Below, one piece after another: positions 1-64,000 of a stretch of DNA of 64,000 nucleotides (position 1 is the stretch's first letter; each line of letters begins with the position of its first letter). The position numbers and the translations under genes are program-made. Source of the DNA: Gammaproteobacteria bacterium (GTDB taxonomy: Bacteria > Pseudomonadota > Gammaproteobacteria > Tenderiales > Tenderiaceae); contig JACQEP010000021.1 of the NCBI GenBank assembly GCA_016200485.1, positions 1-64,000 on the forward strand. The letters are read 5' to 3'. The notes under the pieces were generated by a model, which was not told the origin of the DNA, made no database searches, and saw nothing but the letters and a program-made list of their open reading frames with translations.

Positions 1-183
1 CTCACGGCGCTCAAACAGAAACTCGCCCGCAATCGTCTGACTCACCCGTTATTCGATACGCCGTTGTTCACGCGCCACCTTGAGACGGCTTACCTCGCCA
101 TGTGGCAACGGCAGCAACAGGGGGCGGCGGCGGAGCATATTGCGGTTGCAGACTTATATCGGGAGGGTGAAAATCAATCGTAG
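1..183 (+). CDS. C-terminal end of a family 41 glycosyltransferase (SPINDLY/OGT-like), partial
   Basis: The reading frame is open from the first base and ends at TAG 181-183, giving 60 residues of C-terminus. The segments LTHPLFDT, FTRHLE and AMWQR match the end of bacterial TPR-containing O-GlcNAc-transferase-like proteins (GT41), which transfer sugars in the cytoplasm. The catalytic region and TPR repeats would lie to the left of the window. The stop codon is supplied by the first bases of a perfect 28-bp palindrome (180-207), so this repeat sits exactly at the gene end. The family is assigned from a short tail only. Confidence 0.6.
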   Translation, partial: LTALKQKLARNRLTHPLFDTPLFTRHLETAYLAMWQRQQQGAAAEHIAVADLYREGENQS

Positions 184-207
184 GGGCGATTCATGAATCG
201 CCCCTAC
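180..207. repeat. 28-bp perfect palindrome, copy 1 of 4
   Basis: Each half is GTAGGGGCGATTCA, joined directly to its complement. Other copies are at 18219, 26954 and 29539. This copy overlaps the stop codon of the preceding gene and could form a GC-rich hairpin at the mRNA 3' end. Confidence 0.85.
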
Positions 208-283
208 ATGAATGAGTATTTGCTGCGATGCGCATCGCAGCGCAGTGTGTTTTCATAGTGACCAAAAAATCCAGGGAGGGCAT

Positions 284-1129
284 ATGGCGAAGCCAAGTAC
301 AGTAAGAGGTCAATCGAGCCGATCACGCGTTATTGCAACGTTAAGTGAAGGTGCACAGGGCGCGGATGTCATCAAACTACAAAAACAGTTGAAGGTATTG
401 GGGTTTAACCCTGGTGCTGCCGATGGCGATTTTGGTCCGGCGACGACGGCGGCGTTGATTGCATTCCAGAAGAGTGAAGGTTTACTGGCCGATGGTATTG
501 CTGGTCCCAGGACGTTAGCGGCGCTTGGATTAAGCAAGGACGATGCCTTGCCGTCGGCCATTCCGAATGTGACGCCGCTGATTGTTTCGAAAATGTTTCC
601 GGCAACACCCGTCGATAACATCAAGGCCAATTTGCCGTTTGTGCTGGATGCGCTCGTGGATCAGGATTTGGCTGATAAACCGATGGTGCTGATGGCGCTG
701 GCGAGTATTCGTGCCGAGACCGAGAGTTTTGAACCGATCAGTGAGGGCCGATCCAAATTCAATACGTCACCCGGTGGACATCCGTTTGACCTTTACGACA
801 ACCGCCGCGATCTGGGCAATCAGGGGCAGGGCGATGGCGACCGTTACAAGGGGCGCGGTTTCATTCAATTAACCGGGCGTGCCAACTATCAGAAGTATGG
901 CAAGGCGATTGGTCTTGGTAATCAGCTTATCAACAAGCCGGAGCTTGCCAATGAGCCTGAAATCGCAGCGGCGCTGCTGGTGAGTTTTTTGAAGGACAAG
1001 GAGCGGGCGATCAAGGAAGCGCTGCTGGAACATGATCTGCGGTTGGCCCGGCGCCTGGTTAACGGCGGCAGTCATGGCCTGGATCGGTTTAGCGATACCT
1101 ATGAAAAAGGGGATCGACTAATCGCGTAG
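284..1129 (+). CDS. GH19 chitinase/lysozyme-like hydrolase with peptidoglycan-binding domain
   Basis: A 281-residue protein starting at ATG 284 after the strong ribosome site AGGGAGGG (273-280); the frame is open further upstream but that part looks untranslated. Residues about 25-90 form a PG_binding_1 repeat (GADVIKLQKQLKVLG, DGDFGPATTAALIAFQ). The rest is a glycoside hydrolase 19-type catalytic domain, with RAETESF carrying a candidate catalytic Glu and the family signature KGRGFIQLTGRANY. The combination is typical of endolysins and secreted muramidases that cut peptidoglycan. There is no signal peptide, and no holin or phage genes lie nearby, so it may be a domesticated phage lysin or an exported toxin. 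Family call is firm; role is inferred. Confidence 0.85.
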   Translation: MAKPSTVRGQSSRSRVIATLSEGAQGADVIKLQKQLKVLGFNPGAADGDFGPATTAALIAFQKSEGLLADGIAGPRTLAALGLSKDDALPSAIPNVTPLIVSKMFPATPVDNIKANLPFVLDALVDQDLADKPMVLMALASIRAETESFEPISEGRSKFNTSPGGHPFDLYDNRRDLGNQGQGDGDRYKGRGFIQLTGRANYQKYGKAIGLGNQLINKPELANEPEIAAALLVSFLKDKERAIKEALLEHDLRLARRLVNGGSHGLDRFSDTYEKGDRLIA

Positions 1130-1147
1130 TGCGAGGTTGGGGTAGGG

Positions 1148-1153
1148 TATAAT
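1148..1153 (+). promoter_or_regulatory. Candidate -10 box for uup
   Basis: A perfect TATAAT lies 31 bases before the uup start, in the context GGGTATAATTGCC. No good -35 box is seen 16-18 bases upstream. A short inverted repeat (TGCCGTTTTCAACGGCA) follows it in the leader. Confidence 0.4.
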
Positions 1154-1183
1154 TGCCGTTTTCAACGGCAGTCTCCTCACCTT

Positions 1184-3067
1184 ATGTCAATTCTTACTTT
1201 TCGGGATATTACGCTCGGTTTCGGTCACGTGCCATTGTTGGATCACGTCAGCTTTCAAATTGAACGTGGCGAGCGGCTGTGTCTGGTCGGCCGTAACGGT
1301 GCCGGTAAATCCACGCTCTTGAAACTGGTGTCGGGAGAAATTCTACCGGATACCGGTGAGATTGTGCGTGCACAAAATTTGCGCGTGGCACAGCTGGCAC
1401 AGGAAGTGCCGCAAGGCGTTGACGGGACGATTTATCACGTCGTTGCTGAAGGTTTGGGCAACGTGGGTACGCTGGTCGAACGCTATCATCGCCTGACGCT
1501 GGATCTGGCGGCCGGTGATTACTCCAAGCTTGATGATCTGGAGCGTTGCCAGCATGAGTTGGAAGCAGCAAATGGCTGGGTGTTGCAGCAGCGTGTTGAA
1601 GCGACGTTATCACGGCTAAATCTGAATCCTGATTTGGAACTGGCGAGCCTCTCCGGTGGTATGAAACGGCGCGTGATGTTGGCGCGTGCACTGGTGGTCG
1701 AGCCGGACCTGTTGTTGCTCGACGAGCCCACCAATCATCTTGATATCGATGCCATTCAATGGTTGGAAGAATTTTTACTCGGCTGGAATGGTAGTTTGCT
1801 GTTTATTACCCATGACCGTGCGTTTTTACAACGGTTAGCGACACGCATCATCGAGCTGGATCGCGGTCATCTCACCGATTTTCCCGGCGATTATCAGACC
1901 TATCTGGCGCGTAAAGAAGCATTGCTGGCCGCAGAAGAAACTCAAAATGCGCTGTTCGATAAAAAACTGGCGCAGGAAGAAGTCTGGATTCGGCAAGGCA
2001 TCAAGGCTCGCCGCACGCGCAATGAAGGCCGCGTTCGTGCCTTGGAACGCCTGCGCGTGGAGCGCTCAGATCGGCGTGAGCGTACCGGACAGGCGCGTAT
2101 CACCACGCAGGAAGCGCAACGCTCGGGCAAGATTGTGGTTGAGGCTGAGCACGTGAGTTTTAATTACGATGGCAAGACCGTTATCCGTGATTTGACGACG
2201 ACGATACTGCGTGGTGACAAAGTCGGCATCATCGGCCCCAATGGCGCGGGCAAGACTACCTTGTTGCGATTGTTGCTGGGCCAGCTTGTGCCCACCAGCG
2301 GCCAGATCAAACATGGCACTAATCTCGAAATTGCTTACTTCGATCAATATCGCGCCGTGCTTGATGAGGAAAAAACGGTACAGGAAAATCTCGATCATGG
2401 TCGTGACATGATCACCATCGGTGATGGTCAGCGTCATGTATTGAGTTATTTGCAGGATTTTCTTTTTGCACCGGAACGGGCGCGGCAGCCGGTGAAGGCC
2501 CTTTCCGGTGGCGAACGCAACCGCCTGTTACTGGCGCGCCTGTTTATCAAGCCCGCCAATGTGCTGGTGCTGGATGAACCGACCAATGATCTTGATGCCG
2601 ATACCTTGGAATTGCTCGAACAACGGGTCATTGAATACAACGGTACCGTATTGCTGGTCAGCCATGATCGTGCCTTTCTCGATAATGTAGCGACCAGCAC
2701 CCTGGTCTTTGAGGGGGATGGTGTGGTGAACGAATATGTGGGTGGGTATGAGGATTGGCTGCGCCAACGGCGGCAATCGACAGTAACGCCTGTGGTAGAA
2801 ACAAAATCGCCGGTTGTTGATACATCTGTTAAAGAAAAATCGAAGAAACTTTCCTACAAAGAACAGCGCGAGCTTGAAACCTTGCCGGTAACGATTGAGA
2901 CGCTGGAGCAGGAACGGGAACATTTGCAGGCGAGTATGGCTAGCGTCGATTTTTATCAACAGGACAAAACTAAAATTGCGCAGGTACAAACGCGTCTTGA
3001 GCAACTCGACCAGTTACTTGCCGGCGCCTATGCCAAGTGGGAAGCATTGGAATCCAAGCGCGGATAG
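1184..3067 (+). CDS. uup: ABC-F family ATPase Uup
   Basis: A 627-residue soluble protein with two ABC ATPase domains and no membrane segments. Walker A motifs are GRNGAGKST (about residue 37) and GPNGAGKTT (about 350). Signatures LSGGMKRR and LSGGERNR and Walker B LLLDEPTNHLD and LVLDEPTNDLD are all present. The linker between domains is Arg-rich. The last 80 or so residues form a charged coiled coil (KKLSYKEQRELE, TLEQEREHLQ), the mark of Uup among ABC-F proteins. Uup acts in the cytoplasm on ribosomes and DNA-related processes and limits transposon excision in E. coli. Start is ATG 1184; upstream Shine-Dalgarno is weak. Confidence 0.92.
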   Translation: MSILTFRDITLGFGHVPLLDHVSFQIERGERLCLVGRNGAGKSTLLKLVSGEILPDTGEIVRAQNLRVAQLAQEVPQGVDGTIYHVVAEGLGNVGTLVERYHRLTLDLAAGDYSKLDDLERCQHELEAANGWVLQQRVEATLSRLNLNPDLELASLSGGMKRRVMLARALVVEPDLLLLDEPTNHLDIDAIQWLEEFLLGWNGSLLFITHDRAFLQRLATRIIELDRGHLTDFPGDYQTYLARKEALLAAEETQNALFDKKLAQEEVWIRQGIKARRTRNEGRVRALERLRVERSDRRERTGQARITTQEAQRSGKIVVEAEHVSFNYDGKTVIRDLTTTILRGDKVGIIGPNGAGKTTLLRLLLGQLVPTSGQIKHGTNLEIAYFDQYRAVLDEEKTVQENLDHGRDMITIGDGQRHVLSYLQDFLFAPERARQPVKALSGGERNRLLLARLFIKPANVLVLDEPTNDLDADTLELLEQRVIEYNGTVLLVSHDRAFLDNVATSTLVFEGDGVVNEYVGGYEDWLRQRRQSTVTPVVETKSPVVDTSVKEKSKKLSYKEQRELETLPVTIETLEQEREHLQASMASVDFYQQDKTKIAQVQTRLEQLDQLLAGAYAKWEALESKRG

Positions 3068-3161
3068 TTGACGGATTCGTTCAGCAGACATTCATTTCCA
3101 GGGGTAGAGACTGTACTTAAGGGTGAATAACACCCATTTATGGAAAGAAGGGGAGAATGTC

Positions 3162-3551
3162 ATGAACAAGCACGTTATCTCTTTGGCTTTATTGGGGGGG
3201 ATGCTAACGACGCCCGCCTTTGCCGCCAGCGATGCCGAGCGCGCCATGATGGGCGCAATTATCGGTGGTGCCTTTGGGGCAGTGATTGGTGATGCCGCCG
3301 GTGGGCGAGATGGCGCCATTATGGGGAGTGCCATCGGTGCCGCGACGGGTACCGCCATTATTACCCGTGACAGTCGTGCTTCGGCGCCAGCACCAGTCTA
3401 TGTGGCGCGCAATGAGCCGGTCATTGTGTATCAAGAGTATAGATACCGTCATGAACATGTGTATTCTTATTACGAAGACTACGAAGAGCATCATGATCAC
3501 GGCTGGCATCATGGGCATCGAAAACATCGCCATCACCACGATGATGATTGA
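3162..3551 (+). CDS. Exported glycine-zipper protein with His-rich tail
   Basis: Starts at ATG 3162 behind AAGGGGAG (3148-3155); 129 residues. Residues 1-21 look like a signal peptide ending AFA. Residues about 30-65 carry a glycine-zipper pattern (GAIIGGAFGAVIGDAAGG, GSAIGAATGTAI), which forms membrane-associated helices in outer-membrane and periplasmic proteins. The C-terminus is rich in Tyr, Glu and above all His (HHDHGWHHGH and a final HHHDDD), which could bind Ni, Zn or Cu. Function is unknown; metal binding is inferred from composition only. The gene stands alone between uup and the cold-shock gene. Confidence 0.75.
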   Translation: MNKHVISLALLGGMLTTPAFAASDAERAMMGAIIGGAFGAVIGDAAGGRDGAIMGSAIGAATGTAIITRDSRASAPAPVYVARNEPVIVYQEYRYRHEHVYSYYEDYEEHHDHGWHHGHRKHRHHHDDD

Positions 3552-3904
3552 ACGTTAGTTTAAGGCGCCTCTGGTTAATTCGCTAAAGCAACGTCTGCGG
3601 CATGCGCTTCGTATAATCCCATGGGGGCGGAGCAGTTCTTGAAAGCGGTCTCCAAAAGCATCGCTGCTTGAGATGATTTTATAACACATTGATAAACAAT
3701 AATAATATTTATGTTATTGGTGTCAAGCATAGAAAATAAACGCTATTCCGCGGGTCAAAATATTTCGTTTTTTACTGGAATTAGGCTATAGTGCCAGCGT
3801 TGGCTGAAGTTGGCTGGCGGCGGTGGTTACTGGATATCCTCCGGTAATACTCCCCATGATGACTTCCTGTTGACGCTACGTTCAATTTTTTGAGGAATAC
3901 TTTT
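3552..3904 (+). promoter_or_regulatory. Gene-free stretch with decayed repeat and cold-shock gene leader
   Basis: Bases about 3572-3660 resemble one end of the inverted-repeat elements at 51550 and 55192 (GCCTCTGGTTAATTCGCT then AAAGCAACGTCTGC) but the far end has decayed. Bases 3661-3780 are AT-rich. A TATAGT at 3787-3792 could be a -10 box, giving an untranslated leader of about 105 bases before the cold-shock start, as long leaders are usual for cspA-type genes. TGAGGAA (3891-3897) is the ribosome site. The -35 region is poor. Confidence 0.4.
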
Positions 3905-4111
3905 GTGAGCATCGGTACTGTTAAATGGTTTAATGAATCCAAGGGCTTTGGTTTTATCTCTCCTAAAGATGGCGGTGACGACCTGTTCGTCCACTTCAGC
4001 GCCATCACCGGCGACGGTTTCAAAAAGTTGGCCGAAGGCCAAGTGGTGAGCTATGAAGTCGAGCGTGGCCCTAAGGGGCTGCAAGCTACCCGCGTAACTC
4101 CGCAAAGCTAA
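3905..4111 (+). CDS. Cold-shock domain protein (CspA family)
   Basis: A 68-residue OB-fold protein, the family's normal size, binding single-stranded RNA and DNA as an RNA chaperone in the cytoplasm. RNP1 is KGFGFI and RNP2 is DLFVHFS; the opening [15 protein letters not shown] is classic. GTG 3905 is chosen as start because it is 7 bases after TGAGGAA and gives the family's usual N-terminus; a TTG at 3890 in the same frame is unlikely. A long AT-rich leader upstream and a strong terminator downstream (4135) make it a single-gene unit. Which Csp paralogue it is cannot be told. Confidence 0.93.
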
Positions 4112-4134
4112 GGGTTCAGTAGAACCATTTAGAC

Positions 4135-4170
4135 AAAAACCCCGCCTATATGGCGGGGTTTTTTGTTTTT
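4135..4170 (+). terminator. Rho-independent terminator after cold-shock gene
   Basis: Stem AAAACCCCGCC / GGCGGGGTTTT with loop TATAT, followed by a T-rich run. It is 24 bases after the stop codon. Confidence 0.9.
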
Positions 4171-4196
4171 GGTGCTTAGTTTGTTAAAACCATGCA

Positions 4197-4263
4197 CCAC
4201 AGAGTACACAGAGAAATATTAGCGCCTAATCCAGGTCTTCGTATTCTCTGTGCCTCTGTAGTG
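4197..4263. repeat. Dispersed inverted repeat, CACAGAG family, copy 1
   Basis: The ends are CCACAGAGTACACAGAG and CTCTGTGCCTCTGTAGTG, roughly complementary and separated by about 30 bases. A second copy lies at 17297-17368 between apbC and dcd. It sits between the cold-shock gene and the convergent helicase gene. Confidence 0.7.
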
Positions 4264-4269
4264 ATTACT

Positions 4270-6171
4270 TTAGTCCTGCTTCGAACGCCGTTTTTCTTTA
4301 CCTTTATCACTGGCGCTGTGTTTATCCTTGCCGCCAAACTTCGGTTTACCAACAAACTTCGGTTTGCCACCAAACTTGGGTTTGTCGCCAAATTTAGGTT
4401 TATCGCCGGATTTTGGCTTGTCACCGAGTTTGAGTTTGGCACGTGGCGCAGCTTCGTTCTGATCAAGGCGAGTAAGGTTGAGTGGACGGCCAACGACCCG
4501 GGCGTTTTTCAAGGTTTGGAAAACATCACGCGGCATGTCTTGTGGCAGATCGACAGTGCTGTAATCATCATGAATCTCGATGCGACCGATAAATTCAGAG
4601 TCGATACCGGCTTCATTGGCAATCGCGCCGACGATGTTGCCAGGCGTGACCTTGTGGCGCAGGCCAACATCAAGGCGGTAACGCTCCATGCCTTCGTCAG
4701 ACGGGCGCTGGCTGCGCTTGGCGCCTGGTTTTTTGTTGTCCTTGCCAGGGCGATCACCACGTTCGAAGCGTCCTTGACGCTCGCGTTCCTGTCCTTGGCG
4801 CGGCGGCGGTGCTTTATCAATACGCGGCCTTGCAGCTTCTGCGGTCAGCAATAATGGTTCATCACCTTGCAGTAACTTGGCCAGCGCGGCGCCGATTTCC
4901 AGCGCCGGGATGTTATGTTCCTGCTGATATTGTTCCAGCAACTGAGAATACAGTCCCAAACCATCTTCTTGTGCCAGCGTATCGGTAATGCGTTGCTTGA
5001 AGCGGGCGATGCGGATGTCGTTGATCATTTCCGTCGACGGCATTTCCATCAAGGCAATGGTTTGCTTTGTTGCACGTTCGATGGTGCGCAGCATGTTGCG
5101 CTCGCGCGGTTCGACCAGCAGGATCGCTTCACCGCTGCGGCCAGCACGGCCGGTGCGGCCGATACGATGGACGTAAGGTTCGGTGTCGGAGGGAATGTCG
5201 TAATTAATGACGTGACTAATGCGTTCCACATCCAGACCACGCGCCGCAACGTCGGTGGCGACCAGTATGTCGAACTTGCCGGCTTTAAGATCTTCTACCG
5301 TGCGTTCACGCTGTTTCTGTGGGATGTCGCCATTGAGCGCAGTGGCGGAGTAACCGCGTGCCTCCAGTTTTTCCGCGAGCTCGATCGTCGCCGTCTTGGT
5401 GCGAACGAAGATGATCATGCCGTCAAAGGTTTCGGCTTCGAGGATGCGGGTCAGGGCATCGAGTTTGTGCTGTGCACTGACGAGCCAGTAACGCTGGCGG
5501 ATGGTCTCGGCAGTCGTGGTGCGGACCTTGATGGTGATTTCCTGCGGATCGCGCAAATGTTTCTGGGCGATGCGGCGCACCACCGAAGGCATGGTGGCTG
5601 AGAATAAAGCGATCTGCCGTTCTGACGGAGTTTGTTCCAGGATCCACTCCACGTCATCGATAAAGCCCATGCGCAACATCTCGTCGGCCTCGTCCAGCAC
5701 CAGGCAACGCAGGTCCTTGAGGTCCAGCGTGCCGCGGCGCATGTGGTCCATGACCCGGCCGGGGGTGCCGACCACGACATGGACGCCGCGCTTGAGGGCG
5801 CGAATCTGGCTGCTGTATTCCTGGCCGCCGTAAATCGGCAGCACATGGAAGCCCGGCAGATGGGTTGCGTAGCGCTGCATGGCCTCGGCCACTTGCAGGG
5901 CCAGCTCACGGGTTGGCGCTAGCACCAGTGCCTGGGGCCGGGTCAGTTTCAGGTCAATACGGGCCAGCACGGGCAAGGCGAAGGCCGCCGTCTTGCCGGT
6001 GCCGGTCTGGGCCTGGCCGAGTACGTCACGGCCATTCAGCAGCGGCGGGATGGTCAGGGCTTGGATGGGGGACGGAGTTTCATAGCCAACGTCGTTCAGT
6101 GCCTTAAGTAACGGCGCGGGCAGGCCAAGGTCGCCAAACGTGGCGGTGGCGGTGGTATCAGTGGATGGCAT
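4270..6171 (-). CDS. deaD: DEAD-box ATP-dependent RNA helicase DeaD/CsdA
   Basis: A 633-residue cytoplasmic helicase that unwinds RNA duplexes in ribosome assembly and mRNA decay. Motifs in order: Q-motif region PSPIQ, Walker A AQTGTGKTAA, PTRELA, DEADEML, SATMP, and the C-terminal RecA motif HRIGRTGRAGRSG. A DbpA-type RNA-binding domain follows (RYRLDVGLRHKVTPGNIVGA). The last 50 or so residues are low-complexity repeats of the form GDKPKFG/GGKPKF, a basic tail likely to add nonspecific RNA affinity. ATG 6171 (MPSTDTT) is chosen; the frame is open 61 codons further up but that part has no helicase homology. It faces the cold-shock gene, and both suit cold adaptation. Confidence 0.93.
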   Translation of the reverse strand: MPSTDTTATATFGDLGLPAPLLKALNDVGYETPSPIQALTIPPLLNGRDVLGQAQTGTGKTAAFALPVLARIDLKLTRPQALVLAPTRELALQVAEAMQRYATHLPGFHVLPIYGGQEYSSQIRALKRGVHVVVGTPGRVMDHMRRGTLDLKDLRCLVLDEADEMLRMGFIDDVEWILEQTPSERQIALFSATMPSVVRRIAQKHLRDPQEITIKVRTTTAETIRQRYWLVSAQHKLDALTRILEAETFDGMIIFVRTKTATIELAEKLEARGYSATALNGDIPQKQRERTVEDLKAGKFDILVATDVAARGLDVERISHVINYDIPSDTEPYVHRIGRTGRAGRSGEAILLVEPRERNMLRTIERATKQTIALMEMPSTEMINDIRIARFKQRITDTLAQEDGLGLYSQLLEQYQQEHNIPALEIGAALAKLLQGDEPLLLTAEAARPRIDKAPPPRQGQERERQGRFERGDRPGKDNKKPGAKRSQRPSDEGMERYRLDVGLRHKVTPGNIVGAIANEAGIDSEFIGRIEIHDDYSTVDLPQDMPRDVFQTLKNARVVGRPLNLTRLDQNEAAPRAKLKLGDKPKSGDKPKFGDKPKFGGKPKFVGKPKFGGKDKHSASDKGKEKRRSKQD

Positions 6172-6262
6172 TAAAGATGTACCTTTGGTAGATCTGACCG
6201 GCGGGGGGCGGGTCAGGGGAATTAAAACGCAAGTAATCTTATCAGATTTAAGGCTTTTTGGC

Positions 6263-6326
6263 GAGGTGGCCGTCCGAGGCGTGGAGCAGGGCCCCCGCGT
6301 CAGCGGGGATGCGACCCTCGGTGGGG
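6263..6326. repeat. Dispersed GC-rich hairpin repeat, inverted copy of the 59451-59562 family
   Basis: Contains CCGAGGCGTGGAGCAGGGCCC, shortened here to its core GAGCAGGGCCC, then GCGGGGATGCGACC. The reverse complement of the second unit at 59508-59562 reads almost the same. It lies between deaD and the DUF1841 gene. Confidence 0.65.
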
Positions 6327-6365
6327 CAGCAAACGTGAAGAAATGACGGAACAACGGAAGTCAGC

Positions 6366-6806
6366 TCAGCGTTGGTGCTCAGACAGCTGCTTAATTCGTT
6401 GCAGGTAGATGGCCTCGTCCGGCGCCTTGCCGTCACGTTGGGCTTGCCACAGGGTTTCGCCCAGGCAGTCCATGATCAGGTGCTCGGTTTGATGGGCGTC
6501 CTGGGTGCGGTGCAGGAGCTTTTGGTAGGCCTGACGAATGCCTGTGGGCCGGTCGGCGCCGAGCTGTTCATGGATGGCGATGTGCAGCCCCATGTGGAGG
6601 AAAGGATTGGTCTGTCCCATCTCCGGCGTGTAGTCCTTGTCCAGACCCTGTGCTTCATCTGCCAGCAGGGCGTGATATTCAGGATGCAGCGCCACGACGT
6701 CGGCGATCATGCGCTCCAAAGGCTCCATCGGTTGTTGTTGCAACTGTTTTTGCCAGCTCTGGAAATAGAAGCGGCGCAGTTGCTGGCGGTCTTGTCCGAA
6801 AAACAT
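6366..6806 (-). CDS. DUF1841 family protein
   Basis: A 146-residue soluble protein of unknown function, recognised by MFFGQDRQQLRRFYFQ, the segment TNPFLHMGLHIAIHEQ and MDCLGETLWQAQRDG, all typical of DUF1841 proteins in beta- and gammaproteobacteria. ATG 6806 gives the family's N-terminus; a TTG four codons upstream would overlap the nth stop. It lies 8 bases after nth in the same direction and is probably the last gene of the rnf-nth transcript. No catalytic motif can be assigned. Confidence 0.8.
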   Translation of the reverse strand: MFFGQDRQQLRRFYFQSWQKQLQQQPMEPLERMIADVVALHPEYHALLADEAQGLDKDYTPEMGQTNPFLHMGLHIAIHEQLGADRPTGIRQAYQKLLHRTQDAHQTEHLIMDCLGETLWQAQRDGKAPDEAIYLQRIKQLSEHQR

Positions 6807-6814
6807 ATTGGGTC

Positions 6815-7450
6815 TCAATCTTCTGTCTTGTGCTTATATTCGCACAAATCTTCAATCACGCAGGCACTGCATTTTGGTTTCCGTGCCTGGCAGATGTAGC
6901 GCCCGTGGAGGATTAGCCAATGATGGGCATCGTGCTTGAACTCATCCGGTACTACTTTGAGCAAGGCCTGCTCGACGGCGAGCGGTGTTTTGCCGGGTGC
7001 GAGGCCAATGCGGTTGGCGACGCGGAAGATATGGGTATCGACAGCAATGGTCGGTTCGCCGAAGGCGGTGTTGAGCACGACGTTCGCAGTCTTGCGGCCC
7101 ACCCCGGGCAGGGCTTCGAGTTCAGCCCGAGTGCGTGGCACTTCGCCGTGATGTTGATCGAGTAATAACTTGCAAGTCTTGATGATGTTGGTGGCCTTGC
7201 TGTTAAAGAGGCCGATGGTCTGGATGTATTTCTTTAATGTTGCTTCACCCAAATCGTAAATGGCCTGCGCGGTATTGGCGACGGGAAACAATTTGTCAGT
7301 GGCTTTGTTGACGCTTTTGTCCGTCGCTTGCGCCGAGAGCATGACCGCAATCAATAATTCAAACGGTGTGTTGTAGTTTAGTTCGGTGGTCGGCTTTGGA
7401 TTTTCGGCACGCAGGCGAGCAAAGATTTCACGTCGCTTTTTCGCGTTCAT
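6815..7450 (-). CDS. nth: Endonuclease III
   Basis: A 211-residue DNA glycosylase/AP lyase removing oxidised pyrimidines in base-excision repair. The helix-hairpin-helix LPGVGRKTAN carries the catalytic Lys, VDTHIFRVANR carries the catalytic Asp, and the [4Fe-4S] loop shows Cys-X6-Cys-X2-Cys-X5-Cys (CQARKPKCSACVIEDLC). Length equals the E. coli enzyme. It starts 11 bases after rnfE, the same order as rsxE-nth in E. coli, and is almost certainly cotranscribed with the Rnf genes. Confidence 0.96.
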   Translation of the reverse strand: MNAKKRREIFARLRAENPKPTTELNYNTPFELLIAVMLSAQATDKSVNKATDKLFPVANTAQAIYDLGEATLKKYIQTIGLFNSKATNIIKTCKLLLDQHHGEVPRTRAELEALPGVGRKTANVVLNTAFGEPTIAVDTHIFRVANRIGLAPGKTPLAVEQALLKVVPDEFKHDAHHWLILHGRYICQARKPKCSACVIEDLCEYKHKTED

Positions 7451-7461
7451 AGCCGAATTAG

Positions 7462-8163
7462 TTAATGCGCGCCTTGAGCGCTGCCGGGCAGCTCCGCAGT
7501 TTTTGTCACAACGCCAGCTTTGCGTTGCACAGAAGCATCAATGATGTTTTTAACCGCGATCAACAGGCCAAGACCGATGAAGGCGCCTGGCGGCAAAATG
7601 GCCAGCAAAAATCCACGGTAGTCTTCAATCACGGTCACCGTTAACCAACTGGCGGCATCACCAAACATGGTGCTGGCGTGGGCGAATAAGGTGCCGTGGC
7701 CAATCAGTTCGCGCAACGTGGCGAGGAAGATAAGTGCCGCGCCAAAACCTGCGCTCATGGTGAGGCCGTCGAGCATGGCGCGGCCAACGCTGGTTTTGGA
7801 GGCAAACGCCTCGGCGCGGCCGAGGACGATGCAGTTGGTGACGATCAGAGCGACAAAGATTCCCAGGATGGTGTAAAGCTCATGGAAGAAGGCATTCATC
7901 GCCATTTCGATGGCAGTGACGATGGAGGCGATGACCATGACGAACACAGGTATCCGGGTTTCGGGTTTGACGAAGTCGCGAATCAGTGAGATCGCGCCGT
8001 TGGTGAGGATCAGCGCCAGCATAGTGGCGGCGGCCATGCCGATGGCATTGACCATGGTGGTGCTGACGGCCAACACCGGACACATGCCCAGAATTTGTAC
8101 CAGGGCGGGGTTGTTGCTCCACAGCCCGTCACGAGTGATTTCAGCGTAAGTTTTATCCGCCAT
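7462..8163 (-). CDS. rnfE: Rnf electron transport complex subunit E
   Basis: A 233-residue integral membrane subunit of the ion-translocating ferredoxin:NAD oxidoreductase. About six hydrophobic helices; conserved MCPVLAVSTT near the N-terminus and GFGAALIFLATLREL. The N-terminal half is homologous to RnfA, as in the family. ATG 8163 follows AGGAGA on the minus strand and overlaps the end of rnfG by 11 bases, indicating translational coupling. The C-terminus is a short cytoplasmic tail. Confidence 0.94.
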   Translation of the reverse strand: MADKTYAEITRDGLWSNNPALVQILGMCPVLAVSTTMVNAIGMAAATMLALILTNGAISLIRDFVKPETRIPVFVMVIASIVTAIEMAMNAFFHELYTILGIFVALIVTNCIVLGRAEAFASKTSVGRAMLDGLTMSAGFGAALIFLATLRELIGHGTLFAHASTMFGDAASWLTVTVIEDYRGFLLAILPPGAFIGLGLLIAVKNIIDASVQRKAGVVTKTAELPGSAQGAH

Positions 8164-8797
8164 TTTGGATCTCCTGGCTGATGGCAGGCGCAAACAAGGC
8201 CTGCTTATTTGTCTCAAAATATCTTAACGTGTTATTAACCGCTTTGACTACCGCACGCGGAGTAATGGTGGCACCGGTAAATTGATCGAAGATACCGCCA
8301 TCTTTGCGCACATGCCAGCCGTGAGCGTCAGGATTGGACGGGCTTTTTCCGCGAAAGTTATTTATCCAATCCGATTTTCCGACTTCAATAAGGTCGCCGA
8401 GACCGGGAGTTTCTTTATGTTCCGTGACGCGAACGCCAGCGATGCGGCCATCGTAATAAATGGCAACCAGTAGGTTAATCGAACCGCTGTAACCATCGGG
8501 CGCAACGCTGGCGAGGATGGCGGCGACCGGCATGCCATGTTTGCGGGCGCGATAGACAGTGACCGGTTTGGCGGTGCCGAGCAGTTCTTTGGATTGCACC
8601 GTGATGGTGTCACTGTAGAGATCGTTGTCGTGTTGTTCTGGCGCAATCAGTTCGTGGAGTGATGCAATCAGTGCCGCCCGGTGATTGGCAGCGATTTGTT
8701 GCTTGGTGTTGTCATAGGTGACTGCGACCAATCCGGCGCTGGTGATGGCGAAGACACCCAGGATAGCGGCAGCGAGCATCATATTTTTAGTCGCCAT
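8153..8797 (-). CDS. rnfG: Rnf electron transport complex subunit G
   Basis: A 214-residue protein with one N-terminal membrane helix (residues about 7-27) and a periplasmic FMN-binding domain. FTGATITPRAV near residue 175 holds the threonine that carries covalent FMN in this family. GLGDLIEV and the KETPG segment are also conserved. It lies 5 bases after rnfD. It passes electrons within the Rnf complex. Confidence 0.94.
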   Translation of the reverse strand: MATKNMMLAAAILGVFAITSAGLVAVTYDNTKQQIAANHRAALIASLHELIAPEQHDNDLYSDTITVQSKELLGTAKPVTVYRARKHGMPVAAILASVAPDGYSGSINLLVAIYYDGRIAGVRVTEHKETPGLGDLIEVGKSDWINNFRGKSPSNPDAHGWHVRKDGGIFDQFTGATITPRAVVKAVNNTLRYFETNKQALFAPAISQEIQNGG

Positions 8798-8802
8798 CGT
8801 GC

Positions 8803-9837
8803 TTACTCCTGATGCCCGAAGACGCGCGGTTGGGTGTAGTGATCAATGGTGGGGGCGGCCATATTCATCAACAACACCGCAAAGGCAACGGCATCGGGAT
8901 AGCCGCCCCAGGTGCGAATGATATAGGTCAGCAGCCCAACACCGGTACCAAATATCAGTCGGCCCTTGAGTGTGGCGGCACCGCTGACGGGGTCGGTGGC
9001 AATAAAAAAGGCGCCGAGGATGGCGGCACCGCTGGCGACATGAAATAGCGGCGAGGCATAGAGTTTTGGATCGATGATAAAAAATACCAGCGCAATCAGC
9101 GCCAGGCTGCCGAGCGTGGCGACGGGGACATGCCAGGAGATAATTTTTTTATACATCAACCACAGGCCACCGCCGAGAAAAGCAAGATTGACCCATTCCC
9201 AGCCTTTGCCGCCGATTGCGCCGAAGATGGGGCTGGCGCTCATGATTTGATCTACCGAGTGGTTGAGGTGGAGTTGGGTTTTGAGGGTGTCGAGCGGCGT
9301 TGCTGCGGTAAGGGCGTCAATGTGCAATCCATGCGGTAATGCGCCACTGAAAACCAGGGCCAGAGTTTGCGTGAAATTGAGTGTTTGATGATCGGCAGTG
9401 AGCGGTGCCGCCCAGGACGTCATTTCACGCGGAAACGAGACCAGCACCACAACATAGCCAATCATTGCCGGGTTGAAGGGATTAAATCCCAACCCGCCAT
9501 AAATATGTTTGGCAAATACCATCGCGAAAGCGGTGCCCAACACTGGCAACCACCACGGCGCCAACGGTGGTAATGCCAGCCCGATCAATAAAGCGGTGAC
9601 CAGGGCACTGTTGTCGCTGAGGAATATGGCAATCGGGCGTTGGCGTAATGCCAACATCAAGGCTTCACTGATGTAAGCAGTGGCGATACAAAGTCCAATG
9701 TTGAAAATAACGCCCCAGCCGAATAGCCAGCTATAGAGCGCGGCACCAGGAATCAGTGCCAGTACCACGCGCAGCATCACGATGCTGACGGGCGTCATGC
9801 CATGGTAATGGGGTGAACTAGGTGCAAAAAGGCTCAT
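8803..9837 (-). CDS. rnfD: Rnf electron transport complex subunit D
   Basis: A 344-residue membrane protein with about nine or ten helices. SSPHYHG opens the protein as in other RnfD subunits; GGLGFNPFNPAMIGY is conserved; and DALTAATPLDTLK holds the threonine that is flavinylated in RnfD/NqrB proteins. Start ATG 9837 is 9 bases after rnfC. It forms the membrane ion path with RnfA and RnfE. Confidence 0.95.
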   Translation of the reverse strand: MSLFAPSSPHYHGMTPVSIVMLRVVLALIPGAALYSWLFGWGVIFNIGLCIATAYISEALMLALRQRPIAIFLSDNSALVTALLIGLALPPLAPWWLPVLGTAFAMVFAKHIYGGLGFNPFNPAMIGYVVVLVSFPREMTSWAAPLTADHQTLNFTQTLALVFSGALPHGLHIDALTAATPLDTLKTQLHLNHSVDQIMSASPIFGAIGGKGWEWVNLAFLGGGLWLMYKKIISWHVPVATLGSLALIALVFFIIDPKLYASPLFHVASGAAILGAFFIATDPVSGAATLKGRLIFGTGVGLLTYIIRTWGGYPDAVAFAVLLMNMAAPTIDHYTQPRVFGHQE

Positions 9838-9846
9838 TATTATTGA

Positions 9847-11601
9847 TTATTCATTGTTGGTTGGCGGTGGTGTGGCCTGTGCAAGTCTGCGGCGTCGAGC
9901 TTCCGCTTCTTCAATTTGTTGTAACTGGGCCGGTGTCAGGTTCTCGATATTTTTTGGTGCTGTAAACTGCAGTTCTTTTTTCTCTTTTGCACGATTGAGC
10001 GCCGCCTGAATTTCAGCCTGCTTCTCTTTCTCGTTATTGTAGCGGCCGCCTTGTTGCCACATTTGTTCGGCTTTTCCTCGTTGCTGGTCGCGTCTGGATT
10101 TTGCACGTTCAATCGCAGCTTGCACTTCTGCCTGCCGCTCGGCGGCGATGGCCGAGGCTTTGCCTTCGGCTGCGGCGGCCTTTTTCTGTGCTGCGCGCGC
10201 TTCGCGCTCCTGCTTTTCGCGTTCGATGCGAGCGAGGCGGGCTTCATGGCGCTGACGGGCAAGATTGGCCTTTTCTTTTTCCCGTTCCTGCGCCCAGATT
10301 TCAGTCTTGGCGAAACGATAATAATGCACCAGCGGGATGTTGCTGGGGCAAACATAGGCGCAGCAGCCGCATTCAATGCAATCGAATAGTTTGTAATCCT
10401 GAATTTTGTCGAATTCCTTGGCGCGTGCGTGCCAGTACATCTGTTGGGGCAAAAGGCTCACTGGACAGGCTGCTGCGCACTCGCCGCAGCGGATGCAAGG
10501 CATCACCGGACTGGGGGGTGACACATCTTTTTGCGCGGCAGCAATGACACAGTTGGTGGTTTTGACCACTGGGACGCTCGGTGTGTGCAGCGCAAATCCC
10601 ATCATCGGGCCGCCGACGATGATGCGATCCGGATTGTCTTTCCATCCGCACTGTTCAATCAGTTCATTGACCGGTGTGCCGAGCAAAACTTCGAGATTGG
10701 CAGGCTGCTGGGTCGCCGAGCCGGTGACTGTCACAATGCGTGAGATTAATGGTTCGCCCAGATTAATGGCGCGATGGACCGCAGCCGCTGTAGCCACATT
10801 GTGGACGACGATACCGATCTGGAACGGCAGGCCATCACTAGGACATTCCTTACCGGTGAGTACCCAGATCAACTGTTTTTCACCGCCCTGCGGGTACTTG
10901 GTAGGCACGGCAATCACTTCAATATCTGTGCCACGGGTCGCAATCTTCATCGCTTCCAGGGCTTGCGGTTTGTTGTCTTCAATCGCGATGATGACGTGAT
11001 CGGCGTGCAGGGCATGACGCATGATTTGCGCGCCGGAAATAATCTCGTCGGCGCGTTCCCGCATCAGCATGTCATCGCAGGTGATGTAGGGCTCACACTC
11101 CACACCGTTGATGATCAGTGTGTCGATCACTTTGCCGGGGGTGGGGTTGAGCTTGATAAACGTCGGAAAACCCGCGCCACCTAAACCGACAATCCCCGCG
11201 TTACGTATCAGATTGCGCAAGTGACTAGGAGGTGTGTATTGATATTCTGCTTGCGGAACACGTTGACACCATTCATCTAAACCATCGCTATCGATCACAA
11301 TGCAAGGCGCGCTCAATCCTGAGGGATGAGGGATGGGGAAGATGTCAATGGCATGGATGATGCCGGAAGTGGGTGCGTGCACGGGCGCGCTGACATAGCC
11401 ATCTGCCTTGGCGATCATTTGACCTTTGAGAACACGTTCACCGATGGTGACAATGGGTTTCGCTGCTTCGCCGATATGTTGATGCAACGGTAATACCAAG
11501 CGTTTAGGCAGAATCGCCGCTCGCAAGGATTGCTTGGTTGATTCTTCCTTGTGTTGCGGTGGGTGCAGTCCGCCGGGGAATTTAAAAAGCTTGCGCATCA
11601 T
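9847..11601 (-). CDS. rnfC: Rnf electron transport complex subunit C
   Basis: A 584-residue peripheral subunit carrying NADH and FMN sites and two [4Fe-4S] clusters. FPGGLHPP opens the protein; [11 protein letters not shown] is the nucleotide-binding loop; the clusters are [12 protein letters not shown] and [12 protein letters not shown] at about residues 375-425. After residue 440 comes a long Lys/Glu/Ala/Arg-rich coiled coil, shorter than the E. coli extension. The ATG at 11601 overlaps the rnfB stop (ATGA), indicating coupled translation; a second ATG follows immediately. Confidence 0.95.
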
Positions 11602-12152
11602 GGTGTGCCCTGTTCAGCCTCGGGTTGCGGATAAGGCCAGCGCCAATGATGAATATCCTGTTTGATCGGAATCATGGTGATGCAATCCACCGGGCAGGGG
11701 GCGATGCAGAGTTCGCAGCCGGTGCATTCCGATTCAATGATGGTATGCATTTGCTTGGCGGCACCCAAAATGGCATCGACCGGGCAGGCCTGAATGCAGA
11801 GCGTGCAGCCGATGCAGGTGTTTTCATCGATCACGGCCACCATTTTCGGTTTTTCCACACCGCGTTCCGCGTCCAGGGGCTTGGGATCGCGGCCGAGCAG
11901 ATCGGCGAGTGAAATAATCGTGGTTTGACCACCGGGAGGGCAACGATTGATATCGGCCTCACCCTTGGCAATCGCTTCGGCATAGGGATGACAGCCAGGG
12001 AAACCGCATTGGCCACATTGCGTCTGTGGCAGCAAGGCATCAATCTTTTCGACGAGCGGATCTTCCTCGACCTTGAAGCGGGTTGCGGCATACCCCAGGA
12101 TCAGACCGAAGACGACCGCCATTGCAGTGATGACCAACACCGCCGTGATCAT
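11598..12152 (-). CDS. rnfB: Rnf electron transport complex subunit B
   Basis: A 184-residue subunit with an N-terminal membrane anchor (residues 3-25), then a four-Cys cluster ([15 protein letters not shown] with a later CPPGG) and a two-cluster ferredoxin domain ([15 protein letters not shown] and [15 protein letters not shown]). It takes electrons from ferredoxin and feeds the membrane subunits. It lies 3 bases after rnfA and overlaps rnfC by 4. Confidence 0.95.
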
Positions 12153-12155
12153 GGA

Positions 12156-12737
12156 TTATCCCTTCACTAGACCGGAGAAGCCCATGAAGGCGATCGACAT
12201 CAGGCCCGCAGTGATCAGGGCAATGGCCGGACCGCGAAAGGCGACGGGAACATCGGCAACCAGAATGCGTTCACGCATCGCAGCGAATAACACCAAAACC
12301 ATTGAAAAGCCCGCTGCGGCACCGAAACCATAAACTGCGGATTCGATGAAGCCGAACTCCTGCTTGACATTCAACAAAGCCACGCCGAGCACGGCGCAAT
12401 TGGTGGTGATCAGGGGGAGAAAGATGCCGAGCAGGTTGTACAGCACGGGGCTGGTTTTGCGGATCACCATTTCAGTGAATTGCACGACAACGGCAATGAC
12501 GAGGATGAAGGAAATGGTGCGCAGGTATGTGAGTTCAAACGGCGCCAATAAATAGTGATCGACGAGATAGGCGCAGACAGAGGACAGCGTAAGCACGAAG
12601 GCCGTGGCCAATCCCATCCCGGTCGCAGTCTCCAATTTCTTGGAGACACCCAAAAATGGACACAGCCCCAGGAATTTGACCAGGACAAAATTATTGACCA
12701 GCACGGTGCTGATCAGGATGAGGACTAATTCGGTCAT
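12156..12737 (-). CDS. rnfA: Rnf electron transport complex subunit A
   Basis: A 193-residue integral membrane subunit with about six helices, first gene of the rnf run. [22 protein letters not shown], here cited as [16 protein letters not shown], holds the Cys that binds an intramembrane Fe-S centre in this family. ATG 12737 (MTELVLIL) matches RsxA/RnfA N-termini; a TTG three codons upstream is less likely. The 149 bases upstream hold an 8-bp inverted repeat (CCAATGTT 12815 / AACATTGG 12845) and a CGTATA-TATACG palindrome (12856-12870) that could be operator sites. Confidence 0.95.
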
Positions 12738-12886
12738 CACTATCAAGCCTAGCTTACTTCAGGCCTGGAGCCTCCATATTTAACTGCGCTAAACAAATAG
12801 ACAACGTGAACACCCCAATGTTAGAGATGCCTTATTATTAAATCAACATTGGAAACGTATATCTTATACGGATTTGTTATAAGGGG

Positions 12887-14953
12887 CTACTTTACCTTCA
12901 TCCCCGGCTGCGCTCCGGCATGGGGTTCCAGGATCCATAATTCCTGACCACCGGACCCTGCGGCCAGTACCATACCTTCGGAGACGCCAAAGCGCATTTT
13001 GCGCGGTGTCAGGTTGGCGACCATTACCGTCAGTTTGCCTTCCAGTTGCTCGGGGGTGTAGGCAGAACGGATACCTGCAAAGACATTACGGGTATTGGCC
13101 TCGCCGATATCCAGGGTCAGCCGCAGGAGCTTGTCGGCGCCTTCCACCGTTTCGGCCTTGACGATGCGGGCGATACGCAAATCGACCTTGGCGAAGTCGT
13201 CATAACTAATGTGTTCCACTGCTTCCTCCGTGATTTTGGTTTGCTGCGACTCGCCGTGACGTACTGGCGAGTACTGCTGCGGTTTGAGCGTGGCAGCGCT
13301 CTCCGCCAGCAGGGCTTCAATCTGTGCTGGCTCAATCCGCTTGAGCAGATGTTGATAGGGATTGATGCGATGGTTGGTCAGTATGTGAGTGCTGTCAGAC
13401 CATTGCAGTGCCTCGATATTCAAGAATGCTTCCACCTGTTGCGCCAGTTGCGGTAACACCGGCTTGAGATAAAGCGTCAGCAGGCGGAAGACATTGAGGA
13501 TCGCGCTACAGATTTGTTGCAACTGTTGTTCAGTACCCGCATGTTTGGCAAGTTCCCAAATTTTGGTGGCATCGACATATTCATTGGCGATGTCTGCCAG
13601 TGCCATGATCTCGCGCATCGCCTCGCTGAATTGGCGATTCTCATAATAAGCGGCAATTTCATTGGCCTGGCCCTGAATCTGTTTCACCAAGGCATGTCCT
13701 GCATGATCAAACTCGGCGCTCAACATACCGTCAAAACGCTTGCTGAGGAATCCCGCCGAGCGTGAAGCTATGTTGATGTATTTGCCGACCAGATTGCTGT
13801 TCACGCGCTGTGTGAAATCTTCAAGGTTAAGATCAATGTCTTCGATACGTTCATTGAGCTTGGCGGCGAAATAATAGCGCAGATATTCCGGATTCAAATG
13901 ATTCAGATAAGTACGCGCCATAATGAAAGTGCCGCGTGATTTCGACATCTTCTGACCATTGACCGTCAAAAAGCCATGAACGCAGATCTTGTTCGGTGTG
14001 CGATAACCGGCGAACTTCAGTGTTGCCGGCCAGAACAAGGCATGGAAATAGAGAATGTCTTTGCCGATGAAATGGTAGACCTCGGCCTTGCTGTCAGGTT
14101 TCCAGTAGGCATCGAAATCGAGACCTTTGCGATCGCAAAGATGCTTGAAACTGGCCATGTAACCGATCGGCGCGTCGAGCCAAACATAGAGATATTTTCC
14201 GGGTGCGCCGGGAATTTCAAAACCAAAATAAGGCGCATCGCGCGAGATGTCCCAATCCTTCAGCCCTGATTCAAACCATTCGCCGATCTTGTTGGCGGCC
14301 TCGGTTTGCAGCGGGCCGCCCTCGGCGCCGCCCTTCAACCAGCCGCGCAGGAACTCTTCGCAGGCGCCAAGTTTGAAGAAATGATGTTCCGAGCTGCGCA
14401 ATTCAGGTTTGGCGCCAGAGACGGCGGAATAGGGATCGATCAATTCCGTAGGGCTGTAAGTTGCGCCGCAGGATTCGCAGGAATCGCCGTATTGATCTGC
14501 GGTTTTGCAACGCGGGCACGTGCCTTTGATAAAACGATCCGGCAGGAACATTTGTTTCTGCGGGTCATACAGTTGTTCGATGGTGCGACGTTCGATCAGA
14601 CCGGCAGCATCGAGTTTGCGGTAGATGTCTTCTGAGAGTGTCTTGTTTTCGGCCGAATTGGTCGAGTGATAGTTGTCGAAGTTAATCAGAAAAGCGGCAA
14701 AGTCCCGTGAATGTTCAGCATGAACGCGTTCGATCAGGGTTTCCGGGGTGATGCCTTCCTGCTGGGCCCGCAACATGACCGGAGTGCCGTGGGTGTCGTC
14801 AGCGCAGACATAGTGGCATTCATGCCCCCGCATTTTCTGGAAGCGGACCCAGATATCGGTCTGAATATATTCCACCAAGTGGCCGAGGTGGATCGAGCCG
14901 TTGGCGTAGGGCAGGGCGCTGGTGACAAGGATCTGGCGTGATGCGTGGCTCAT
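12887..14953 (-). CDS. metG: Methionyl-tRNA synthetase
   Basis: A 688-residue class I aminoacyl-tRNA synthetase charging tRNA-Met. [13 protein letters not shown] contains the HIGH-type motif, CPRCK and CESCG form the zinc knuckle, and [10 protein letters not shown] is the KMSKS loop. The last 110 residues form the EMAP/Arc1p-type tRNA-binding domain ([24 protein letters not shown]). ATG 14953 gives [16 protein letters not shown]; a start four codons upstream is possible. Size fits the long E. coli-type enzyme. Confidence 0.96.
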
Positions 14954-15058
14954 GGGATAAATCAATAGGTTGCGATCGTTGGCATGGGGCCGAAATTATA
15001 ACCCATGACGATTGCGAGTAACGAACTTTAGTCGAGAGCGGCTGAAAATGACGCCTGA

Positions 15059-15955
15059 CTATTTATTGGGGATGTTGGTGGTATTGGAGTATGGGAACCA
15101 GTCGGTCAGGTACGGATCGAATCCGCCCTCGAGATACTGGAATGTGCCGAAGCTATCGCCTACGCCCAACCCCGGCGCAAAGGTAAAACGCCCCCCCGTC
15201 AGCTTGGAAGATCGAAGGTTGCTGACGACATCGAAGTCGAGGAAGGGAGAGGGTTGCCCGACATTGAATAGAACAATGCGGTTAGTCATGACACCGGTGG
15301 TATTCGGATCGCGGTAAGTCGAATTGCTCATATCAAAACTAAACAAGGACTGTATCTCGGGGGTGATCAATGTTTGGGTGATTGCAGGTTTGTTGAGGAA
15401 GCTCAGTTTACGGGTTTCCTGGTTAAAATCCTTGTCTTGAACGACTTGGCGGAAAATGACCCGCTCGGGGTTGCCGGTGCCACTGCCGGATAACGTGGCA
15501 GCGGAGAGTGGATCGGCCCAGCCTTTAAATGCCGGAGCCAGATCCGCGCCACCATTAAAAACACCGCTGCTGGAAGAGAAGGGGGCGCCGTTGGGCCAGC
15601 AGCAGTTTATGCCGCCGCCAGGGAGCGTGGCAACGGCGATGTAGTATTCCTGCGCAAATGCGCTGCTCGGGTCGCCGATCATGACATGGTAATAACTTAA
15701 GCCTTGGTCGGTGACGAGCTCCTGGTAGAACGGGGTTTTGTCAGGATCGGTAAACGAGCTGCCGCGAACACAGCCCCCGGAAGTTGGGGTGGTGCAGTCG
15801 ATGTTGGTGATATTGGGAACCCGCTGATTGATCGGGACGGGTAAAAAATTCAACGTCAAACCCGCCATCGCCGTGGATGGCATGGCGGCGTAAAAAACGA
15901 ATACTAATGTGGCCATTGCGAATAGCCATGCCCGTGGTCGCGTATTTGTTATCAT
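15059..15955 (-). CDS. Secreted protein of unknown function
   Basis: A 298-residue protein I do not recognise. Residues 1-31 look like a Sec signal peptide ending STAMA. The mature part has few Lys, many Gly, Ser, Pro, Thr and aromatic residues, and two close Cys pairs (DCTTPTSGGC and NCCWP) that could form disulphides outside the cytoplasm. There is no lipobox, membrane segment or sorting tail. It lies 105 bases from metG and reads away from apbC, with 236 bases between. It looks like a beta-rich exported protein; its role is unknown. Confidence 0.6.
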   Translation of the reverse strand: MITNTRPRAWLFAMATLVFVFYAAMPSTAMAGLTLNFLPVPINQRVPNITNIDCTTPTSGGCVRGSSFTDPDKTPFYQELVTDQGLSYYHVMIGDPSSAFAQEYYIAVATLPGGGINCCWPNGAPFSSSSGVFNGGADLAPAFKGWADPLSAATLSGSGTGNPERVIFRQVVQDKDFNQETRKLSFLNKPAITQTLITPEIQSLFSFDMSNSTYRDPNTTGVMTNRIVLFNVGQPSPFLDFDVVSNLRSSKLTGGRFTFAPGLGVGDSFGTFQYLEGGFDPYLTDWFPYSNTTNIPNK

Positions 15956-16191
15956 GCGGCGCCCCCTTGCAAGCCGGCGTTTATATTCTTACGCGTTGTT
16001 TATATTTCTTTAGCATGAAATCTTTAGTGCAGCAATGAGTATTTGCTTAAGCCCTGCAAATCATGTGTATTGTGTTGCACGCGCTATAAAACACTAAAAT
16101 CTAGAAATATATTTAATATCCGGAACCTACTACAATAAACCGATATTCTAGCGCCCAGAAACCAGAAATAGAATGAGGAGTGGTTTGTTGT

Positions 16192-17283
16192 ATGACAGAT
16201 GTTATGCGCCGTCGTATTGAAGAGGCATTGAAACAGGTTGTGGATGTCTACCTGGGGATTGACCTTGTTTCCGCCAAGGTGGTGAAGCAGATAACCGTTG
16301 AAAATAATGCCGCGCAGGTCAAGCTGGTATTTGGCTATCCGGCGGGGGGGTACGCCTCTATTGTGGCGGAACAGGTCCGGTCGGCGGTGGCACAAATCCC
16401 TGGCGTGACTTCCGTAGGCGTGAATGTGACGACGGAAGTCGTGGCGCATTCCGTGCAGCGCGGGGTCAAGCTGTTACAGAATGTGAAAAACATTATTGCT
16501 GTTGCTTCCGGCAAGGGCGGTGTGGGCAAGTCGACGACGGCGGTTAATCTGGCGCTGGCGTTGGCCCAGCAGGGGGGGCGGGTTGGGATTCTGGACGCGG
16601 ATATTTATGGCCCCAGTCAGCCGCGCATGTTGGGCATCGAAGGCAAGCCGGAATCAAAAGACGGCAAGACCATGGAGCCGTTGCTGGCGTATGGTGTGCA
16701 GGCGATGTCGATCGGGTTTCTGATCGACGAGGAAACCCCCATGATCTGGCGCGGCCCGATGGTGACTCAGGCCCTGGAGCAGTTGCTGCGCGAGACCAAC
16801 TGGCAGAATCTGGATTATCTGGTGATCGACCTGCCGCCGGGTACCGGTGACATTCAGCTGACCCTGTCGCAGAAGATACCGGTGTCGGGCGCGGTGATCG
16901 TCACCACGCCACAAGACATAGCCCTGCTCGATGCCCGCAAGGGTTTGAAGATGTTCGAGAAGGTGGAAGTGCCGGTATTGGGGATCATCGAGAACATGAG
17001 TACCCATATCTGTAGCCAATGTGGCCACGAGGAACACATCTTCGGTGAAGGCGGTGGCCAGCGTATGGCGCAACAATATGGGATCGAACTGCTGGGTTCG
17101 TTGCCGCTGGATATCCGCATCCGGGAAGATGCCGATGGCGGCCGGCCGAGCGTGGTGGCGGAACCGGAGGGGACAATTGCCCAGGCATATTCCGAGATCG
17201 CGCGTAAAATCGCGGCCAAGTTATCGTTGCGGGCCAAGGATTTTACTTCGAAATTTCCCAATATCGTGATTCAGCAGACCTGA
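16192..17283 (+). CDS. apbC: Iron-sulfur cluster carrier protein ApbC/Mrp
   Basis: A 363-residue P-loop ATPase that binds and transfers Fe-S clusters in the cytoplasm. Residues about 1-85 are a DUF59/MIP18-like domain; IAVASGKGGVGKSTT is the deviant Walker A; DADIYGPSQPRMLG and DLPPGTGDIQLTL are typical; and ICSQCGHEEHIFGEGGG carries the CxxC that holds a bridging cluster between two subunits. ATG 16192 (MTDVMRRRIEE) follows TGAGGAG at 16174-16180. The gene precedes dcd and metG lies nearby on the other strand, a common arrangement in gammaproteobacteria. Confidence 0.95.
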   Translation: MTDVMRRRIEEALKQVVDVYLGIDLVSAKVVKQITVENNAAQVKLVFGYPAGGYASIVAEQVRSAVAQIPGVTSVGVNVTTEVVAHSVQRGVKLLQNVKNIIAVASGKGGVGKSTTAVNLALALAQQGGRVGILDADIYGPSQPRMLGIEGKPESKDGKTMEPLLAYGVQAMSIGFLIDEETPMIWRGPMVTQALEQLLRETNWQNLDYLVIDLPPGTGDIQLTLSQKIPVSGAVIVTTPQDIALLDARKGLKMFEKVEVPVLGIIENMSTHICSQCGHEEHIFGEGGGQRMAQQYGIELLGSLPLDIRIREDADGGRPSVVAEPEGTIAQAYSEIARKIAAKLSLRAKDFTSKFPNIVIQQT

Positions 17284-17296
17284 AGGTTTGATTTAA

Positions 17297-17368
17297 CCAC
17301 GGAGACACAGAGGGCACAGAGCGGAGTGCTTAGCCAATTCTCCATGTTCTCTGTGCCTCTGTGGTGAA
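17297..17368. repeat. Dispersed inverted repeat, CACAGAG family, copy 2
   Basis: CCACGGAGACACAGAGG at one end pairs with CTCTGTGCCTCTGTGGTG at the other. It is the same family as 4197-4263, lying in the apbC-dcd spacer and ending just upstream of the dcd promoter. Confidence 0.7.
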
Positions 17369-17374
17369 TAACTA

Positions 17375-17403
17375 TTAAAGCTGTGGTGAGTCTTGGGTAT
17401 AAT
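17375..17403 (+). promoter_or_regulatory. Candidate sigma70 promoter for dcd
   Basis: TTAAAG (17375-17380) and a perfect TATAAT (17398-17403) are 17 bases apart, and the -10 is preceded by TGGG. The dcd start is 36 bases downstream. Confidence 0.5.
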
Positions 17404-17439
17404 CCCGGTTCCTTTCCTGTTGGGTGGTGCCTTAGATTT

Positions 17440-18006
17440 ATGAGTATTAAGTCGGACAAGTGGATCCGCCGGATGGCGGCAGAGGGGATGATCGAGCCGT
17501 TTGAGCCAGGGCAGGTGCGTGAAACGAAGAGCCAGGGCCGCATCATTTCCTATGGCACATCGAGTTATGGTTATGATGTGCGTTGCGCCAATGAGTTTAA
17601 AGTGTTTACCAATATCAACGCCGTCATCGTTGATCCGAAAAACTTCGATGAGAACAGTTTTGTTTCCATGGAATCTGACGTTTGTATCATCCCGCCAAAT
17701 TCTTTTGCACTGGCGCGGACGGTGGAATATTTTCGTATCCCGCGTAGTGTGTTGACGGTGTGTCTGGGTAAGTCTACGTATGCCCGCTGCGGCATCATTG
17801 TTAACGTCACGCCGTTGGAACCCGAGTGGGAAGGGCATGTGACGCTGGAGTTTTCCAACACCACACCGTTGCCAGCGAAGATTTATGCCAATGAAGGCGT
17901 CGCGCAGATGTTGTTCTTTGAATCTGATGAAGTGTGCGAGACCTCATATCGCGATCGCGGCGGCAAGTATCAGGGACAGCGGGGCGTTACGCTTCCCAAG
18001 ACGTAA
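17440..18006 (+). CDS. dcd: dCTP deaminase
   Basis: A 188-residue enzyme converting dCTP to dUTP, the main source of dUMP for thymidylate in gammaproteobacteria. Motifs: [24 protein letters not shown] (nucleotide binding) and [16 protein letters not shown] with the catalytic Glu, then [11 protein letters not shown] 17440 ([11 protein letters not shown]) matches the family start and length; upstream codons in the same frame overlap the promoter. Confidence 0.96.
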
Positions 18007-18020
18007 TTAACTGAGGTAAA

Positions 18021-18039
18021 CCTCCGGCTTTGCCGGAGG
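18021..18039. repeat. GC-rich hairpin after dcd
   Basis: CCTCCGGC-TTT-GCCGGAGG, perfect, 15 bases after the dcd stop. The related hairpin CCACCGGC-TTT-GCCGGTGG is at 18186-18204. Neither has a T-run, so they are repeat units or mRNA-stabilising stems rather than clear terminators. Confidence 0.6.
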
Positions 18040-18082
18040 ACTTATCAAGGTTTGACCGATGCGGCGGTTGATGTTTTGGTTT

Positions 18083-18114
18083 TTATCCCCTCCTCCTTTA
18101 GGAGGAGGGGATAA
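18083..18114. repeat. CCCCTCC/GGAGGGG hairpin repeat
   Basis: Perfect 14-bp stem TTATCCCCTCCTCC with loop TTTA. The same family appears at 42136-42287 and 42640-42780. Lies between the convergent dcd and DUF3108 genes. Confidence 0.75.
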
Positions 18115-18218
18115 AGAGTTGTGTTACTGACCATTTTAAGATGGCCCACGGTGTTAACACGCCTTTGAGGCGCTCGCCCAATAAGCCACCGGCTTTGCCG
18201 GTGGTCATTTAACTCTGC

Positions 18219-18246
18219 GTAGGGGCGATTCATGAATCGCCCCTAT
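18219..18246. repeat. 28-bp palindrome, copy 2 of 4
   Basis: Identical to the copy at 180 except for the last base (T for C). It ends 2 bases before the stop codon of the convergent DUF3108 gene. Confidence 0.85.
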
Positions 18247-18247
18247 C

Positions 18248-19054
18248 TTAGCGTTTCGCTTTTGCAGTTTCGCTTTCAGTATGCTTGGTGGTTTTTGAAG
18301 CGGCGGGTTCGGTTGGAATTGCCACCGTGATCTGCGGGATGCGCGACAACGACTTGATGGTCATGGTCAGACCGTCTTGTTCCAGTTTCACCGGTATATA
18401 TCCCAGTTGCGGCGCGCACCAGAGGATGGTTTGATGGTTGCCGCTGCGTTCCAGCTTCAGCGTCTTGAAAGTACCCAATTCGGTGGTCACGGTTTCATCG
18501 CCGGCGACGGTAAATAGGTGATTTTTGATCGCGCCGCTGTCGGCGATCAAGTAAGTCAGTTCCTGGCGGCCCTGTTGCAAGTCATGAATGAGTGCCAGGT
18601 GAAAGAGCAATTTGTCCAGAATTCCAGGTTGAACGGCGGTTTCCCACGATTCGGCGCCCGAGCTCGTCGCCGTTAATTTTTGCCAATCGAAATTGATTTT
18701 GAACTGGCGAGGATCTTTGTCGCCACGGCGATCATAGAGGTAACTGAGCGGGCGTAATTGGCCTTCGACATAAATCCATTCACTCATTTCAGTGATCGTC
18801 GATTTGGTAAACAGTTTAACGATCCCCAGCGGCTTGGCTTCGGAAAGAAAAACATAAGTATCGTTTGCGGTGCGATAAACGCGGCGCGTCAAGTCGGCGA
18901 GTTCAAGCGCTCCTTTGCTGAGGACATAGTTGGCGGTGAATTCGGGTGAGGGTGGAGCGGGTGTATCAGCGGCGAGAATGACGGTCTGGTGGACGAAAGC
19001 GACAGCGCCGAGCAGGCCGATGATCCAGCGTCGTATCCCCAGTAATGTTGTCAT
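18248..19054 (-). CDS. DUF3108 domain protein, exported
   Basis: A 268-residue protein with an N-terminal signal sequence (about residues 1-28) and a DUF3108 beta-rich domain (PEFTANYVLSKGALELAD, YDRRGDKDPRQFKINFDW, LIHDLQQGRQELTYLIADSG). The function of the family is unknown; members often follow purN. ATG 19054 shares its first base with the purN stop codon (TAATG), so translation is probably coupled. The tail is Lys/Thr/Glu-rich and likely disordered. Confidence 0.82.
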   Translation of the reverse strand: MTTLLGIRRWIIGLLGAVAFVHQTVILAADTPAPPSPEFTANYVLSKGALELADLTRRVYRTANDTYVFLSEAKPLGIVKLFTKSTITEMSEWIYVEGQLRPLSYLYDRRGDKDPRQFKINFDWQKLTATSSGAESWETAVQPGILDKLLFHLALIHDLQQGRQELTYLIADSGAIKNHLFTVAGDETVTTELGTFKTLKLERSGNHQTILWCAPQLGYIPVKLEQDGLTMTIKSLSRIPQITVAIPTEPAASKTTKHTESETAKAKR

Positions 19055-19710
19055 TAATAGTGTTTCTCCAGTTGTGCTACCGGTTGGCCATCGAGCAGTG
19101 CCTGATGATCGTCCAGTCGTAATCTTCCTTGCGCAAACCACTTGACCGCTTCCGGGTAGATTCGGTGTTCCTCGATCAACACCCGGGCCGCCAGTGTTTG
19201 CGCGTCATCCCCTGAGTGTATCGGCACTTGAGCGCGAATGACCACCGGGCCGCCATCGAGATCAGGAGTGACGAAATGGATGCTGGCGCCATGCACTGCT
19301 GCACCGCTGTCCAATGCACGCCGATGGGTATTGAGTCCGGTGAAATTAGGCAACAACGAGGGGTGAATGTTCAGCATTCTGCCCAGATAATGGTTTACAA
19401 AATCGGGTGTCAGGATGCGCATGAAGCCGGCAAGGGCAACCAAGCCGGGTTGATAACTGTCGATGCTCTTTTCCAGCGCCAGTTCAAAACTGCGCCGATC
19501 CGGGAATTGACGATGATCGATCACGTGGCTGGGGATCCCAGCCCGTTTCGCGCGCACCAATCCCCCCGCCTCAGGCCGATTGCTAATCACCGCGCAGATG
19601 CGGGCCGGATAATCCGCCGCGGCGGTGGCATCGATCAGCGCTTGCAAATTGCTGCCGCTGCCGGAGATCAGGACGACCACCGGCAGGCGTTGGGCTGACG
19701 CTGTTGTCAT
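19054..19710 (-). CDS. purN: Phosphoribosylglycinamide formyltransferase 1
   Basis: A 218-residue enzyme using 10-formyl-THF to formylate GAR, the third step of purine synthesis. GSGSNLQALID binds the substrate phosphate; MLNIHPSLLPNFTGLNTH contains catalytic Asn and His; HFVTPDLDGGPV contains the catalytic Asp. ATG 19710 is 2 bases after the purM stop, and the frame further upstream lies inside purM. It is the middle gene of purM-purN-DUF3108. Confidence 0.95.
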   Translation of the reverse strand: MTTASAQRLPVVVLISGSGSNLQALIDATAAADYPARICAVISNRPEAGGLVRAKRAGIPSHVIDHRQFPDRRSFELALEKSIDSYQPGLVALAGFMRILTPDFVNHYLGRMLNIHPSLLPNFTGLNTHRRALDSGAAVHGASIHFVTPDLDGGPVVIRAQVPIHSGDDAQTLAARVLIEEHRIYPEAVKWFAQGRLRLDDHQALLDGQPVAQLEKHY

Positions 19711-19712
19711 GC

Positions 19713-20774
19713 TCAGGGGAGAATAATGACCTGTTCGGCCGGAGCGGTGGCGGCTTCGATGGTGCCGATCGGCCACGCCTGCTCGCCCGCCTGGCGCAGA
19801 TGCGTCAGGGTCTTTTCGGCGTCGTGGGCTGAGACGATTACGATCATGCCGATGCCGCAGTTGAAGGTACGGTACATCTCTTTGTCTTCGACCTGGCCCT
19901 TGTCCTGCAGCCAGTTAAAGATGGCCGGGCGGGCCCAGCTGTGAGCATCAATGACGGCCTCGCTGTGCTCGGGCATGACGCGCGGAATATTTTCCAGCAG
20001 GCCGCCACCGGTGATGTGGGCCAAGGCGTGGACATCCACCTTCTCCAGCAAGCTGAGCAGTGGCTTGATATAAATGCGTGTTGGGGCCAGCAAGGTTTCG
20101 CCAAGTGTGCTGCCTGCGAAACTTTGATCGAGGCGGGCGCCGGAAACCTGGAGGATTTTGCGAATCAGCGAATAGCCATTCGAGTGCGGCCCGGAGGAGG
20201 CGATGCCGATGATGACGTCTCCCGCCTGTACCTTGCTGCCGTCGATGATCTTGTCTTTTTCCACCACACCGACGCAAAATCCGGCGAGATCATAATCTTC
20301 GCCGTGATACATGCCGGGCATTTCGGCAGTTTCGCCACCGACCAGGGCGCAACCGGCTTGCTCGCAACCGATGCCGATGCCGTTGATCACAGCAGCGGCA
20401 GTCGCAACATCCAATTTGCCGGTGGCGTAATAATCGAGGAAGAAGAGTGGCTCGGCGCCTTGGACGACCAGGTCGTTGGCGCACATGGCGACCAGATCGA
20501 TGCCGATAGTGTCATGCTTGCCGATATCCATCGCCAGCCGCAGCTTGGTCCCGACGCCGTCTGTGCCGGAGACCAGCACCGGATTGCGGTAGCGGTCGAG
20601 CGGCAGTTCGAACAAGGCGCCGAAGCCGCCGAGTCCGGCCAGCACGCCGGGGCGGCGGGTGCGTTTGGCAATGGGTTTGATGGCTTCGACCAAACGGTTG
20701 CCGGCGTCGATATCGACCCCTGCATCACGGTAGCTAAGTCCTTTGTCAGTGGGGTTCTGCGGCGAATTGGCCAT
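19713..20774 (-). CDS. purM: Phosphoribosylformylglycinamidine cyclo-ligase
   Basis: A 353-residue AIR synthetase, the fifth purine step, ATP-dependent. [40 protein letters not shown] and [13 protein letters not shown] are characteristic. Length is normal. It starts 111 bases from the divergent DUF2066 gene and leads the purM-purN-DUF3108 unit. Confidence 0.96.
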
Positions 20775-20885
20775 GGCGGTTGTACTCTTTAAGTTATCCG
20801 ACGGGATGAGAGAAGGTGTATCATTTTAAAGGAACTTTTCACAATCAGCGACCGGGATTTTGAGCGGGACGAACAGGATACGGAT

Positions 20886-21977
20886 ATGCGTTGGATAAAG
20901 ATCATTCAAACCGGGATGCTGGGGTTATTGCTGTGGGCCGGGTTGGCGGGGAATCTGTGGGCGGCGCGGGCCGAAGGTGTCTACGAGGCGCAGATCCCGG
21001 TGAAGTCGATGGAGCAGTCAGAGCGGCTGGAAGGCTATACCCAGGGCTTACGGCAGGTGGTCGTGAAAGTGACCGGAGATCGCCGTGCCGTCGACAATCC
21101 GGTCGTGGCGGAGATGATGAAACGTGCTAGCCAATGGGTGTTGCAATACCGCTACCGCGATTTGCCGGACGTTCAGGCGGCGGCACTCAAGGCTGCGAGC
21201 TTTAACCGGATGCTGGTGGTCGAGTTTGATGGTGGTGCAGTGACCAGCGCCCTGGCAAAGGCGAATCTGCCGTTGTGGGGACGCACGCGGCCCCAATTCC
21301 TGCTCTGGCTGGCGGTGGATGAACGCACGAATCGTTATTTGGCCGGTGCCAATAGCGGGCTAGAGGTTGAGTATTACGTGAATAATGCGGCCTGGATGCG
21401 TGGTCTGCCCGTCATCTTGCCGCTGCAGGACTTGGAGGATCAGTCCAAACTGCGTTTCGCCGACGTGTGGGGTGATTTTCAGCAATCGATTGTTGATGCC
21501 TCAGCACGTTATGGCGCCGATGGCATATTGGTCGGGCGTTTGAATCGCCTTGATAGTGGTGCCTGGCAAGGACGTTGGTCGTCGTATCAAAGGGGGGAAA
21601 CTTTGCGCTGGTCAAACCAGGGGGGGAGCGCGGCGGAAGTCGTGACGGCGGGTATCGATGCCGTCGCCGATAATGTCGGGCGACGTATGGCTCAGGTCTC
21701 TGATCCTGGTGCTGGGCGTCAATTGCGAGTCACCGTTAATGATGTGAATAGTCTGGCCGGTTACGCACGGGTAAGGCGCTATCTGGAATCGCTGGATGCT
21801 GTTGAGAAGGTGTATGTCGAGCAGGTGACTTATGATTCGCTGGTCATGGCGCTTGACATGCGTGCTGATGGTGCTGTGCTACGGCAAGTGATTGCCTTGG
21901 GCAGTACGCTGGCAGCCATTGATGCAGCTGCGGGCGCCGCTAATGATGAAAGGATGATTTTCCGCTTGCTGCCATGA
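20886..21977 (+). CDS. DUF2066 domain protein, exported
   Basis: A 363-residue protein with a signal sequence (residues about 1-26) and the DUF2066 pattern YEAQIPVKSMEQSER, GLRQVVVKVTGDRRAV and RPQFLLWLAVDE. The C-terminal part (about 280-363) resembles a small ferredoxin-like beta-alpha domain (VNSLAGYARVRRYLESLDAV). Its function is unknown. It overlaps the next gene by 4 bases (ATGATG/TGA), and this gene next to purM and Hda is a recurrent gammaproteobacterial neighbourhood. It probably acts in the periplasm. Confidence 0.85.
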   Translation: MRWIKIIQTGMLGLLLWAGLAGNLWAARAEGVYEAQIPVKSMEQSERLEGYTQGLRQVVVKVTGDRRAVDNPVVAEMMKRASQWVLQYRYRDLPDVQAAALKAASFNRMLVVEFDGGAVTSALAKANLPLWGRTRPQFLLWLAVDERTNRYLAGANSGLEVEYYVNNAAWMRGLPVILPLQDLEDQSKLRFADVWGDFQQSIVDASARYGADGILVGRLNRLDSGAWQGRWSSYQRGETLRWSNQGGSAAEVVTAGIDAVADNVGRRMAQVSDPGAGRQLRVTVNDVNSLAGYARVRRYLESLDAVEKVYVEQVTYDSLVMALDMRADGAVLRQVIALGSTLAAIDAAAGAANDERMIFRLLP

Positions 21978-22543
21978 TGTTTAAATCTCGCGATATACCC
22001 AACATAATCAGTGTTGCGCGCATCCTGCTCAGTTTTCCGCTGGCGTATTTGTTGTTAGAGGAACGCTATGGTGAGGCGATAGGGTTGTATTTTATCGCGG
22101 GTGTTTCCGATGCGCTGGATGGTTATCTTGCCAAGAGCCGAGGTTGGTATAGCCGCCTGGGATCGATTCTTGATCCGCTGGCAGATAAGGTGTTGCTACT
22201 GACAACATACATCGTGCTGGGTTGGAGTGGCGTATTGCCTTTGTGGCTGGTGTCGATGGTGGTTGGGCGCGATGTGGTCATTGTATCCGGTGCGCTGGCG
22301 TATCACGTCTTGATCGGCAGTTACGATATGGCACCCACCTGGATCAGCAAGGCCAATACGACATTGCAGATAATCTTGGGATTGGCGGTGGTCGTGTCAC
22401 TGGGTTTGATGGCATTGCCCGCAGCGATGCTGACGGGATTGGAATATGCCGTTGGCATTGTTACAGCGCTAAGTGGTCTGGATTATGTCTGGACCTGGAG
22501 TAGAAAGGCACGGTTTGCTTACGCTGCTAATAAACGTCACTAA
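21974..22543 (+). CDS. CDP-alcohol phosphatidyltransferase family protein
   Basis: A 189-residue membrane enzyme with about five or six helices that should join a CDP-linked lipid to an alcohol (PgsA-like). The family motif DG-x2-AR-x8-G-x3-D-x3-D is seen as SDALDGYLAKSRGWYSRLGS followed by ILDPLADK. The usual Arg after Ala is Lys here, while all four metal-binding Asp are kept. The acceptor alcohol cannot be read from sequence; glycerol 3-phosphate or phosphatidylglycerol are likely. Starts inside the end of the DUF2066 gene. Confidence 0.85.
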   Translation: MMFKSRDIPNIISVARILLSFPLAYLLLEERYGEAIGLYFIAGVSDALDGYLAKSRGWYSRLGSILDPLADKVLLLTTYIVLGWSGVLPLWLVSMVVGRDVVIVSGALAYHVLIGSYDMAPTWISKANTTLQIILGLAVVVSLGLMALPAAMLTGLEYAVGIVTALSGLDYVWTWSRKARFAYAANKRH

Positions 22544-22551
22544 ACATAATA

Positions 22552-23619
22552 ATGATGACCGACTCGCAAAAATGGTGGTGGTTAATTTCAGCGGCGGCGC
22601 TGATGTTGCTGCTATATCTATTGGCTCCGGTGTTGACGCCGTTTTTTGCTGCGGCGTTGTTAGCCTATTTGGGCGATCCTGTCGTGGATCGGCTGGAAAC
22701 GCGAGGTATGCAGCGCACCACGGCCGTGGTGTTGGTGTTTTTGAGTTTGCTATTACTGATCGTGGTATTGGTGGCTGTGGTCGTGCCGCTGTTGCAGCAG
22801 GAATTGGTGTCATTCGCGCGGCGCCTGCCTGAATACATCGCTTGGTTGCAGGATGTAGTATTACCGTGGATTCAAAAATTATTCCCGCCAGATTGGGTAG
22901 TCTTGGATGTTGAGCATTTGAAACTGGTCGTGGACGAACACTGGCGCCAGGCGGGAGGCGCTGCGGCGGAATTTGCCGGTGGTATATTGCAATCGGGCAT
23001 GACCTTGTTCGGCTGGCTGGCCAATCTGGTCTTGATCCCGGTGCTGACATTTTATTTGCTGCGCGACTGGGATGTGTTGATGGCGCGGTTACTGGAGTTG
23101 ATTCCACGGCGCCATGAAGCATTGGCGGTGCGCCTGGGGCAGGAGTGCGACCAAGTACTGGGTGCATTTGTGCGCGGACAATTGGCGGTGATGCTGGCGT
23201 TGAGTGTGGTGTATGCGCTTGGTTTGTTGCTGGTGGGGATCGAGGGCGCCTTGCTGATTGGCGTGACCGCAGGCTTGTTGAGTTTTGTGCCGTATCTGGG
23301 GTTTTCGCTAGGCATAATTATTGCCGGAGTGACAGCGCTGGTGCAATTTCAGGATCTGCTCCACATCTTGCTGGTGCTGGCCGTGTTTGGATTTGGCCAG
23401 ATGCTGGAATCGGCGGTGTTAACGCCCTATCTGTTGGGTGATCGCATCGGTCTGCATCCAGTGGCAGTGATCTTTGCAGTAATGGCCGGTGGTCAGCTCT
23501 TCGGTTTTGTCGGCATCCTGCTGGCATTGCCGACGGCGGCGGTAATGGTGGTATTGCTGCGGTATGCACATACACGTTATCGCGACAGCCAGCTTTATGC
23601 GGGTGGGGGTCAAGGTTAG
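22552..23619 (+). CDS. AI-2E family transporter (PerM-like)
   Basis: A 355-residue inner-membrane protein with about eight helices: one pair near the N-terminus, a soluble section (about 65-150), then a bundle. GILQSGMTLFGWLANLVLIPVLTFY and VGIEGALLIGVTAGLLSFVPYLG, cited in part, are typical of the family, as is LLGDRIGLHPVAVIFAVMAGG. Family members include PerM, TqsA and sodium/proton exchangers, so substrate is open. Its place directly before hda matches many gammaproteobacteria. Confidence 0.88.
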   Translation: MMTDSQKWWWLISAAALMLLLYLLAPVLTPFFAAALLAYLGDPVVDRLETRGMQRTTAVVLVFLSLLLLIVVLVAVVVPLLQQELVSFARRLPEYIAWLQDVVLPWIQKLFPPDWVVLDVEHLKLVVDEHWRQAGGAAAEFAGGILQSGMTLFGWLANLVLIPVLTFYLLRDWDVLMARLLELIPRRHEALAVRLGQECDQVLGAFVRGQLAVMLALSVVYALGLLLVGIEGALLIGVTAGLLSFVPYLGFSLGIIIAGVTALVQFQDLLHILLVLAVFGFGQMLESAVLTPYLLGDRIGLHPVAVIFAVMAGGQLFGFVGILLALPTAAVMVVLLRYAHTRYRDSQLYAGGGQG

Positions 23620-23620
23620 C

Positions 23621-24343
23621 ATGGCAGTAAATTCCCCCGCCGTTCGCCAGCTGGCGCTGCAAATGTGGCTGCGCGATGCGAATACCTTTGATAATTTTGT
23701 GAGCGGCGACAATCAGCAGTTGGTAAGCCTTTTGCGAGAAACGGGGAGTGAGGACCGTTTCATCCTGATGTGGGGCGGTGATGGCGTTGGCAAGACGCAT
23801 CTACTGCAAGCCTTATGTCATCAGTCGGCAGCGCGTGGCGAGGCCAGTGCCTATCTGCCGTTAACGGAACGGGATCAGTTGGCGCCAGAAATGCTGGAAG
23901 GTCTTGAGTCGCTATCCTTGGTCACGATTGATGATATCAATGCGATTGCCGGCGATGCAGCGTGGGAACGAGCGCTGTTTAATCTTTATAACGCCGTGCG
24001 TGAAGCGCCAGGTTGCCGCTTGGTGTTATCGGCAAATGTACCGTTCGCAAGTCTTGATATGCGGTTACCAGATTTGAAATCCCGCCTCGGTTGGGGCTTG
24101 ATATTCCAGGTGCAGCCATTAAGCGACGAGCAAAAGATCGCCGCCTTGATGCAGCGCGCACAGCGGCGCGGGTTCGATTTGTCCGAAGAGATTGGACGCT
24201 ATCTGTTGCGCCACTGCCGGCGCGATATGGCGGGTTTGTTTGAATTGTTAGAACAACTGGATCACGCCTCGCTGGCAGTGCAGCGGCGACTGACTATTCC
24301 ATTTGTGAAACAAGTCATTGATAGCGGCAAGGTGGGCAGATGA
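23621..24343 (+). CDS. hda: DnaA regulatory inactivator Hda
   Basis: A 240-residue AAA+ protein homologous to the central domain of DnaA. It acts with the DNA-loaded sliding clamp to hydrolyse DnaA-bound ATP after initiation. The N-terminal RQLALQMWL is a clamp-binding motif of the QL-x-LPL type. [14 protein letters not shown] is Walker [11 protein letters not shown] is Walker B, and [12 protein letters not shown] carries the arginine-finger region. ATG 23621 lies right after the PerM-like stop; the frame upstream overlaps that gene. Overlaps nadC by 4 bases. Confidence 0.93.
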
Positions 24344-25179
24344 CATTACCTTCAAGTATCGTGAATGTCGTGCGTTATGCCTTACAGGAAGATATTGGTA
24401 GTGGCGATTTGACCGCAGCGCTGATTCCTGTCGATGCGGTGAGTTCGGCCTGGGTGATTACGCGCGAACCGGCGGTGATCGCAGGGCGGCCTTGGTTTGA
24501 AGAGGTATTCCATCAGCTCGATGCACGCGTCAAGATAGAATGGTTGGTGGCAGAGGGTGACCGGGTTGCTGCCAATCAACGTTTGTGTAACCTGCACGGC
24601 CCAGCACGAGCCTTGTTGACGGGCGAGCGTACCGCGCTTAATTTTTTGCAAACGCTTTCCGCCACCGCCACCGAAGCGCGTCGCTATGCCGATTGTGTGG
24701 CGGATAGTGGCGTGAAAATTCTCGATACCCGCAAGACTTTGCCGGGACTGCGCGATGCGCAGAAGTACGCTGTGCGTTGTGGTGGGTGCCACAATCATCG
24801 CCACGGCCTCTATGACGGCGTATTGATCAAGGAAAATCACATCCTGGCCGCAGGTTCGATCACGCGGGCGATCACTCAGGTGCGGCCTTATGGCCAGGGT
24901 AAGGCGGTGGAAGTCGAGGTTGAAACCCTGGCCGAGTTACAGGAGGCCCTGGCTGCGGGCGCGGATATCATCATGCTCGATAACTTCACTCTGGAGCAGA
25001 TTCGCGAGGCAGTGATGATCACCGCCGGGCGCGCCAAGTTGGAGGTTTCCGGTGGTGTGTCTTTTGAGCAATTGCCGGTGCTGGCGGCGACAGGTGTCGA
25101 TTTCATTTCTATAGGCGGCCTGACCAAGCATGTTCGGGCCATCGATTTATCCATGCGCTTCGATACTGGCCAGGGTTAA
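24340..25179 (+). CDS. nadC: Nicotinate-nucleotide pyrophosphorylase (carboxylating)
   Basis: A 279-residue quinolinate phosphoribosyltransferase, third step of NAD synthesis from aspartate. [63 protein letters not shown] and the phosphate loop [13 protein letters not shown] are diagnostic. It overlaps hda by ATGA, so is likely cotranscribed. Its pathway partner nadA is at 57914 in this window; nadB is not seen. Confidence 0.96.
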
Positions 25180-25229
25180 GCCTGGCCGGGTAGAATCGCA
25201 ACTTTTACAATTCAAGAAAGAAGTACACC

Positions 25230-26936
25230 ATGCGCACATCACATTATTTATTGGCCACCCTTCGCGAGACGCCGGCGGATGCCGAGGTCATCAGTCACCA
25301 GTTGATGATGCGGGCAGGTATGATCCGCAAGCTTGCCGCCGGATTGTATAGCTGGATGCCTCTGGGTTTGCGCGTGTTGCGCAAGGTTGAGCGCATCGTG
25401 CGCGAGGAGATGGACCGTTCCGGCGCGCAAGAAGTGTTAATGCCCGCCGTGCAGCCAGCCGAGTTGTGGCAGGAATCCGGCCGCTGGGATCAAATGGGTG
25501 AAGAGATGCTGCGCCTGAAGGATCGCCATCAACGTGACTTCTGCATTGGCCCCACTCATGAAGAAGTGATCACCGATATCATCCGCAACGAAATTCGCAG
25601 CTATAAACAGCTGCCCGCCAATTTCTATCAGATTCAAACAAAATTCCGTGATGAGCGTCGTCCACGTTTCGGTGTGATGCGTGCCCGTGAATTTTTGATG
25701 AAGGATGCCTATTCCTTTCATATTGATGATGCCTCGTTGCAACAGACCTATCAGGTGATGTACAACACCTATACACGCATCTTCACGCGGCTTGGTCTGG
25801 AGTTTCGTGCCGTGCTGGCGGACACCGGCGCCATTGGTGGCAGCGCCTCTCATGAGTTTCATGTGCTGGCGCAATCCGGCGAAGATGCCATCGCCTTCAG
25901 TAGCGAAAGTGATTATGCCGCCAATGTTGAATTGGCCGAAGCGGTAGCGCCGAAAGGCGCACGGTTAGTGGCTGGTGCCGCGATGCAGGAAGTGGCAACG
26001 CCCGGGCAGCACAGCATTGCCGAGATTTGTGATTTTCTTAAAGTAGTACCACAGAAAACCGTCAAGACCTTGCTGGTGCAAGGCGTCAACAAAACAGTTG
26101 TTGCGCTGGTGTTACGTGGCGATCACGAGCTCAACACCATCAAGGTAGAAAAATTGCCGCAAGTAGCGAGTCCGCTGACCTTTGCTACCCCCGAACAAGT
26201 GCGCGCCGCCGCAGGTTGCGATGCTGGCAGTGTTGGGCCCGTCAGCTTGCAGATTCCTGTGATCGCCGACCGTACTGCGGCACAACTAACCGATTTTGTC
26301 TGCGGCGCCAATCAAAACGGTGTCCATCTTACTGGCGTCAATTGGGGGCGAGATTTGCCGGAGCCGCAAGTTGCTGATCTACGGAATGTGGTCGAAGGTG
26401 ATCCGAGCCCGGATGGTAAGGGCGTATTGTCGATCAAACGCGGGATTGAAGTCGGTCATATTTTCCAGTTGGGCCGCAAATACAGTGAAGCGATGAAGGC
26501 CGCCGTTTTGGACGAAGGCGGCAAGTCAGTTGTGATGACCATGGGTTGTTACGGGATTGGCGTGTCGCGTGTTGTTGCAGCGGCCATTGAACAAAATTAC
26601 GATGATCGCGGGATTATCTGGCCACACGCGATTGCACCGTTCGAGGTGGTGTTGTTGCCGATGAATGCGCACAAATCCCAGCGGCTGCGTGAGGCGGCGG
26701 ATAAACTCTATCAAGAGTTATTAGTGGTAGGTATTGATGTGCTGCTGGATGACCGCCGCGAACGTCCGGGCGTGATGTTTGCCGATATGGAACTGATCGG
26801 TATTCCGCATCGTCTGGTGTTCAGTGAACGCGGTCTTGATAGCGGCATGATCGAATACAAGGGGCGTCGTGATGCCGAGAGTCGGGAAATTCCGCTGGAT
26901 CAGGTGATTGCATTTATCAAATCACAATTACGGTAG
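25230..26936 (+). CDS. proS: Prolyl-tRNA synthetase (bacterial type, with editing domain)
   Basis: A 568-residue class II synthetase. [17 protein letters not shown] begins the catalytic domain; [25 protein letters not shown] covers motif 2 (cited in part); an insertion of about 180 residues (about 225-405) is the Ala-tRNA(Pro) editing domain; [17 protein letters not shown] is motif 3; and the anticodon-binding domain ends the protein ([17 protein letters not shown]). Length fits the long bacterial form. Start ATG 25230 follows AAGAAAG. Confidence 0.96.
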
Positions 26937-26953
26937 GTGTGGATTTTTCAAAT

Positions 26954-26981
26954 GTAGGGGCGATTCATGAATCGCCCCTAC
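26954..26981. repeat. 28-bp perfect palindrome, copy 3 of 4
   Basis: Identical to the copy at 180. Lies 18 bases after the proS stop and 20 before the stop of the convergent acylphosphatase gene. Confidence 0.85.
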
Positions 26982-27000
26982 GGCCCTTCTTTGCAGATTG

Positions 27001-27270
27001 CTAACCTGTGCGAAAGTCAGGTAAGTCGCGAAATTTCACTTCATTGCGCGTTACTTCAGAAACTGTCGCCTTGGCTGGACCTTGCCATAGCCAGGCCTCC
27101 AATTTGGTCAACGGGTCATCGTCGCCACAGGCCAGGATTTCAACTTGTCCTGTCGGCAGGTTGCGTGCATAACCGGTGATGCCGAATGCCAGCGCTTGCT
27201 CTTGGGCGCCAGCACGGTACCAAACGCCTTGTACCTTGCCGGAAACAAGAAACCTGACACAGCGCTTCAT
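27001..27270 (-). CDS. acyP: Acylphosphatase
   Basis: An 89-residue enzyme, the family's usual size, hydrolysing carboxyl-phosphate bonds such as in acetyl phosphate or carbamoyl phosphate. GKVQGVWYRAG carries the substrate-binding Arg, and GYARNLPTGQVEI carries the catalytic Asn. ATG 27270 (MKRCVRFLVSG) is preceded by a GGAGGC-type site; the frame upstream has no family similarity. Reads away from the lyase gene at 27398. Confidence 0.93.
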   Translation of the reverse strand: MKRCVRFLVSGKVQGVWYRAGAQEQALAFGITGYARNLPTGQVEILACGDDDPLTKLEAWLWQGPAKATVSEVTRNEVKFRDLPDFRTG

Positions 27271-27397
27271 AGCGAGCCTCCAGGACGAGTGAAGTGCTTT
27301 ATACTGGTATACCTTGTTGCCGGCAGAAAGGCAAAGGACACCGTTGGCATTTTGTTTTATCCTAGCGCATATATAACGATTATATTCGGGGGTGTTT

Positions 27398-29520
<2,123 letters not shown>

Positions 29521-29538
29521 TTGATCCAGTCAGATGCT

Positions 29539-29566
29539 GTAGGGGCGATTTATGAATCGCCCCTAC
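29539..29566. repeat. 28-bp palindrome, copy 4 of 4
   Basis: Same as the copy at 180 except one base near the centre (T for C). It sits 18 bases after the wrbA stop and abuts the stop of the convergent CSLREA gene. Confidence 0.85.
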
Positions 29567-29567
29567 T

Positions 29568-31841
29568 TTAAGTCCTCAACCCGATTGCTGTATCAATGCT
29601 GTTGGGTGGAAAACGGCGCCAAGACCAGCCCGCCACTGCTAGCCACAGCAACGCACCTATAGTACCGCCGCCGCCCGTGCCGCCAAAATTCGTGCTGCCA
29701 TCTCCGGCGCCTTTGATTTCAGTGGTCTGGCTGGCGGTGTTGTTGGCGACGAACGCGTCTATCTGGCCACTAGAGACAGGGATGTCAACTATTGCCGTGA
29801 CCGTAATTGTCCCGGCTACAGTAGGGGTTACGTCTATAAAGACCTGTTTTTTATCCTGGGCAGCAATGAGGCCGAGTGAACAGGTGAGAGTATAGTTTGC
29901 AAAACTGCAAGAATTCGCGGGTTTTACAGTATTCAGCCGTAGTTGTGCCGGTACATTGATGGTGAGTATTGCGTTGTTGACGTCTATGGCGTCATACAAA
30001 TTTGTGACCGTTATGGTGTAGGTATTTTGTTGATTTACGGTAGCCGGATCATATCTGTCAGTCACTGTAGTCTTGAGATCGACATAAGTATTTCCAGCGG
30101 CTGTGCCGGCGTTGTATTCGTAGGCGCCGATATCGCATAGATTACGCAAGAGGTTACGTTGGTCGATCAGCGGGCATGGGTTTGCAACATTACTGGGAAT
30201 TGCATCGATCGCGGGACTGCCTGCCAGGAGTTGATGGGTCTTGGTGGTCGTCCCTGGGGCGTTGACTTGGAGTGTCTCGTCTATCTGCAGCGATGGATTC
30301 GTGTTGTTATTGAGGTTGGTGCGATCAGAACCCGCGGTTAAGTCGCAGCTAGCGTCACCGCTAATGTTGTAACCATTGGAAGCGATGTAGGCGGCATAAC
30401 CGGCCGAGCCGGCACAAACGCCAACAGCGGCGCCGTTGACCTGGTTATTGTTGCTATAGGTGCCATCGGCGAGGATGCTGTTGGTGATGACCACATCCGG
30501 ATTATTGGGGGCAACGCCAGGATTGGTATTGTATACCGAGAGTTCGTTACCGCCCGTGGCGCCACGCGCATCACAATTGCCGACACCCAGAGTACAGGGC
30601 ATGGCTTTATTGTTGAAGATCGTCACGTTGGTCAGCGTGACATTACGGGTAGTAAAGATACCGCCGCCGCCACGGCTAACATTCTTGCTGATGGTGACAT
30701 TGGCGATATCAATGTTGCCCAGACCAGAGTTGTAAATTCCCCCCGCATCATAACCGACTGCAGTACCGTTCACATCTTTCGTCTGATTTTCATTGACGGC
30801 GCTGCGCTGTAACGTCATCGGGCCGAGGTTGAAAACACCGCCGCCAATACCACCGATGGCAATTTGAGCGCCACCAGGATTGTTGGGATCTTGTCCCAGG
30901 ATCTGCTGGGCAGTATTAAACTCGATGGCGGCGCCGATGGTATTGGTGGTGCCGTTATTGCCGTTTTGAGGTTCGTTATAAATCCCCCCACCTAAATTGG
31001 CGATGTTGTGGTCGATGGTGGCTTGGCCAACATTAAGATACCCCCCCAGATTGGCGATACCGCCACCACCGCCCTTGGCAGCGCTGTTGCTAGTGATAAA
31101 GGTATTAGACCGGATATTGGTCGTGCCTTGATTGCTGAGACCGCCACCGGCAAGTGCCGTGTTGGAGCTAACAGTGCTGTTCGAAAGCGTCAATGTTCCA
31201 TTCGGACCGACATGGATGCCACCACCAAGAGTGGTGAAAAAATCAGCAGTGGTCCCGGTGACGGTATTGTTTTGAATTCGACAGTCGTTGATGGTGACGG
31301 TGCCGGAGTCTATTAATACCCCTGCACCATTGAAAATCGTAGCATTACTATTTTCTTCGGTAAGACCGTTCGTGATAATTAACCCGGTGAGTGTGACAGT
31401 TGGGTTGCCGGATGCGAGATGGAATACGCGGTCGCGCGTGGCAAGCACACCGGCGCTGATGGTGGTGTAGTTGACGCCGCCGGTGCTGTTGCCACCGTTA
31501 CCGAGGATATCGACGCTATCGGTGATATCAAGGTCGCCGGTCGCGGCGGCATCTTCGTTTCGGCCTACAATGCTAAGACTGATCGTTCCCAAGGGAAGAG
31601 TAATGGTATCTTTGCCGGGGGTGGCGTTCGCCTGCTGAATAGCGGCGCGTAACGAGCAATTTCCGTTGTTATCAGCGCAGGCTGCGTTGTTTAAATCTGC
31701 GTCTATCGAGTCGCTAAAGATGTTGACGGTAAACGATGCAGCATATGCTGCCTGGGGGGCAAGGATGTTTACGCCAATTGCAGCCGACAAGAAAACCAAG
31801 TACCGCGCCCAGCGGGCGGGAGTGTGAATCGATGCTGTCAT
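29568..31841 (-). CDS. Surface parallel-beta-helix protein with CSLREA-type start and GlyGly-CTERM-like tail
   Basis: A 757-residue exported protein. Residues 1-34 are a signal peptide ending AYA. DADLNNAACADNNGNCSLRA is a CSLREA-type domain start. Residues about 130-480 hold many Asn/Gly-rich turns (GGGI, NNTVTG, GGGLSNQGTTNI) typical of right-handed beta-helices. CPLIDQR with CDIGAYEY closes the helix, as in choice-of-anchor-Q proteins. A DUF11-like Ig domain follows (about 600-700). The C-terminus has GGTGGGG, a hydrophobic helix and RR, as in GlyGly-CTERM rhombosortase substrates, but 14 residues follow the Arg pair. It is probably surface-displayed or secreted. No sortase gene is in view. 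Confidence 0.8.
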   Translation of the reverse strand: MTASIHTPARWARYLVFLSAAIGVNILAPQAAYAASFTVNIFSDSIDADLNNAACADNNGNCSLRAAIQQANATPGKDTITLPLGTISLSIVGRNEDAAATGDLDITDSVDILGNGGNSTGGVNYTTISAGVLATRDRVFHLASGNPTVTLTGLIITNGLTEENSNATIFNGAGVLIDSGTVTINDCRIQNNTVTGTTADFFTTLGGGIHVGPNGTLTLSNSTVSSNTALAGGGLSNQGTTNIRSNTFITSNSAAKGGGGGIANLGGYLNVGQATIDHNIANLGGGIYNEPQNGNNGTTNTIGAAIEFNTAQQILGQDPNNPGGAQIAIGGIGGGVFNLGPMTLQRSAVNENQTKDVNGTAVGYDAGGIYNSGLGNIDIANVTISKNVSRGGGGIFTTRNVTLTNVTIFNNKAMPCTLGVGNCDARGATGGNELSVYNTNPGVAPNNPDVVITNSILADGTYSNNNQVNGAAVGVCAGSAGYAAYIASNGYNISGDASCDLTAGSDRTNLNNNTNPSLQIDETLQVNAPGTTTKTHQLLAGSPAIDAIPSNVANPCPLIDQRNLLRNLCDIGAYEYNAGTAAGNTYVDLKTTVTDRYDPATVNQQNTYTITVTNLYDAIDVNNAILTINVPAQLRLNTVKPANSCSFANYTLTCSLGLIAAQDKKQVFIDVTPTVAGTITVTAIVDIPVSSGQIDAFVANNTASQTTEIKGAGDGSTNFGGTGGGGTIGALLWLAVAGWSWRRFPPNSIDTAIGLRT

Positions 31842-31964
31842 CTCTATACCCGTCGCCTCTTAATGGTAAGACACATAAGACCACTGCCTTACCAATTAGA
31901 CAAGACCTAACCCCTCCGTTTCCCTCTAGGGAGTAAAGCAAAGGGTGTTAAGCGCACACATCAA

Positions 31965-31998
31965 TTTGTATAACAAACTGTTGTTAATGTTATACAAA
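31965..31998. promoter_or_regulatory. Candidate operator: perfect 10-bp inverted repeat
   Basis: TTTGTATAAC (31965-31974) and GTTATACAAA (31989-31998) are exact complements 14 bases apart. The same ten bases TTTGTATAAC occur at 36264-36273, at nearly the same distance upstream of the paralogous gene (281 and 293 bases). The binding protein is unknown. Confidence 0.5.
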
Positions 31999-32161
31999 TA
32001 CCCCTGTATTGTCAAGAGAGTCCTATAAAATTACTGGTTTTATAATGAGTTACCCAATTTATAAGTATTCAGAGTTTACCTCAGGGCCTCAAGTTTGTGA
32101 AGGAACGGTATTGAAATCAGAGTTTTTTAAGGGCCAGCCCTTAGATTAATGGTTAGTTAGA

Positions 32162-32185
32162 CCGATAACCCCCTAGTTGCCCTAG
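32162..32185 (+). promoter_or_regulatory. 24-base block shared by both large lipoprotein leaders, copy 1
   Basis: CCGATAACCCC-C-TAGTT-GCC-CTAG matches the block at 36458-36481 at 21 of 24 positions. The start ACCGATAA resembles the FliA -10 consensus GCCGATAA, but no good TAAAGTTT lies 11 bases upstream. It is followed by a short stem (TCGAA/TTCGA). Function unknown. Confidence 0.45.
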
Positions 32186-32245
32186 ATTCGAATCTTTTCG
32201 AGGGGGCGTTATTTACCATTTGTTTATGGCTCGGGGTTAATCAAG

Positions 32246-34960
32246 ATGAATAAGCAATGGCCATTAAAGATGGTGGCTGTGACCATGGTTCTGGCGGGGT
32301 GTGGCGGGGGTAATAGCAGCTCGACGGGTTCGTCGGCGACCGGTTCGTTGAATAGTTCAGGTGAGGTGTTGTCGTCGCTGACGCGCGGTTTCACCTTGCC
32401 ATCCGAGATATCAGCCGTTCCCGCCGATGCGACGGCAACTGCTGCTTCGCTAAGGAGTAGCCGTAATCTGTTTTCTCAGTTGCGCGCGTTGACTGTAGGA
32501 ACTACTGATTCTGACTACAATAAGGCGACGACCGCGCAATCCATCGAAGAGCGAACGCTCGAGCAGTTCAGCATCATCGAAACCATCATGAAGTCTTTGG
32601 CCCAGACCAATTATTCTGATCCCGCCAATATCAATCAAGGCCCGTACAAGGCGATGGTGGCATGGGAGGAGCAGGGACAAGGCGGGCGCGACATCAAGAA
32701 ACTGGAGCCCTGGGTTACCGACTCACGGTTGATCGTTGGGACAAGCCCGAATGGTAATCTGATCGATATCAACCGTATTCTGGTGTGGATTACCGAAGAA
32801 GATCCGAGAAACCCTGGCAAGACACGTTTGACTAAAGTGGAGTTCAAGATTTACAGCGCGGCTACTTTTAATGCGGCGGGTGAGGTGGTGGACTATGGCG
32901 AGTGGGATATCAATGCCAAGTTTAATGACGCGGGTACGGATTATTTCGCCGCTTCATCACGTAAACAAGGTGGTATCAGCCTGCTGAAGATGCATATGAC
33001 AGGTGAGTGGCCGATGAGGGCTATTTTGTATCGAGCTGGCGCGGCGGGATTCGGCCAAGTCGAATATCCGGTGTGTAATGGTCCCTGCGGGTCGACGCCA
33101 ACGACAAGGATTGCCAAATATTCCTATAACAAGGATTATCTCGCGGTAAAGGATGGACTCAATGCAGTGGTCTATAAAGACCGTGCCAGCAAGGTCAAAA
33201 TGACGCGCCGTTATGGATTGTTTTATAAAGCTGCGGATGCTGCTAACAACATTGCCGCAGGGGATAGTGTGGAACGCCACAAACAGTTTGGATTCCCCGT
33301 GACCTATATAGATGCCAATGGAACGCAATTTGGTTATTACGGTGCTTGGCAGGGGCGTCATCAGTTGTGGGGTGGTCAAAGTGGTATCCAGGCTGGCACT
33401 ACGGTCACCCGGCAAGATTTCGGTGCCAATGCCACGCCTATGACTTATACAGTTTCGCCGACGTTTACGGGTACCTTGACCAGACGTGCTTACGTCACGG
33501 GCACGTTGGCGGATATTCAAAATATTCCGTTTGAGATCTGGATGAACAAACATCTGGAGCTGAAGTACAACGGAGCGGCATGGGAGACATGTCCCGGCTG
33601 GTGGGATTACAGTGGTGGCGGTGCTCCAGTGTGCAAGGATTTTAACGGGGGCACACCCGCGCTCGTTGCGTTTAGTGATTTTGCGTTATTGCAGGTGGGT
33701 GCCAATGACCGCAAGATGGTGAATATCATGCGGAATAATGCGGGTACGATGCAACCGTATGTTTATCTTGCCGCCGATCCCGGGGGTATTGGTTACACCG
33801 TTGCTGGTTTTTATCCTGCGCTGGCATCACTGAATGGCGGCTGGCAGGCAACCACCGGCGGTATTTATACACCGGCCAACGGTGATCAATTGATGATAGA
33901 TATCGGTGGTTCGATTTATATTGAATTTAACAGTGTCGCCCAGGCATGGAAGCAAAAGAAATTGCTTAGCTTCGATCAGCAGACGTGGACGCCAACTTTC
34001 GACCCTGCGGGGAATACCAATTTTACGCCTGATCTGGGTCGCGAGTATTACATCAACGCCAATGGTGTGAATTACGTGGTGAAGAAAATTGCCGCAGGAT
34101 TGCCGGAGACTAATGCAAACAATGAGGTGAAGCTCGAGTTACAGACGACAGCCAATCCCCGGAATATAAAGTCGGCAGATCCAAAGTACATTTTTCCCCC
34201 GAATTTTCATCATTTCGCGTCACATTGGGAGCCAAAGGTTCATTTTTCTTTCGATAGCGACCCGTTGAGCAGCAAGTTCATGAATCTAGTGTATCTGACA
34301 GATGATCCCAATACTGCGGCTAATGATGTTGGTAGTGTTCTGGCGGAAGGGCAATGGGGGCTGTGGGCGTACAATGTGTCCGGCCAGCCGATTGATGTCA
34401 GCGGCAATGCGCTAACCTTGAATGCCGCTGGTTTTCCTAGCGGGGCGCCCGTAGAGTTTAACTGGGAATATTCAGCTGCTGGTGGTTGGGGCGCGCAGCA
34501 ATATCTGATCGATGCCAATGGCAACTATGTGTTGTTGAGTGACCCGGTGCCAATTACTGTTCCGATTAATGCAGCAGTCGATAACGCCGGGACTCCGGTT
34601 GCCAAGCCGCTATCATTGCAATTCGATGGCTGGATGCACGGCTTGCCGGATTTGTATCGTGATCTGGAAGTGAATAACTGGACCATGAGCACAGCTATTT
34701 CCGACAAGATTATTAGTATTCCAGCGGATACCGAGGTGAGCGATGGTTCGGTAAGTTATTACGTCAAGCCATTGGAAGTCAGTGTGTTCCTGAATGTGGT
34801 GACGTTGGTAGATATTGCTAATGCCGGAAAGATCGCACCTGATATTGATCTGGCGAGTCTGGCAATCTTGAGTACCGTGCCGATGTTCACCGAACACAAG
34901 ATGGGTGATATGCCTGCCAATGTGGTGACCAGGTACTCGGAAGGCAATCCAGTTCAATAA
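32246..34960 (+). CDS. Large lipoprotein of unknown function, paralogue A
   Basis: A 904-residue predicted lipoprotein. The lipobox LAGC places the lipidated Cys at residue 19, followed by a flexible GGGNSSSTGSS tether typical of outer-membrane or surface lipoproteins. The rest is rich in aromatic residues, Gly and Asn with short beta-strand patterns. Strong blocks shared with the gene at 36557 include EERTLEQFSIIE, YKAMVAWEE, KKLEPWV, YGAWQGRHQLWGG, FNWEYSA-GGWG-QQYL and LQFDGWMHGLPDLY. The CNGPC pair (about residue 278) could be a disulphide. I recognise no characterised family. RBS is CGGGGTTAATCAAG before ATG 32246. Neighbours suggest an accessory block of exported proteins. Confidence 0.75.
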   Translation: MNKQWPLKMVAVTMVLAGCGGGNSSSTGSSATGSLNSSGEVLSSLTRGFTLPSEISAVPADATATAASLRSSRNLFSQLRALTVGTTDSDYNKATTAQSIEERTLEQFSIIETIMKSLAQTNYSDPANINQGPYKAMVAWEEQGQGGRDIKKLEPWVTDSRLIVGTSPNGNLIDINRILVWITEEDPRNPGKTRLTKVEFKIYSAATFNAAGEVVDYGEWDINAKFNDAGTDYFAASSRKQGGISLLKMHMTGEWPMRAILYRAGAAGFGQVEYPVCNGPCGSTPTTRIAKYSYNKDYLAVKDGLNAVVYKDRASKVKMTRRYGLFYKAADAANNIAAGDSVERHKQFGFPVTYIDANGTQFGYYGAWQGRHQLWGGQSGIQAGTTVTRQDFGANATPMTYTVSPTFTGTLTRRAYVTGTLADIQNIPFEIWMNKHLELKYNGAAWETCPGWWDYSGGGAPVCKDFNGGTPALVAFSDFALLQVGANDRKMVNIMRNNAGTMQPYVYLAADPGGIGYTVAGFYPALASLNGGWQATTGGIYTPANGDQLMIDIGGSIYIEFNSVAQAWKQKKLLSFDQQTWTPTFDPAGNTNFTPDLGREYYINANGVNYVVKKIAAGLPETNANNEVKLELQTTANPRNIKSADPKYIFPPNFHHFASHWEPKVHFSFDSDPLSSKFMNLVYLTDDPNTAANDVGSVLAEGQWGLWAYNVSGQPIDVSGNALTLNAAGFPSGAPVEFNWEYSAAGGWGAQQYLIDANGNYVLLSDPVPITVPINAAVDNAGTPVAKPLSLQFDGWMHGLPDLYRDLEVNNWTMSTAISDKIISIPADTEVSDGSVSYYVKPLEVSVFLNVVTLVDIANAGKIAPDIDLASLAILSTVPMFTEHKMGDMPANVVTRYSEGNPVQ

Positions 34961-34983
34961 GTTAGGCCTGGAGCTGAGAAACA

Positions 34984-35009
34984 ACAAAGGGCGCCTAGGC
35001 ACCCTTTGT
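34984..35009. terminator. Bidirectional hairpin terminator between convergent genes
   Basis: Stem ACAAAGGG-C-GCC / GGC-A-CCCTTTGT with loop TA, 23 bases after the lipoprotein stop and about 20 before the stop of the convergent gene. The T content on the plus side is modest. Confidence 0.6.
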
Positions 35010-35028
35010 GTTATCTCACTTCAGACTA

Positions 35029-35913
35029 TCATCTTAGGAAATCATCATCCGCAGCGGTGACCTGCGTGGTTTCGTTTTCAATCCTCCAGGCGACATCGCG
35101 GCCAACATCACGGATGCTGCCGATCCACGCCTGCCGCAGCAGGGAGTGGAACCATGCTGCGGCTTCAGTGTGATGAAAGTTGACATAGGCCTGGAGGTCC
35201 TCATCGCTGGCATCACGGTAAACATATAGCGCATTGTTGATCACAAATTGCGATGCAGTTGCCAAGGATTGTTGTTTCCGGATGGCCGTTTGCTCGTCAA
35301 TGTCTTGCAGGCGCAGACGATTAGCGGGTTGATAGCCATAATTTAAAGTTTCAGCAATAACGCGATAAATACTGGCCTGCGTGGTGGCAACAAAATTGCT
35401 GCTATCGCTGGATTGATCCAGCGCGCGAATGAGGGCGATGCGTTTTTTGCTGGCCGGCGTCTGTTCCAGTTGACTCAGGTAAAGAGACATCTTGCGACTA
35501 GACTCAGGGTCGGTCGCGGCTGCGATTTCCATTTGGGTCAATCTGCGAATGACGGGAGCATCGAGTCCGGTCAGGTAGCTGCGGTAGCGGTCTTTATCGT
35601 AGTGGAGAATAAATTGGCGACTAAGCGCGGCCTGAATGTTCTGCGGATCAAAGGCGCTATTAAGATGATTGATCAGCTTGAGGAGGGTTTTCTGATCCAG
35701 GGTACTGGGTAATTTTTGCTGTTCCAGCTGTGCCTTCACCAACCACGGCATGGCGTTTAATTGAGCACTGACGCCGGATCGATCCAGGAGTTCGGCGATC
35801 AGTTGTTGGTCGTCAACGGTCGATTGAGTTTTGGCCCAGGCATTTGTCATTGGAAACAGTATGACAAACACGGCGCACACTAATCCCCAGACACAGGAGC
35901 GCTTCGTTAGCAT
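35029..35913 (-). CDS. Secreted helical protein of unknown function
   Basis: A 294-residue protein with a signal peptide (about residues 1-27, ending AWA) and an almost wholly alpha-helical mature part rich in Gln, Ala and Leu (QQLIAELLDRSGVSAQL, LDQKTLLKLINHLNSAF, QFILHYDKDRYRSYL). There are no Cys in the mature part, no lipobox and no membrane helix. The pattern is like helical periplasmic proteins of the DUF2059 kind, but I cannot confirm this. It lies convergent to one large lipoprotein and divergent from the other, with 643 bases before the latter. Role unknown. Confidence 0.6.
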   Translation of the reverse strand: MLTKRSCVWGLVCAVFVILFPMTNAWAKTQSTVDDQQLIAELLDRSGVSAQLNAMPWLVKAQLEQQKLPSTLDQKTLLKLINHLNSAFDPQNIQAALSRQFILHYDKDRYRSYLTGLDAPVIRRLTQMEIAAATDPESSRKMSLYLSQLEQTPASKKRIALIRALDQSSDSSNFVATTQASIYRVIAETLNYGYQPANRLRLQDIDEQTAIRKQQSLATASQFVINNALYVYRDASDEDLQAYVNFHHTEAAAWFHSLLRQAWIGSIRDVGRDVAWRIENETTQVTAADDDFLR

Positions 35914-36402
35914 AGGATTACCCCACCCTATAAAGAATTATTGTAACCATGTTGGCTACAAGCGCATTCGCTACCAGATCACCGCCGCATTTTATTGTGT
36001 TGCTGTGCGGTGTCTGCCCCAATTGCCTATGCACTATTAATAAATTATAGCACCTATATCCTAGTATTGAAAAGGGTATTGTGGAGATAAGGAATCGACA
36101 TCTACCGGGGAGAATTATTGACCCTATCAGTTATTTATTTACCCATTGTTCTTGACGATAAGCCATATAAATAAAACCTCTCACAACTTTGTTAGACAAA
36201 CTCCAAACCCGTTATTCCCCCTTAAATAGGTTGGTCGATGAAGAACGGTAAATATTCGGCTATTTTGTATAACAACTAATGGTGCTAAGTAAATAACTTC
36301 ATTTTGTCGGAATAATCAGCTAAAAATCCATATTTTATAGATAGTTATCTATATTGCCGGGTCGCAAGAGGGTGTCTGAATCCAACGGTTTTGAAAAGAA
36401 TT

Positions 36403-36418
36403 TGTGACCTACGTCACA
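36403..36418. promoter_or_regulatory. Perfect CRP/Vfr-type binding site
   Basis: TGTGA-CCTACG-TCACA matches the CRP consensus half-sites exactly with the required 6-base spacer. It is centred 146 bases before the ATG. If transcription starts just after the GATAAC at 36460-36465, the site lies near -61, a standard CRP activating position. A CRP-family gene is not in this window. Confidence 0.55.
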
Positions 36419-36457
36419 ACTTTGATTCATCCCCCCTTTTTCTACCGCTTCGCTTTG

Positions 36458-36481
36458 CCGATAACCCCATAGTTTCTCTAG
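36458..36481 (+). promoter_or_regulatory. 24-base block shared by both large lipoprotein leaders, copy 2
   Basis: CCGATAACCCC-A-TAGTT-TCT-CTAG. With the preceding G it gives GCCGATAA, an exact FliA -10 match, but the -35 position (TTTTCTAC) does not fit TAAAGTTT. It is followed by a GC-rich stem-loop. It may be a promoter element or a conserved mRNA leader structure. Confidence 0.45.
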
Positions 36482-36556
36482 GTGCGGGGCTCCTCCCGCG
36501 AGTCAGAAGCGCATTAATCTGGTTTACAAGCAGATTTTTTAATTCGGGGGTAACTA

Positions 36557-37369
36557 ATGAATAAGCAATGGGTAATTAAGGCAGTGGCGGCAAGCGTGGC
36601 TTTGGCTTTGACAGGTTGCGGTGGTGGCAGCAGTTCGGGTTCCTCTGGCAGCACAACTACGCGTGCGTATACCTTGCCGACGGATATATCTGCGATACCG
36701 GCTTCAACCTCATCCGCCGCTTCACTGCGCGCGGCATCATTGATGGGACGGTTGGATCGCGCAGCGTCAGATCTTTCGTCAGCGTCGGATTACAACCAGG
36801 CGATGACCTCCAAATATGTGGAAGAGCATGCCCTGGAACAGTTCGCCATTATCGAACAGGTGATGAAGGCGCTGGCGCAGACCCATTATAACGATACTGC
36901 TAATCAGAATGGTGTTGCCTATAAGGCGATGGTGGCCTGGGAAGAGGAGGACAATGGCATCTCCATCAAAAAGCTGGAGCCGTGGGTGGTTAAATCCCAG
37001 ATTGTGAATGACGCACGTCCCGATGGCACTACCGGTAATCTTAACAAAGTACAGGCGTGGATCGAGGAGGATGACAGCGACAATCCCGGCCAGAAGAGAG
37101 TTATTCGCGCCGAGTTCAAGATCTATAGCGGCGCGACCTTCGATACCGATGGCACAGTGCTGACTTATGGTGAGTGGGATCTGAATGTCGCTTTTGGCAA
37201 TAATGCTACCAAGTTCTTTGTTGCTACGTCGAGGAACAACAATGGCACGCCGGAGTTGAAGATCAACGAAAATGAAGGGAACTGGTTCTCGCGGGCAGTG
37301 TTGTACCGCTCTGGTACTTCCGGTTACGGTAAGGTGGAGTATCCTGATTTCAGTCAATGCCATGCCTGA
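36557..37369 (+). CDS. N-terminal part of lipoprotein paralogue B, up to the TGA
   Basis: 270 residues that would be made if the TGA ends translation: signal peptide, lipidated Cys21, tether, and the first third of the protein (EEHALEQFAIIEQVMKAL, YKAMVAWEEEDNG, EFKIYSGATFDTDG). It would be exported and anchored but lack the conserved aromatic-rich core. Confidence 0.6.
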   Translation: MNKQWVIKAVAASVALALTGCGGGSSSGSSGSTTTRAYTLPTDISAIPASTSSAASLRAASLMGRLDRAASDLSSASDYNQAMTSKYVEEHALEQFAIIEQVMKALAQTHYNDTANQNGVAYKAMVAWEEEDNGISIKKLEPWVVKSQIVNDARPDGTTGNLNKVQAWIEEDDSDNPGQKRVIRAEFKIYSGATFDTDGTVLTYGEWDLNVAFGNNATKFFVATSRNNNGTPELKINENEGNWFSRAVLYRSGTSGYGKVEYPDFSQCHA

Positions 37370-37423
37370 CCTTGTACACCGCCTGCGGCATCAGCCTCTT
37401 ATGCCTATAATGCCGATTATCTG

Positions 37424-39250
37424 GTGGTGGACGATGGTAGCGGTCCGGTCTATAAGGATCGAAAGAGCGAGGTGGAAATGACACACCGCTACGGTCTGTT
37501 CTACGCCAATGCTGATGCCGGTGCGGGCATTGTCGCCGGTGACAACGTGCAGAAACATAAATCCTTCGGTTTTCCGGTCTCCTATGTGGACAGCAACGGT
37601 GTCACCCAGCGCGCCTATTATGGCGCCTGGCAGGGGCGACATCAGCTGTGGGGTGGGGGTCCGAACGGTGTGCCACCAAATACCGTCGTGACGCGTGAAG
37701 ATTTCGGTGCCAACACAATTCCAGTTACATATACCGTACAGGCACCGCTGGCAGGTTCGTTCACTAAACGTACACTGGTCGCAGGCAGCCCCGATGACAT
37801 CAAGGGTATCGTGGTGGAGACCTTCACCAACAAACACTTTGAGCTGTTTAATAATGCAGGCACTTGGGAGTCCTGTGAGGGTGGCTGGATTCAGTTTGGC
37901 ACGCCAAATTTATGTAAGGATTTCAGCACCGGGAATTCTAAGGCGTTCACCAGTTTCACTAGTTGGAGTTCACTGGTGGGTAATAACCGCAAGCATGTCA
38001 ACATCGGCCGCTGGGATAATATCAATCAGGTGGCCGTAAACTATGTCTATCTGGCCGCAGCGGATAATATAGCGAACTTCACTACACCCGGTTTCTATCC
38101 CGCCATACAGGGGCAGAATGGTCTTACAACGGTACAGGGTGGCAGCCGCTATGCAGGTAACAATGGCGACCAGCTCTGGGTGGATGTCAATGGCTCACTC
38201 TACATCCAGTACACCGGTGATTTCACTAACGGAGCGACCGGCTGGGTGCAGAAGAAGCTTACTTCCTTTGATCAGACGACGTGGACACCGACTTTTGATG
38301 CCAATGGCGATACGGCTTTCGTGCCCGAGCAGGGGCGCGAGTACTACATCAATAGCAACGGTGTGAACTATGCGGTGCGCCGCATTGCGGCCGCTGATGC
38401 AGCGGCCTCTTATGAGGTACAACTGGAGCTGCAATCCACTGTCAATCCGGTGAATGTGCTCACCTTCCTACCCACAGGGACTCACCATTTGGGTACACCG
38501 TGGCAGCCGGGACTGGCGCTGAAGCTTGAGACCAACAGCGCGAGCGCTAATTACCTGAAACTGGTCTATGCGGCGGATGATCCAGCCACCAATACGGTGG
38601 AAACCACAGCAGATGTCTACACCTCCGGTCAGTGGGGCTTGCAGGCATTCAATGTTGGGGATGCGCCACTGGATGCGAGTGGCAATGTAGTGACCGTCGA
38701 TGGTTTTGGTGTTCCCACCGGTGGCACCCGTCCCGTGCAGTTCAACTGGGAGTATTCAGCCAATGGCGGCTGGGGTTCGCAGCAGTATCTGAAGAAGAAT
38801 GATGGCAGTGGCGACTATATGTTGCTTTCCGATCCGATCAGTCTGGTGGCCAAGTCTTACAGCTATAGCTATCAGACTCCGGCGGCAACCAAGAGCCTGG
38901 CTTTGCAATTCGATGGCTGGATGCACGGTCTGCCTGATCTCTACCAGGATCTGCAAAAAGGTGGCTGGACGATGACGACTGCGCTGTCGCAGAAGATCAT
39001 CAACATCCCGGCGGGGACACAGGTGACCGACAGCAATGGTGTGGTCTACTACATCAAGCCGTTGCAAGTAAGCATTTTCCTGGCCGAGGTTAATTCACCT
39101 GCGGCAGGCAAGAGCTTCCCCGATGTGACACAGGGCAGCGTTCTGAATGTGGGCGTAGGCAGTCCACTGTTGCCGACCTTTACCGATCATGGCATGAGCA
39201 CCACCATTCCACCGGCAGATGTGAAATATTCCGAGGGTGATGAGGTGTAA
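37424..39250 (+). CDS. C-terminal part of lipoprotein paralogue B, after the TGA
   Basis: 608 residues from GTG 37424, in the same frame as the N-terminal part. No ribosome site is evident and there is no signal sequence, so independent translation would leave it in the cytoplasm. Blocks YGLFYANADAG, YYGAWQGRHQLWGGG, FNWEYSANGGWGSQQYL and LQFDGWMHGLPDLYQDL match paralogue A. Best read as the continuation of the gene at 36557. Confidence 0.55.
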   Translation: MVDDGSGPVYKDRKSEVEMTHRYGLFYANADAGAGIVAGDNVQKHKSFGFPVSYVDSNGVTQRAYYGAWQGRHQLWGGGPNGVPPNTVVTREDFGANTIPVTYTVQAPLAGSFTKRTLVAGSPDDIKGIVVETFTNKHFELFNNAGTWESCEGGWIQFGTPNLCKDFSTGNSKAFTSFTSWSSLVGNNRKHVNIGRWDNINQVAVNYVYLAAADNIANFTTPGFYPAIQGQNGLTTVQGGSRYAGNNGDQLWVDVNGSLYIQYTGDFTNGATGWVQKKLTSFDQTTWTPTFDANGDTAFVPEQGREYYINSNGVNYAVRRIAAADAAASYEVQLELQSTVNPVNVLTFLPTGTHHLGTPWQPGLALKLETNSASANYLKLVYAADDPATNTVETTADVYTSGQWGLQAFNVGDAPLDASGNVVTVDGFGVPTGGTRPVQFNWEYSANGGWGSQQYLKKNDGSGDYMLLSDPISLVAKSYSYSYQTPAATKSLALQFDGWMHGLPDLYQDLQKGGWTMTTALSQKIINIPAGTQVTDSNGVVYYIKPLQVSIFLAEVNSPAAGKSFPDVTQGSVLNVGVGSPLLPTFTDHGMSTTIPPADVKYSEGDEV

Positions 39251-39275
39251 TAGTAGTTTCATCTGGTAAAACCCT

Positions 39276-39303
39276 AGGGGCGCAGCGATGCGCCCCTTTT
39301 TTT
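39276..39303 (+). terminator. Rho-independent terminator after lipoprotein paralogue B
   Basis: Nine-bp stem AGGGGCGCA / TGCGCCCCT with a GCGA tetraloop and seven T's. It starts 26 bases after the stop codon. Confidence 0.93.
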
Positions 39304-39437
39304 GTCTAGTGAACCTCTGATACTTCTTTGAACTGCATTGTCGTAGAAAGTCATCGTTCTCGGCAGTTTGTTATGCATATATGCGTGCCAGCTGTTGACA
39401 CGACTACTCCTGATTTCTAAATAGATATAGTCTGAGA

Positions 39438-39465
39438 CTTGAATTATGTAGGTCTATCCCTATCT
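39438..39465 (+). promoter_or_regulatory. Heat-shock (sigma32) promoter of clpB
   Basis: CTTGAAT (39438-39444), 13 bases, then CCCTATCT (39458-39465), close to the RpoH consensus CTTGAAA-N12-16-CCCCATNT. It gives a leader of about 35 bases before the clpB ATG. The downstream gene is a classic sigma32 target. Confidence 0.8.
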
Positions 39466-39507
39466 AATGGCTTAGATGCGGGTTACCTGGAATTGAGGAA
39501 CTGATTG

Positions 39508-42102
<2,595 letters not shown>

Positions 42103-42135
42103 TGGCGCCGGGTTTTGATGGCTGATTATTATCAT

Positions 42136-42287
42136 GCCCCCACCACCCCGTCCGCTTCGCGTCCACCCCTCCTCATGCTGAGGAGGGGAGAAAGACACTC
42201 TCTATGTTTCAGTGGCTGAAAAAAGAAGTTACTATCCCCTCCTTCTACCAGGAGGAGGGGTGCCCGTCAGGGCGGGGTGGTGGTGTT
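42136..42287. repeat. Paired inverted repeats, CCCCTCC family, left of the DUF559 gene
   Basis: Unit 42136-42192 (CACCACCCCGTCCGCTTCGC then CCCCTCCTCATGCTGAGGAGGGG, cited as its halves CCCCTCCTC/GAGGAGGGG) faces unit 42233-42287 in the opposite orientation (GGAGGAGGGG then GGGCGGGGTGGTGG). A similar facing pair lies at 42640-42780. The right unit supplies the stop codon of the frameshifted gene. Confidence 0.7.
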
Positions 42288-42616
42288 AAAATTCTGCTGT
42301 ATCACTGCCAACACACCTTCCAGATTTTCCATCACGTTTCGATTTTCGAAACGCAATATGCGTAATCGTTGCGCACCTGATCCTGTACCCATGCCTGCTC
42401 ATGATCGTGAGCGGCGCCATCGAGTTCAATGATTAATCGTTCGGACGAGCAGTTAAAATCGACGATGTATTTGCCGATGCTGTGTTGACGGTGGAATTTA
42501 CGTCCGGCGAGTTGGCTATGTTGCAAGGCGCTCCAGAGTTTGGCCTCGGTGGGAGTGAGTTGCTGGCGGAGTTGGCGGCGGGTGGATTTGAGCGATTCGC
42601 GGTTGTGTAACCTCAT
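42267..42616 (-). pseudogene. DUF559 (Vsr-like nuclease fold) gene, frameshifted
   Basis: ATG 42616 with AAAGGAACAC upstream opens a frame with MRLHNRESLKSTRRQLRQ, LTPTEAKLWSALQ, GRKFHRQHSIGKYIVDFNC and LIIELDGAAHD, the DUF559 pattern with its PD-(D/E)XK-like core. The frame then runs into YAYCVSKIET and stops at 42332. In another frame the normal family ending is readable (QRLRILRFENRNV, MENLEGVLAVIQQNF), stopping at 42267, so a short deletion near 42370-42385 has shifted the frame. The product would lose its C-terminal strand and helix. Function of the family is unknown; nuclease activity is inferred from fold. Confidence 0.75.
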
Positions 42617-42639
42617 GGTTGTGTTCCTTTTGATTTGAT

Positions 42640-42780
42640 TGCCCACCGCCCCGTCCGCTTCGCGTCCACCCCGCCTCCCTCGGGAGGCGGGGAAGAAACA
42701 TTTTAACGCAATGAGGCGTCTCGGTTTTATCCCCTCCTCCTGGCAGGAGGAGGGGTGGCGCGTAGCGACGGGGTGGTGGT
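42640..42780. repeat. Paired inverted repeats, CCCCTCC family, right of the DUF559 gene
   Basis: Unit 42640-42692 (GCCCACCGCCCCGTCCGCTT, then CCCCGCCTCC/GGAGGCGGGG) faces unit 42726-42780 (CCCCTCCTCCTGGCAGGAGG core, then GACGGGGTGGTGG). It fills the spacer between the DUF559 pseudogene and acnA. Confidence 0.7.
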
Positions 42781-42787
42781 ATGCAAA

Positions 42788-45586
42788 TCAACGCTTCGCC
42801 GTTTGTCTTAATACGTACGGCAAAATTCCCCCATGACGAATGTATTCCACTTCGTTGGCGGTATCGACACGTGAACGGACATTAAATTGCTTCACGCTGC
42901 CGTCATTGCGCGTGGCGCTGACAGTGAGGGTTTGCGCTGGTTTGAGATCAGACAGACCTTCGATGGTATAGGTTTCTTCCCCAGTGAGGCCCAATGTTTC
43001 AGCGGTTTCGCCGGGCATGAATTGCAGTGGCAACACACCCATGCCGACCAGATTCGAGCGATGGATGCGCTCGAAGCTTTCGACGATGACGGCGCGAATG
43101 CCAAGCAGTTGCGTGCCTTTCGCTGCCCAGTCACGTGACGACCCAGTGCCGTACTCCTTGCCTGCGATCACGATCAGAGGTATTTTCGCAGCTTGATATT
43201 TTACGGATGCATCGTAAATCGACATCTGTTCGCCATCAGGCAAGTGACGAGTGACGCCGCCTTCAGTGCCGGGTGCGAGCTGATTACGCAAGCGTATGTT
43301 GCCAAAGGTGCCGCGTATCATCACTTCATGATTACCGCGGCGTGCGCCGTAGGAATTGAAATCCTTGGGTTCGACACCATTGGCGATCAGGTATTGACCG
43401 GCAGGGCTGGTCTTGCCGATGGAACCGGCGGGTGAGATGTGGTCGGTAGTGACGGAATCGCCAAGTTTGGCCAGTACACGCGCATCGGTGATGTCGGATA
43501 AGCCCGGCGCTGTTTTGGTGATGCCGGTGAAGAATGGTGGTTCCTTGATGTAGGTGGAGTCGCCCACCCATTTGAACAATTCACCTTTGGGCGATTTGAG
43601 TTTGTTCCAGGCGCTGTTGTCGTTAAATATATTCTTGTATGTCTGCTGGAACATCTCACGCGTGACATGTTCGCCCACCAGCGCATCGATTTCCTCGCGG
43701 CTGGGCCAGATGTCTTTGAGATAAACCGGTTCTCCGGCAGGATCGACGCCAAGCGGATCGTGATTCAAATCGACATTGAGGTTGCCCGCGAGGGCGTAGG
43801 CAACGACCAAGGGTGGCGATGCAAGATAGTTGGCGCGCACCTGCGCGTTGACGCGGCCTTCAAAGTTGCGATTGCCAGACAACACTGACGCCACGGCAAG
43901 ATCGCCATCTTTAACCGCCTTGGAAACATGTGGTGGCAGCGGACCGCTGTTGCCTATGCACGTGGTGCAACCGTAACCGATGACGTGGAAGCGCAATGCT
44001 TCGAGGTAAGGCAACAATCCGGCAGAGGTCAGATAATCGGTGACCACGCGCGATCCGGGTGCCAAACTGGTTTTGACCCAGGGCTTCACTTGCAAACCGC
44101 GACGCACGGCATTCCGTGCCAGCAAGCCGGCGGCGATCAGCACGGCGGGATTCGAGGTGTTGGTGCAACTGGTGATGGCCGCGATCACTACCGAGCCGTG
44201 GCAGAGGTTATAGGACACGCCATCGGGCTGGCGTACGGGTGCGCAACCATTGAAGACATCACGGCCTTCGACTGGCACCGGGGAGAATTCCGGTGCCACT
44301 GGCACATTGCCGCCTTCTGTCAGCCAACGTTCCTTTTGGTCCTTATCAAGGTTCTGCCCTTTCTGCTCCCACTGCTTGATCAGCATCTGGCGGAACGATT
44401 TGCGCACACCGCTGAGCGTAACGCGATCCTGCGGCCGTGATGGGCCGGCCAGACTCGGTTCAACCTTGCTTAAATCAAAAGCAAGTACTTCACTATATGT
44501 GGGTTCAACTGACTTGGCGGTGTACCATAAGCCTTGTGCCTTGTAATAAGCCTCGGCCATATCTGCCTGTTTATCGCGTCCCGTCAGGCGCAGATACGCA
44601 GTCGTTTTTTCATCGACCGGGAAGATGCCGCAAGTCGCACCATATTCCGGCGCCATGTTGGCGACCGTGGCGCGATCGGCGAGTGACAGATGTGTCAGGC
44701 CGGGACCATAAAATTCGACGAACTTACCGACGACGCCTGCCTTGCGCAACACTTGGGTGATGGAAAGCACGATGTCGGTCGCAGTCACGCCCGCGCCTGG
44801 TTTACCGCTGAGTTTGAAACCGACGACTTGCGGAATCAGCATTGAGCTTGGCTGGCCTAACATTGCCGCCTCGGCCTCGATACCGCCCACGCCCCAGCCC
44901 AGCACGCCCAGGCCATTGATCATGGTGGTGTGTGAATCGGTGCCGATTACGGTATCGGGATAAAGCCAGTGCTCACCGGCTTTTTTCGCGGTCATAGTGA
45001 GTGGCGCCAGAAATTCCAGATTCACTTGATGCACAATGCCGCTGTCCGGGGGTACGACGCGGAAGTTATCAAGCGTGTTCTGTCCCCATTTCAAAAATTG
45101 ATAACGCTCTTCGTTGCGCTCGAATTCGAGATCGGCATTAGCTTGAAATGCGCCCGCGCTGCCGTATTGATCCACCTGCACCGAGTGGTCGATCACCAGA
45201 TCGGCAGGCACAAACGGATTGATGCGCTTGGGATTGCCGCCCAGGCGCTTGAGCGCGGCGCGCATCGCCGCCAAGTCTGCGACCGCCGGTACGCCGGTGA
45301 AATCCTGCAATACCACCCGCGCCGGCATGAAAAAGATTTCCTGATCCGGTTCGGCCTTGGCCTTCCATTTGATCATGGCTTCGATATCAGTATTTTTGAC
45401 TGCAATGCCGTCCTCGTTGCGCAACAGGTTTTCGAGCAGGATCTTGATCGAAAACGGCAGCCTGGCAACGGTTTTGTGCTTTTTGGTCAGGCTAGTCAGC
45501 GAGTGATAACGGTAGCTTTTGCCTTTGTGGCGGAGGGTGGCTTTGGTCTTGAAGCTGTTATTCGGGGATTTGGGCTTCGCAGGCAT
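42788..45586 (-). CDS. acnA: Aconitate hydratase A
   Basis: A 932-residue monomeric TCA-cycle enzyme interconverting citrate and isocitrate. The three [4Fe-4S] ligands are in ITSCTNTSNP and GYGCTTCIGNSGPL; DSHTTMINGLGVLGWGVGG and the C-terminal GKEYGTGSSRDWAAKG and SFERIHRSNLVGMGVLPL are active-site regions. The order of domains and length fit AcnA/IRP1, not AcnB. ATG 45586 (MPAKPKSPNN) is preferred over a TTG seven codons upstream. N-terminus is slightly extended by a basic segment. Confidence 0.96.
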   Translation of the reverse strand: MPAKPKSPNNSFKTKATLRHKGKSYRYHSLTSLTKKHKTVARLPFSIKILLENLLRNEDGIAVKNTDIEAMIKWKAKAEPDQEIFFMPARVVLQDFTGVPAVADLAAMRAALKRLGGNPKRINPFVPADLVIDHSVQVDQYGSAGAFQANADLEFERNEERYQFLKWGQNTLDNFRVVPPDSGIVHQVNLEFLAPLTMTAKKAGEHWLYPDTVIGTDSHTTMINGLGVLGWGVGGIEAEAAMLGQPSSMLIPQVVGFKLSGKPGAGVTATDIVLSITQVLRKAGVVGKFVEFYGPGLTHLSLADRATVANMAPEYGATCGIFPVDEKTTAYLRLTGRDKQADMAEAYYKAQGLWYTAKSVEPTYSEVLAFDLSKVEPSLAGPSRPQDRVTLSGVRKSFRQMLIKQWEQKGQNLDKDQKERWLTEGGNVPVAPEFSPVPVEGRDVFNGCAPVRQPDGVSYNLCHGSVVIAAITSCTNTSNPAVLIAAGLLARNAVRRGLQVKPWVKTSLAPGSRVVTDYLTSAGLLPYLEALRFHVIGYGCTTCIGNSGPLPPHVSKAVKDGDLAVASVLSGNRNFEGRVNAQVRANYLASPPLVVAYALAGNLNVDLNHDPLGVDPAGEPVYLKDIWPSREEIDALVGEHVTREMFQQTYKNIFNDNSAWNKLKSPKGELFKWVGDSTYIKEPPFFTGITKTAPGLSDITDARVLAKLGDSVTTDHISPAGSIGKTSPAGQYLIANGVEPKDFNSYGARRGNHEVMIRGTFGNIRLRNQLAPGTEGGVTRHLPDGEQMSIYDASVKYQAAKIPLIVIAGKEYGTGSSRDWAAKGTQLLGIRAVIVESFERIHRSNLVGMGVLPLQFMPGETAETLGLTGEETYTIEGLSDLKPAQTLTVSATRNDGSVKQFNVRSRVDTANEVEYIRHGGILPYVLRQTAKR

Positions 45587-45609
45587 CTTGGTCTCTCGTT
45601 CGTGCAATC

Positions 45610-45675
45610 AAATGTAGGGTGGGTTAGCCGCAGGCGCGACGGACTGAAAGTCCTAGTCCTGTGGATAACCCGCCA
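45610..45675. repeat. 66-bp dispersed repeat, GTAGGGTGGGTTA family
   Basis: Near-identical in reverse complement to 59170-59235, including ACGGACTGAAAGTCCTAGTC (ACTGAAAGT / CTAGTCCT core). Shorter relatives are at 57827 and 59081. Lies just upstream of acnA. Confidence 0.8.
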
Positions 45676-45774
45676 ATCCGTCGCCAAAGGCGACACAGTT
45701 TTATTCAGCTGGTTAGGATACTGTACCGGGCGCGGTGAATAAAGCGGTTACATGTGGTGCGTACATGGCGCACG

Positions 45775-46623
45775 CTACTTATTCTCATTCCGGCTGGCCG
45801 CCAACAAAACCTTATCCAGCCAGCGATAAGGTAATAGTCGCCGCAGTATGGCGAATAGATAAGTCGGCACCGTCACGTAATAACGGATTTTCGGTCGCGG
45901 GCTCTCCAGGGCATGGATGACCTTTTCCAAAACGGCCTCCGGTGGCAGAGTGAAGGGCTGGGCTGGGCCCTGCTTGGCTAGGCGCCGCTCGACACCTTCG
46001 TAATAGGCGCGATGGGCGCTATGTGTTCGGTCGATATTGCGCTTGAACATGGCATAGGCGTTGGCCCGGAATCGACTGGTGATCGGACCCGGTTCGATCA
46101 GGCAGACATGGATGCCGGTGCCGGTCAGCTCCAGACGCAGGGTATCGCTCAGTCCCTCGATCGCGAATTTGCTGGCGTTGTAGGCGCCGCGATAGGGCAT
46201 AACGGCCAGTCCCAGTACCGAGCTGCACTGAATGATCCGGCCATGCCCGTGGAGCCTCATCACTGGAATCACCCGGTTAGTCAGCTCCAGCGGGCCGAAG
46301 AGGTTGGTCTCGAATTGCGCCCGGATGACCCCGCGGCTCAGATCTTCCACCGCGCCCGGCTGGCCGTAGGCGGCATTGTTGAACAGGGCGTCCAGCGTAC
46401 CGCCGGTGGCGGCGAGTGTTTTTTCAACGGCATCTATAATCGAATAGGAATCGTTGAGGTCGAGACGCAGGGCCTCAAGCCCCTCTTGGCGCAGAGATGC
46501 CACGTCTGCTTCACGTCGGGCTGTGGCAAACACCCGCCAGCCGCGCTGCTGCAGGCCCAGGGCGACGCAGCGGCCGATGCCGCTGGAGCAGCCGGTGATC
46601 AGGATGGATTTGGTTGAGGCCAT
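45775..46623 (-). CDS. Short-chain dehydrogenase/reductase
   Basis: A 282-residue classical SDR oxidoreductase. ITGCSSGIGRCVA is the NAD(P)-binding TGxxxGxG motif, with ATARRE after the second strand suggesting NADP(H). FNNAAYG matches the NNAG position, SSVLGL supplies the catalytic Ser, and YNASKFAIEG is the YxxxK pair. After residue 215 there is a C-terminal extension with a hydrophobic segment (VTVPTYLFAILRRLLPY) that may contact membrane. Substrate cannot be told; lipid or steroid-like substrates are common among SDRs with such tails. Monocistronic. Confidence 0.88.
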   Translation of the reverse strand: MASTKSILITGCSSGIGRCVALGLQQRGWRVFATARREADVASLRQEGLEALRLDLNDSYSIIDAVEKTLAATGGTLDALFNNAAYGQPGAVEDLSRGVIRAQFETNLFGPLELTNRVIPVMRLHGHGRIIQCSSVLGLAVMPYRGAYNASKFAIEGLSDTLRLELTGTGIHVCLIEPGPITSRFRANAYAMFKRNIDRTHSAHRAYYEGVERRLAKQGPAQPFTLPPEAVLEKVIHALESPRPKIRYYVTVPTYLFAILRRLLPYRWLDKVLLAASRNENK

Positions 46624-46748
46624 GGATGATTAGTTGACCAAATTACTTTAGTTTGAAATAAGTATATTGTGGTATTTAGAAATCCACTTTAGGTGCCGAT
46701 TATATTTGAGTGCGAGCTAATTATTAGCACAACTGTTTGATTTAAGTC

Positions 46749-46775
46749 TAAAGAATGATTTAGGCGTGTCGATAG
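46749..46775 (+). promoter_or_regulatory. FliA (sigma28)-type promoter of the chemotaxis pair
   Basis: TAAAGAAT (46749-46756), 11 bases, then GTCGATAG (46768-46775), compared with the consensus TAAAGTTT-N11-GCCGATAA: 6 of 8 matches at each box and exact spacing. It is about 104 bases upstream of the PAS gene. FliA control fits a chemotaxis receptor. Confidence 0.6.
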
Positions 46776-46878
46776 ATGGTAACGAAATACCATTACCCCA
46801 AAGTTGTAATGGAGGAAGAAGTTCCAAGAGATCTGACTAGGGCAGGGCACGGAGACCGGTAATGGAGTCAAATGGGTC

Positions 46879-47406
46879 ATGAAGGATAAATCGATAGTCC
46901 CCAATAGCCGGGAGAAGGTCATGCGCGAGAACGATTTTATCGTCTCCAAGACCGATCTCACCGGGCGAATTACTTATGGCAATCGAATTTTTATAGAGTT
47001 TTCCGGTTACACGGAACAGCAATTGATCGGTGCCCAGCACAACATCATTCGTCATCCGGACATGCCGCGCGGCGTGTTCAAGTTGCTGTGGGATACGCTG
47101 GCGCAGGAAAAAGAAATTTGTGCTTTTGTAAAGAATATGGCGGCTGATGGTTCGTTTTATTGGGTGTTTGCCAATGTCACGCCTTCTTATGATCATCACG
47201 GCAAGGTGATCGGTTATTTTTCCGTGCGCCGCAAACCCAATCCCGAAGCGGTCAAGACCATCAGCGGGATTTACACACTGATGCTGGACGCGGAAAAGAA
47301 GGCGGGGCCGAAACAGGCGATGGATGCCTCGCTCAAGCTGGTGACCGATTTTCTCAACGAGAAGAAGACGACTTATGAAGAACTTGTGTTCGCTCTCCAG
47401 GGTTAA
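46879..47406 (+). CDS. Aer-like PAS domain sensor protein
   Basis: A 175-residue soluble protein with one PAS domain very like the FAD-binding PAS of the aerotaxis receptor Aer: [40 protein letters not shown] and [13 protein letters not shown]. It then has a short helical tail with no membrane anchor or signalling domain. It overlaps the chemoreceptor gene by 32 bases, so the two should be made together, like the CetB (PAS) and CetA (receptor) halves of the Campylobacter energy-taxis system. FAD binding and redox sensing are inferred from Aer. Confidence 0.85.
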
Positions 47407-48847
47407 TGCGATACTCGCTGTTGGTGGCCTGGGGCTCCTGGCCATCATTTATGGCAGCATCCGGCATGGAATCGATTGGGGATTGATTGGATTCGGAATG
47501 GTGCTGCTAGGCGTTATCACTTGTTTGCTGCTGAATGCTCAGGAGAAAAAGACCGATGACCTGAGGGCTAAGCTTGATGCGGCGAGCAAAGCCATTTCCA
47601 AAGGCGAGTTCGATCAGCGTATTGTCGGTATCGATACGGATCATGAGCTGGCGGAGCTGGCGTGGAACATCAACGACATGCTCGACCAGATCGAGACCTT
47701 CTTTCGCGAGGTGAATACCTCGTTCAATTATGTCAGCCAGAATAAATATTTCCGCAAACCGTTGTCGAGCGGGTTGCATGGTACGTTTGTCACCACGATA
47801 CGCAAATTAACGGCTTCCCTGGATTTGATTATCGCTGAACACCGCATGAGTGGACGCAATTCGATCATGGGTAGTCTGGTGCAGGTGAATACAACAAACC
47901 TGCTGAATAATCTGCGGAAAAATCAGGCCAGCCTGTCGTCCGTCAATGAACAAATGGCAGAAGTGCAAGCCATGGTCATGGATACGGCAGAGCGTGCCAA
48001 TTTGTCGAATCAGGAAATCGCAGTATTGATCGCCAAGCTGAAAAACATGGTGGAGATGATCAATGGTGCGGATGATTCGATCAAGAGTTTGACGGGGCGT
48101 TCGGCCGAGATCTCCAATGTCATCAAGGTGATTACCACGATTGCAGAACAAACCAATCTTCTGGCATTGAATGCCGCGATTGAGGCAGCGCGCGCCGGGG
48201 AGCAGGGGCGTGGTTTTGCAGTGGTTGCCGATGAAGTAAGAACACTGGCGGAAAACACCAAAAAGGCGACACGCGAGATTGCGCCGGTAATCGAGGCGTT
48301 TACCCAGGAATCGGAAGTAATGCTGAAGAATACTGCTGCCATGAAGGCAATTGCCGATGAATCCTCGGCGACAATCACCAATTTCGGTGGTCACATGGCG
48401 CAATTTGCGACTTCAGCACAAGAGTCGGCTGCCAAGTTGACGCAGGCGCGTGATCGGGTGTTTACCAATCTGATCAAACTGGACCACGTGATTTTCAAAC
48501 AAAACACCTATCGCTCGCTGGATGCGGGTGTGGATTCGCCGGAAGGGCAGGCGGTGGCTGTGAATCATCATAATTGCCGCCTAGGTAAATGGTATGACGA
48601 AGGCGAGGGTCGCGAGCTGTTTGGCAGCACACCGTCATTCCCCAAGATCATCGATCCGCACTCGGAAGTACATGGCAATGCGCATCGGGTGTTGGACGCG
48701 ATTAAGGATAAGAGTTGGGCGGATGATGAGGATGTTCGTTCCGGGATTCTGCGCCACATTAACGCCATGGAGCAGGCCAGTAGCAAGTTGATGGATCTGT
48801 TGGATAATCTGGTGGTTGAAAAGGCGCAGCGCAAGGCCAGGGCCTAA
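47375..48847 (+). CDS. Methyl-accepting chemotaxis protein with C-terminal CZB domain
   Basis: A 490-residue receptor. Two adjacent membrane helices (about 8-28 and 34-52) with almost no periplasmic loop, so sensing must be cytoplasmic or by a partner. A HAMP-like helical linker follows. The signalling hairpin [20 protein letters not shown] and [16 protein letters not shown] is near residues 265-300. The C-terminal CZB domain has [17 protein letters not shown], with the conserved His and Cys that bind zinc in this family, which senses hypochlorous acid or zinc. ATG 47375 lies inside the PAS gene. A PAS/CZB receptor pair combines redox and zinc inputs. Confidence 0.92.
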
Positions 48848-49986
48848 GCGCCGTTCTCATCCTGGAAGCGGTGTTGAATCTCCAGCACCTTATCTAGATT
48901 TTTCACTAAGGCGTCCACGCAATCGCGGTCGAGTTTATTGCCCGCCAGTCGTTGCAATATGGCGATTGATTCTGCATTGCCCCATGCAGTTTTGTAAGGA
49001 CGTTTGCTGGTCAACGCGTCGAAGACATCGGCCACTGAACTGATCCGTGCCTCGATCGGTATCCCATCGCCGTGCAATCCGCTCGGATAACCTGAGCCGT
49101 CGACGGCCTCATGATGATATTCGGCGATATTGCCGAGTATTTTTACGTGTTGGATGTTGTCGAGGCCAAAATCTTTCACCAGTTCATTGATGATTTCACG
49201 ACCTTTGACCGTGTGAGTCTTCATCACCTCATATTCTTCATCGTTGAGCTTTCCGGGCTTGTGAAGAATTTTATCCGGCACGCCAATTTTGCCGATATCG
49301 TGCAGCGGCGAGAACATGAAGATGTGTTCAATAAACTCATCGCTGAAGCCGTATTGCGGCGCAAGCGCCTTAGCGATCAGGCGCGCGTAGTGCGCTGTGC
49401 GGTCAACGTGGGCGCCAGTTTCAACATCACGATGATGGGTGATGCCGCGTGCTGCCTGCACAGTTGCCAGCAGGGTGCGTATGGCGGTGAGTTCATTGGT
49501 GATTACAGAAGTTATCAAATGGCCAAAGATATCGAGTCCCGCCAGCGTTTCAGTATCAAAAGGAGTGGGTTGAAATGAGTTGAAAAAGAGAAAGCCCAGC
49601 AAATTGCCGTTATGAAAGAATGGCATGGTGTAGCTGGAGCGATAGCCCTTGGCGGCTATGCGGCGTGCGTGTTCGTGAGGGCTATCCGCGAAAATCGCCA
49701 AATCTTGTACGACGCGCGATTTTCCTTGGTCGATGATCTGCCGGAGTGAAGGGGCATCGCTAAGTTTCGCCTCATACATCGGTAGTGGATTATCGCCATC
49801 GCTACTGTGTGTGTAGGTCTTGAGGGTCTCAGTTTTGGCGTCGTAGAGTGCGATGGAGATGCGGTCAATAAACTCATAACTGCCGCGTAGTATTTCGTGC
49901 AAAAATTCCAGCTTCTCTGCCAGAGGCAAATTTTGGTTCAATTTCCCCAGCGTGTCGACGTGCTCGAATAACTGCTTACCTGACAC
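48844..49986 (-). CDS. GAF and HD-GYP domain protein, probable c-di-GMP phosphodiesterase
   Basis: A 380-residue cytoplasmic protein. Residues about 20-170 fit a GAF sensory domain ([35 protein letters not shown]). The rest is [22 protein letters not shown] holds the metal-binding HD, then [23 protein letters not shown] with the GYP-type triplet, and [19 protein letters not shown]. All metal ligands appear kept, so it should cut c-di-GMP to pGpG or GMP. GTG 49986 follows GGGAGG. Its end overlaps the convergent receptor gene by 4 bases; it is last in a minus-strand run with DUF1614. Confidence 0.9.
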
Positions 49987-50001
49987 TGTGCCTCCCGCAG
50001 C

Positions 50002-50664
50002 TTAGGCCAGAATCGCGGCAACGATCCCGGTAATAAAAACGCCATCGAAGGTGCCGGCGCCGCCGATGGATGCGACTGGCGCCCCCATACGGCGTATATC
50101 TTTCAATTTAAGTATATCGGCACCAATCAACACTCCAATAGTACCGCAAATGTAGGCTAAAGGTGCGCTGTGCGCCGGATTGATCAATAAAGCAATGACC
50201 GCTGCGCTTAGCGGTGCAATCAGGATTGGCATACCAATACCAATGCCCGGCAGGGGACGGCTGATAATGTTGCAGGCAATGGCAACGAGCATTGTGGCAA
50301 CAACGACATCAAATGCCGGTAAGGCATGTTCAGACAAAAGATAGATACTGAAACAAATCGGGATCAGGCCGCCGCCGACGTTGATGGCAACCAAGGTCGT
50401 TCTGGTAAAAGTAGGGAGTGGCCGACCAAAGAGATCGCGTAAGACGGGTGGTGCCAATGCTGATGGTGGCATTTCAGCCTTGATCTTGAATAACGGCAGA
50501 TTGATGGCGCTGCCGATGAGTGATGTAAATAACAGCAGGAGTGCTGAGCCCGGGGATAGCCCTAATTTGTCAAAGGCGATAGTCAGGATGCCGATTTGAA
50601 TAAATGTCACTAGCAGCCCCACTAACAGGATGAGGGCTAATAACATCAGAGGTGAAACCGGCAT
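50002..50664 (-). CDS. DUF1614 family membrane protein
   Basis: A 220-residue integral membrane protein with about six or seven helices. The end GVLIGADILKLKDIRR, then GAPVASIGGAGTFDGVFITGI, cited in part, is characteristic of DUF1614; PLPGIGIGMPILIAPL is also typical. Family function is unknown; the Gly-rich end suggests a channel or transporter-like core. It starts 3 bases after the PRPP synthetase-like gene and 15 before the HD-GYP gene, so it belongs to the same transcript. A role in moving a ribose or nucleotide compound would be a guess from context. Confidence 0.82.
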   Translation of the reverse strand: MPVSPLMLLALILLVGLLVTFIQIGILTIAFDKLGLSPGSALLLLFTSLIGSAINLPLFKIKAEMPPSALAPPVLRDLFGRPLPTFTRTTLVAINVGGGLIPICFSIYLLSEHALPAFDVVVATMLVAIACNIISRPLPGIGIGMPILIAPLSAAVIALLINPAHSAPLAYICGTIGVLIGADILKLKDIRRMGAPVASIGGAGTFDGVFITGIVAAILA

Positions 50665-50667
50665 GGG

Positions 50668-51537
50668 TTAGCCTTTAAGTGCTCCGGCCAGTAATTCAGT
50701 CAAGTTCAAAGTATTGGAGCTATGACTAATGCTATCCGAACTCCAGATATGAGTAATACCGGCATTGGCGATCATTTTTTCGGCATCCGGTGACAGCAAC
50801 GCATGGGTGATCATGCAATTGATTGAGCTGACACCTTCTTGCTTGAGTTGCTGGGCCGCAGTACTCAAGGTACGGCCGGTGCTGATCATGTCATCAACGA
50901 TGACGACATGGCGATTGCGCCATTCACGTACGGGCAAGGCAACATGTACTTGCCAGTCGCTGTGGCGGATTTTATTGGCTACGGCCCATTCCAGCTCGGA
51001 CATTTCAGCAATATTTTTCACCCATTGCTCGGATTCGGCATCGGGGCCCAGCAAAAGCGGTGGAACGGGGCGTTTTTTCAGAAATTCAGCCATCAAGGGC
51101 ATCGCAGATAAGGTGGTGGTTTCGATGCCAGGAAACACTTCGTTCAGATTGCGGGTTCGGTGTAGATGGGGGTCTACCGTAACAATACGATTGACGAGCC
51201 CGCTCAGCCACTCGCCAAATATTTTTTGGCTAATAACCTCGCCCGGATTGAATTCGGCATCCTGGCGCATGTAACACAGATAAGGCGCAACCAGCGTGAT
51301 CTTCTTGACACCGTGTTGGCGCGCCGCCTGGCAGATAAATAACAACTCAATTAGCTTGTCGTTGGGGCGATCCAGGCTGCGGTAGAGAATGATTTCTGCA
51401 GGTAGATTTTGGGGAAGGGTGATGCGGCTCTCGCCATCCGGGAAGTGATGCACGCCAATTTCTTCATAGCCTATGCCCAGCGCCGTGGCGAGACGCTTGG
51501 CTTGGTGGCGGTAGCCATTAAATCCAAGTACGACCAT
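50668..51537 (-). CDS. Ribose-phosphate pyrophosphokinase-like protein
   Basis: A 289-residue protein of the PRPP synthetase family, shorter than the usual 310-320 and closer to archaeal and class III forms. HHFPDGESRITLP and VAPYLCYMRQDAEFNPGE cover the ATP and flexible-loop regions; DPHLHRT is the metal site; VVIVDDMISTGRTL is the PRPP-binding loop. A housekeeping prs should exist elsewhere, so this is probably a second, specialised copy. It follows the phosphorylase gene, separated by a 190-base inverted-repeat element. Ribose 5-phosphate or ribose 1,5-bisphosphate chemistry is inferred. Confidence 0.85.
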   Translation of the reverse strand: MVVLGFNGYRHQAKRLATALGIGYEEIGVHHFPDGESRITLPQNLPAEIILYRSLDRPNDKLIELLFICQAARQHGVKKITLVAPYLCYMRQDAEFNPGEVISQKIFGEWLSGLVNRIVTVDPHLHRTRNLNEVFPGIETTTLSAMPLMAEFLKKRPVPPLLLGPDAESEQWVKNIAEMSELEWAVANKIRHSDWQVHVALPVREWRNRHVVIVDDMISTGRTLSTAAQQLKQEGVSSINCMITHALLSPDAEKMIANAGITHIWSSDSISHSSNTLNLTELLAGALKG

Positions 51538-51549
51538 AAACGACCCTAG

Positions 51550-51740
51550 GGGACCTCCGACTAATTCACTGAAGCAGCGTCCGCTGCGTTGTAAATGAGC
51601 TCAAAATGCTCATTTACTCCTTGGTAAACTCGGCAACTGCTCCCTGCGTTGCCCTACCTCGCCCATTCATGCGCTCGTCCGTTTTTTCACCTGTTTGCGC
51701 CTCGCGTCCATCTGCTTGATCGAATTAATCAGAGGTTCCC
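51550..51740. mobile_element. MITE-like element with terminal inverted repeats, copy 1
   Basis: Left end GGGACCTCCGACTAATTC and right end GAATTAATCAGAGGTTCCC are near-perfect complements; no coding capacity inside. The interior has AAATGAGCTCAAAATGCTCATTTACTCC (an AAATGAGC/GCTCATTT stem) and a TTTGCGCCTCGCG segment, both shared with copy 2 at 55192. The right end coincides with the stop codon of the phosphorylase gene. No transposase is seen. Confidence 0.65.
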
Positions 51741-53296
51741 TATATCTCCAGAAAACTCTGCGATGCATGGCCGCCACGGCCGATCTGGTAACCACTGCCT
51801 GCATGTGCAACCATGTGCTGGGCAAATGAAAAGTCACCACGAAATTCGGCATATACCCGATAGAGCGGTTCGCCTTTTTTGACAGTGTCGCCCACTTTTT
51901 TCAGCAAATCCACTCCCGCTCCTTTATCCATCGGGGCTCCGGCAAAGCGGGCAAGTTTGGCGAGATGGAAATTATCAATCTCCAACACCATGCCTGCACT
52001 GGGGGCGGTCACTTCAAAGTTAAGGGAGCCGAGTTTAAACTCAGTGGTTTGGCGCCCCTGGGCCTCAATAATGGCGTTCATCTTTGCTAACGCACGGCCT
52101 GATTCAAGAATGTCACGGGCGATGGCATAGCCCTGGCCACCGCGCACGTCGGGATCGAATTCCAATACCCGTCCCGCCAAGCGTAGTGATTTTTGGCGCA
52201 AATCAGCCGGTCCTTCCGGGTCATTGTTGAGTACCTGCATGACGTCGCGCGCCTCAAGTACGGGGCCGATGCCGCGACCAATGGGTTGGCGGCCATCGGT
52301 GATGACTACTTCAAGATGAATATTGAGCTGATCGCCGACAAACTCAAAAAGTTTGCGTAAAGCCAGTGCCTCGCGCATGTGACGCATTTTTGCGGTCGGC
52401 CCCACGGGAATGTCGATCAATAAATGGGTAGAACCGGCGGCCAGTTTTTTTGACAGAATGGAGGCCACCATTTGACCGATAGAATCAATCCCCAATGGCC
52501 GCTCCACCGAAATCAACACATCGTCGGCGGGCGCGAGGTTGGCCGTCCCTCCCCAGCTCAAACAGCCGCGTTGATGGCGAATGATGTGATGCAAACGATC
52601 AGGCGAAAGTTCAACCTGGGCCAATACTTCCATCGTGTCCGCAGTGCCGGAAGGTGAAGTGATGGCGCGGCTTGATGTTTTGGGGATCAACATGCCATGC
52701 GCCGCCACTATCGGCACTACTAGCATCGAGGTGCGATTGCCGGGAATACCACCAATGCAATGTTTATCGACGACACGCGGTTCCTTCCAATCGAGCCGGG
52801 CGCCGGTTTCAGTCATGGCATTGGTGAGAAACAAAACTTCATCACGATCCAAACCGGTTTGACCGGAAGCGACCAGGAATGCTGCCAGCTCCATTTTGGA
52901 ATAACGATTCTGCACAATATCGCGAGCAATATTGTGAAAATCTTCCTGGCTTAGTCGTTGTCCGGTAACTTTACGGCGAATAGCATCCATGGACGCAGGG
53001 GGTTCGGCGTGATTGACATGGACATGGGTGCCTTCCCTGAGATGGATTTGGGCAAAGGCCTGCTGCGATAAGCCAAGTTCGCCGGGGGCAACGATGTTGG
53101 GATCGTCAACGACATTGAGTACGGCAAGTATAACGTTGCCGTCCTGACTGATCTGGATTTTTGATAGCGCCTGAAAACCTTCGGCACGATAAACTTCACA
53201 ATCGCGATGCAGGAACGCGACGTTTTCGCGGTAGGTGTCGATTGCGACCCGCCGCAATTTAAGATGTCCCGCAGGTGTGTGCTTGGCGCGTGGCAT
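51740..53296 (-). CDS. Thymidine phosphorylase family protein, AMP phosphorylase type
   Basis: A 518-residue enzyme of the archaeal-type branch (TIGR02645-like), longer than bacterial DeoA because of an N-terminal domain of about 95 residues. Motifs: [37 protein letters not shown] and the C-terminal [18 protein letters not shown]. In Thermococcus the relative splits AMP with phosphate to adenine and ribose 1,5-bisphosphate. DeoA itself has DKHSTGGVGD at the first motif, unlike this protein. No ribose-1,5-bisphosphate isomerase or RubisCO is in view, so the product may go to the PRPP-type enzyme that follows. Confidence 0.85.
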
Positions 53297-53397
53297 AAGG
53301 TTACGGTAGCAAAAAAATGGGCAAAAGGGTAAAGGGCGAGGCTAAAAACGATAAATCTACAGCAGACAGGTAATATACCGATCCCATATTGAATATT

Positions 53398-55191
53398 TTA
53401 TACCTCTTCCACCTGTTCCTGTTGCTGCAACGCCCACATTCGTGCATAGACACCTTCTGCGGCCAGTAACTCGCGGTGGGTGCCCGATTCCACGATCCGG
53501 CCATGATCCATTACAAGAATCCGGTCGGCATCGATGATAGTCGAGAGGCGGTGGGCTACCACCAGGGTTGTATGATCGGCGGCCACGGCACGCAGTTCAT
53601 TGAGAATCGACTGCTCTGATTTAGAGTCCAGTGCCGACGTCGCTTCATCAAAGATCAGAATCGGCGGATTTTTGAGTATCGTGCGGGCGATCGCAATGCG
53701 TTGTTTCTCGCCACCCGATAGTTTCAAACCGCGTTCGCCGACGGTGGCGTTGTAACCGTCGGGCAGTGATTCGATAAAGTCATGGATGTGTGCCATTTTT
53801 GCGGCGCTGATAATTTCTTCGCGCGAGGCATCAGGGTTACCGTAAGCGATGTTGTAATAGATGGTGTCGTTGAATAAGACGGTGTCTTGCGGCACGATGC
53901 CAATGGCCCGCCGCAAGCTGCTTTGTGTCACATCTCGAACATCCTGGCCATCGATCAATATCCGGCCGCTGTTGACGTCATAAAAACGGAACAGTAAACG
54001 CGACAAGGTGGATTTGCCGGCGCCACTGTGGCCAACCACGGCCACTTTGTGTCCGGCGGGTACTTCAAAATCCAGGTCATGCAGAATGGGGCGTTCCGGG
54101 TTGTAACTGAATGCCACGTGTTCGAAGCGAATATTGCCCTCGGTCACACGTAAGTCTTTCGCGCCCGGTTTGTCGCGGATTTCAGGGAAACGCTCGAGCA
54201 AGCCAAACATCTTTTCCATATCTGCCAAAGAATGTTTGACTTCGCGATAGACGAATCCCAGAAAATTAAGCGGCATGTAGAGTTGAATCAGGTAGGCATT
54301 GATCAGTACCAGATCGCCCATCGTCAGCGTCCCGTTGACAACACCTTTGCTGGCGAGAATCATTAATAACGTAATCCCAGCCGCGATAATCGTGCCTTGA
54401 CCAAAGTTGAGCACGCCGAGCGAGGTTTGATTTTTGACAGCAGCCTTTTCCCAGTTCATCAGGTTGTCATCGTAACGGCCTGCTTCGAACTGCTCATTGC
54501 AAAAATACTTCACCGTCTCGTAATTGATCAGGCTATCGATGGCGCGGGTATTGGCCTTCGAATCCAGATCGTTCATCTTGCGCCGAAAGCCCATGCGCCA
54601 CTCGGTGATCACGAGTGAGAACACAATATAAATCAGTAATGTGATAAAGGTGATGATGCCAAACCAAATGTTATAAGTGACCAGCAAAATGCCGGTGACG
54701 AGAATAATCTCGAACAAGGTTGGCAGGATATTGAATAACATGAAACTGAGCATGAAGCCGATGCCACGCGTACCGCGCTCGATATCGCGCGACATGCCGC
54801 CGGTTTGTCGTTCCAGATGAAAACGCAACGGCAACGCATGTAGATGTTGAAACACTTGCAGCGCAATGCGGCGAATGGAGCTTTGGGTGACCTTGGCGAA
54901 GACCACGTCCCGCAGTTCGCTGAACAGGGCGCCCGCCAGCCGCAACAGGCCATAGGCGATGAGTAGCGACAGGGGCAGGATCAGGACCGGGTTGTGGGTC
55001 TTGTCGAGGCTATCGATGATGTCCTTCAAGACCCATGGCAAGGCCACCGTGGCCAGTTTGGCCAGGACCAAGCACCCCAAGGCCAGTAGTACGCGCTGCT
55101 TGAAGGTCCAGAGATAGGGTAACAGGGTGCGAACGGTCTTCCAGTCGTTGCGGGGGCCGACCGTGGCCGGTGATTCTCCTAAACTACGCAT
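53398..55191 (-). CDS. Atm1-type ABC exporter, permease fused to ATPase
   Basis: A 597-residue half-transporter. The membrane domain (about residues 35-330) has six helices and the segment SRDIERGTRGIGFML, typical of Atm1/ABCB7 proteins that export glutathione-bound sulfur compounds or heavy metals. The ATPase domain has Walker A GHSGAGKSTLSR, signature LSGGEKQRIAIAR, Walker B ILIFDEATSALD and AHRLSTI. ATG 55191 follows AGAGG; GTG 55197 is an alternative. It works as a homodimer in the inner membrane. Substrate is inferred from the subfamily. The upstream region is one end of an inverted-repeat element. Confidence 0.9.
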   Translation of the reverse strand: MRSLGESPATVGPRNDWKTVRTLLPYLWTFKQRVLLALGCLVLAKLATVALPWVLKDIIDSLDKTHNPVLILPLSLLIAYGLLRLAGALFSELRDVVFAKVTQSSIRRIALQVFQHLHALPLRFHLERQTGGMSRDIERGTRGIGFMLSFMLFNILPTLFEIILVTGILLVTYNIWFGIITFITLLIYIVFSLVITEWRMGFRRKMNDLDSKANTRAIDSLINYETVKYFCNEQFEAGRYDDNLMNWEKAAVKNQTSLGVLNFGQGTIIAAGITLLMILASKGVVNGTLTMGDLVLINAYLIQLYMPLNFLGFVYREVKHSLADMEKMFGLLERFPEIRDKPGAKDLRVTEGNIRFEHVAFSYNPERPILHDLDFEVPAGHKVAVVGHSGAGKSTLSRLLFRFYDVNSGRILIDGQDVRDVTQSSLRRAIGIVPQDTVLFNDTIYYNIAYGNPDASREEIISAAKMAHIHDFIESLPDGYNATVGERGLKLSGGEKQRIAIARTILKNPPILIFDEATSALDSKSEQSILNELRAVAADHTTLVVAHRLSTIIDADRILVMDHGRIVESGTHRELLAAEGVYARMWALQQQEQVEEV

Positions 55192-55355
55192 GGGCACCTC
55201 TATAAAATCGCTGAAGCCGCGCTGGCGGCGTTACAAATGGACTCAAAATGCTCATTTACTCCGTGTAAACTCCGCTTTTTCGCCCATTTGCGCCTCGCCT
55301 GGAGGCGCCTACTTTTGGTGCCATCATCGGCTTGATCGATTTTATACAGATGCCC
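55192..55355. mobile_element. MITE-like element with terminal inverted repeats, copy 2
   Basis: Ends GGGCACCTCTATAAAATCG and CGATTTTATACAGATGCCC are near-perfect complements. The interior shares CTCAAAATGCTCATTTACTCC (as TCAAAATGCTCATTTACTCC) and the TTTGCGCCTCGC segment with copy 1, but the end sequences differ from copy 1 while still pairing with each other. It abuts the start codon of the ABC exporter and so probably carries its ribosome site. Confidence 0.65.
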
Positions 55356-55439
55356 ATAATTCTTCCTAACTCCTTGGTTCTTTAAAACTATCAGACACTT
55401 GCCCACAGGGGAAGGTTCGATTATAGGCCTTTGTCATGG

Positions 55440-55445
55440 TATAAT
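55440..55445 (+). promoter_or_regulatory. Candidate -10 box for the FmdB-type gene
   Basis: Perfect TATAAT; an 18-base spacer separates it from a weak TTCGAT (55416-55421). The start codon is 82 bases downstream. Confidence 0.4.
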
Positions 55446-55527
55446 TTGCGGGTATTGAAACTACTGGCTCTGACCTTATATCGGTTAAGGAGTGGTAGTG
55501 GGTGAATATTATTTTTGGAGACAGGCA

Positions 55528-55788
55528 ATGCCGATTTACGAATATCGTTGTGGTGGTTGTGGTCACGAACTCGAGGCGATGCAGAAAATGAGCGATCCGG
55601 CGCTGACCGATTGCCCGCAATGCAGCCAGCCAAAATTGGATAAGCTGATCTCTGCAGCGGGTTTCCAGCTCAAGGGTGGCGGTTGGTATGAAACTGATTT
55701 TAAAGGAAAAACTAAAAAATCAGAGGCCGCCAAGAAAGATGAAGCCCCGGCCTGTGGCACAGGAGCATGTCCGGCCTGCGTTGAATAA
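55528..55788 (+). CDS. FmdB family zinc-ribbon protein
   Basis: An 86-residue protein. MPIYEYRCGGCGHELEAMQ and DCPQCSQP supply two CxxC knuckles that bind one zinc, the FmdB/CxxC_CXXC_SSSS pattern. The tail is Lys-rich then ends CGTGACPAC, adding further Cys. Function is uncertain; a regulatory role was proposed for FmdB of methylotrophs. ATG 55528 follows TTGGAGACAGG. As in many proteobacteria it lies just upstream of aspS. Confidence 0.88.
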   Translation: MPIYEYRCGGCGHELEAMQKMSDPALTDCPQCSQPKLDKLISAAGFQLKGGGWYETDFKGKTKKSEAAKKDEAPACGTGACPACVE

Positions 55789-55844
55789 TGGACGGGCGGC
55801 TTTTTCCACTGAATTGAAGTATCACTATTTACTATCTTAGATAG

Positions 55845-55877
55845 AGTGGCATCGGCCTGGTCGGTGCCACTTTTTTA
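55845..55877 (+). terminator. Rho-independent terminator after the FmdB-type gene
   Basis: Stem AGTGGCA / TGCCACT with a 13-base loop that also pairs (CCG..CGG), followed by TTTTTTATT. It separates this gene from aspS. Confidence 0.85.
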
Positions 55878-55983
55878 TTGGCAGGCCGGTAATGTTGCGT
55901 CTTTATGGCGCAGACCTTAACATTGCCGCCTTCAGCGATAAGCGCTTGTAGCACTTCAAAAAGAGCAAGGAATTAATCAGATT

Positions 55984-57789
55984 ATGCGTAGCCATTATTG
56001 CGGTCATGTCAATGAATCCCTCGTGGATCAGGAAGTCGAGATTTGCGGTTGGGTGCATCGCCGCCGTGACCACGGTGGAGTGATTTTCATAGACTTGCGT
56101 GACCGTGAGGGCCTGGTGCAGGTGGTGTTCGATCCTGACAATCGCGAAGCCTTTGTCACCGCAGAACGCGTGCGCAGTGAGTATGTGTTGCATGTGAAAG
56201 GGCGCGTGCGTCGCCGCCCGGCGGGTACCGAGAATGCCAATCTGCCGACGGGCCAAATCGAAATCCTGGCCAAGGAAATCGAGTTGCTTAACCGTTCTGA
56301 AGTGCCGCCGTTCCAGATTGACGACGAAACCGACGCCAGCGAAGAAATCCGTTTGCGTTATCGTTATCTTGATCTGCGCCGGCCGGAGATGCAAAAGCGT
56401 CTGCGTCTGCGTACCAAAACGACGCGCATCTTGCGCCATTTCCTCGAAGATCGCGGCTTCATGGAAATTGAAACGCCATTTCTGACCAAGGCCACGCCAG
56501 AAGGCGCGCGCGATTATGTGGTGCCGAGCCGTACTCATCAAGGCAAATTCTTTGCATTGCCGCAATCGCCGCAGCTGTTCAAACAGTTGCTGATGATCAG
56601 CGGCTTTGATCGTTATTATCAGGTTGCACGTTGTTTCCGCGATGAAGATTTGCGTGCCGATCGGCAGCCTGAGTTTACCCAGCTCGACATCGAAATGTCG
56701 TTCATCAATGAAGAACAGATCACCAACTTGATGGAAGATCTGTTCCGGCATGTGTTTGCCGAGGCGTTGGAAGTGGCGCTGCCGGTAAAATTCCCGCGCA
56801 TGACCTATGCCGAGGCCATGCACCGTTATGGCAGCGACAAACCCGATCTGCGCATCTCGCTGGAGTTGGTCGATGTCACCGATTTGATGAAAGCGGTGGA
56901 CTTCAAAGTCTTCTCCGGCCCAGCCAATGATCCTAAGGGCCGTATCGCTGCCTTGCGTCTGCCCAAGGGCGGTGAACTGTCGCGAAAAGAAATCGACGAC
57001 TACACCCAATACGTAGGTATTTTTGGTGCCAAAGGCTTGGCCTATATCAAGGTCAACAACAAGGCCCAGGGCCGCGACGGCTTGCAATCACCGATTCTGA
57101 AATTCCTGCCGGATGCCGTTGTCGATGGCATCATGACGCGCACTGGCGCTGAAGACGGCGACCTGGTGTTCTTCGGTGCTGACAAGGCCAAGATCGTTAA
57201 CGATTCACTCGGCGCGCTGCGTATCAAGCTCGGCCATGATCGTGGTTTGGTGCAACATGGTTGGCGTCCGTTGTGGGTCGTCGATTTCCCGATGTTTGAA
57301 TGGGATGACAAAGATCGCCGTTGGGTGGCCTTGCATCATCCCTTCACCTCGCCGCGTGTGGCATCGCCGGAAGATCTGGCCGCGAATCCCGAAGGTGTGT
57401 CGTCACGTGCCTATGACTTGGTGCTGAACGGTACCGAAGTCGGCGGCGGTTCGATTCGTATTCATAATTCCGATCTGCAAGCGGCAGTATTCAATTTGCT
57501 CGGTATCGGTCCGGAAGAGGCGCGCGAGAAATTCGGCTTCCTGTTGGATGCGCTGAGCTTCGGTTGCCCACCGCATGGTGGTATTGCCTTTGGTCTCGAT
57601 CGCTTGGTGATGTTGATGACCGGTGCGCAATCGATTCGTGACGTGATGGCCTTCCCCAAGACCCAGACCGCGGCTTGTATGTTGACGCAGGCGCCGTCTG
57701 AGATTGGTGAGAAACACATGCGTGAAATTGGAATTCGTCTGCGTCAGGCACCGGTGGTGGTAACCACGGCAACAGCAACCAGCGAATAA
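55984..57789 (+). CDS. aspS: Aspartyl-tRNA synthetase, probably non-discriminating
   Basis: A 601-residue class II synthetase: N-terminal OB anticodon-binding domain ([20 protein letters not shown]), motif 2 [22 protein letters not shown] (cited in part), the bacterial GAD insertion (about 290-420), and motif 3 [14 protein letters not shown]. Residue 30 is His in RRRDHGG, as in Pseudomonas aeruginosa AspRS, which also charges tRNA-Asn; E. coli has Leu there. A Gly follows in RRPAG near residue 81. This suggests Asp-tRNA(Asn) is made and amidated by GatCAB. ATG 55984 is well placed. Confidence 0.96.
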
Positions 57790-57826
57790 GCTGAACTCTG
57801 GCGAAATAAACAAGTCGAACGAATAG

Positions 57827-57884
57827 ATGTAGGGTGGGTTGGCCCGTAGGGCGCAACCCACCAAGCCGTCGCTAACGGCGACTC
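57827..57884. repeat. GTAGGGTGGGTT family repeat, short form
   Basis: TGTAGGGTGGGTTGG, then CAACCCACCAAGCCGTCGCTA; the GTGGGTTG/CAACCCAC arms can pair. Lies between aspS and nadA and ends 30 bases before the nadA start. Confidence 0.7.
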
Positions 57885-57913
57885 ATTGAAAGATCTGCAC
57901 ACGCAGGATGAGT

Positions 57914-59014
57914 ATGGTGAACACTGCAATCGCAATCCAAAACTTTGCCCCGCTCTCGGATGCCGAGTGTGAAGCGCGCATTATTGCCGCCAAAAAGGCG
58001 TTGGGCGAGCGGGTGGTGATCCTGGGGCATCACTATCAGCGTGAAGAAGTATTCCGCCACGCCGATGTTTCTGGTGACTCACTCAAGCTGTCGCACTATG
58101 CTGCGCAATCCAAAGCCGAATACATCGTTTTTTGCGGTGTACATTTCATGGCCGAAGTCGCGGATATTTTGTCGCGCCCGGAACAAATTTCCATTCTTCC
58201 TGATCTTTCCGCGGGTTGTTCGATGGCGGACATGGCCAGTTTGCCGAAGGTGGAAAAAGCGTGGCGTGAATTGGCCGAGGTGCTCAATCCGGATGAGCAA
58301 ATCACCCCGGTCACTTACATCAACTCTGCCGCCGATCTTAAAGCGTTCTGTGGCCGCCATGGCGGTATTGTTTGCACCTCGACCAATGCGCGGCATGTGC
58401 TCGAATGGTCGTTCGCGCGACGTGAAAAAATTCTATTTTTCCCTGATCAACATCTTGGCCGTAACACCGGTTACCGGATGGGCATCCCGCTGGAGCAAAT
58501 GGTGGTCTGGGATTTCGACAAACCGCTGGGTGGTTTGACGCCGGAACAAATTCGCCAGGCGCGGATGATTTTGTGGAAAGGTTTTTGTTCAGTACATCAG
58601 ATGTTTCGTCCGGAGCACATCGATCAATTCCGCGCCAAATATCCAGACGCCAAAGTGATTTCACATCCTGAGGCGAGTTTTGAAGTTTGTCAGAAATCAG
58701 ATTATGTCGGCTCCACGGAATACATCATCAAGACGGTTGCCGAATCGGCGCCGGGTACGCGTTGGCTGGTGGGTACGGAATTGAATCTGGTGCAACGTCT
58801 GGCCGAGCGTTACAAAGCCGAAGGCAAGCATGTGCATTTTATGTCGCCTACCCTCTGTATGTGTTCGACCATGTTCCGTATTGATCCTCAACATTTGTTA
58901 TGGACGTTGGAAAACCTGGTGGAGGGCAAGGTGGTGAATCGGATTCGGGTGCCGGAAACGGTTGCCAGCGAGGCGCGTGTGGCGTTGCAGCGGATGTTGG
59001 ATTTGAAGGTTTGA
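57914..59014 (+). CDS. nadA: Quinolinate synthase
   Basis: A 366-residue enzyme condensing iminoaspartate with dihydroxyacetone phosphate to quinolinate, the step before NadC. The [4Fe-4S] ligands are Cys in VFCGVHFMAE, in GGIVCTSTNA and in TLCMCSTMF. ILGHHYQREEV, DQHLGRNTG, HPEASFEV and STEYIIK are family motifs. ATG 57914 is preferred because AGGA lies 5 bases upstream; ATG 57908 in the same frame has no ribosome site. nadC is at 24340; the genes are not linked. Confidence 0.96.
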   Translation: MVNTAIAIQNFAPLSDAECEARIIAAKKALGERVVILGHHYQREEVFRHADVSGDSLKLSHYAAQSKAEYIVFCGVHFMAEVADILSRPEQISILPDLSAGCSMADMASLPKVEKAWRELAEVLNPDEQITPVTYINSAADLKAFCGRHGGIVCTSTNARHVLEWSFARREKILFFPDQHLGRNTGYRMGIPLEQMVVWDFDKPLGGLTPEQIRQARMILWKGFCSVHQMFRPEHIDQFRAKYPDAKVISHPEASFEVCQKSDYVGSTEYIIKTVAESAPGTRWLVGTELNLVQRLAERYKAEGKHVHFMSPTLCMCSTMFRIDPQHLLWTLENLVEGKVVNRIRVPETVASEARVALQRMLDLKV

Positions 59015-59034
59015 GTCATCGCGAGAGATTGGCA

Positions 59035-59068
59035 ATAAACGGCACCTTAGGGTGCCGTTTATGTTTAT
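59035..59068 (+). terminator. Terminator after nadA
   Basis: Perfect 12-bp stem ATAAACGGCACC / GGTGCCGTTTAT with loop TTAG, then GTTT. It begins 20 bases after the stop codon. Confidence 0.8.
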
Positions 59069-59080
59069 GATGGTTATAGA

Positions 59081-59137
59081 TGTAGGGTGGGTTAGGCGTT
59101 TTTTGCCGTAACCCACCAAGCGTCGCGAAGCGACACA
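59081..59137. repeat. GTAGGGTGGGTT family repeat, short form
   Basis: TGTAGGGTGGGTTAGGCG, then CGTAACCCACCAAGCGTCGC; arms partly complementary. Followed at 59170 by an inverted 66-bp relative, so the pair flanks about 30 bases. Confidence 0.7.
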
Positions 59138-59169
59138 ATCTGTTTTTTAAGGAGTGCCTATCGGCACTG

Positions 59170-59235
59170 TTGGTGGGTTATCCACAGGACTAGGACTTTC
59201 AGTCCGTCGCGCCTTCGGCTAACCCACCCTACATT
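59170..59235. repeat. 66-bp dispersed repeat, inverted copy of 45610-45675
   Basis: TTGGTGGGTTATCCACAGG at one end and GGCTAACCCACCCTACATTT at the other; reverse complement of the copy upstream of acnA with about two differences. Confidence 0.8.
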
Positions 59236-59262
59236 TGACGGGCCCATGTTAGAGAGATAGAG

Positions 59263-59397
59263 ATGAAGAAGATTGGTGTAGTGGTTTTGATGACGATTTC
59301 ACTGTTGCTTGCCGCTTGTGCCGAGCTGGAAAAAAATGCGGGCAAGGGGGCTGAAAATATCAGGAAAATACCCGATAACGTCTGGAAGGGGAAGTAA
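59263..59397 (+). CDS. Small entericidin-like lipoprotein
   Basis: A 44-residue protein: MKKIGVVVLMTISLLLAAC is a lipoprotein signal with the lipidated Cys at residue 19, followed by AELEKNAGKGAENIRKIPD. Size and the Lys/Gly/Ala-rich tail are like entericidin-type lipoproteins, though sequence similarity is too short to be sure. AGAGAGATAGAG upstream of ATG 59263 provides a ribosome site. It stands alone between two repeat clusters. Confidence 0.65.
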   Translation: MKKIGVVVLMTISLLLAACAELEKNAGKGAENIRKIPDNVWKGK

Positions 59398-59450
59398 GTA
59401 ATCGAAAACGTATTGGGTGACGTTCGCGCTGCTCTCGGGTGATTGACCAC

Positions 59451-59562
59451 CCACCGGCGGTTGCATCCCCGATTTCATCGGGGCCCCTGCGCCGCGCCTC
59501 GGGTGGTCCACCGTCAGTCGCATCCCCACTTGCGTGGGGGCCCTGCTCTGCGCCTCGGGCGG
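59451..59562. repeat. Two tandem GC-rich hairpin units
   Basis: Units 59451-59506 and 59508-59562 are alike: CCACCG at the left, GCATCCCC-stem-GGGG(G)CCC in the middle and GCGCCTCGGG at the right. An inverted copy is at 6263-6326. They lie between the small lipoprotein and livK genes. Confidence 0.75.
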
Positions 59563-59634
59563 CCGGTTGTAATTTTTCGCCTTCCTTATAGACTATACCC
59601 AGGATTTAGTTAACTTTTTGCCAAGGAGTCGCCC

Positions 59635-60807
59635 GTGTCTCACAAGTTTCTGAAATCGGTCTTTCTGCTGTCAGCGCTTTGTCTGGCCATTACGGCCTGT
59701 AGCAAGAAGGAAGAGGCCCCGGCAGGGAGTAGCGCGGCACCCTCTGCTGCTGCGGATGTGATGGTGGTGAAGATTGGCTCCGTCGCGCCATTGACCGGGC
59801 CGCAGTCGCATCTCGGTAAAGATCAGGAAAACGGTATCCGTCTGGCGCTGGAAGAGGCCAATGCCGGCGGTATCACCCTCGGGGGTAAACAGGTGAAATT
59901 CGATCTCGTTAGCGAGGATGATCAGGCCGACCCCAAAACTGCCACCGTTGTCGCCCAGAAACTGGTGGATGATCAAGTCAAGGGCGTGATCGGCCACTTG
60001 AATTCGGGCACCTCGATTCCGGCCTCCAAGATTTATTCCGATGCCGGCATCGCGCAAATCTCGCCTTCGGCCACCGCCGTGGCCTATACCGCTCAGGGTT
60101 TCAAGACCGCTTTCCGCGTGATGACCAATGATTCGCAACAGGGCAAGGTGCTGGGCGAGTTTGCGGTTAAAGGGCTGGGCGGCAAGAAGATTGCCATCAT
60201 CGATGACCGCACGGCCTACGGTCAGGGGCTGGCCGATGAAGTGGAGAAGACCGCCAAGGCTGTGGGTGGGACGATTGTTACGCACGAATACACCACTGAC
60301 AAATCCACCGACTTCATGGCGATTTTGACCGCCATCAAAGGTAAAAAGCCGGACGTGATTTTCTTTGGCGGGATGGATAGTCAGGCAGGTCCCATGGCCA
60401 AACAATTGAAGGGGCTGGGCGTGAAGGCCAAGTTGCTGGGCGGCGATGGTTTCCAATCGTCCCAATTCATTAAACTGGCGGGCGCCGATGCTGAAGGTAT
60501 GTACGCATCATCGCCGGGTTTGCCGCTGGAGCAAATGCCGGGCGGCAACGAGTTCAATCAGAAGTTCTCGGCCAAGTATGGCCAGATTCAGATTTATGCG
60601 CCATATGCCTATGATGCAACGAAGGCGATGATTGAGGCGATGAAGCATGCGAACTCAGCTGAGCCAGCGCAATATCTGCCGGAGCTGGTCAAAACCAACT
60701 TCACCGGCGTGACCGGCCCGATTGCCTTTGATGAGAAGGGCGACATTCAGGGAGGCGCAGTCACGGTGTATCAAGTACAAAATGGGCAGTGGGTGGTTGC
60801 CAAGTAA
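59635..60807 (+). CDS. livK: Branched-chain amino acid ABC transporter substrate-binding lipoprotein
   Basis: A 390-residue type I periplasmic binding protein. The signal ends in AITAC with lipidated Cys22, then an Ala/Ser/Pro tether. VKIGSVAPLTGPQSHLGKD, EDDQADPKTATVVAQKLVDD, GHLNSGTSIPAS and DDRTAYGQGLADEVE match Leu/Ile/Val- and amide-binding proteins. In gram-negatives LivK is usually soluble, so lipid anchoring is notable. GTG 59635 follows CAAGGAG. First gene of livKHMGF. Confidence 0.92.
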   Translation: MSHKFLKSVFLLSALCLAITACSKKEEAPAGSSAAPSAAADVMVVKIGSVAPLTGPQSHLGKDQENGIRLALEEANAGGITLGGKQVKFDLVSEDDQADPKTATVVAQKLVDDQVKGVIGHLNSGTSIPASKIYSDAGIAQISPSATAVAYTAQGFKTAFRVMTNDSQQGKVLGEFAVKGLGGKKIAIIDDRTAYGQGLADEVEKTAKAVGGTIVTHEYTTDKSTDFMAILTAIKGKKPDVIFFGGMDSQAGPMAKQLKGLGVKAKLLGGDGFQSSQFIKLAGADAEGMYASSPGLPLEQMPGGNEFNQKFSAKYGQIQIYAPYAYDATKAMIEAMKHANSAEPAQYLPELVKTNFTGVTGPIAFDEKGDIQGGAVTVYQVQNGQWVVAK

Positions 60808-60834
60808 CTACAGGGTAACGCGCAGGTCATACCC

Positions 60835-61764
60835 TTGGATATCTTTCTCCAGCAGTTGATCAACGGCCTGGTGCTCGGCAGCGTTTATGCGCTGGTGGCA
60901 CTGGGTTATACCATGGTCTATGGCATCCTTGAATTGATCAACTTCGCCCACGGCGAAGTGACCATGATGGGCGCGATGGTGGCGTTGGCAGTGATCGGCG
61001 CATTGGTGGCGAGTGGCGTCGCGCTGCCCGGTGTGTTGATCGTATTGTTTGGGCTGATGGTGGCGGTGTTGGTTTGCGCTGCCTTGGGTTTCACTATCGA
61101 GCGTGTTGCTTATCGTCCTTTGCGTCACGCACCGCGGCTAGCGCCGTTGATCACCGCGATTGGTGTTTCCATCGTCTTGCAAAACACGGCGATGATTATC
61201 TGGGGCCGTCAGTACATCACCTTTCCACCACTGCTCGAAATCGAGCGTTACAGCATCGGTGGCGCAACAATCTCCAATCTGCAGATTTTCATTGTCTTAT
61301 TGTCAGCGTCGATGATGGTGGCATTGGTGCTGCTCATCAATCGCACCCGCATGGGCCGCGCCATGCGCGCTACGGCGCAGAATAAATCGGTGGCGGGTTT
61401 GATGGGTGTGAACATCAATAGCGTCATCTCGATGACGTTCATTCTCGGCTCGATTCTCGCTGCCGTCGCCGGTGTGATGGTCAGCGCCTATTATGGTCTG
61501 GCGCATTACTACATGGGTTTTATGCTCGGATTGAAAGCATTCACTGCGGCTGTGTTGGGCGGTATCGGCAACATCCCTGGCGCCATGCTCGGTGGTTTGT
61601 TGCTGGGCGTGATCGAAAGTCTGGGTGCCGGTTATATCGGCCCGCTGACGGGCGGATTTATGGGCAGCCACTATCAGGACGTGTTCGCGTTTTTTGTTTT
61701 GATATTAGTGCTGGTACTGCGGCCGTCGGGATTGCTTGGCGAGCGAGTGTCGGATCGGGCTTGA
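60835..61764 (+). CDS. livH: Branched-chain amino acid ABC transporter permease LivH
   Basis: A 309-residue inner-membrane permease with about eight helices. LINGLVLGSVYALVALGYTMVYG and LINFAHGEVTMMGA, cited in part, are the family N-terminus; GLKAFTAAVLGGIGNIPGAM is the conserved ATPase-contact loop. The start is TTG 60835, 28 bases after livK, behind GCAGGT; the next ATG would remove the first helix. Forms a heterodimer with LivM. Confidence 0.94.
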   Translation: MDIFLQQLINGLVLGSVYALVALGYTMVYGILELINFAHGEVTMMGAMVALAVIGALVASGVALPGVLIVLFGLMVAVLVCAALGFTIERVAYRPLRHAPRLAPLITAIGVSIVLQNTAMIIWGRQYITFPPLLEIERYSIGGATISNLQIFIVLLSASMMVALVLLINRTRMGRAMRATAQNKSVAGLMGVNINSVISMTFILGSILAAVAGVMVSAYYGLAHYYMGFMLGLKAFTAAVLGGIGNIPGAMLGGLLLGVIESLGAGYIGPLTGGFMGSHYQDVFAFFVLILVLVLRPSGLLGERVSDRA

Positions 61765-61767
61765 TGG

Positions 61768-61910
61768 CCCTCTCCCGGCCCTCCGGGCCACCCTCTCCCG
61801 CAAGCGGGCGAGGGAATGCTGCGTACTAAGTCCCCGCTTGCGGGCGAGGGAATGCCTCGTAACTAAGACCCCTCTCCCGCTTGCGGGAGAGGGGTAGGGG
61901 AGAGGGAAGA
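61768..61910. repeat. Repeat array of CTCTCCCGC/GCGGGAGAG units inside the liv operon
   Basis: Four or five variants of CCCTCTCCCG, CCGCTTGCGGG and GAGGGAATGC, some inverted, for example CTCTCCCGC-TT-GCGGGAGAG at 61872-61891. The array separates livH from livM, which are usually adjacent. Confidence 0.7.
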
Positions 61911-61956
61911 TTTTTTTGACTTCGTCATTTTGCAGAGAACATTTGATTTCGATTGT

Positions 61957-63078
61957 ATGCAGGCATATCTAGAACGCTTAAGACACGATCGACGCGCCGC
62001 CTGGGCTGCATTTATTGCCATTGGAATTTTATTGGCGGTGTTGCCGTTTCTCGCCGATGCCGGATTGGGCCGGAGCTGGGTGCGGATTCTGGATTTTGTG
62101 CTGCTCTACATCATGCTGGCGTTGGGGCTGAACATCGTCGTCGGTTATGCTGGGTTGCTGGACTTGGGCTACGTCGCGTTTTATGCCGTTGGCGCCTACG
62201 TGTTCGCATTATTATCTTCACCGCATTTTGGGATTCATTTGCCATTTTGGATGGTGCTGCCGATGGGCGCTGTCGCAGCCGGTATCTTTGGTGTCTTGCT
62301 CGGTGCGCCAACACTGCGTCTGCGTGGCGATTATCTGGCGATTGTTACGCTCGGTTTCGGCGAGATCATTCGCATTTTCTTGAACAACCTCAACACGCCG
62401 GTGAATATCACCAATGGCCCGCAAGGCATTAATCTCATCGATCCGATCGCCGTTGGCGATTTCTCGCTGAGCCAAACGCATACTCTGCTTGGCATCCAGT
62501 TCCCCAGCACCTATGGTTACTACTATTTCTTTTTATTGTTGACGTTGGGGATCATTTTTGTCTCGATCCGGTTGCAGAATTCACGCATCGGTCGCGCCTG
62601 GGTCGCGATACGCGAAGATGAAGTGGCCGCTGCCGCGATGGGCATTAATACCCGCAACATCAAGCTGCTGGCTTTCGCCATGGGCGCCTCATTTGGTGGT
62701 CTCAGCGGCGGTTTGTTCGCGGGCTTTCAAGGCTTTGTCAGCCCCGAGAGTTTTAATCTCATGGAATCGATCATGATCCTGTGCATGGTGGTGCTGGGTG
62801 GCATGGGCAATATCGTCGGTGTGATTCTGGGGGCGGTGTTTCTGACCGTGTTGCCCGAAGCGTTGCGCTATGTCGGCACCTTGCAGCAGGCATTGTTCGG
62901 CCAGGTCTATGCCGATCCCGCTGATCTGCGGATGTTGATCTTTGGCATCGCCATGATCCTGATCATGCTCTATCGCCCGGCAGGACTGGTGCCGTCACGC
63001 CGTCGTCGCCGTGAATTGGAAGCCGAAGCGGATGTTGCCGATCAAGAGCGGGATTCGGTTTATGACACCAAACGCTGA
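61957..63078 (+). CDS. livM: Branched-chain amino acid ABC transporter permease LivM
   Basis: A 373-residue permease with about ten helices. LALGLNIVVGYAGLLDLGYVAFYAVGAY (cited in part: VVGYAGLLDLGYVAF) and AMGINTRNIKLLAFAMGASFGG are diagnostic; LGGMGNIVGVILGA is the ATPase-contact loop. The C-terminus is charged (RRRRELEAEADVADQ) and overlaps livG. ATG 61957 is chosen but has no clear ribosome site; TTG 61930 would add nine residues. Confidence 0.93.
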   Translation: MQAYLERLRHDRRAAWAAFIAIGILLAVLPFLADAGLGRSWVRILDFVLLYIMLALGLNIVVGYAGLLDLGYVAFYAVGAYVFALLSSPHFGIHLPFWMVLPMGAVAAGIFGVLLGAPTLRLRGDYLAIVTLGFGEIIRIFLNNLNTPVNITNGPQGINLIDPIAVGDFSLSQTHTLLGIQFPSTYGYYYFFLLLTLGIIFVSIRLQNSRIGRAWVAIREDEVAAAAMGINTRNIKLLAFAMGASFGGLSGGLFAGFQGFVSPESFNLMESIMILCMVVLGGMGNIVGVILGAVFLTVLPEALRYVGTLQQALFGQVYADPADLRMLIFGIAMILIMLYRPAGLVPSRRRRRELEAEADVADQERDSVYDTKR

Positions 63079-63841
63079 TAATGCGTTGCTCGTCGCTGAA
63101 AATCTCTCCAAAAGTTTTGGTGGGATTACGGCGTTAACGGATGTCAGCTTTGGCATTAATCGCGGCGAGATTTATGGGCTGATCGGCCCCAATGGCGCCG
63201 GTAAGACCACGCTCTTCAATGTGCTCACGGGGCTTTATATTCCGGAGCACGGCAAAGTGACGCTTAACGGCCAAACACTGTCTGGCTGCAAGCCACATCA
63301 AATTGTCAGCGCGGGTTTTGCGCGTACCTTCCAGAATATTCGTCTCTTCGCCAACATGACGGCGCTGGAAAACGTCATGGTCGGCCGTCATGTGCGCAGC
63401 CGTGCCAATGTCATTGGTGCGATTCTGCGTGACGGCAAAACACGCGCTGAAGAAGCCGCGATTACACAACGGGCGATGGAATTGCTCGCCTATGTCGGCA
63501 TCCAAAAACATGCACATCGCATCGCGCGACAACTTTCGTATGGCGATCAGCGGCGTCTGGAAATTGCCCGTGCATTAGCAACCGATCCAGTGCTGCTGGC
63601 GTTGGATGAACCCGCTGCTGGCATGAATCCCAGCGAACGCGTCGGCTTACTGCAACTGCTGCACAAGATTCGTGCCGATGGCGTCAGCTTGTTGTTGATC
63701 GAACATGATGTAAAACTGGTGATGGGCGTCTGTGATCGCCTCGCCGTGCTCGATTACGGTAAAAAAATCGCCGATGGCACGCCTGCGGAAGTGCAGAGTG
63801 ATGCGCGTGTGATTGAAGCGTATTTAGGGACGCCCGCGTAA
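63062..63841 (+). CDS. livG: Branched-chain amino acid ABC transporter ATPase LivG
   Basis: A 259-residue ATPase. GPNGAGKTTLFN is Walker A, FARTFQNIRLF the Q-loop region, QLSYGDQRRLEIARAL the signature, and LLALDEPAAGMNPSE Walker B. The C-terminal GKKIADGTPAEV and EAYLG are typical of LivG. ATG 63062 overlaps livM by 17 bases; the frame upstream lies inside livM. Its stop overlaps the livF start (TAATG). Confidence 0.95.
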   Translation: MTPNADNALLVAENLSKSFGGITALTDVSFGINRGEIYGLIGPNGAGKTTLFNVLTGLYIPEHGKVTLNGQTLSGCKPHQIVSAGFARTFQNIRLFANMTALENVMVGRHVRSRANVIGAILRDGKTRAEEAAITQRAMELLAYVGIQKHAHRIARQLSYGDQRRLEIARALATDPVLLALDEPAAGMNPSERVGLLQLLHKIRADGVSLLLIEHDVKLVMGVCDRLAVLDYGKKIADGTPAEVQSDARVIEAYLGTPA

Positions 63842-64000
63842 TGCTGTTACAAACAAAACAACTGGCGATTGCCTATGGTGGCATCAAGGCCGTCAAAGGT
63901 ATCGATATCGAGGTGCAGCAGGGTGAACTTGTGTGTTTGATCGGTGCTAACGGTGCGGGCAAGACCAGCACCTTGAATGCATTGTGTGGTGTGTTACCCG
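63841..64000 (+). CDS. livF: Branched-chain amino acid ABC transporter ATPase LivF, partial
   Basis: The first 53 residues are in the window: LLQTKQLAIAYGGIKAVKGI, then Walker A IGANGAGKTSTLNALCG. The rest runs past the right edge. It is the partner of LivG in the ATPase heterodimer. Start ATG 63841 shares a base with the livG stop. Confidence 0.93.
   Translation, partial: MLLQTKQLAIAYGGIKAVKGIDIEVQQGELVCLIGANGAGKTSTLNALCGVLP

Follow-up and report, generated by a model that had tools for sequence, protein, structure and literature searches.

A lone in-frame TGA in one of two paralogous lipoprotein genes is probably a very recent nonsense mutation

An internal UGA within a bacterial gene has several described precedents. 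Recent nonsense pseudogenes of duplicated genes carry one internal stop in a frame that is otherwise kept. In selenoprotein genes, such as fdhF, an in-frame UGA is paired with a SECIS element. In prfB, an internal UGA forms part of a programmed frameshift. We focused on a lipoprotein gene with an in-frame TGA, located in a 64,000-nucleotide stretch of DNA (the window). The relevant features are as follows.

36557 to 39250, + strand: lipoprotein gene of 897 codons plus TAA, with a single in-frame TGA inside; predicted lipobox LTGC at residues 18-21 (sequence).
37367 to 37369, + strand: the internal stop, a TGA at codon 271; it falls in a hairpin turn that is hypervariable and has a cysteine on either side (alignment and paralogue model).
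36557 to 37369, + strand: stretch expected to be translated, giving a 270-residue truncated lipoprotein that would end inside a long antiparallel beta-sheet.
37370 to 39250, + strand: 626 open codons plus TAA 3' of the TGA, still constrained and expected to be mostly untranslated (dN/dS, conservation and simulation).
39276 to 39303, + strand: intrinsic terminator 3' of the broken gene.
36403 to 36418, + strand: perfect CRP-type palindrome, TGTGA-N6-TCACA, 154 bp 5' of the ATG (relatives in other genomes have it too).
32246 to 34960, + strand: intact 904-residue paralogue, 51% identical to the broken copy (alignment).

In translation, the TGA has the context SQCHA-stop-PCTPP and is the sole internal stop between 36557 and 39250. 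The frame then stays open over 626 codons until the TAA at 39248-39250. At the base composition of the window, such an opening would arise by chance with a probability of about 3e-12, and none of 3000 shuffles was open. The whole-genome record (G000:C21:36557-39247) has the identical lone TGA. Translation and this second copy confirm the initial annotation, which described a lone in-frame TGA at codon 271 of an 897-codon frame. That both sides of the TGA share one frame with the paralogue also holds. Both align to it without a frame change, and they also do so with L064, a 73% identical gene from a related genome.

The TGA had been placed beside a Cys-Pro-Cys region of the paralogue. Two flanking cysteines are indeed present, and many family members share them. 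However, they are not found in all members, and the stretch between them varies in length and sequence. Comparison of orthologues at codon 271, proposed with the initial annotation, was informative. In the family alignment, the column is occupied by P, E, G, H, N, W, D, S, V or a gap; neither cysteine nor a stop occurs there in any aligned relative. Judged from this alignment, codon 271 does not correspond to a catalytic cysteine. In an AlphaFold2 model of the paralogue (mean pLDDT 78), the stretch forms a turn in a long antiparallel sheet, joining its strands 268-276 and 286-294. Because the turn sits between two strands of the sheet, truncation at codon 271 should destroy the fold. According to the model, a protein ending here would be about 70% shorter and lack the remaining sheet.

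A TGA between two cysteines invites a further reading, that UGA encodes selenocysteine in a redox-active, cysteine-rich loop. The initial annotation offered this option and suggested a search for selA, selB and selC. The machinery was not found at the family cut-offs. SelA has no match in the genome, nor in 20 related genomes. The best SelB-like match scores 97 bits against a cut-off of 242, and all others are also below the cut-off. The best SelD-like match (67.6 against a cut-off of 125) was identified as ThiL, thiamine-phosphate kinase. All matches to tRNA-Sec are likewise below the cut-off of 47. The best of these, at 44.5, is an ordinary tRNA-Leu according to ARAGORN, and the tRNA-Sec-like matches that ARAGORN read were ordinary tRNAs. 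This exclusion holds as far as the assembly reaches. The RNA following the UGA contains no structured element (fold z = 0.21), with 114 of 200 shuffles folding equally well or better, and Rfam gave no match after the TGA up to E = 1. Both results agree with the earlier remark that a SECIS-like hairpin is missing downstream. Selenocysteine was rejected given the absent SelA, SelB, SelD and tRNA-Sec, the missing hairpin and homologues that never have cysteine at this column. The chance that it is inserted here is negligible.

We also considered whether this genome uses TGA as a functional stop. Its prfB gene (L091, G000:C13) retains an intact, canonical RF2 autoregulatory programmed frameshift site, AGGGGGTATCTTTGAC. 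Here, a short upstream frame closes at UGA and the +1 frame goes on as RF2. Within the window, TGA terminates 12 of 43 long non-overlapping ORFs, that of the broken gene included. Given the frameshift site and this usage, TGA is a functioning stop. No tRNA with a UCA anticodon occurs among the 38 tRNAs detected; five expected tRNA genes are absent, so a hidden one is conceivable. The tRNA-Trp has an ordinary CCA anticodon, and G24 rather than the A24 of the Hirsh suppressor. Hence, a dedicated suppressor, raised earlier as one way in which the UGA might be suppressed, is unsupported. A UGA suppressor tRNA or reassigned code was rejected on the basis of these tRNAs, the presence of RF2 with its UGA site and normal use of TGA.

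The five genes not found among the 38 tRNAs of the whole assembly (G000) are those for tRNA-Cys, tRNA-Ile, tRNA-Ala(UGC), tRNA-Gly(GCC) and tRNA-Leu(UAA). The 25-contig assembly therefore misses some RNA loci. The missing tRNA genes probably lay in repeats that were not assembled.

UGA followed by C is a leaky stop context. The base directly 3' of the TGA is C, and in this context some full-length protein may be made. The stop could thus be real yet leaky, with read-through yielding a small amount of full-length lipoprotein, as the strong downstream constraint would allow. We consider this very improbable, since tRNA-Trp is not of the suppressor type and RF2 is present with its usual control site. 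Furthermore, because no relative has the stop, the TGA is not a conserved read-through site. A moderately leaky stop, giving truncated and full-length lipoproteins from one gene and hence placing the downstream part under selection, is very improbable.

Selection on the gene was assessed on both sides of the TGA. Relative to L064, dN/dS is 0.127 upstream and 0.116 downstream. At downstream columns conserved in at least 75% of sequences, the broken gene deviates at 18 of 199, compared with 20 of 199 for intact L064. In a simulation, 0.03 substitutions per site of neutral drift produced about 11 extra deviations, and a new stop with a probability of 0.88; neither is observed. The simulation caps the time since the lesion at roughly 0.03 substitutions per site. 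Synonymous sites are saturated, with dS to L064 of about 1.5. Hence, as a rough estimate, the age of the lesion amounts to no more than a few per cent of the branch. At this dS, compensating frameshifts near the TGA, in the form of a local double indel, would be indistinguishable from substitution in a variable loop of the codon alignment. The lesion, if real, is young. Absence of downstream decay would also fit read-through or a consensus error.

Under the last of these readings, a base-calling or consensus error produced the TGA, or the TGA is a variant of a minority strain; either way, the population would carry an intact gene. The 626 downstream codons without decay, and the intact regulatory site and terminator, are all as expected from an unbroken gene. 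However, only a substitution error would leave both sides of the TGA in one frame, and the site is outside any homopolymer. The neighbouring in-frame ORF pairs that we checked are separate, intact genes. Hence, the window is not error-ridden. We regard an error or variant as unlikely, and infer that the TGA base is real.

The CRP-type operator upstream of the broken gene is conserved. Perfect TGTGA-N6-TCACA sites also occur 213-269 bp 5' of the start in L066, L067, L070 and L073. In L064 and L080, the upstream sites have one mismatch. Among random 450-bp pieces, 0.7% contain a perfect site and 0.85% have a best site with one mismatch. No such palindrome occurs upstream of the intact paralogue at 32246. 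Since the broken copy has a site common to several relatives, recent loss is again suggested.

The stop is absent from relatives, the frame is otherwise intact and decay has not accumulated, as in a recent nonsense pseudogene. Hence, among the options listed in the initial annotation, a nonsense mutation is best supported by the lone TGA, the sense codons in relatives and the lack of decay; selenocysteine and a suppressor are not. The probable explanation is that one of the two paralogous lipoprotein genes very recently acquired an ordinary nonsense mutation. Briefly, a single nonsense substitution would have turned codon 271 into TGA, very recently, in one of two copies of a large outer-membrane-type lipoprotein gene. 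In vivo, RF2 would terminate ribosomes at this codon. The predicted product, a lipidated fragment of 270 residues, would end within the beta-sheet and is probably unstable. Little of the mRNA 3' of the TGA would be translated. The paralogue at 32246, which is intact, may still supply the function.

Both copies belong to a family of lipoproteins of about 900 residues (32246-34960, 36557-39250 and L064-L084); several members are preceded by a CRP-type operator. The hosts are uncultured Gammaproteobacteria, Nitrospirota (including Candidatus Manganitrophus), Desulfobacterota-type genomes and one acidobacterial MAG. The family has no significant match in Pfam, NCBIfam or PDB sequences. At E up to 0.001, Foldseek gave no match to the model of the paralogue (pLDDT 78). 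The best VIA-align Z score, 6.9 to beta-barrels, is in the range indicating a common arrangement only. Relatives were sought in viral contigs and none was found. As a clue to function, we looked for neighbouring genes common to the window and the relatives; none is shared. The intact paralogue adjoins a gene at 29568-31841 on the - strand, encoding a protein of 757 residues that has a choice-of-anchor Q domain (NCBIfam NF041518).

Damage is seen in three more family members. L078 (Desulfobacterales) has TAG at a conserved Trp position (L078:8359). In L072 (Candidatus Manganitrophus) there is a frameshift (L072:8190-8204), and L074, from an uncultured Chromatiaceae, contains an insertion of about 290 bp (L074:6150-6480). 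These lesions are independent of that in the window, and decay is not unique to the window copy. Some of the three may be assembly errors.

The kind of case described here is already known. Like recent bacterial nonsense pseudogenes in duplicated genes, the locus combines one internal stop, a frame and constraint that are kept, an intact paralogue nearby and sense codons in relatives. The difference is that such pseudogenes are set against an intact allele in the same species; here, the comparison is across relatives. Bacterial selenoprotein genes share the in-frame UGA within a cysteine-containing stretch. Conversely, they come with selA, selB, selC, selD, a SECIS-like hairpin and aligned cysteines, all of which are lacking for the lipoprotein gene. 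Hence, a false selenoprotein candidate is removed. The prfB frameshift, of which the same genome has a genuine case, also places an internal UGA in a constrained frame. However, the lipoprotein gene keeps one frame on both sides and is without the Shine-Dalgarno-like slippery CUU-UGA site. The case is therefore an ordinary one, a gene that has, or seems to have, only just been inactivated. The by-products are perhaps worth more than the lesion: a lipoprotein family that matches nothing in Pfam, NCBIfam or solved structures, with a CRP-type operator upstream of several members.
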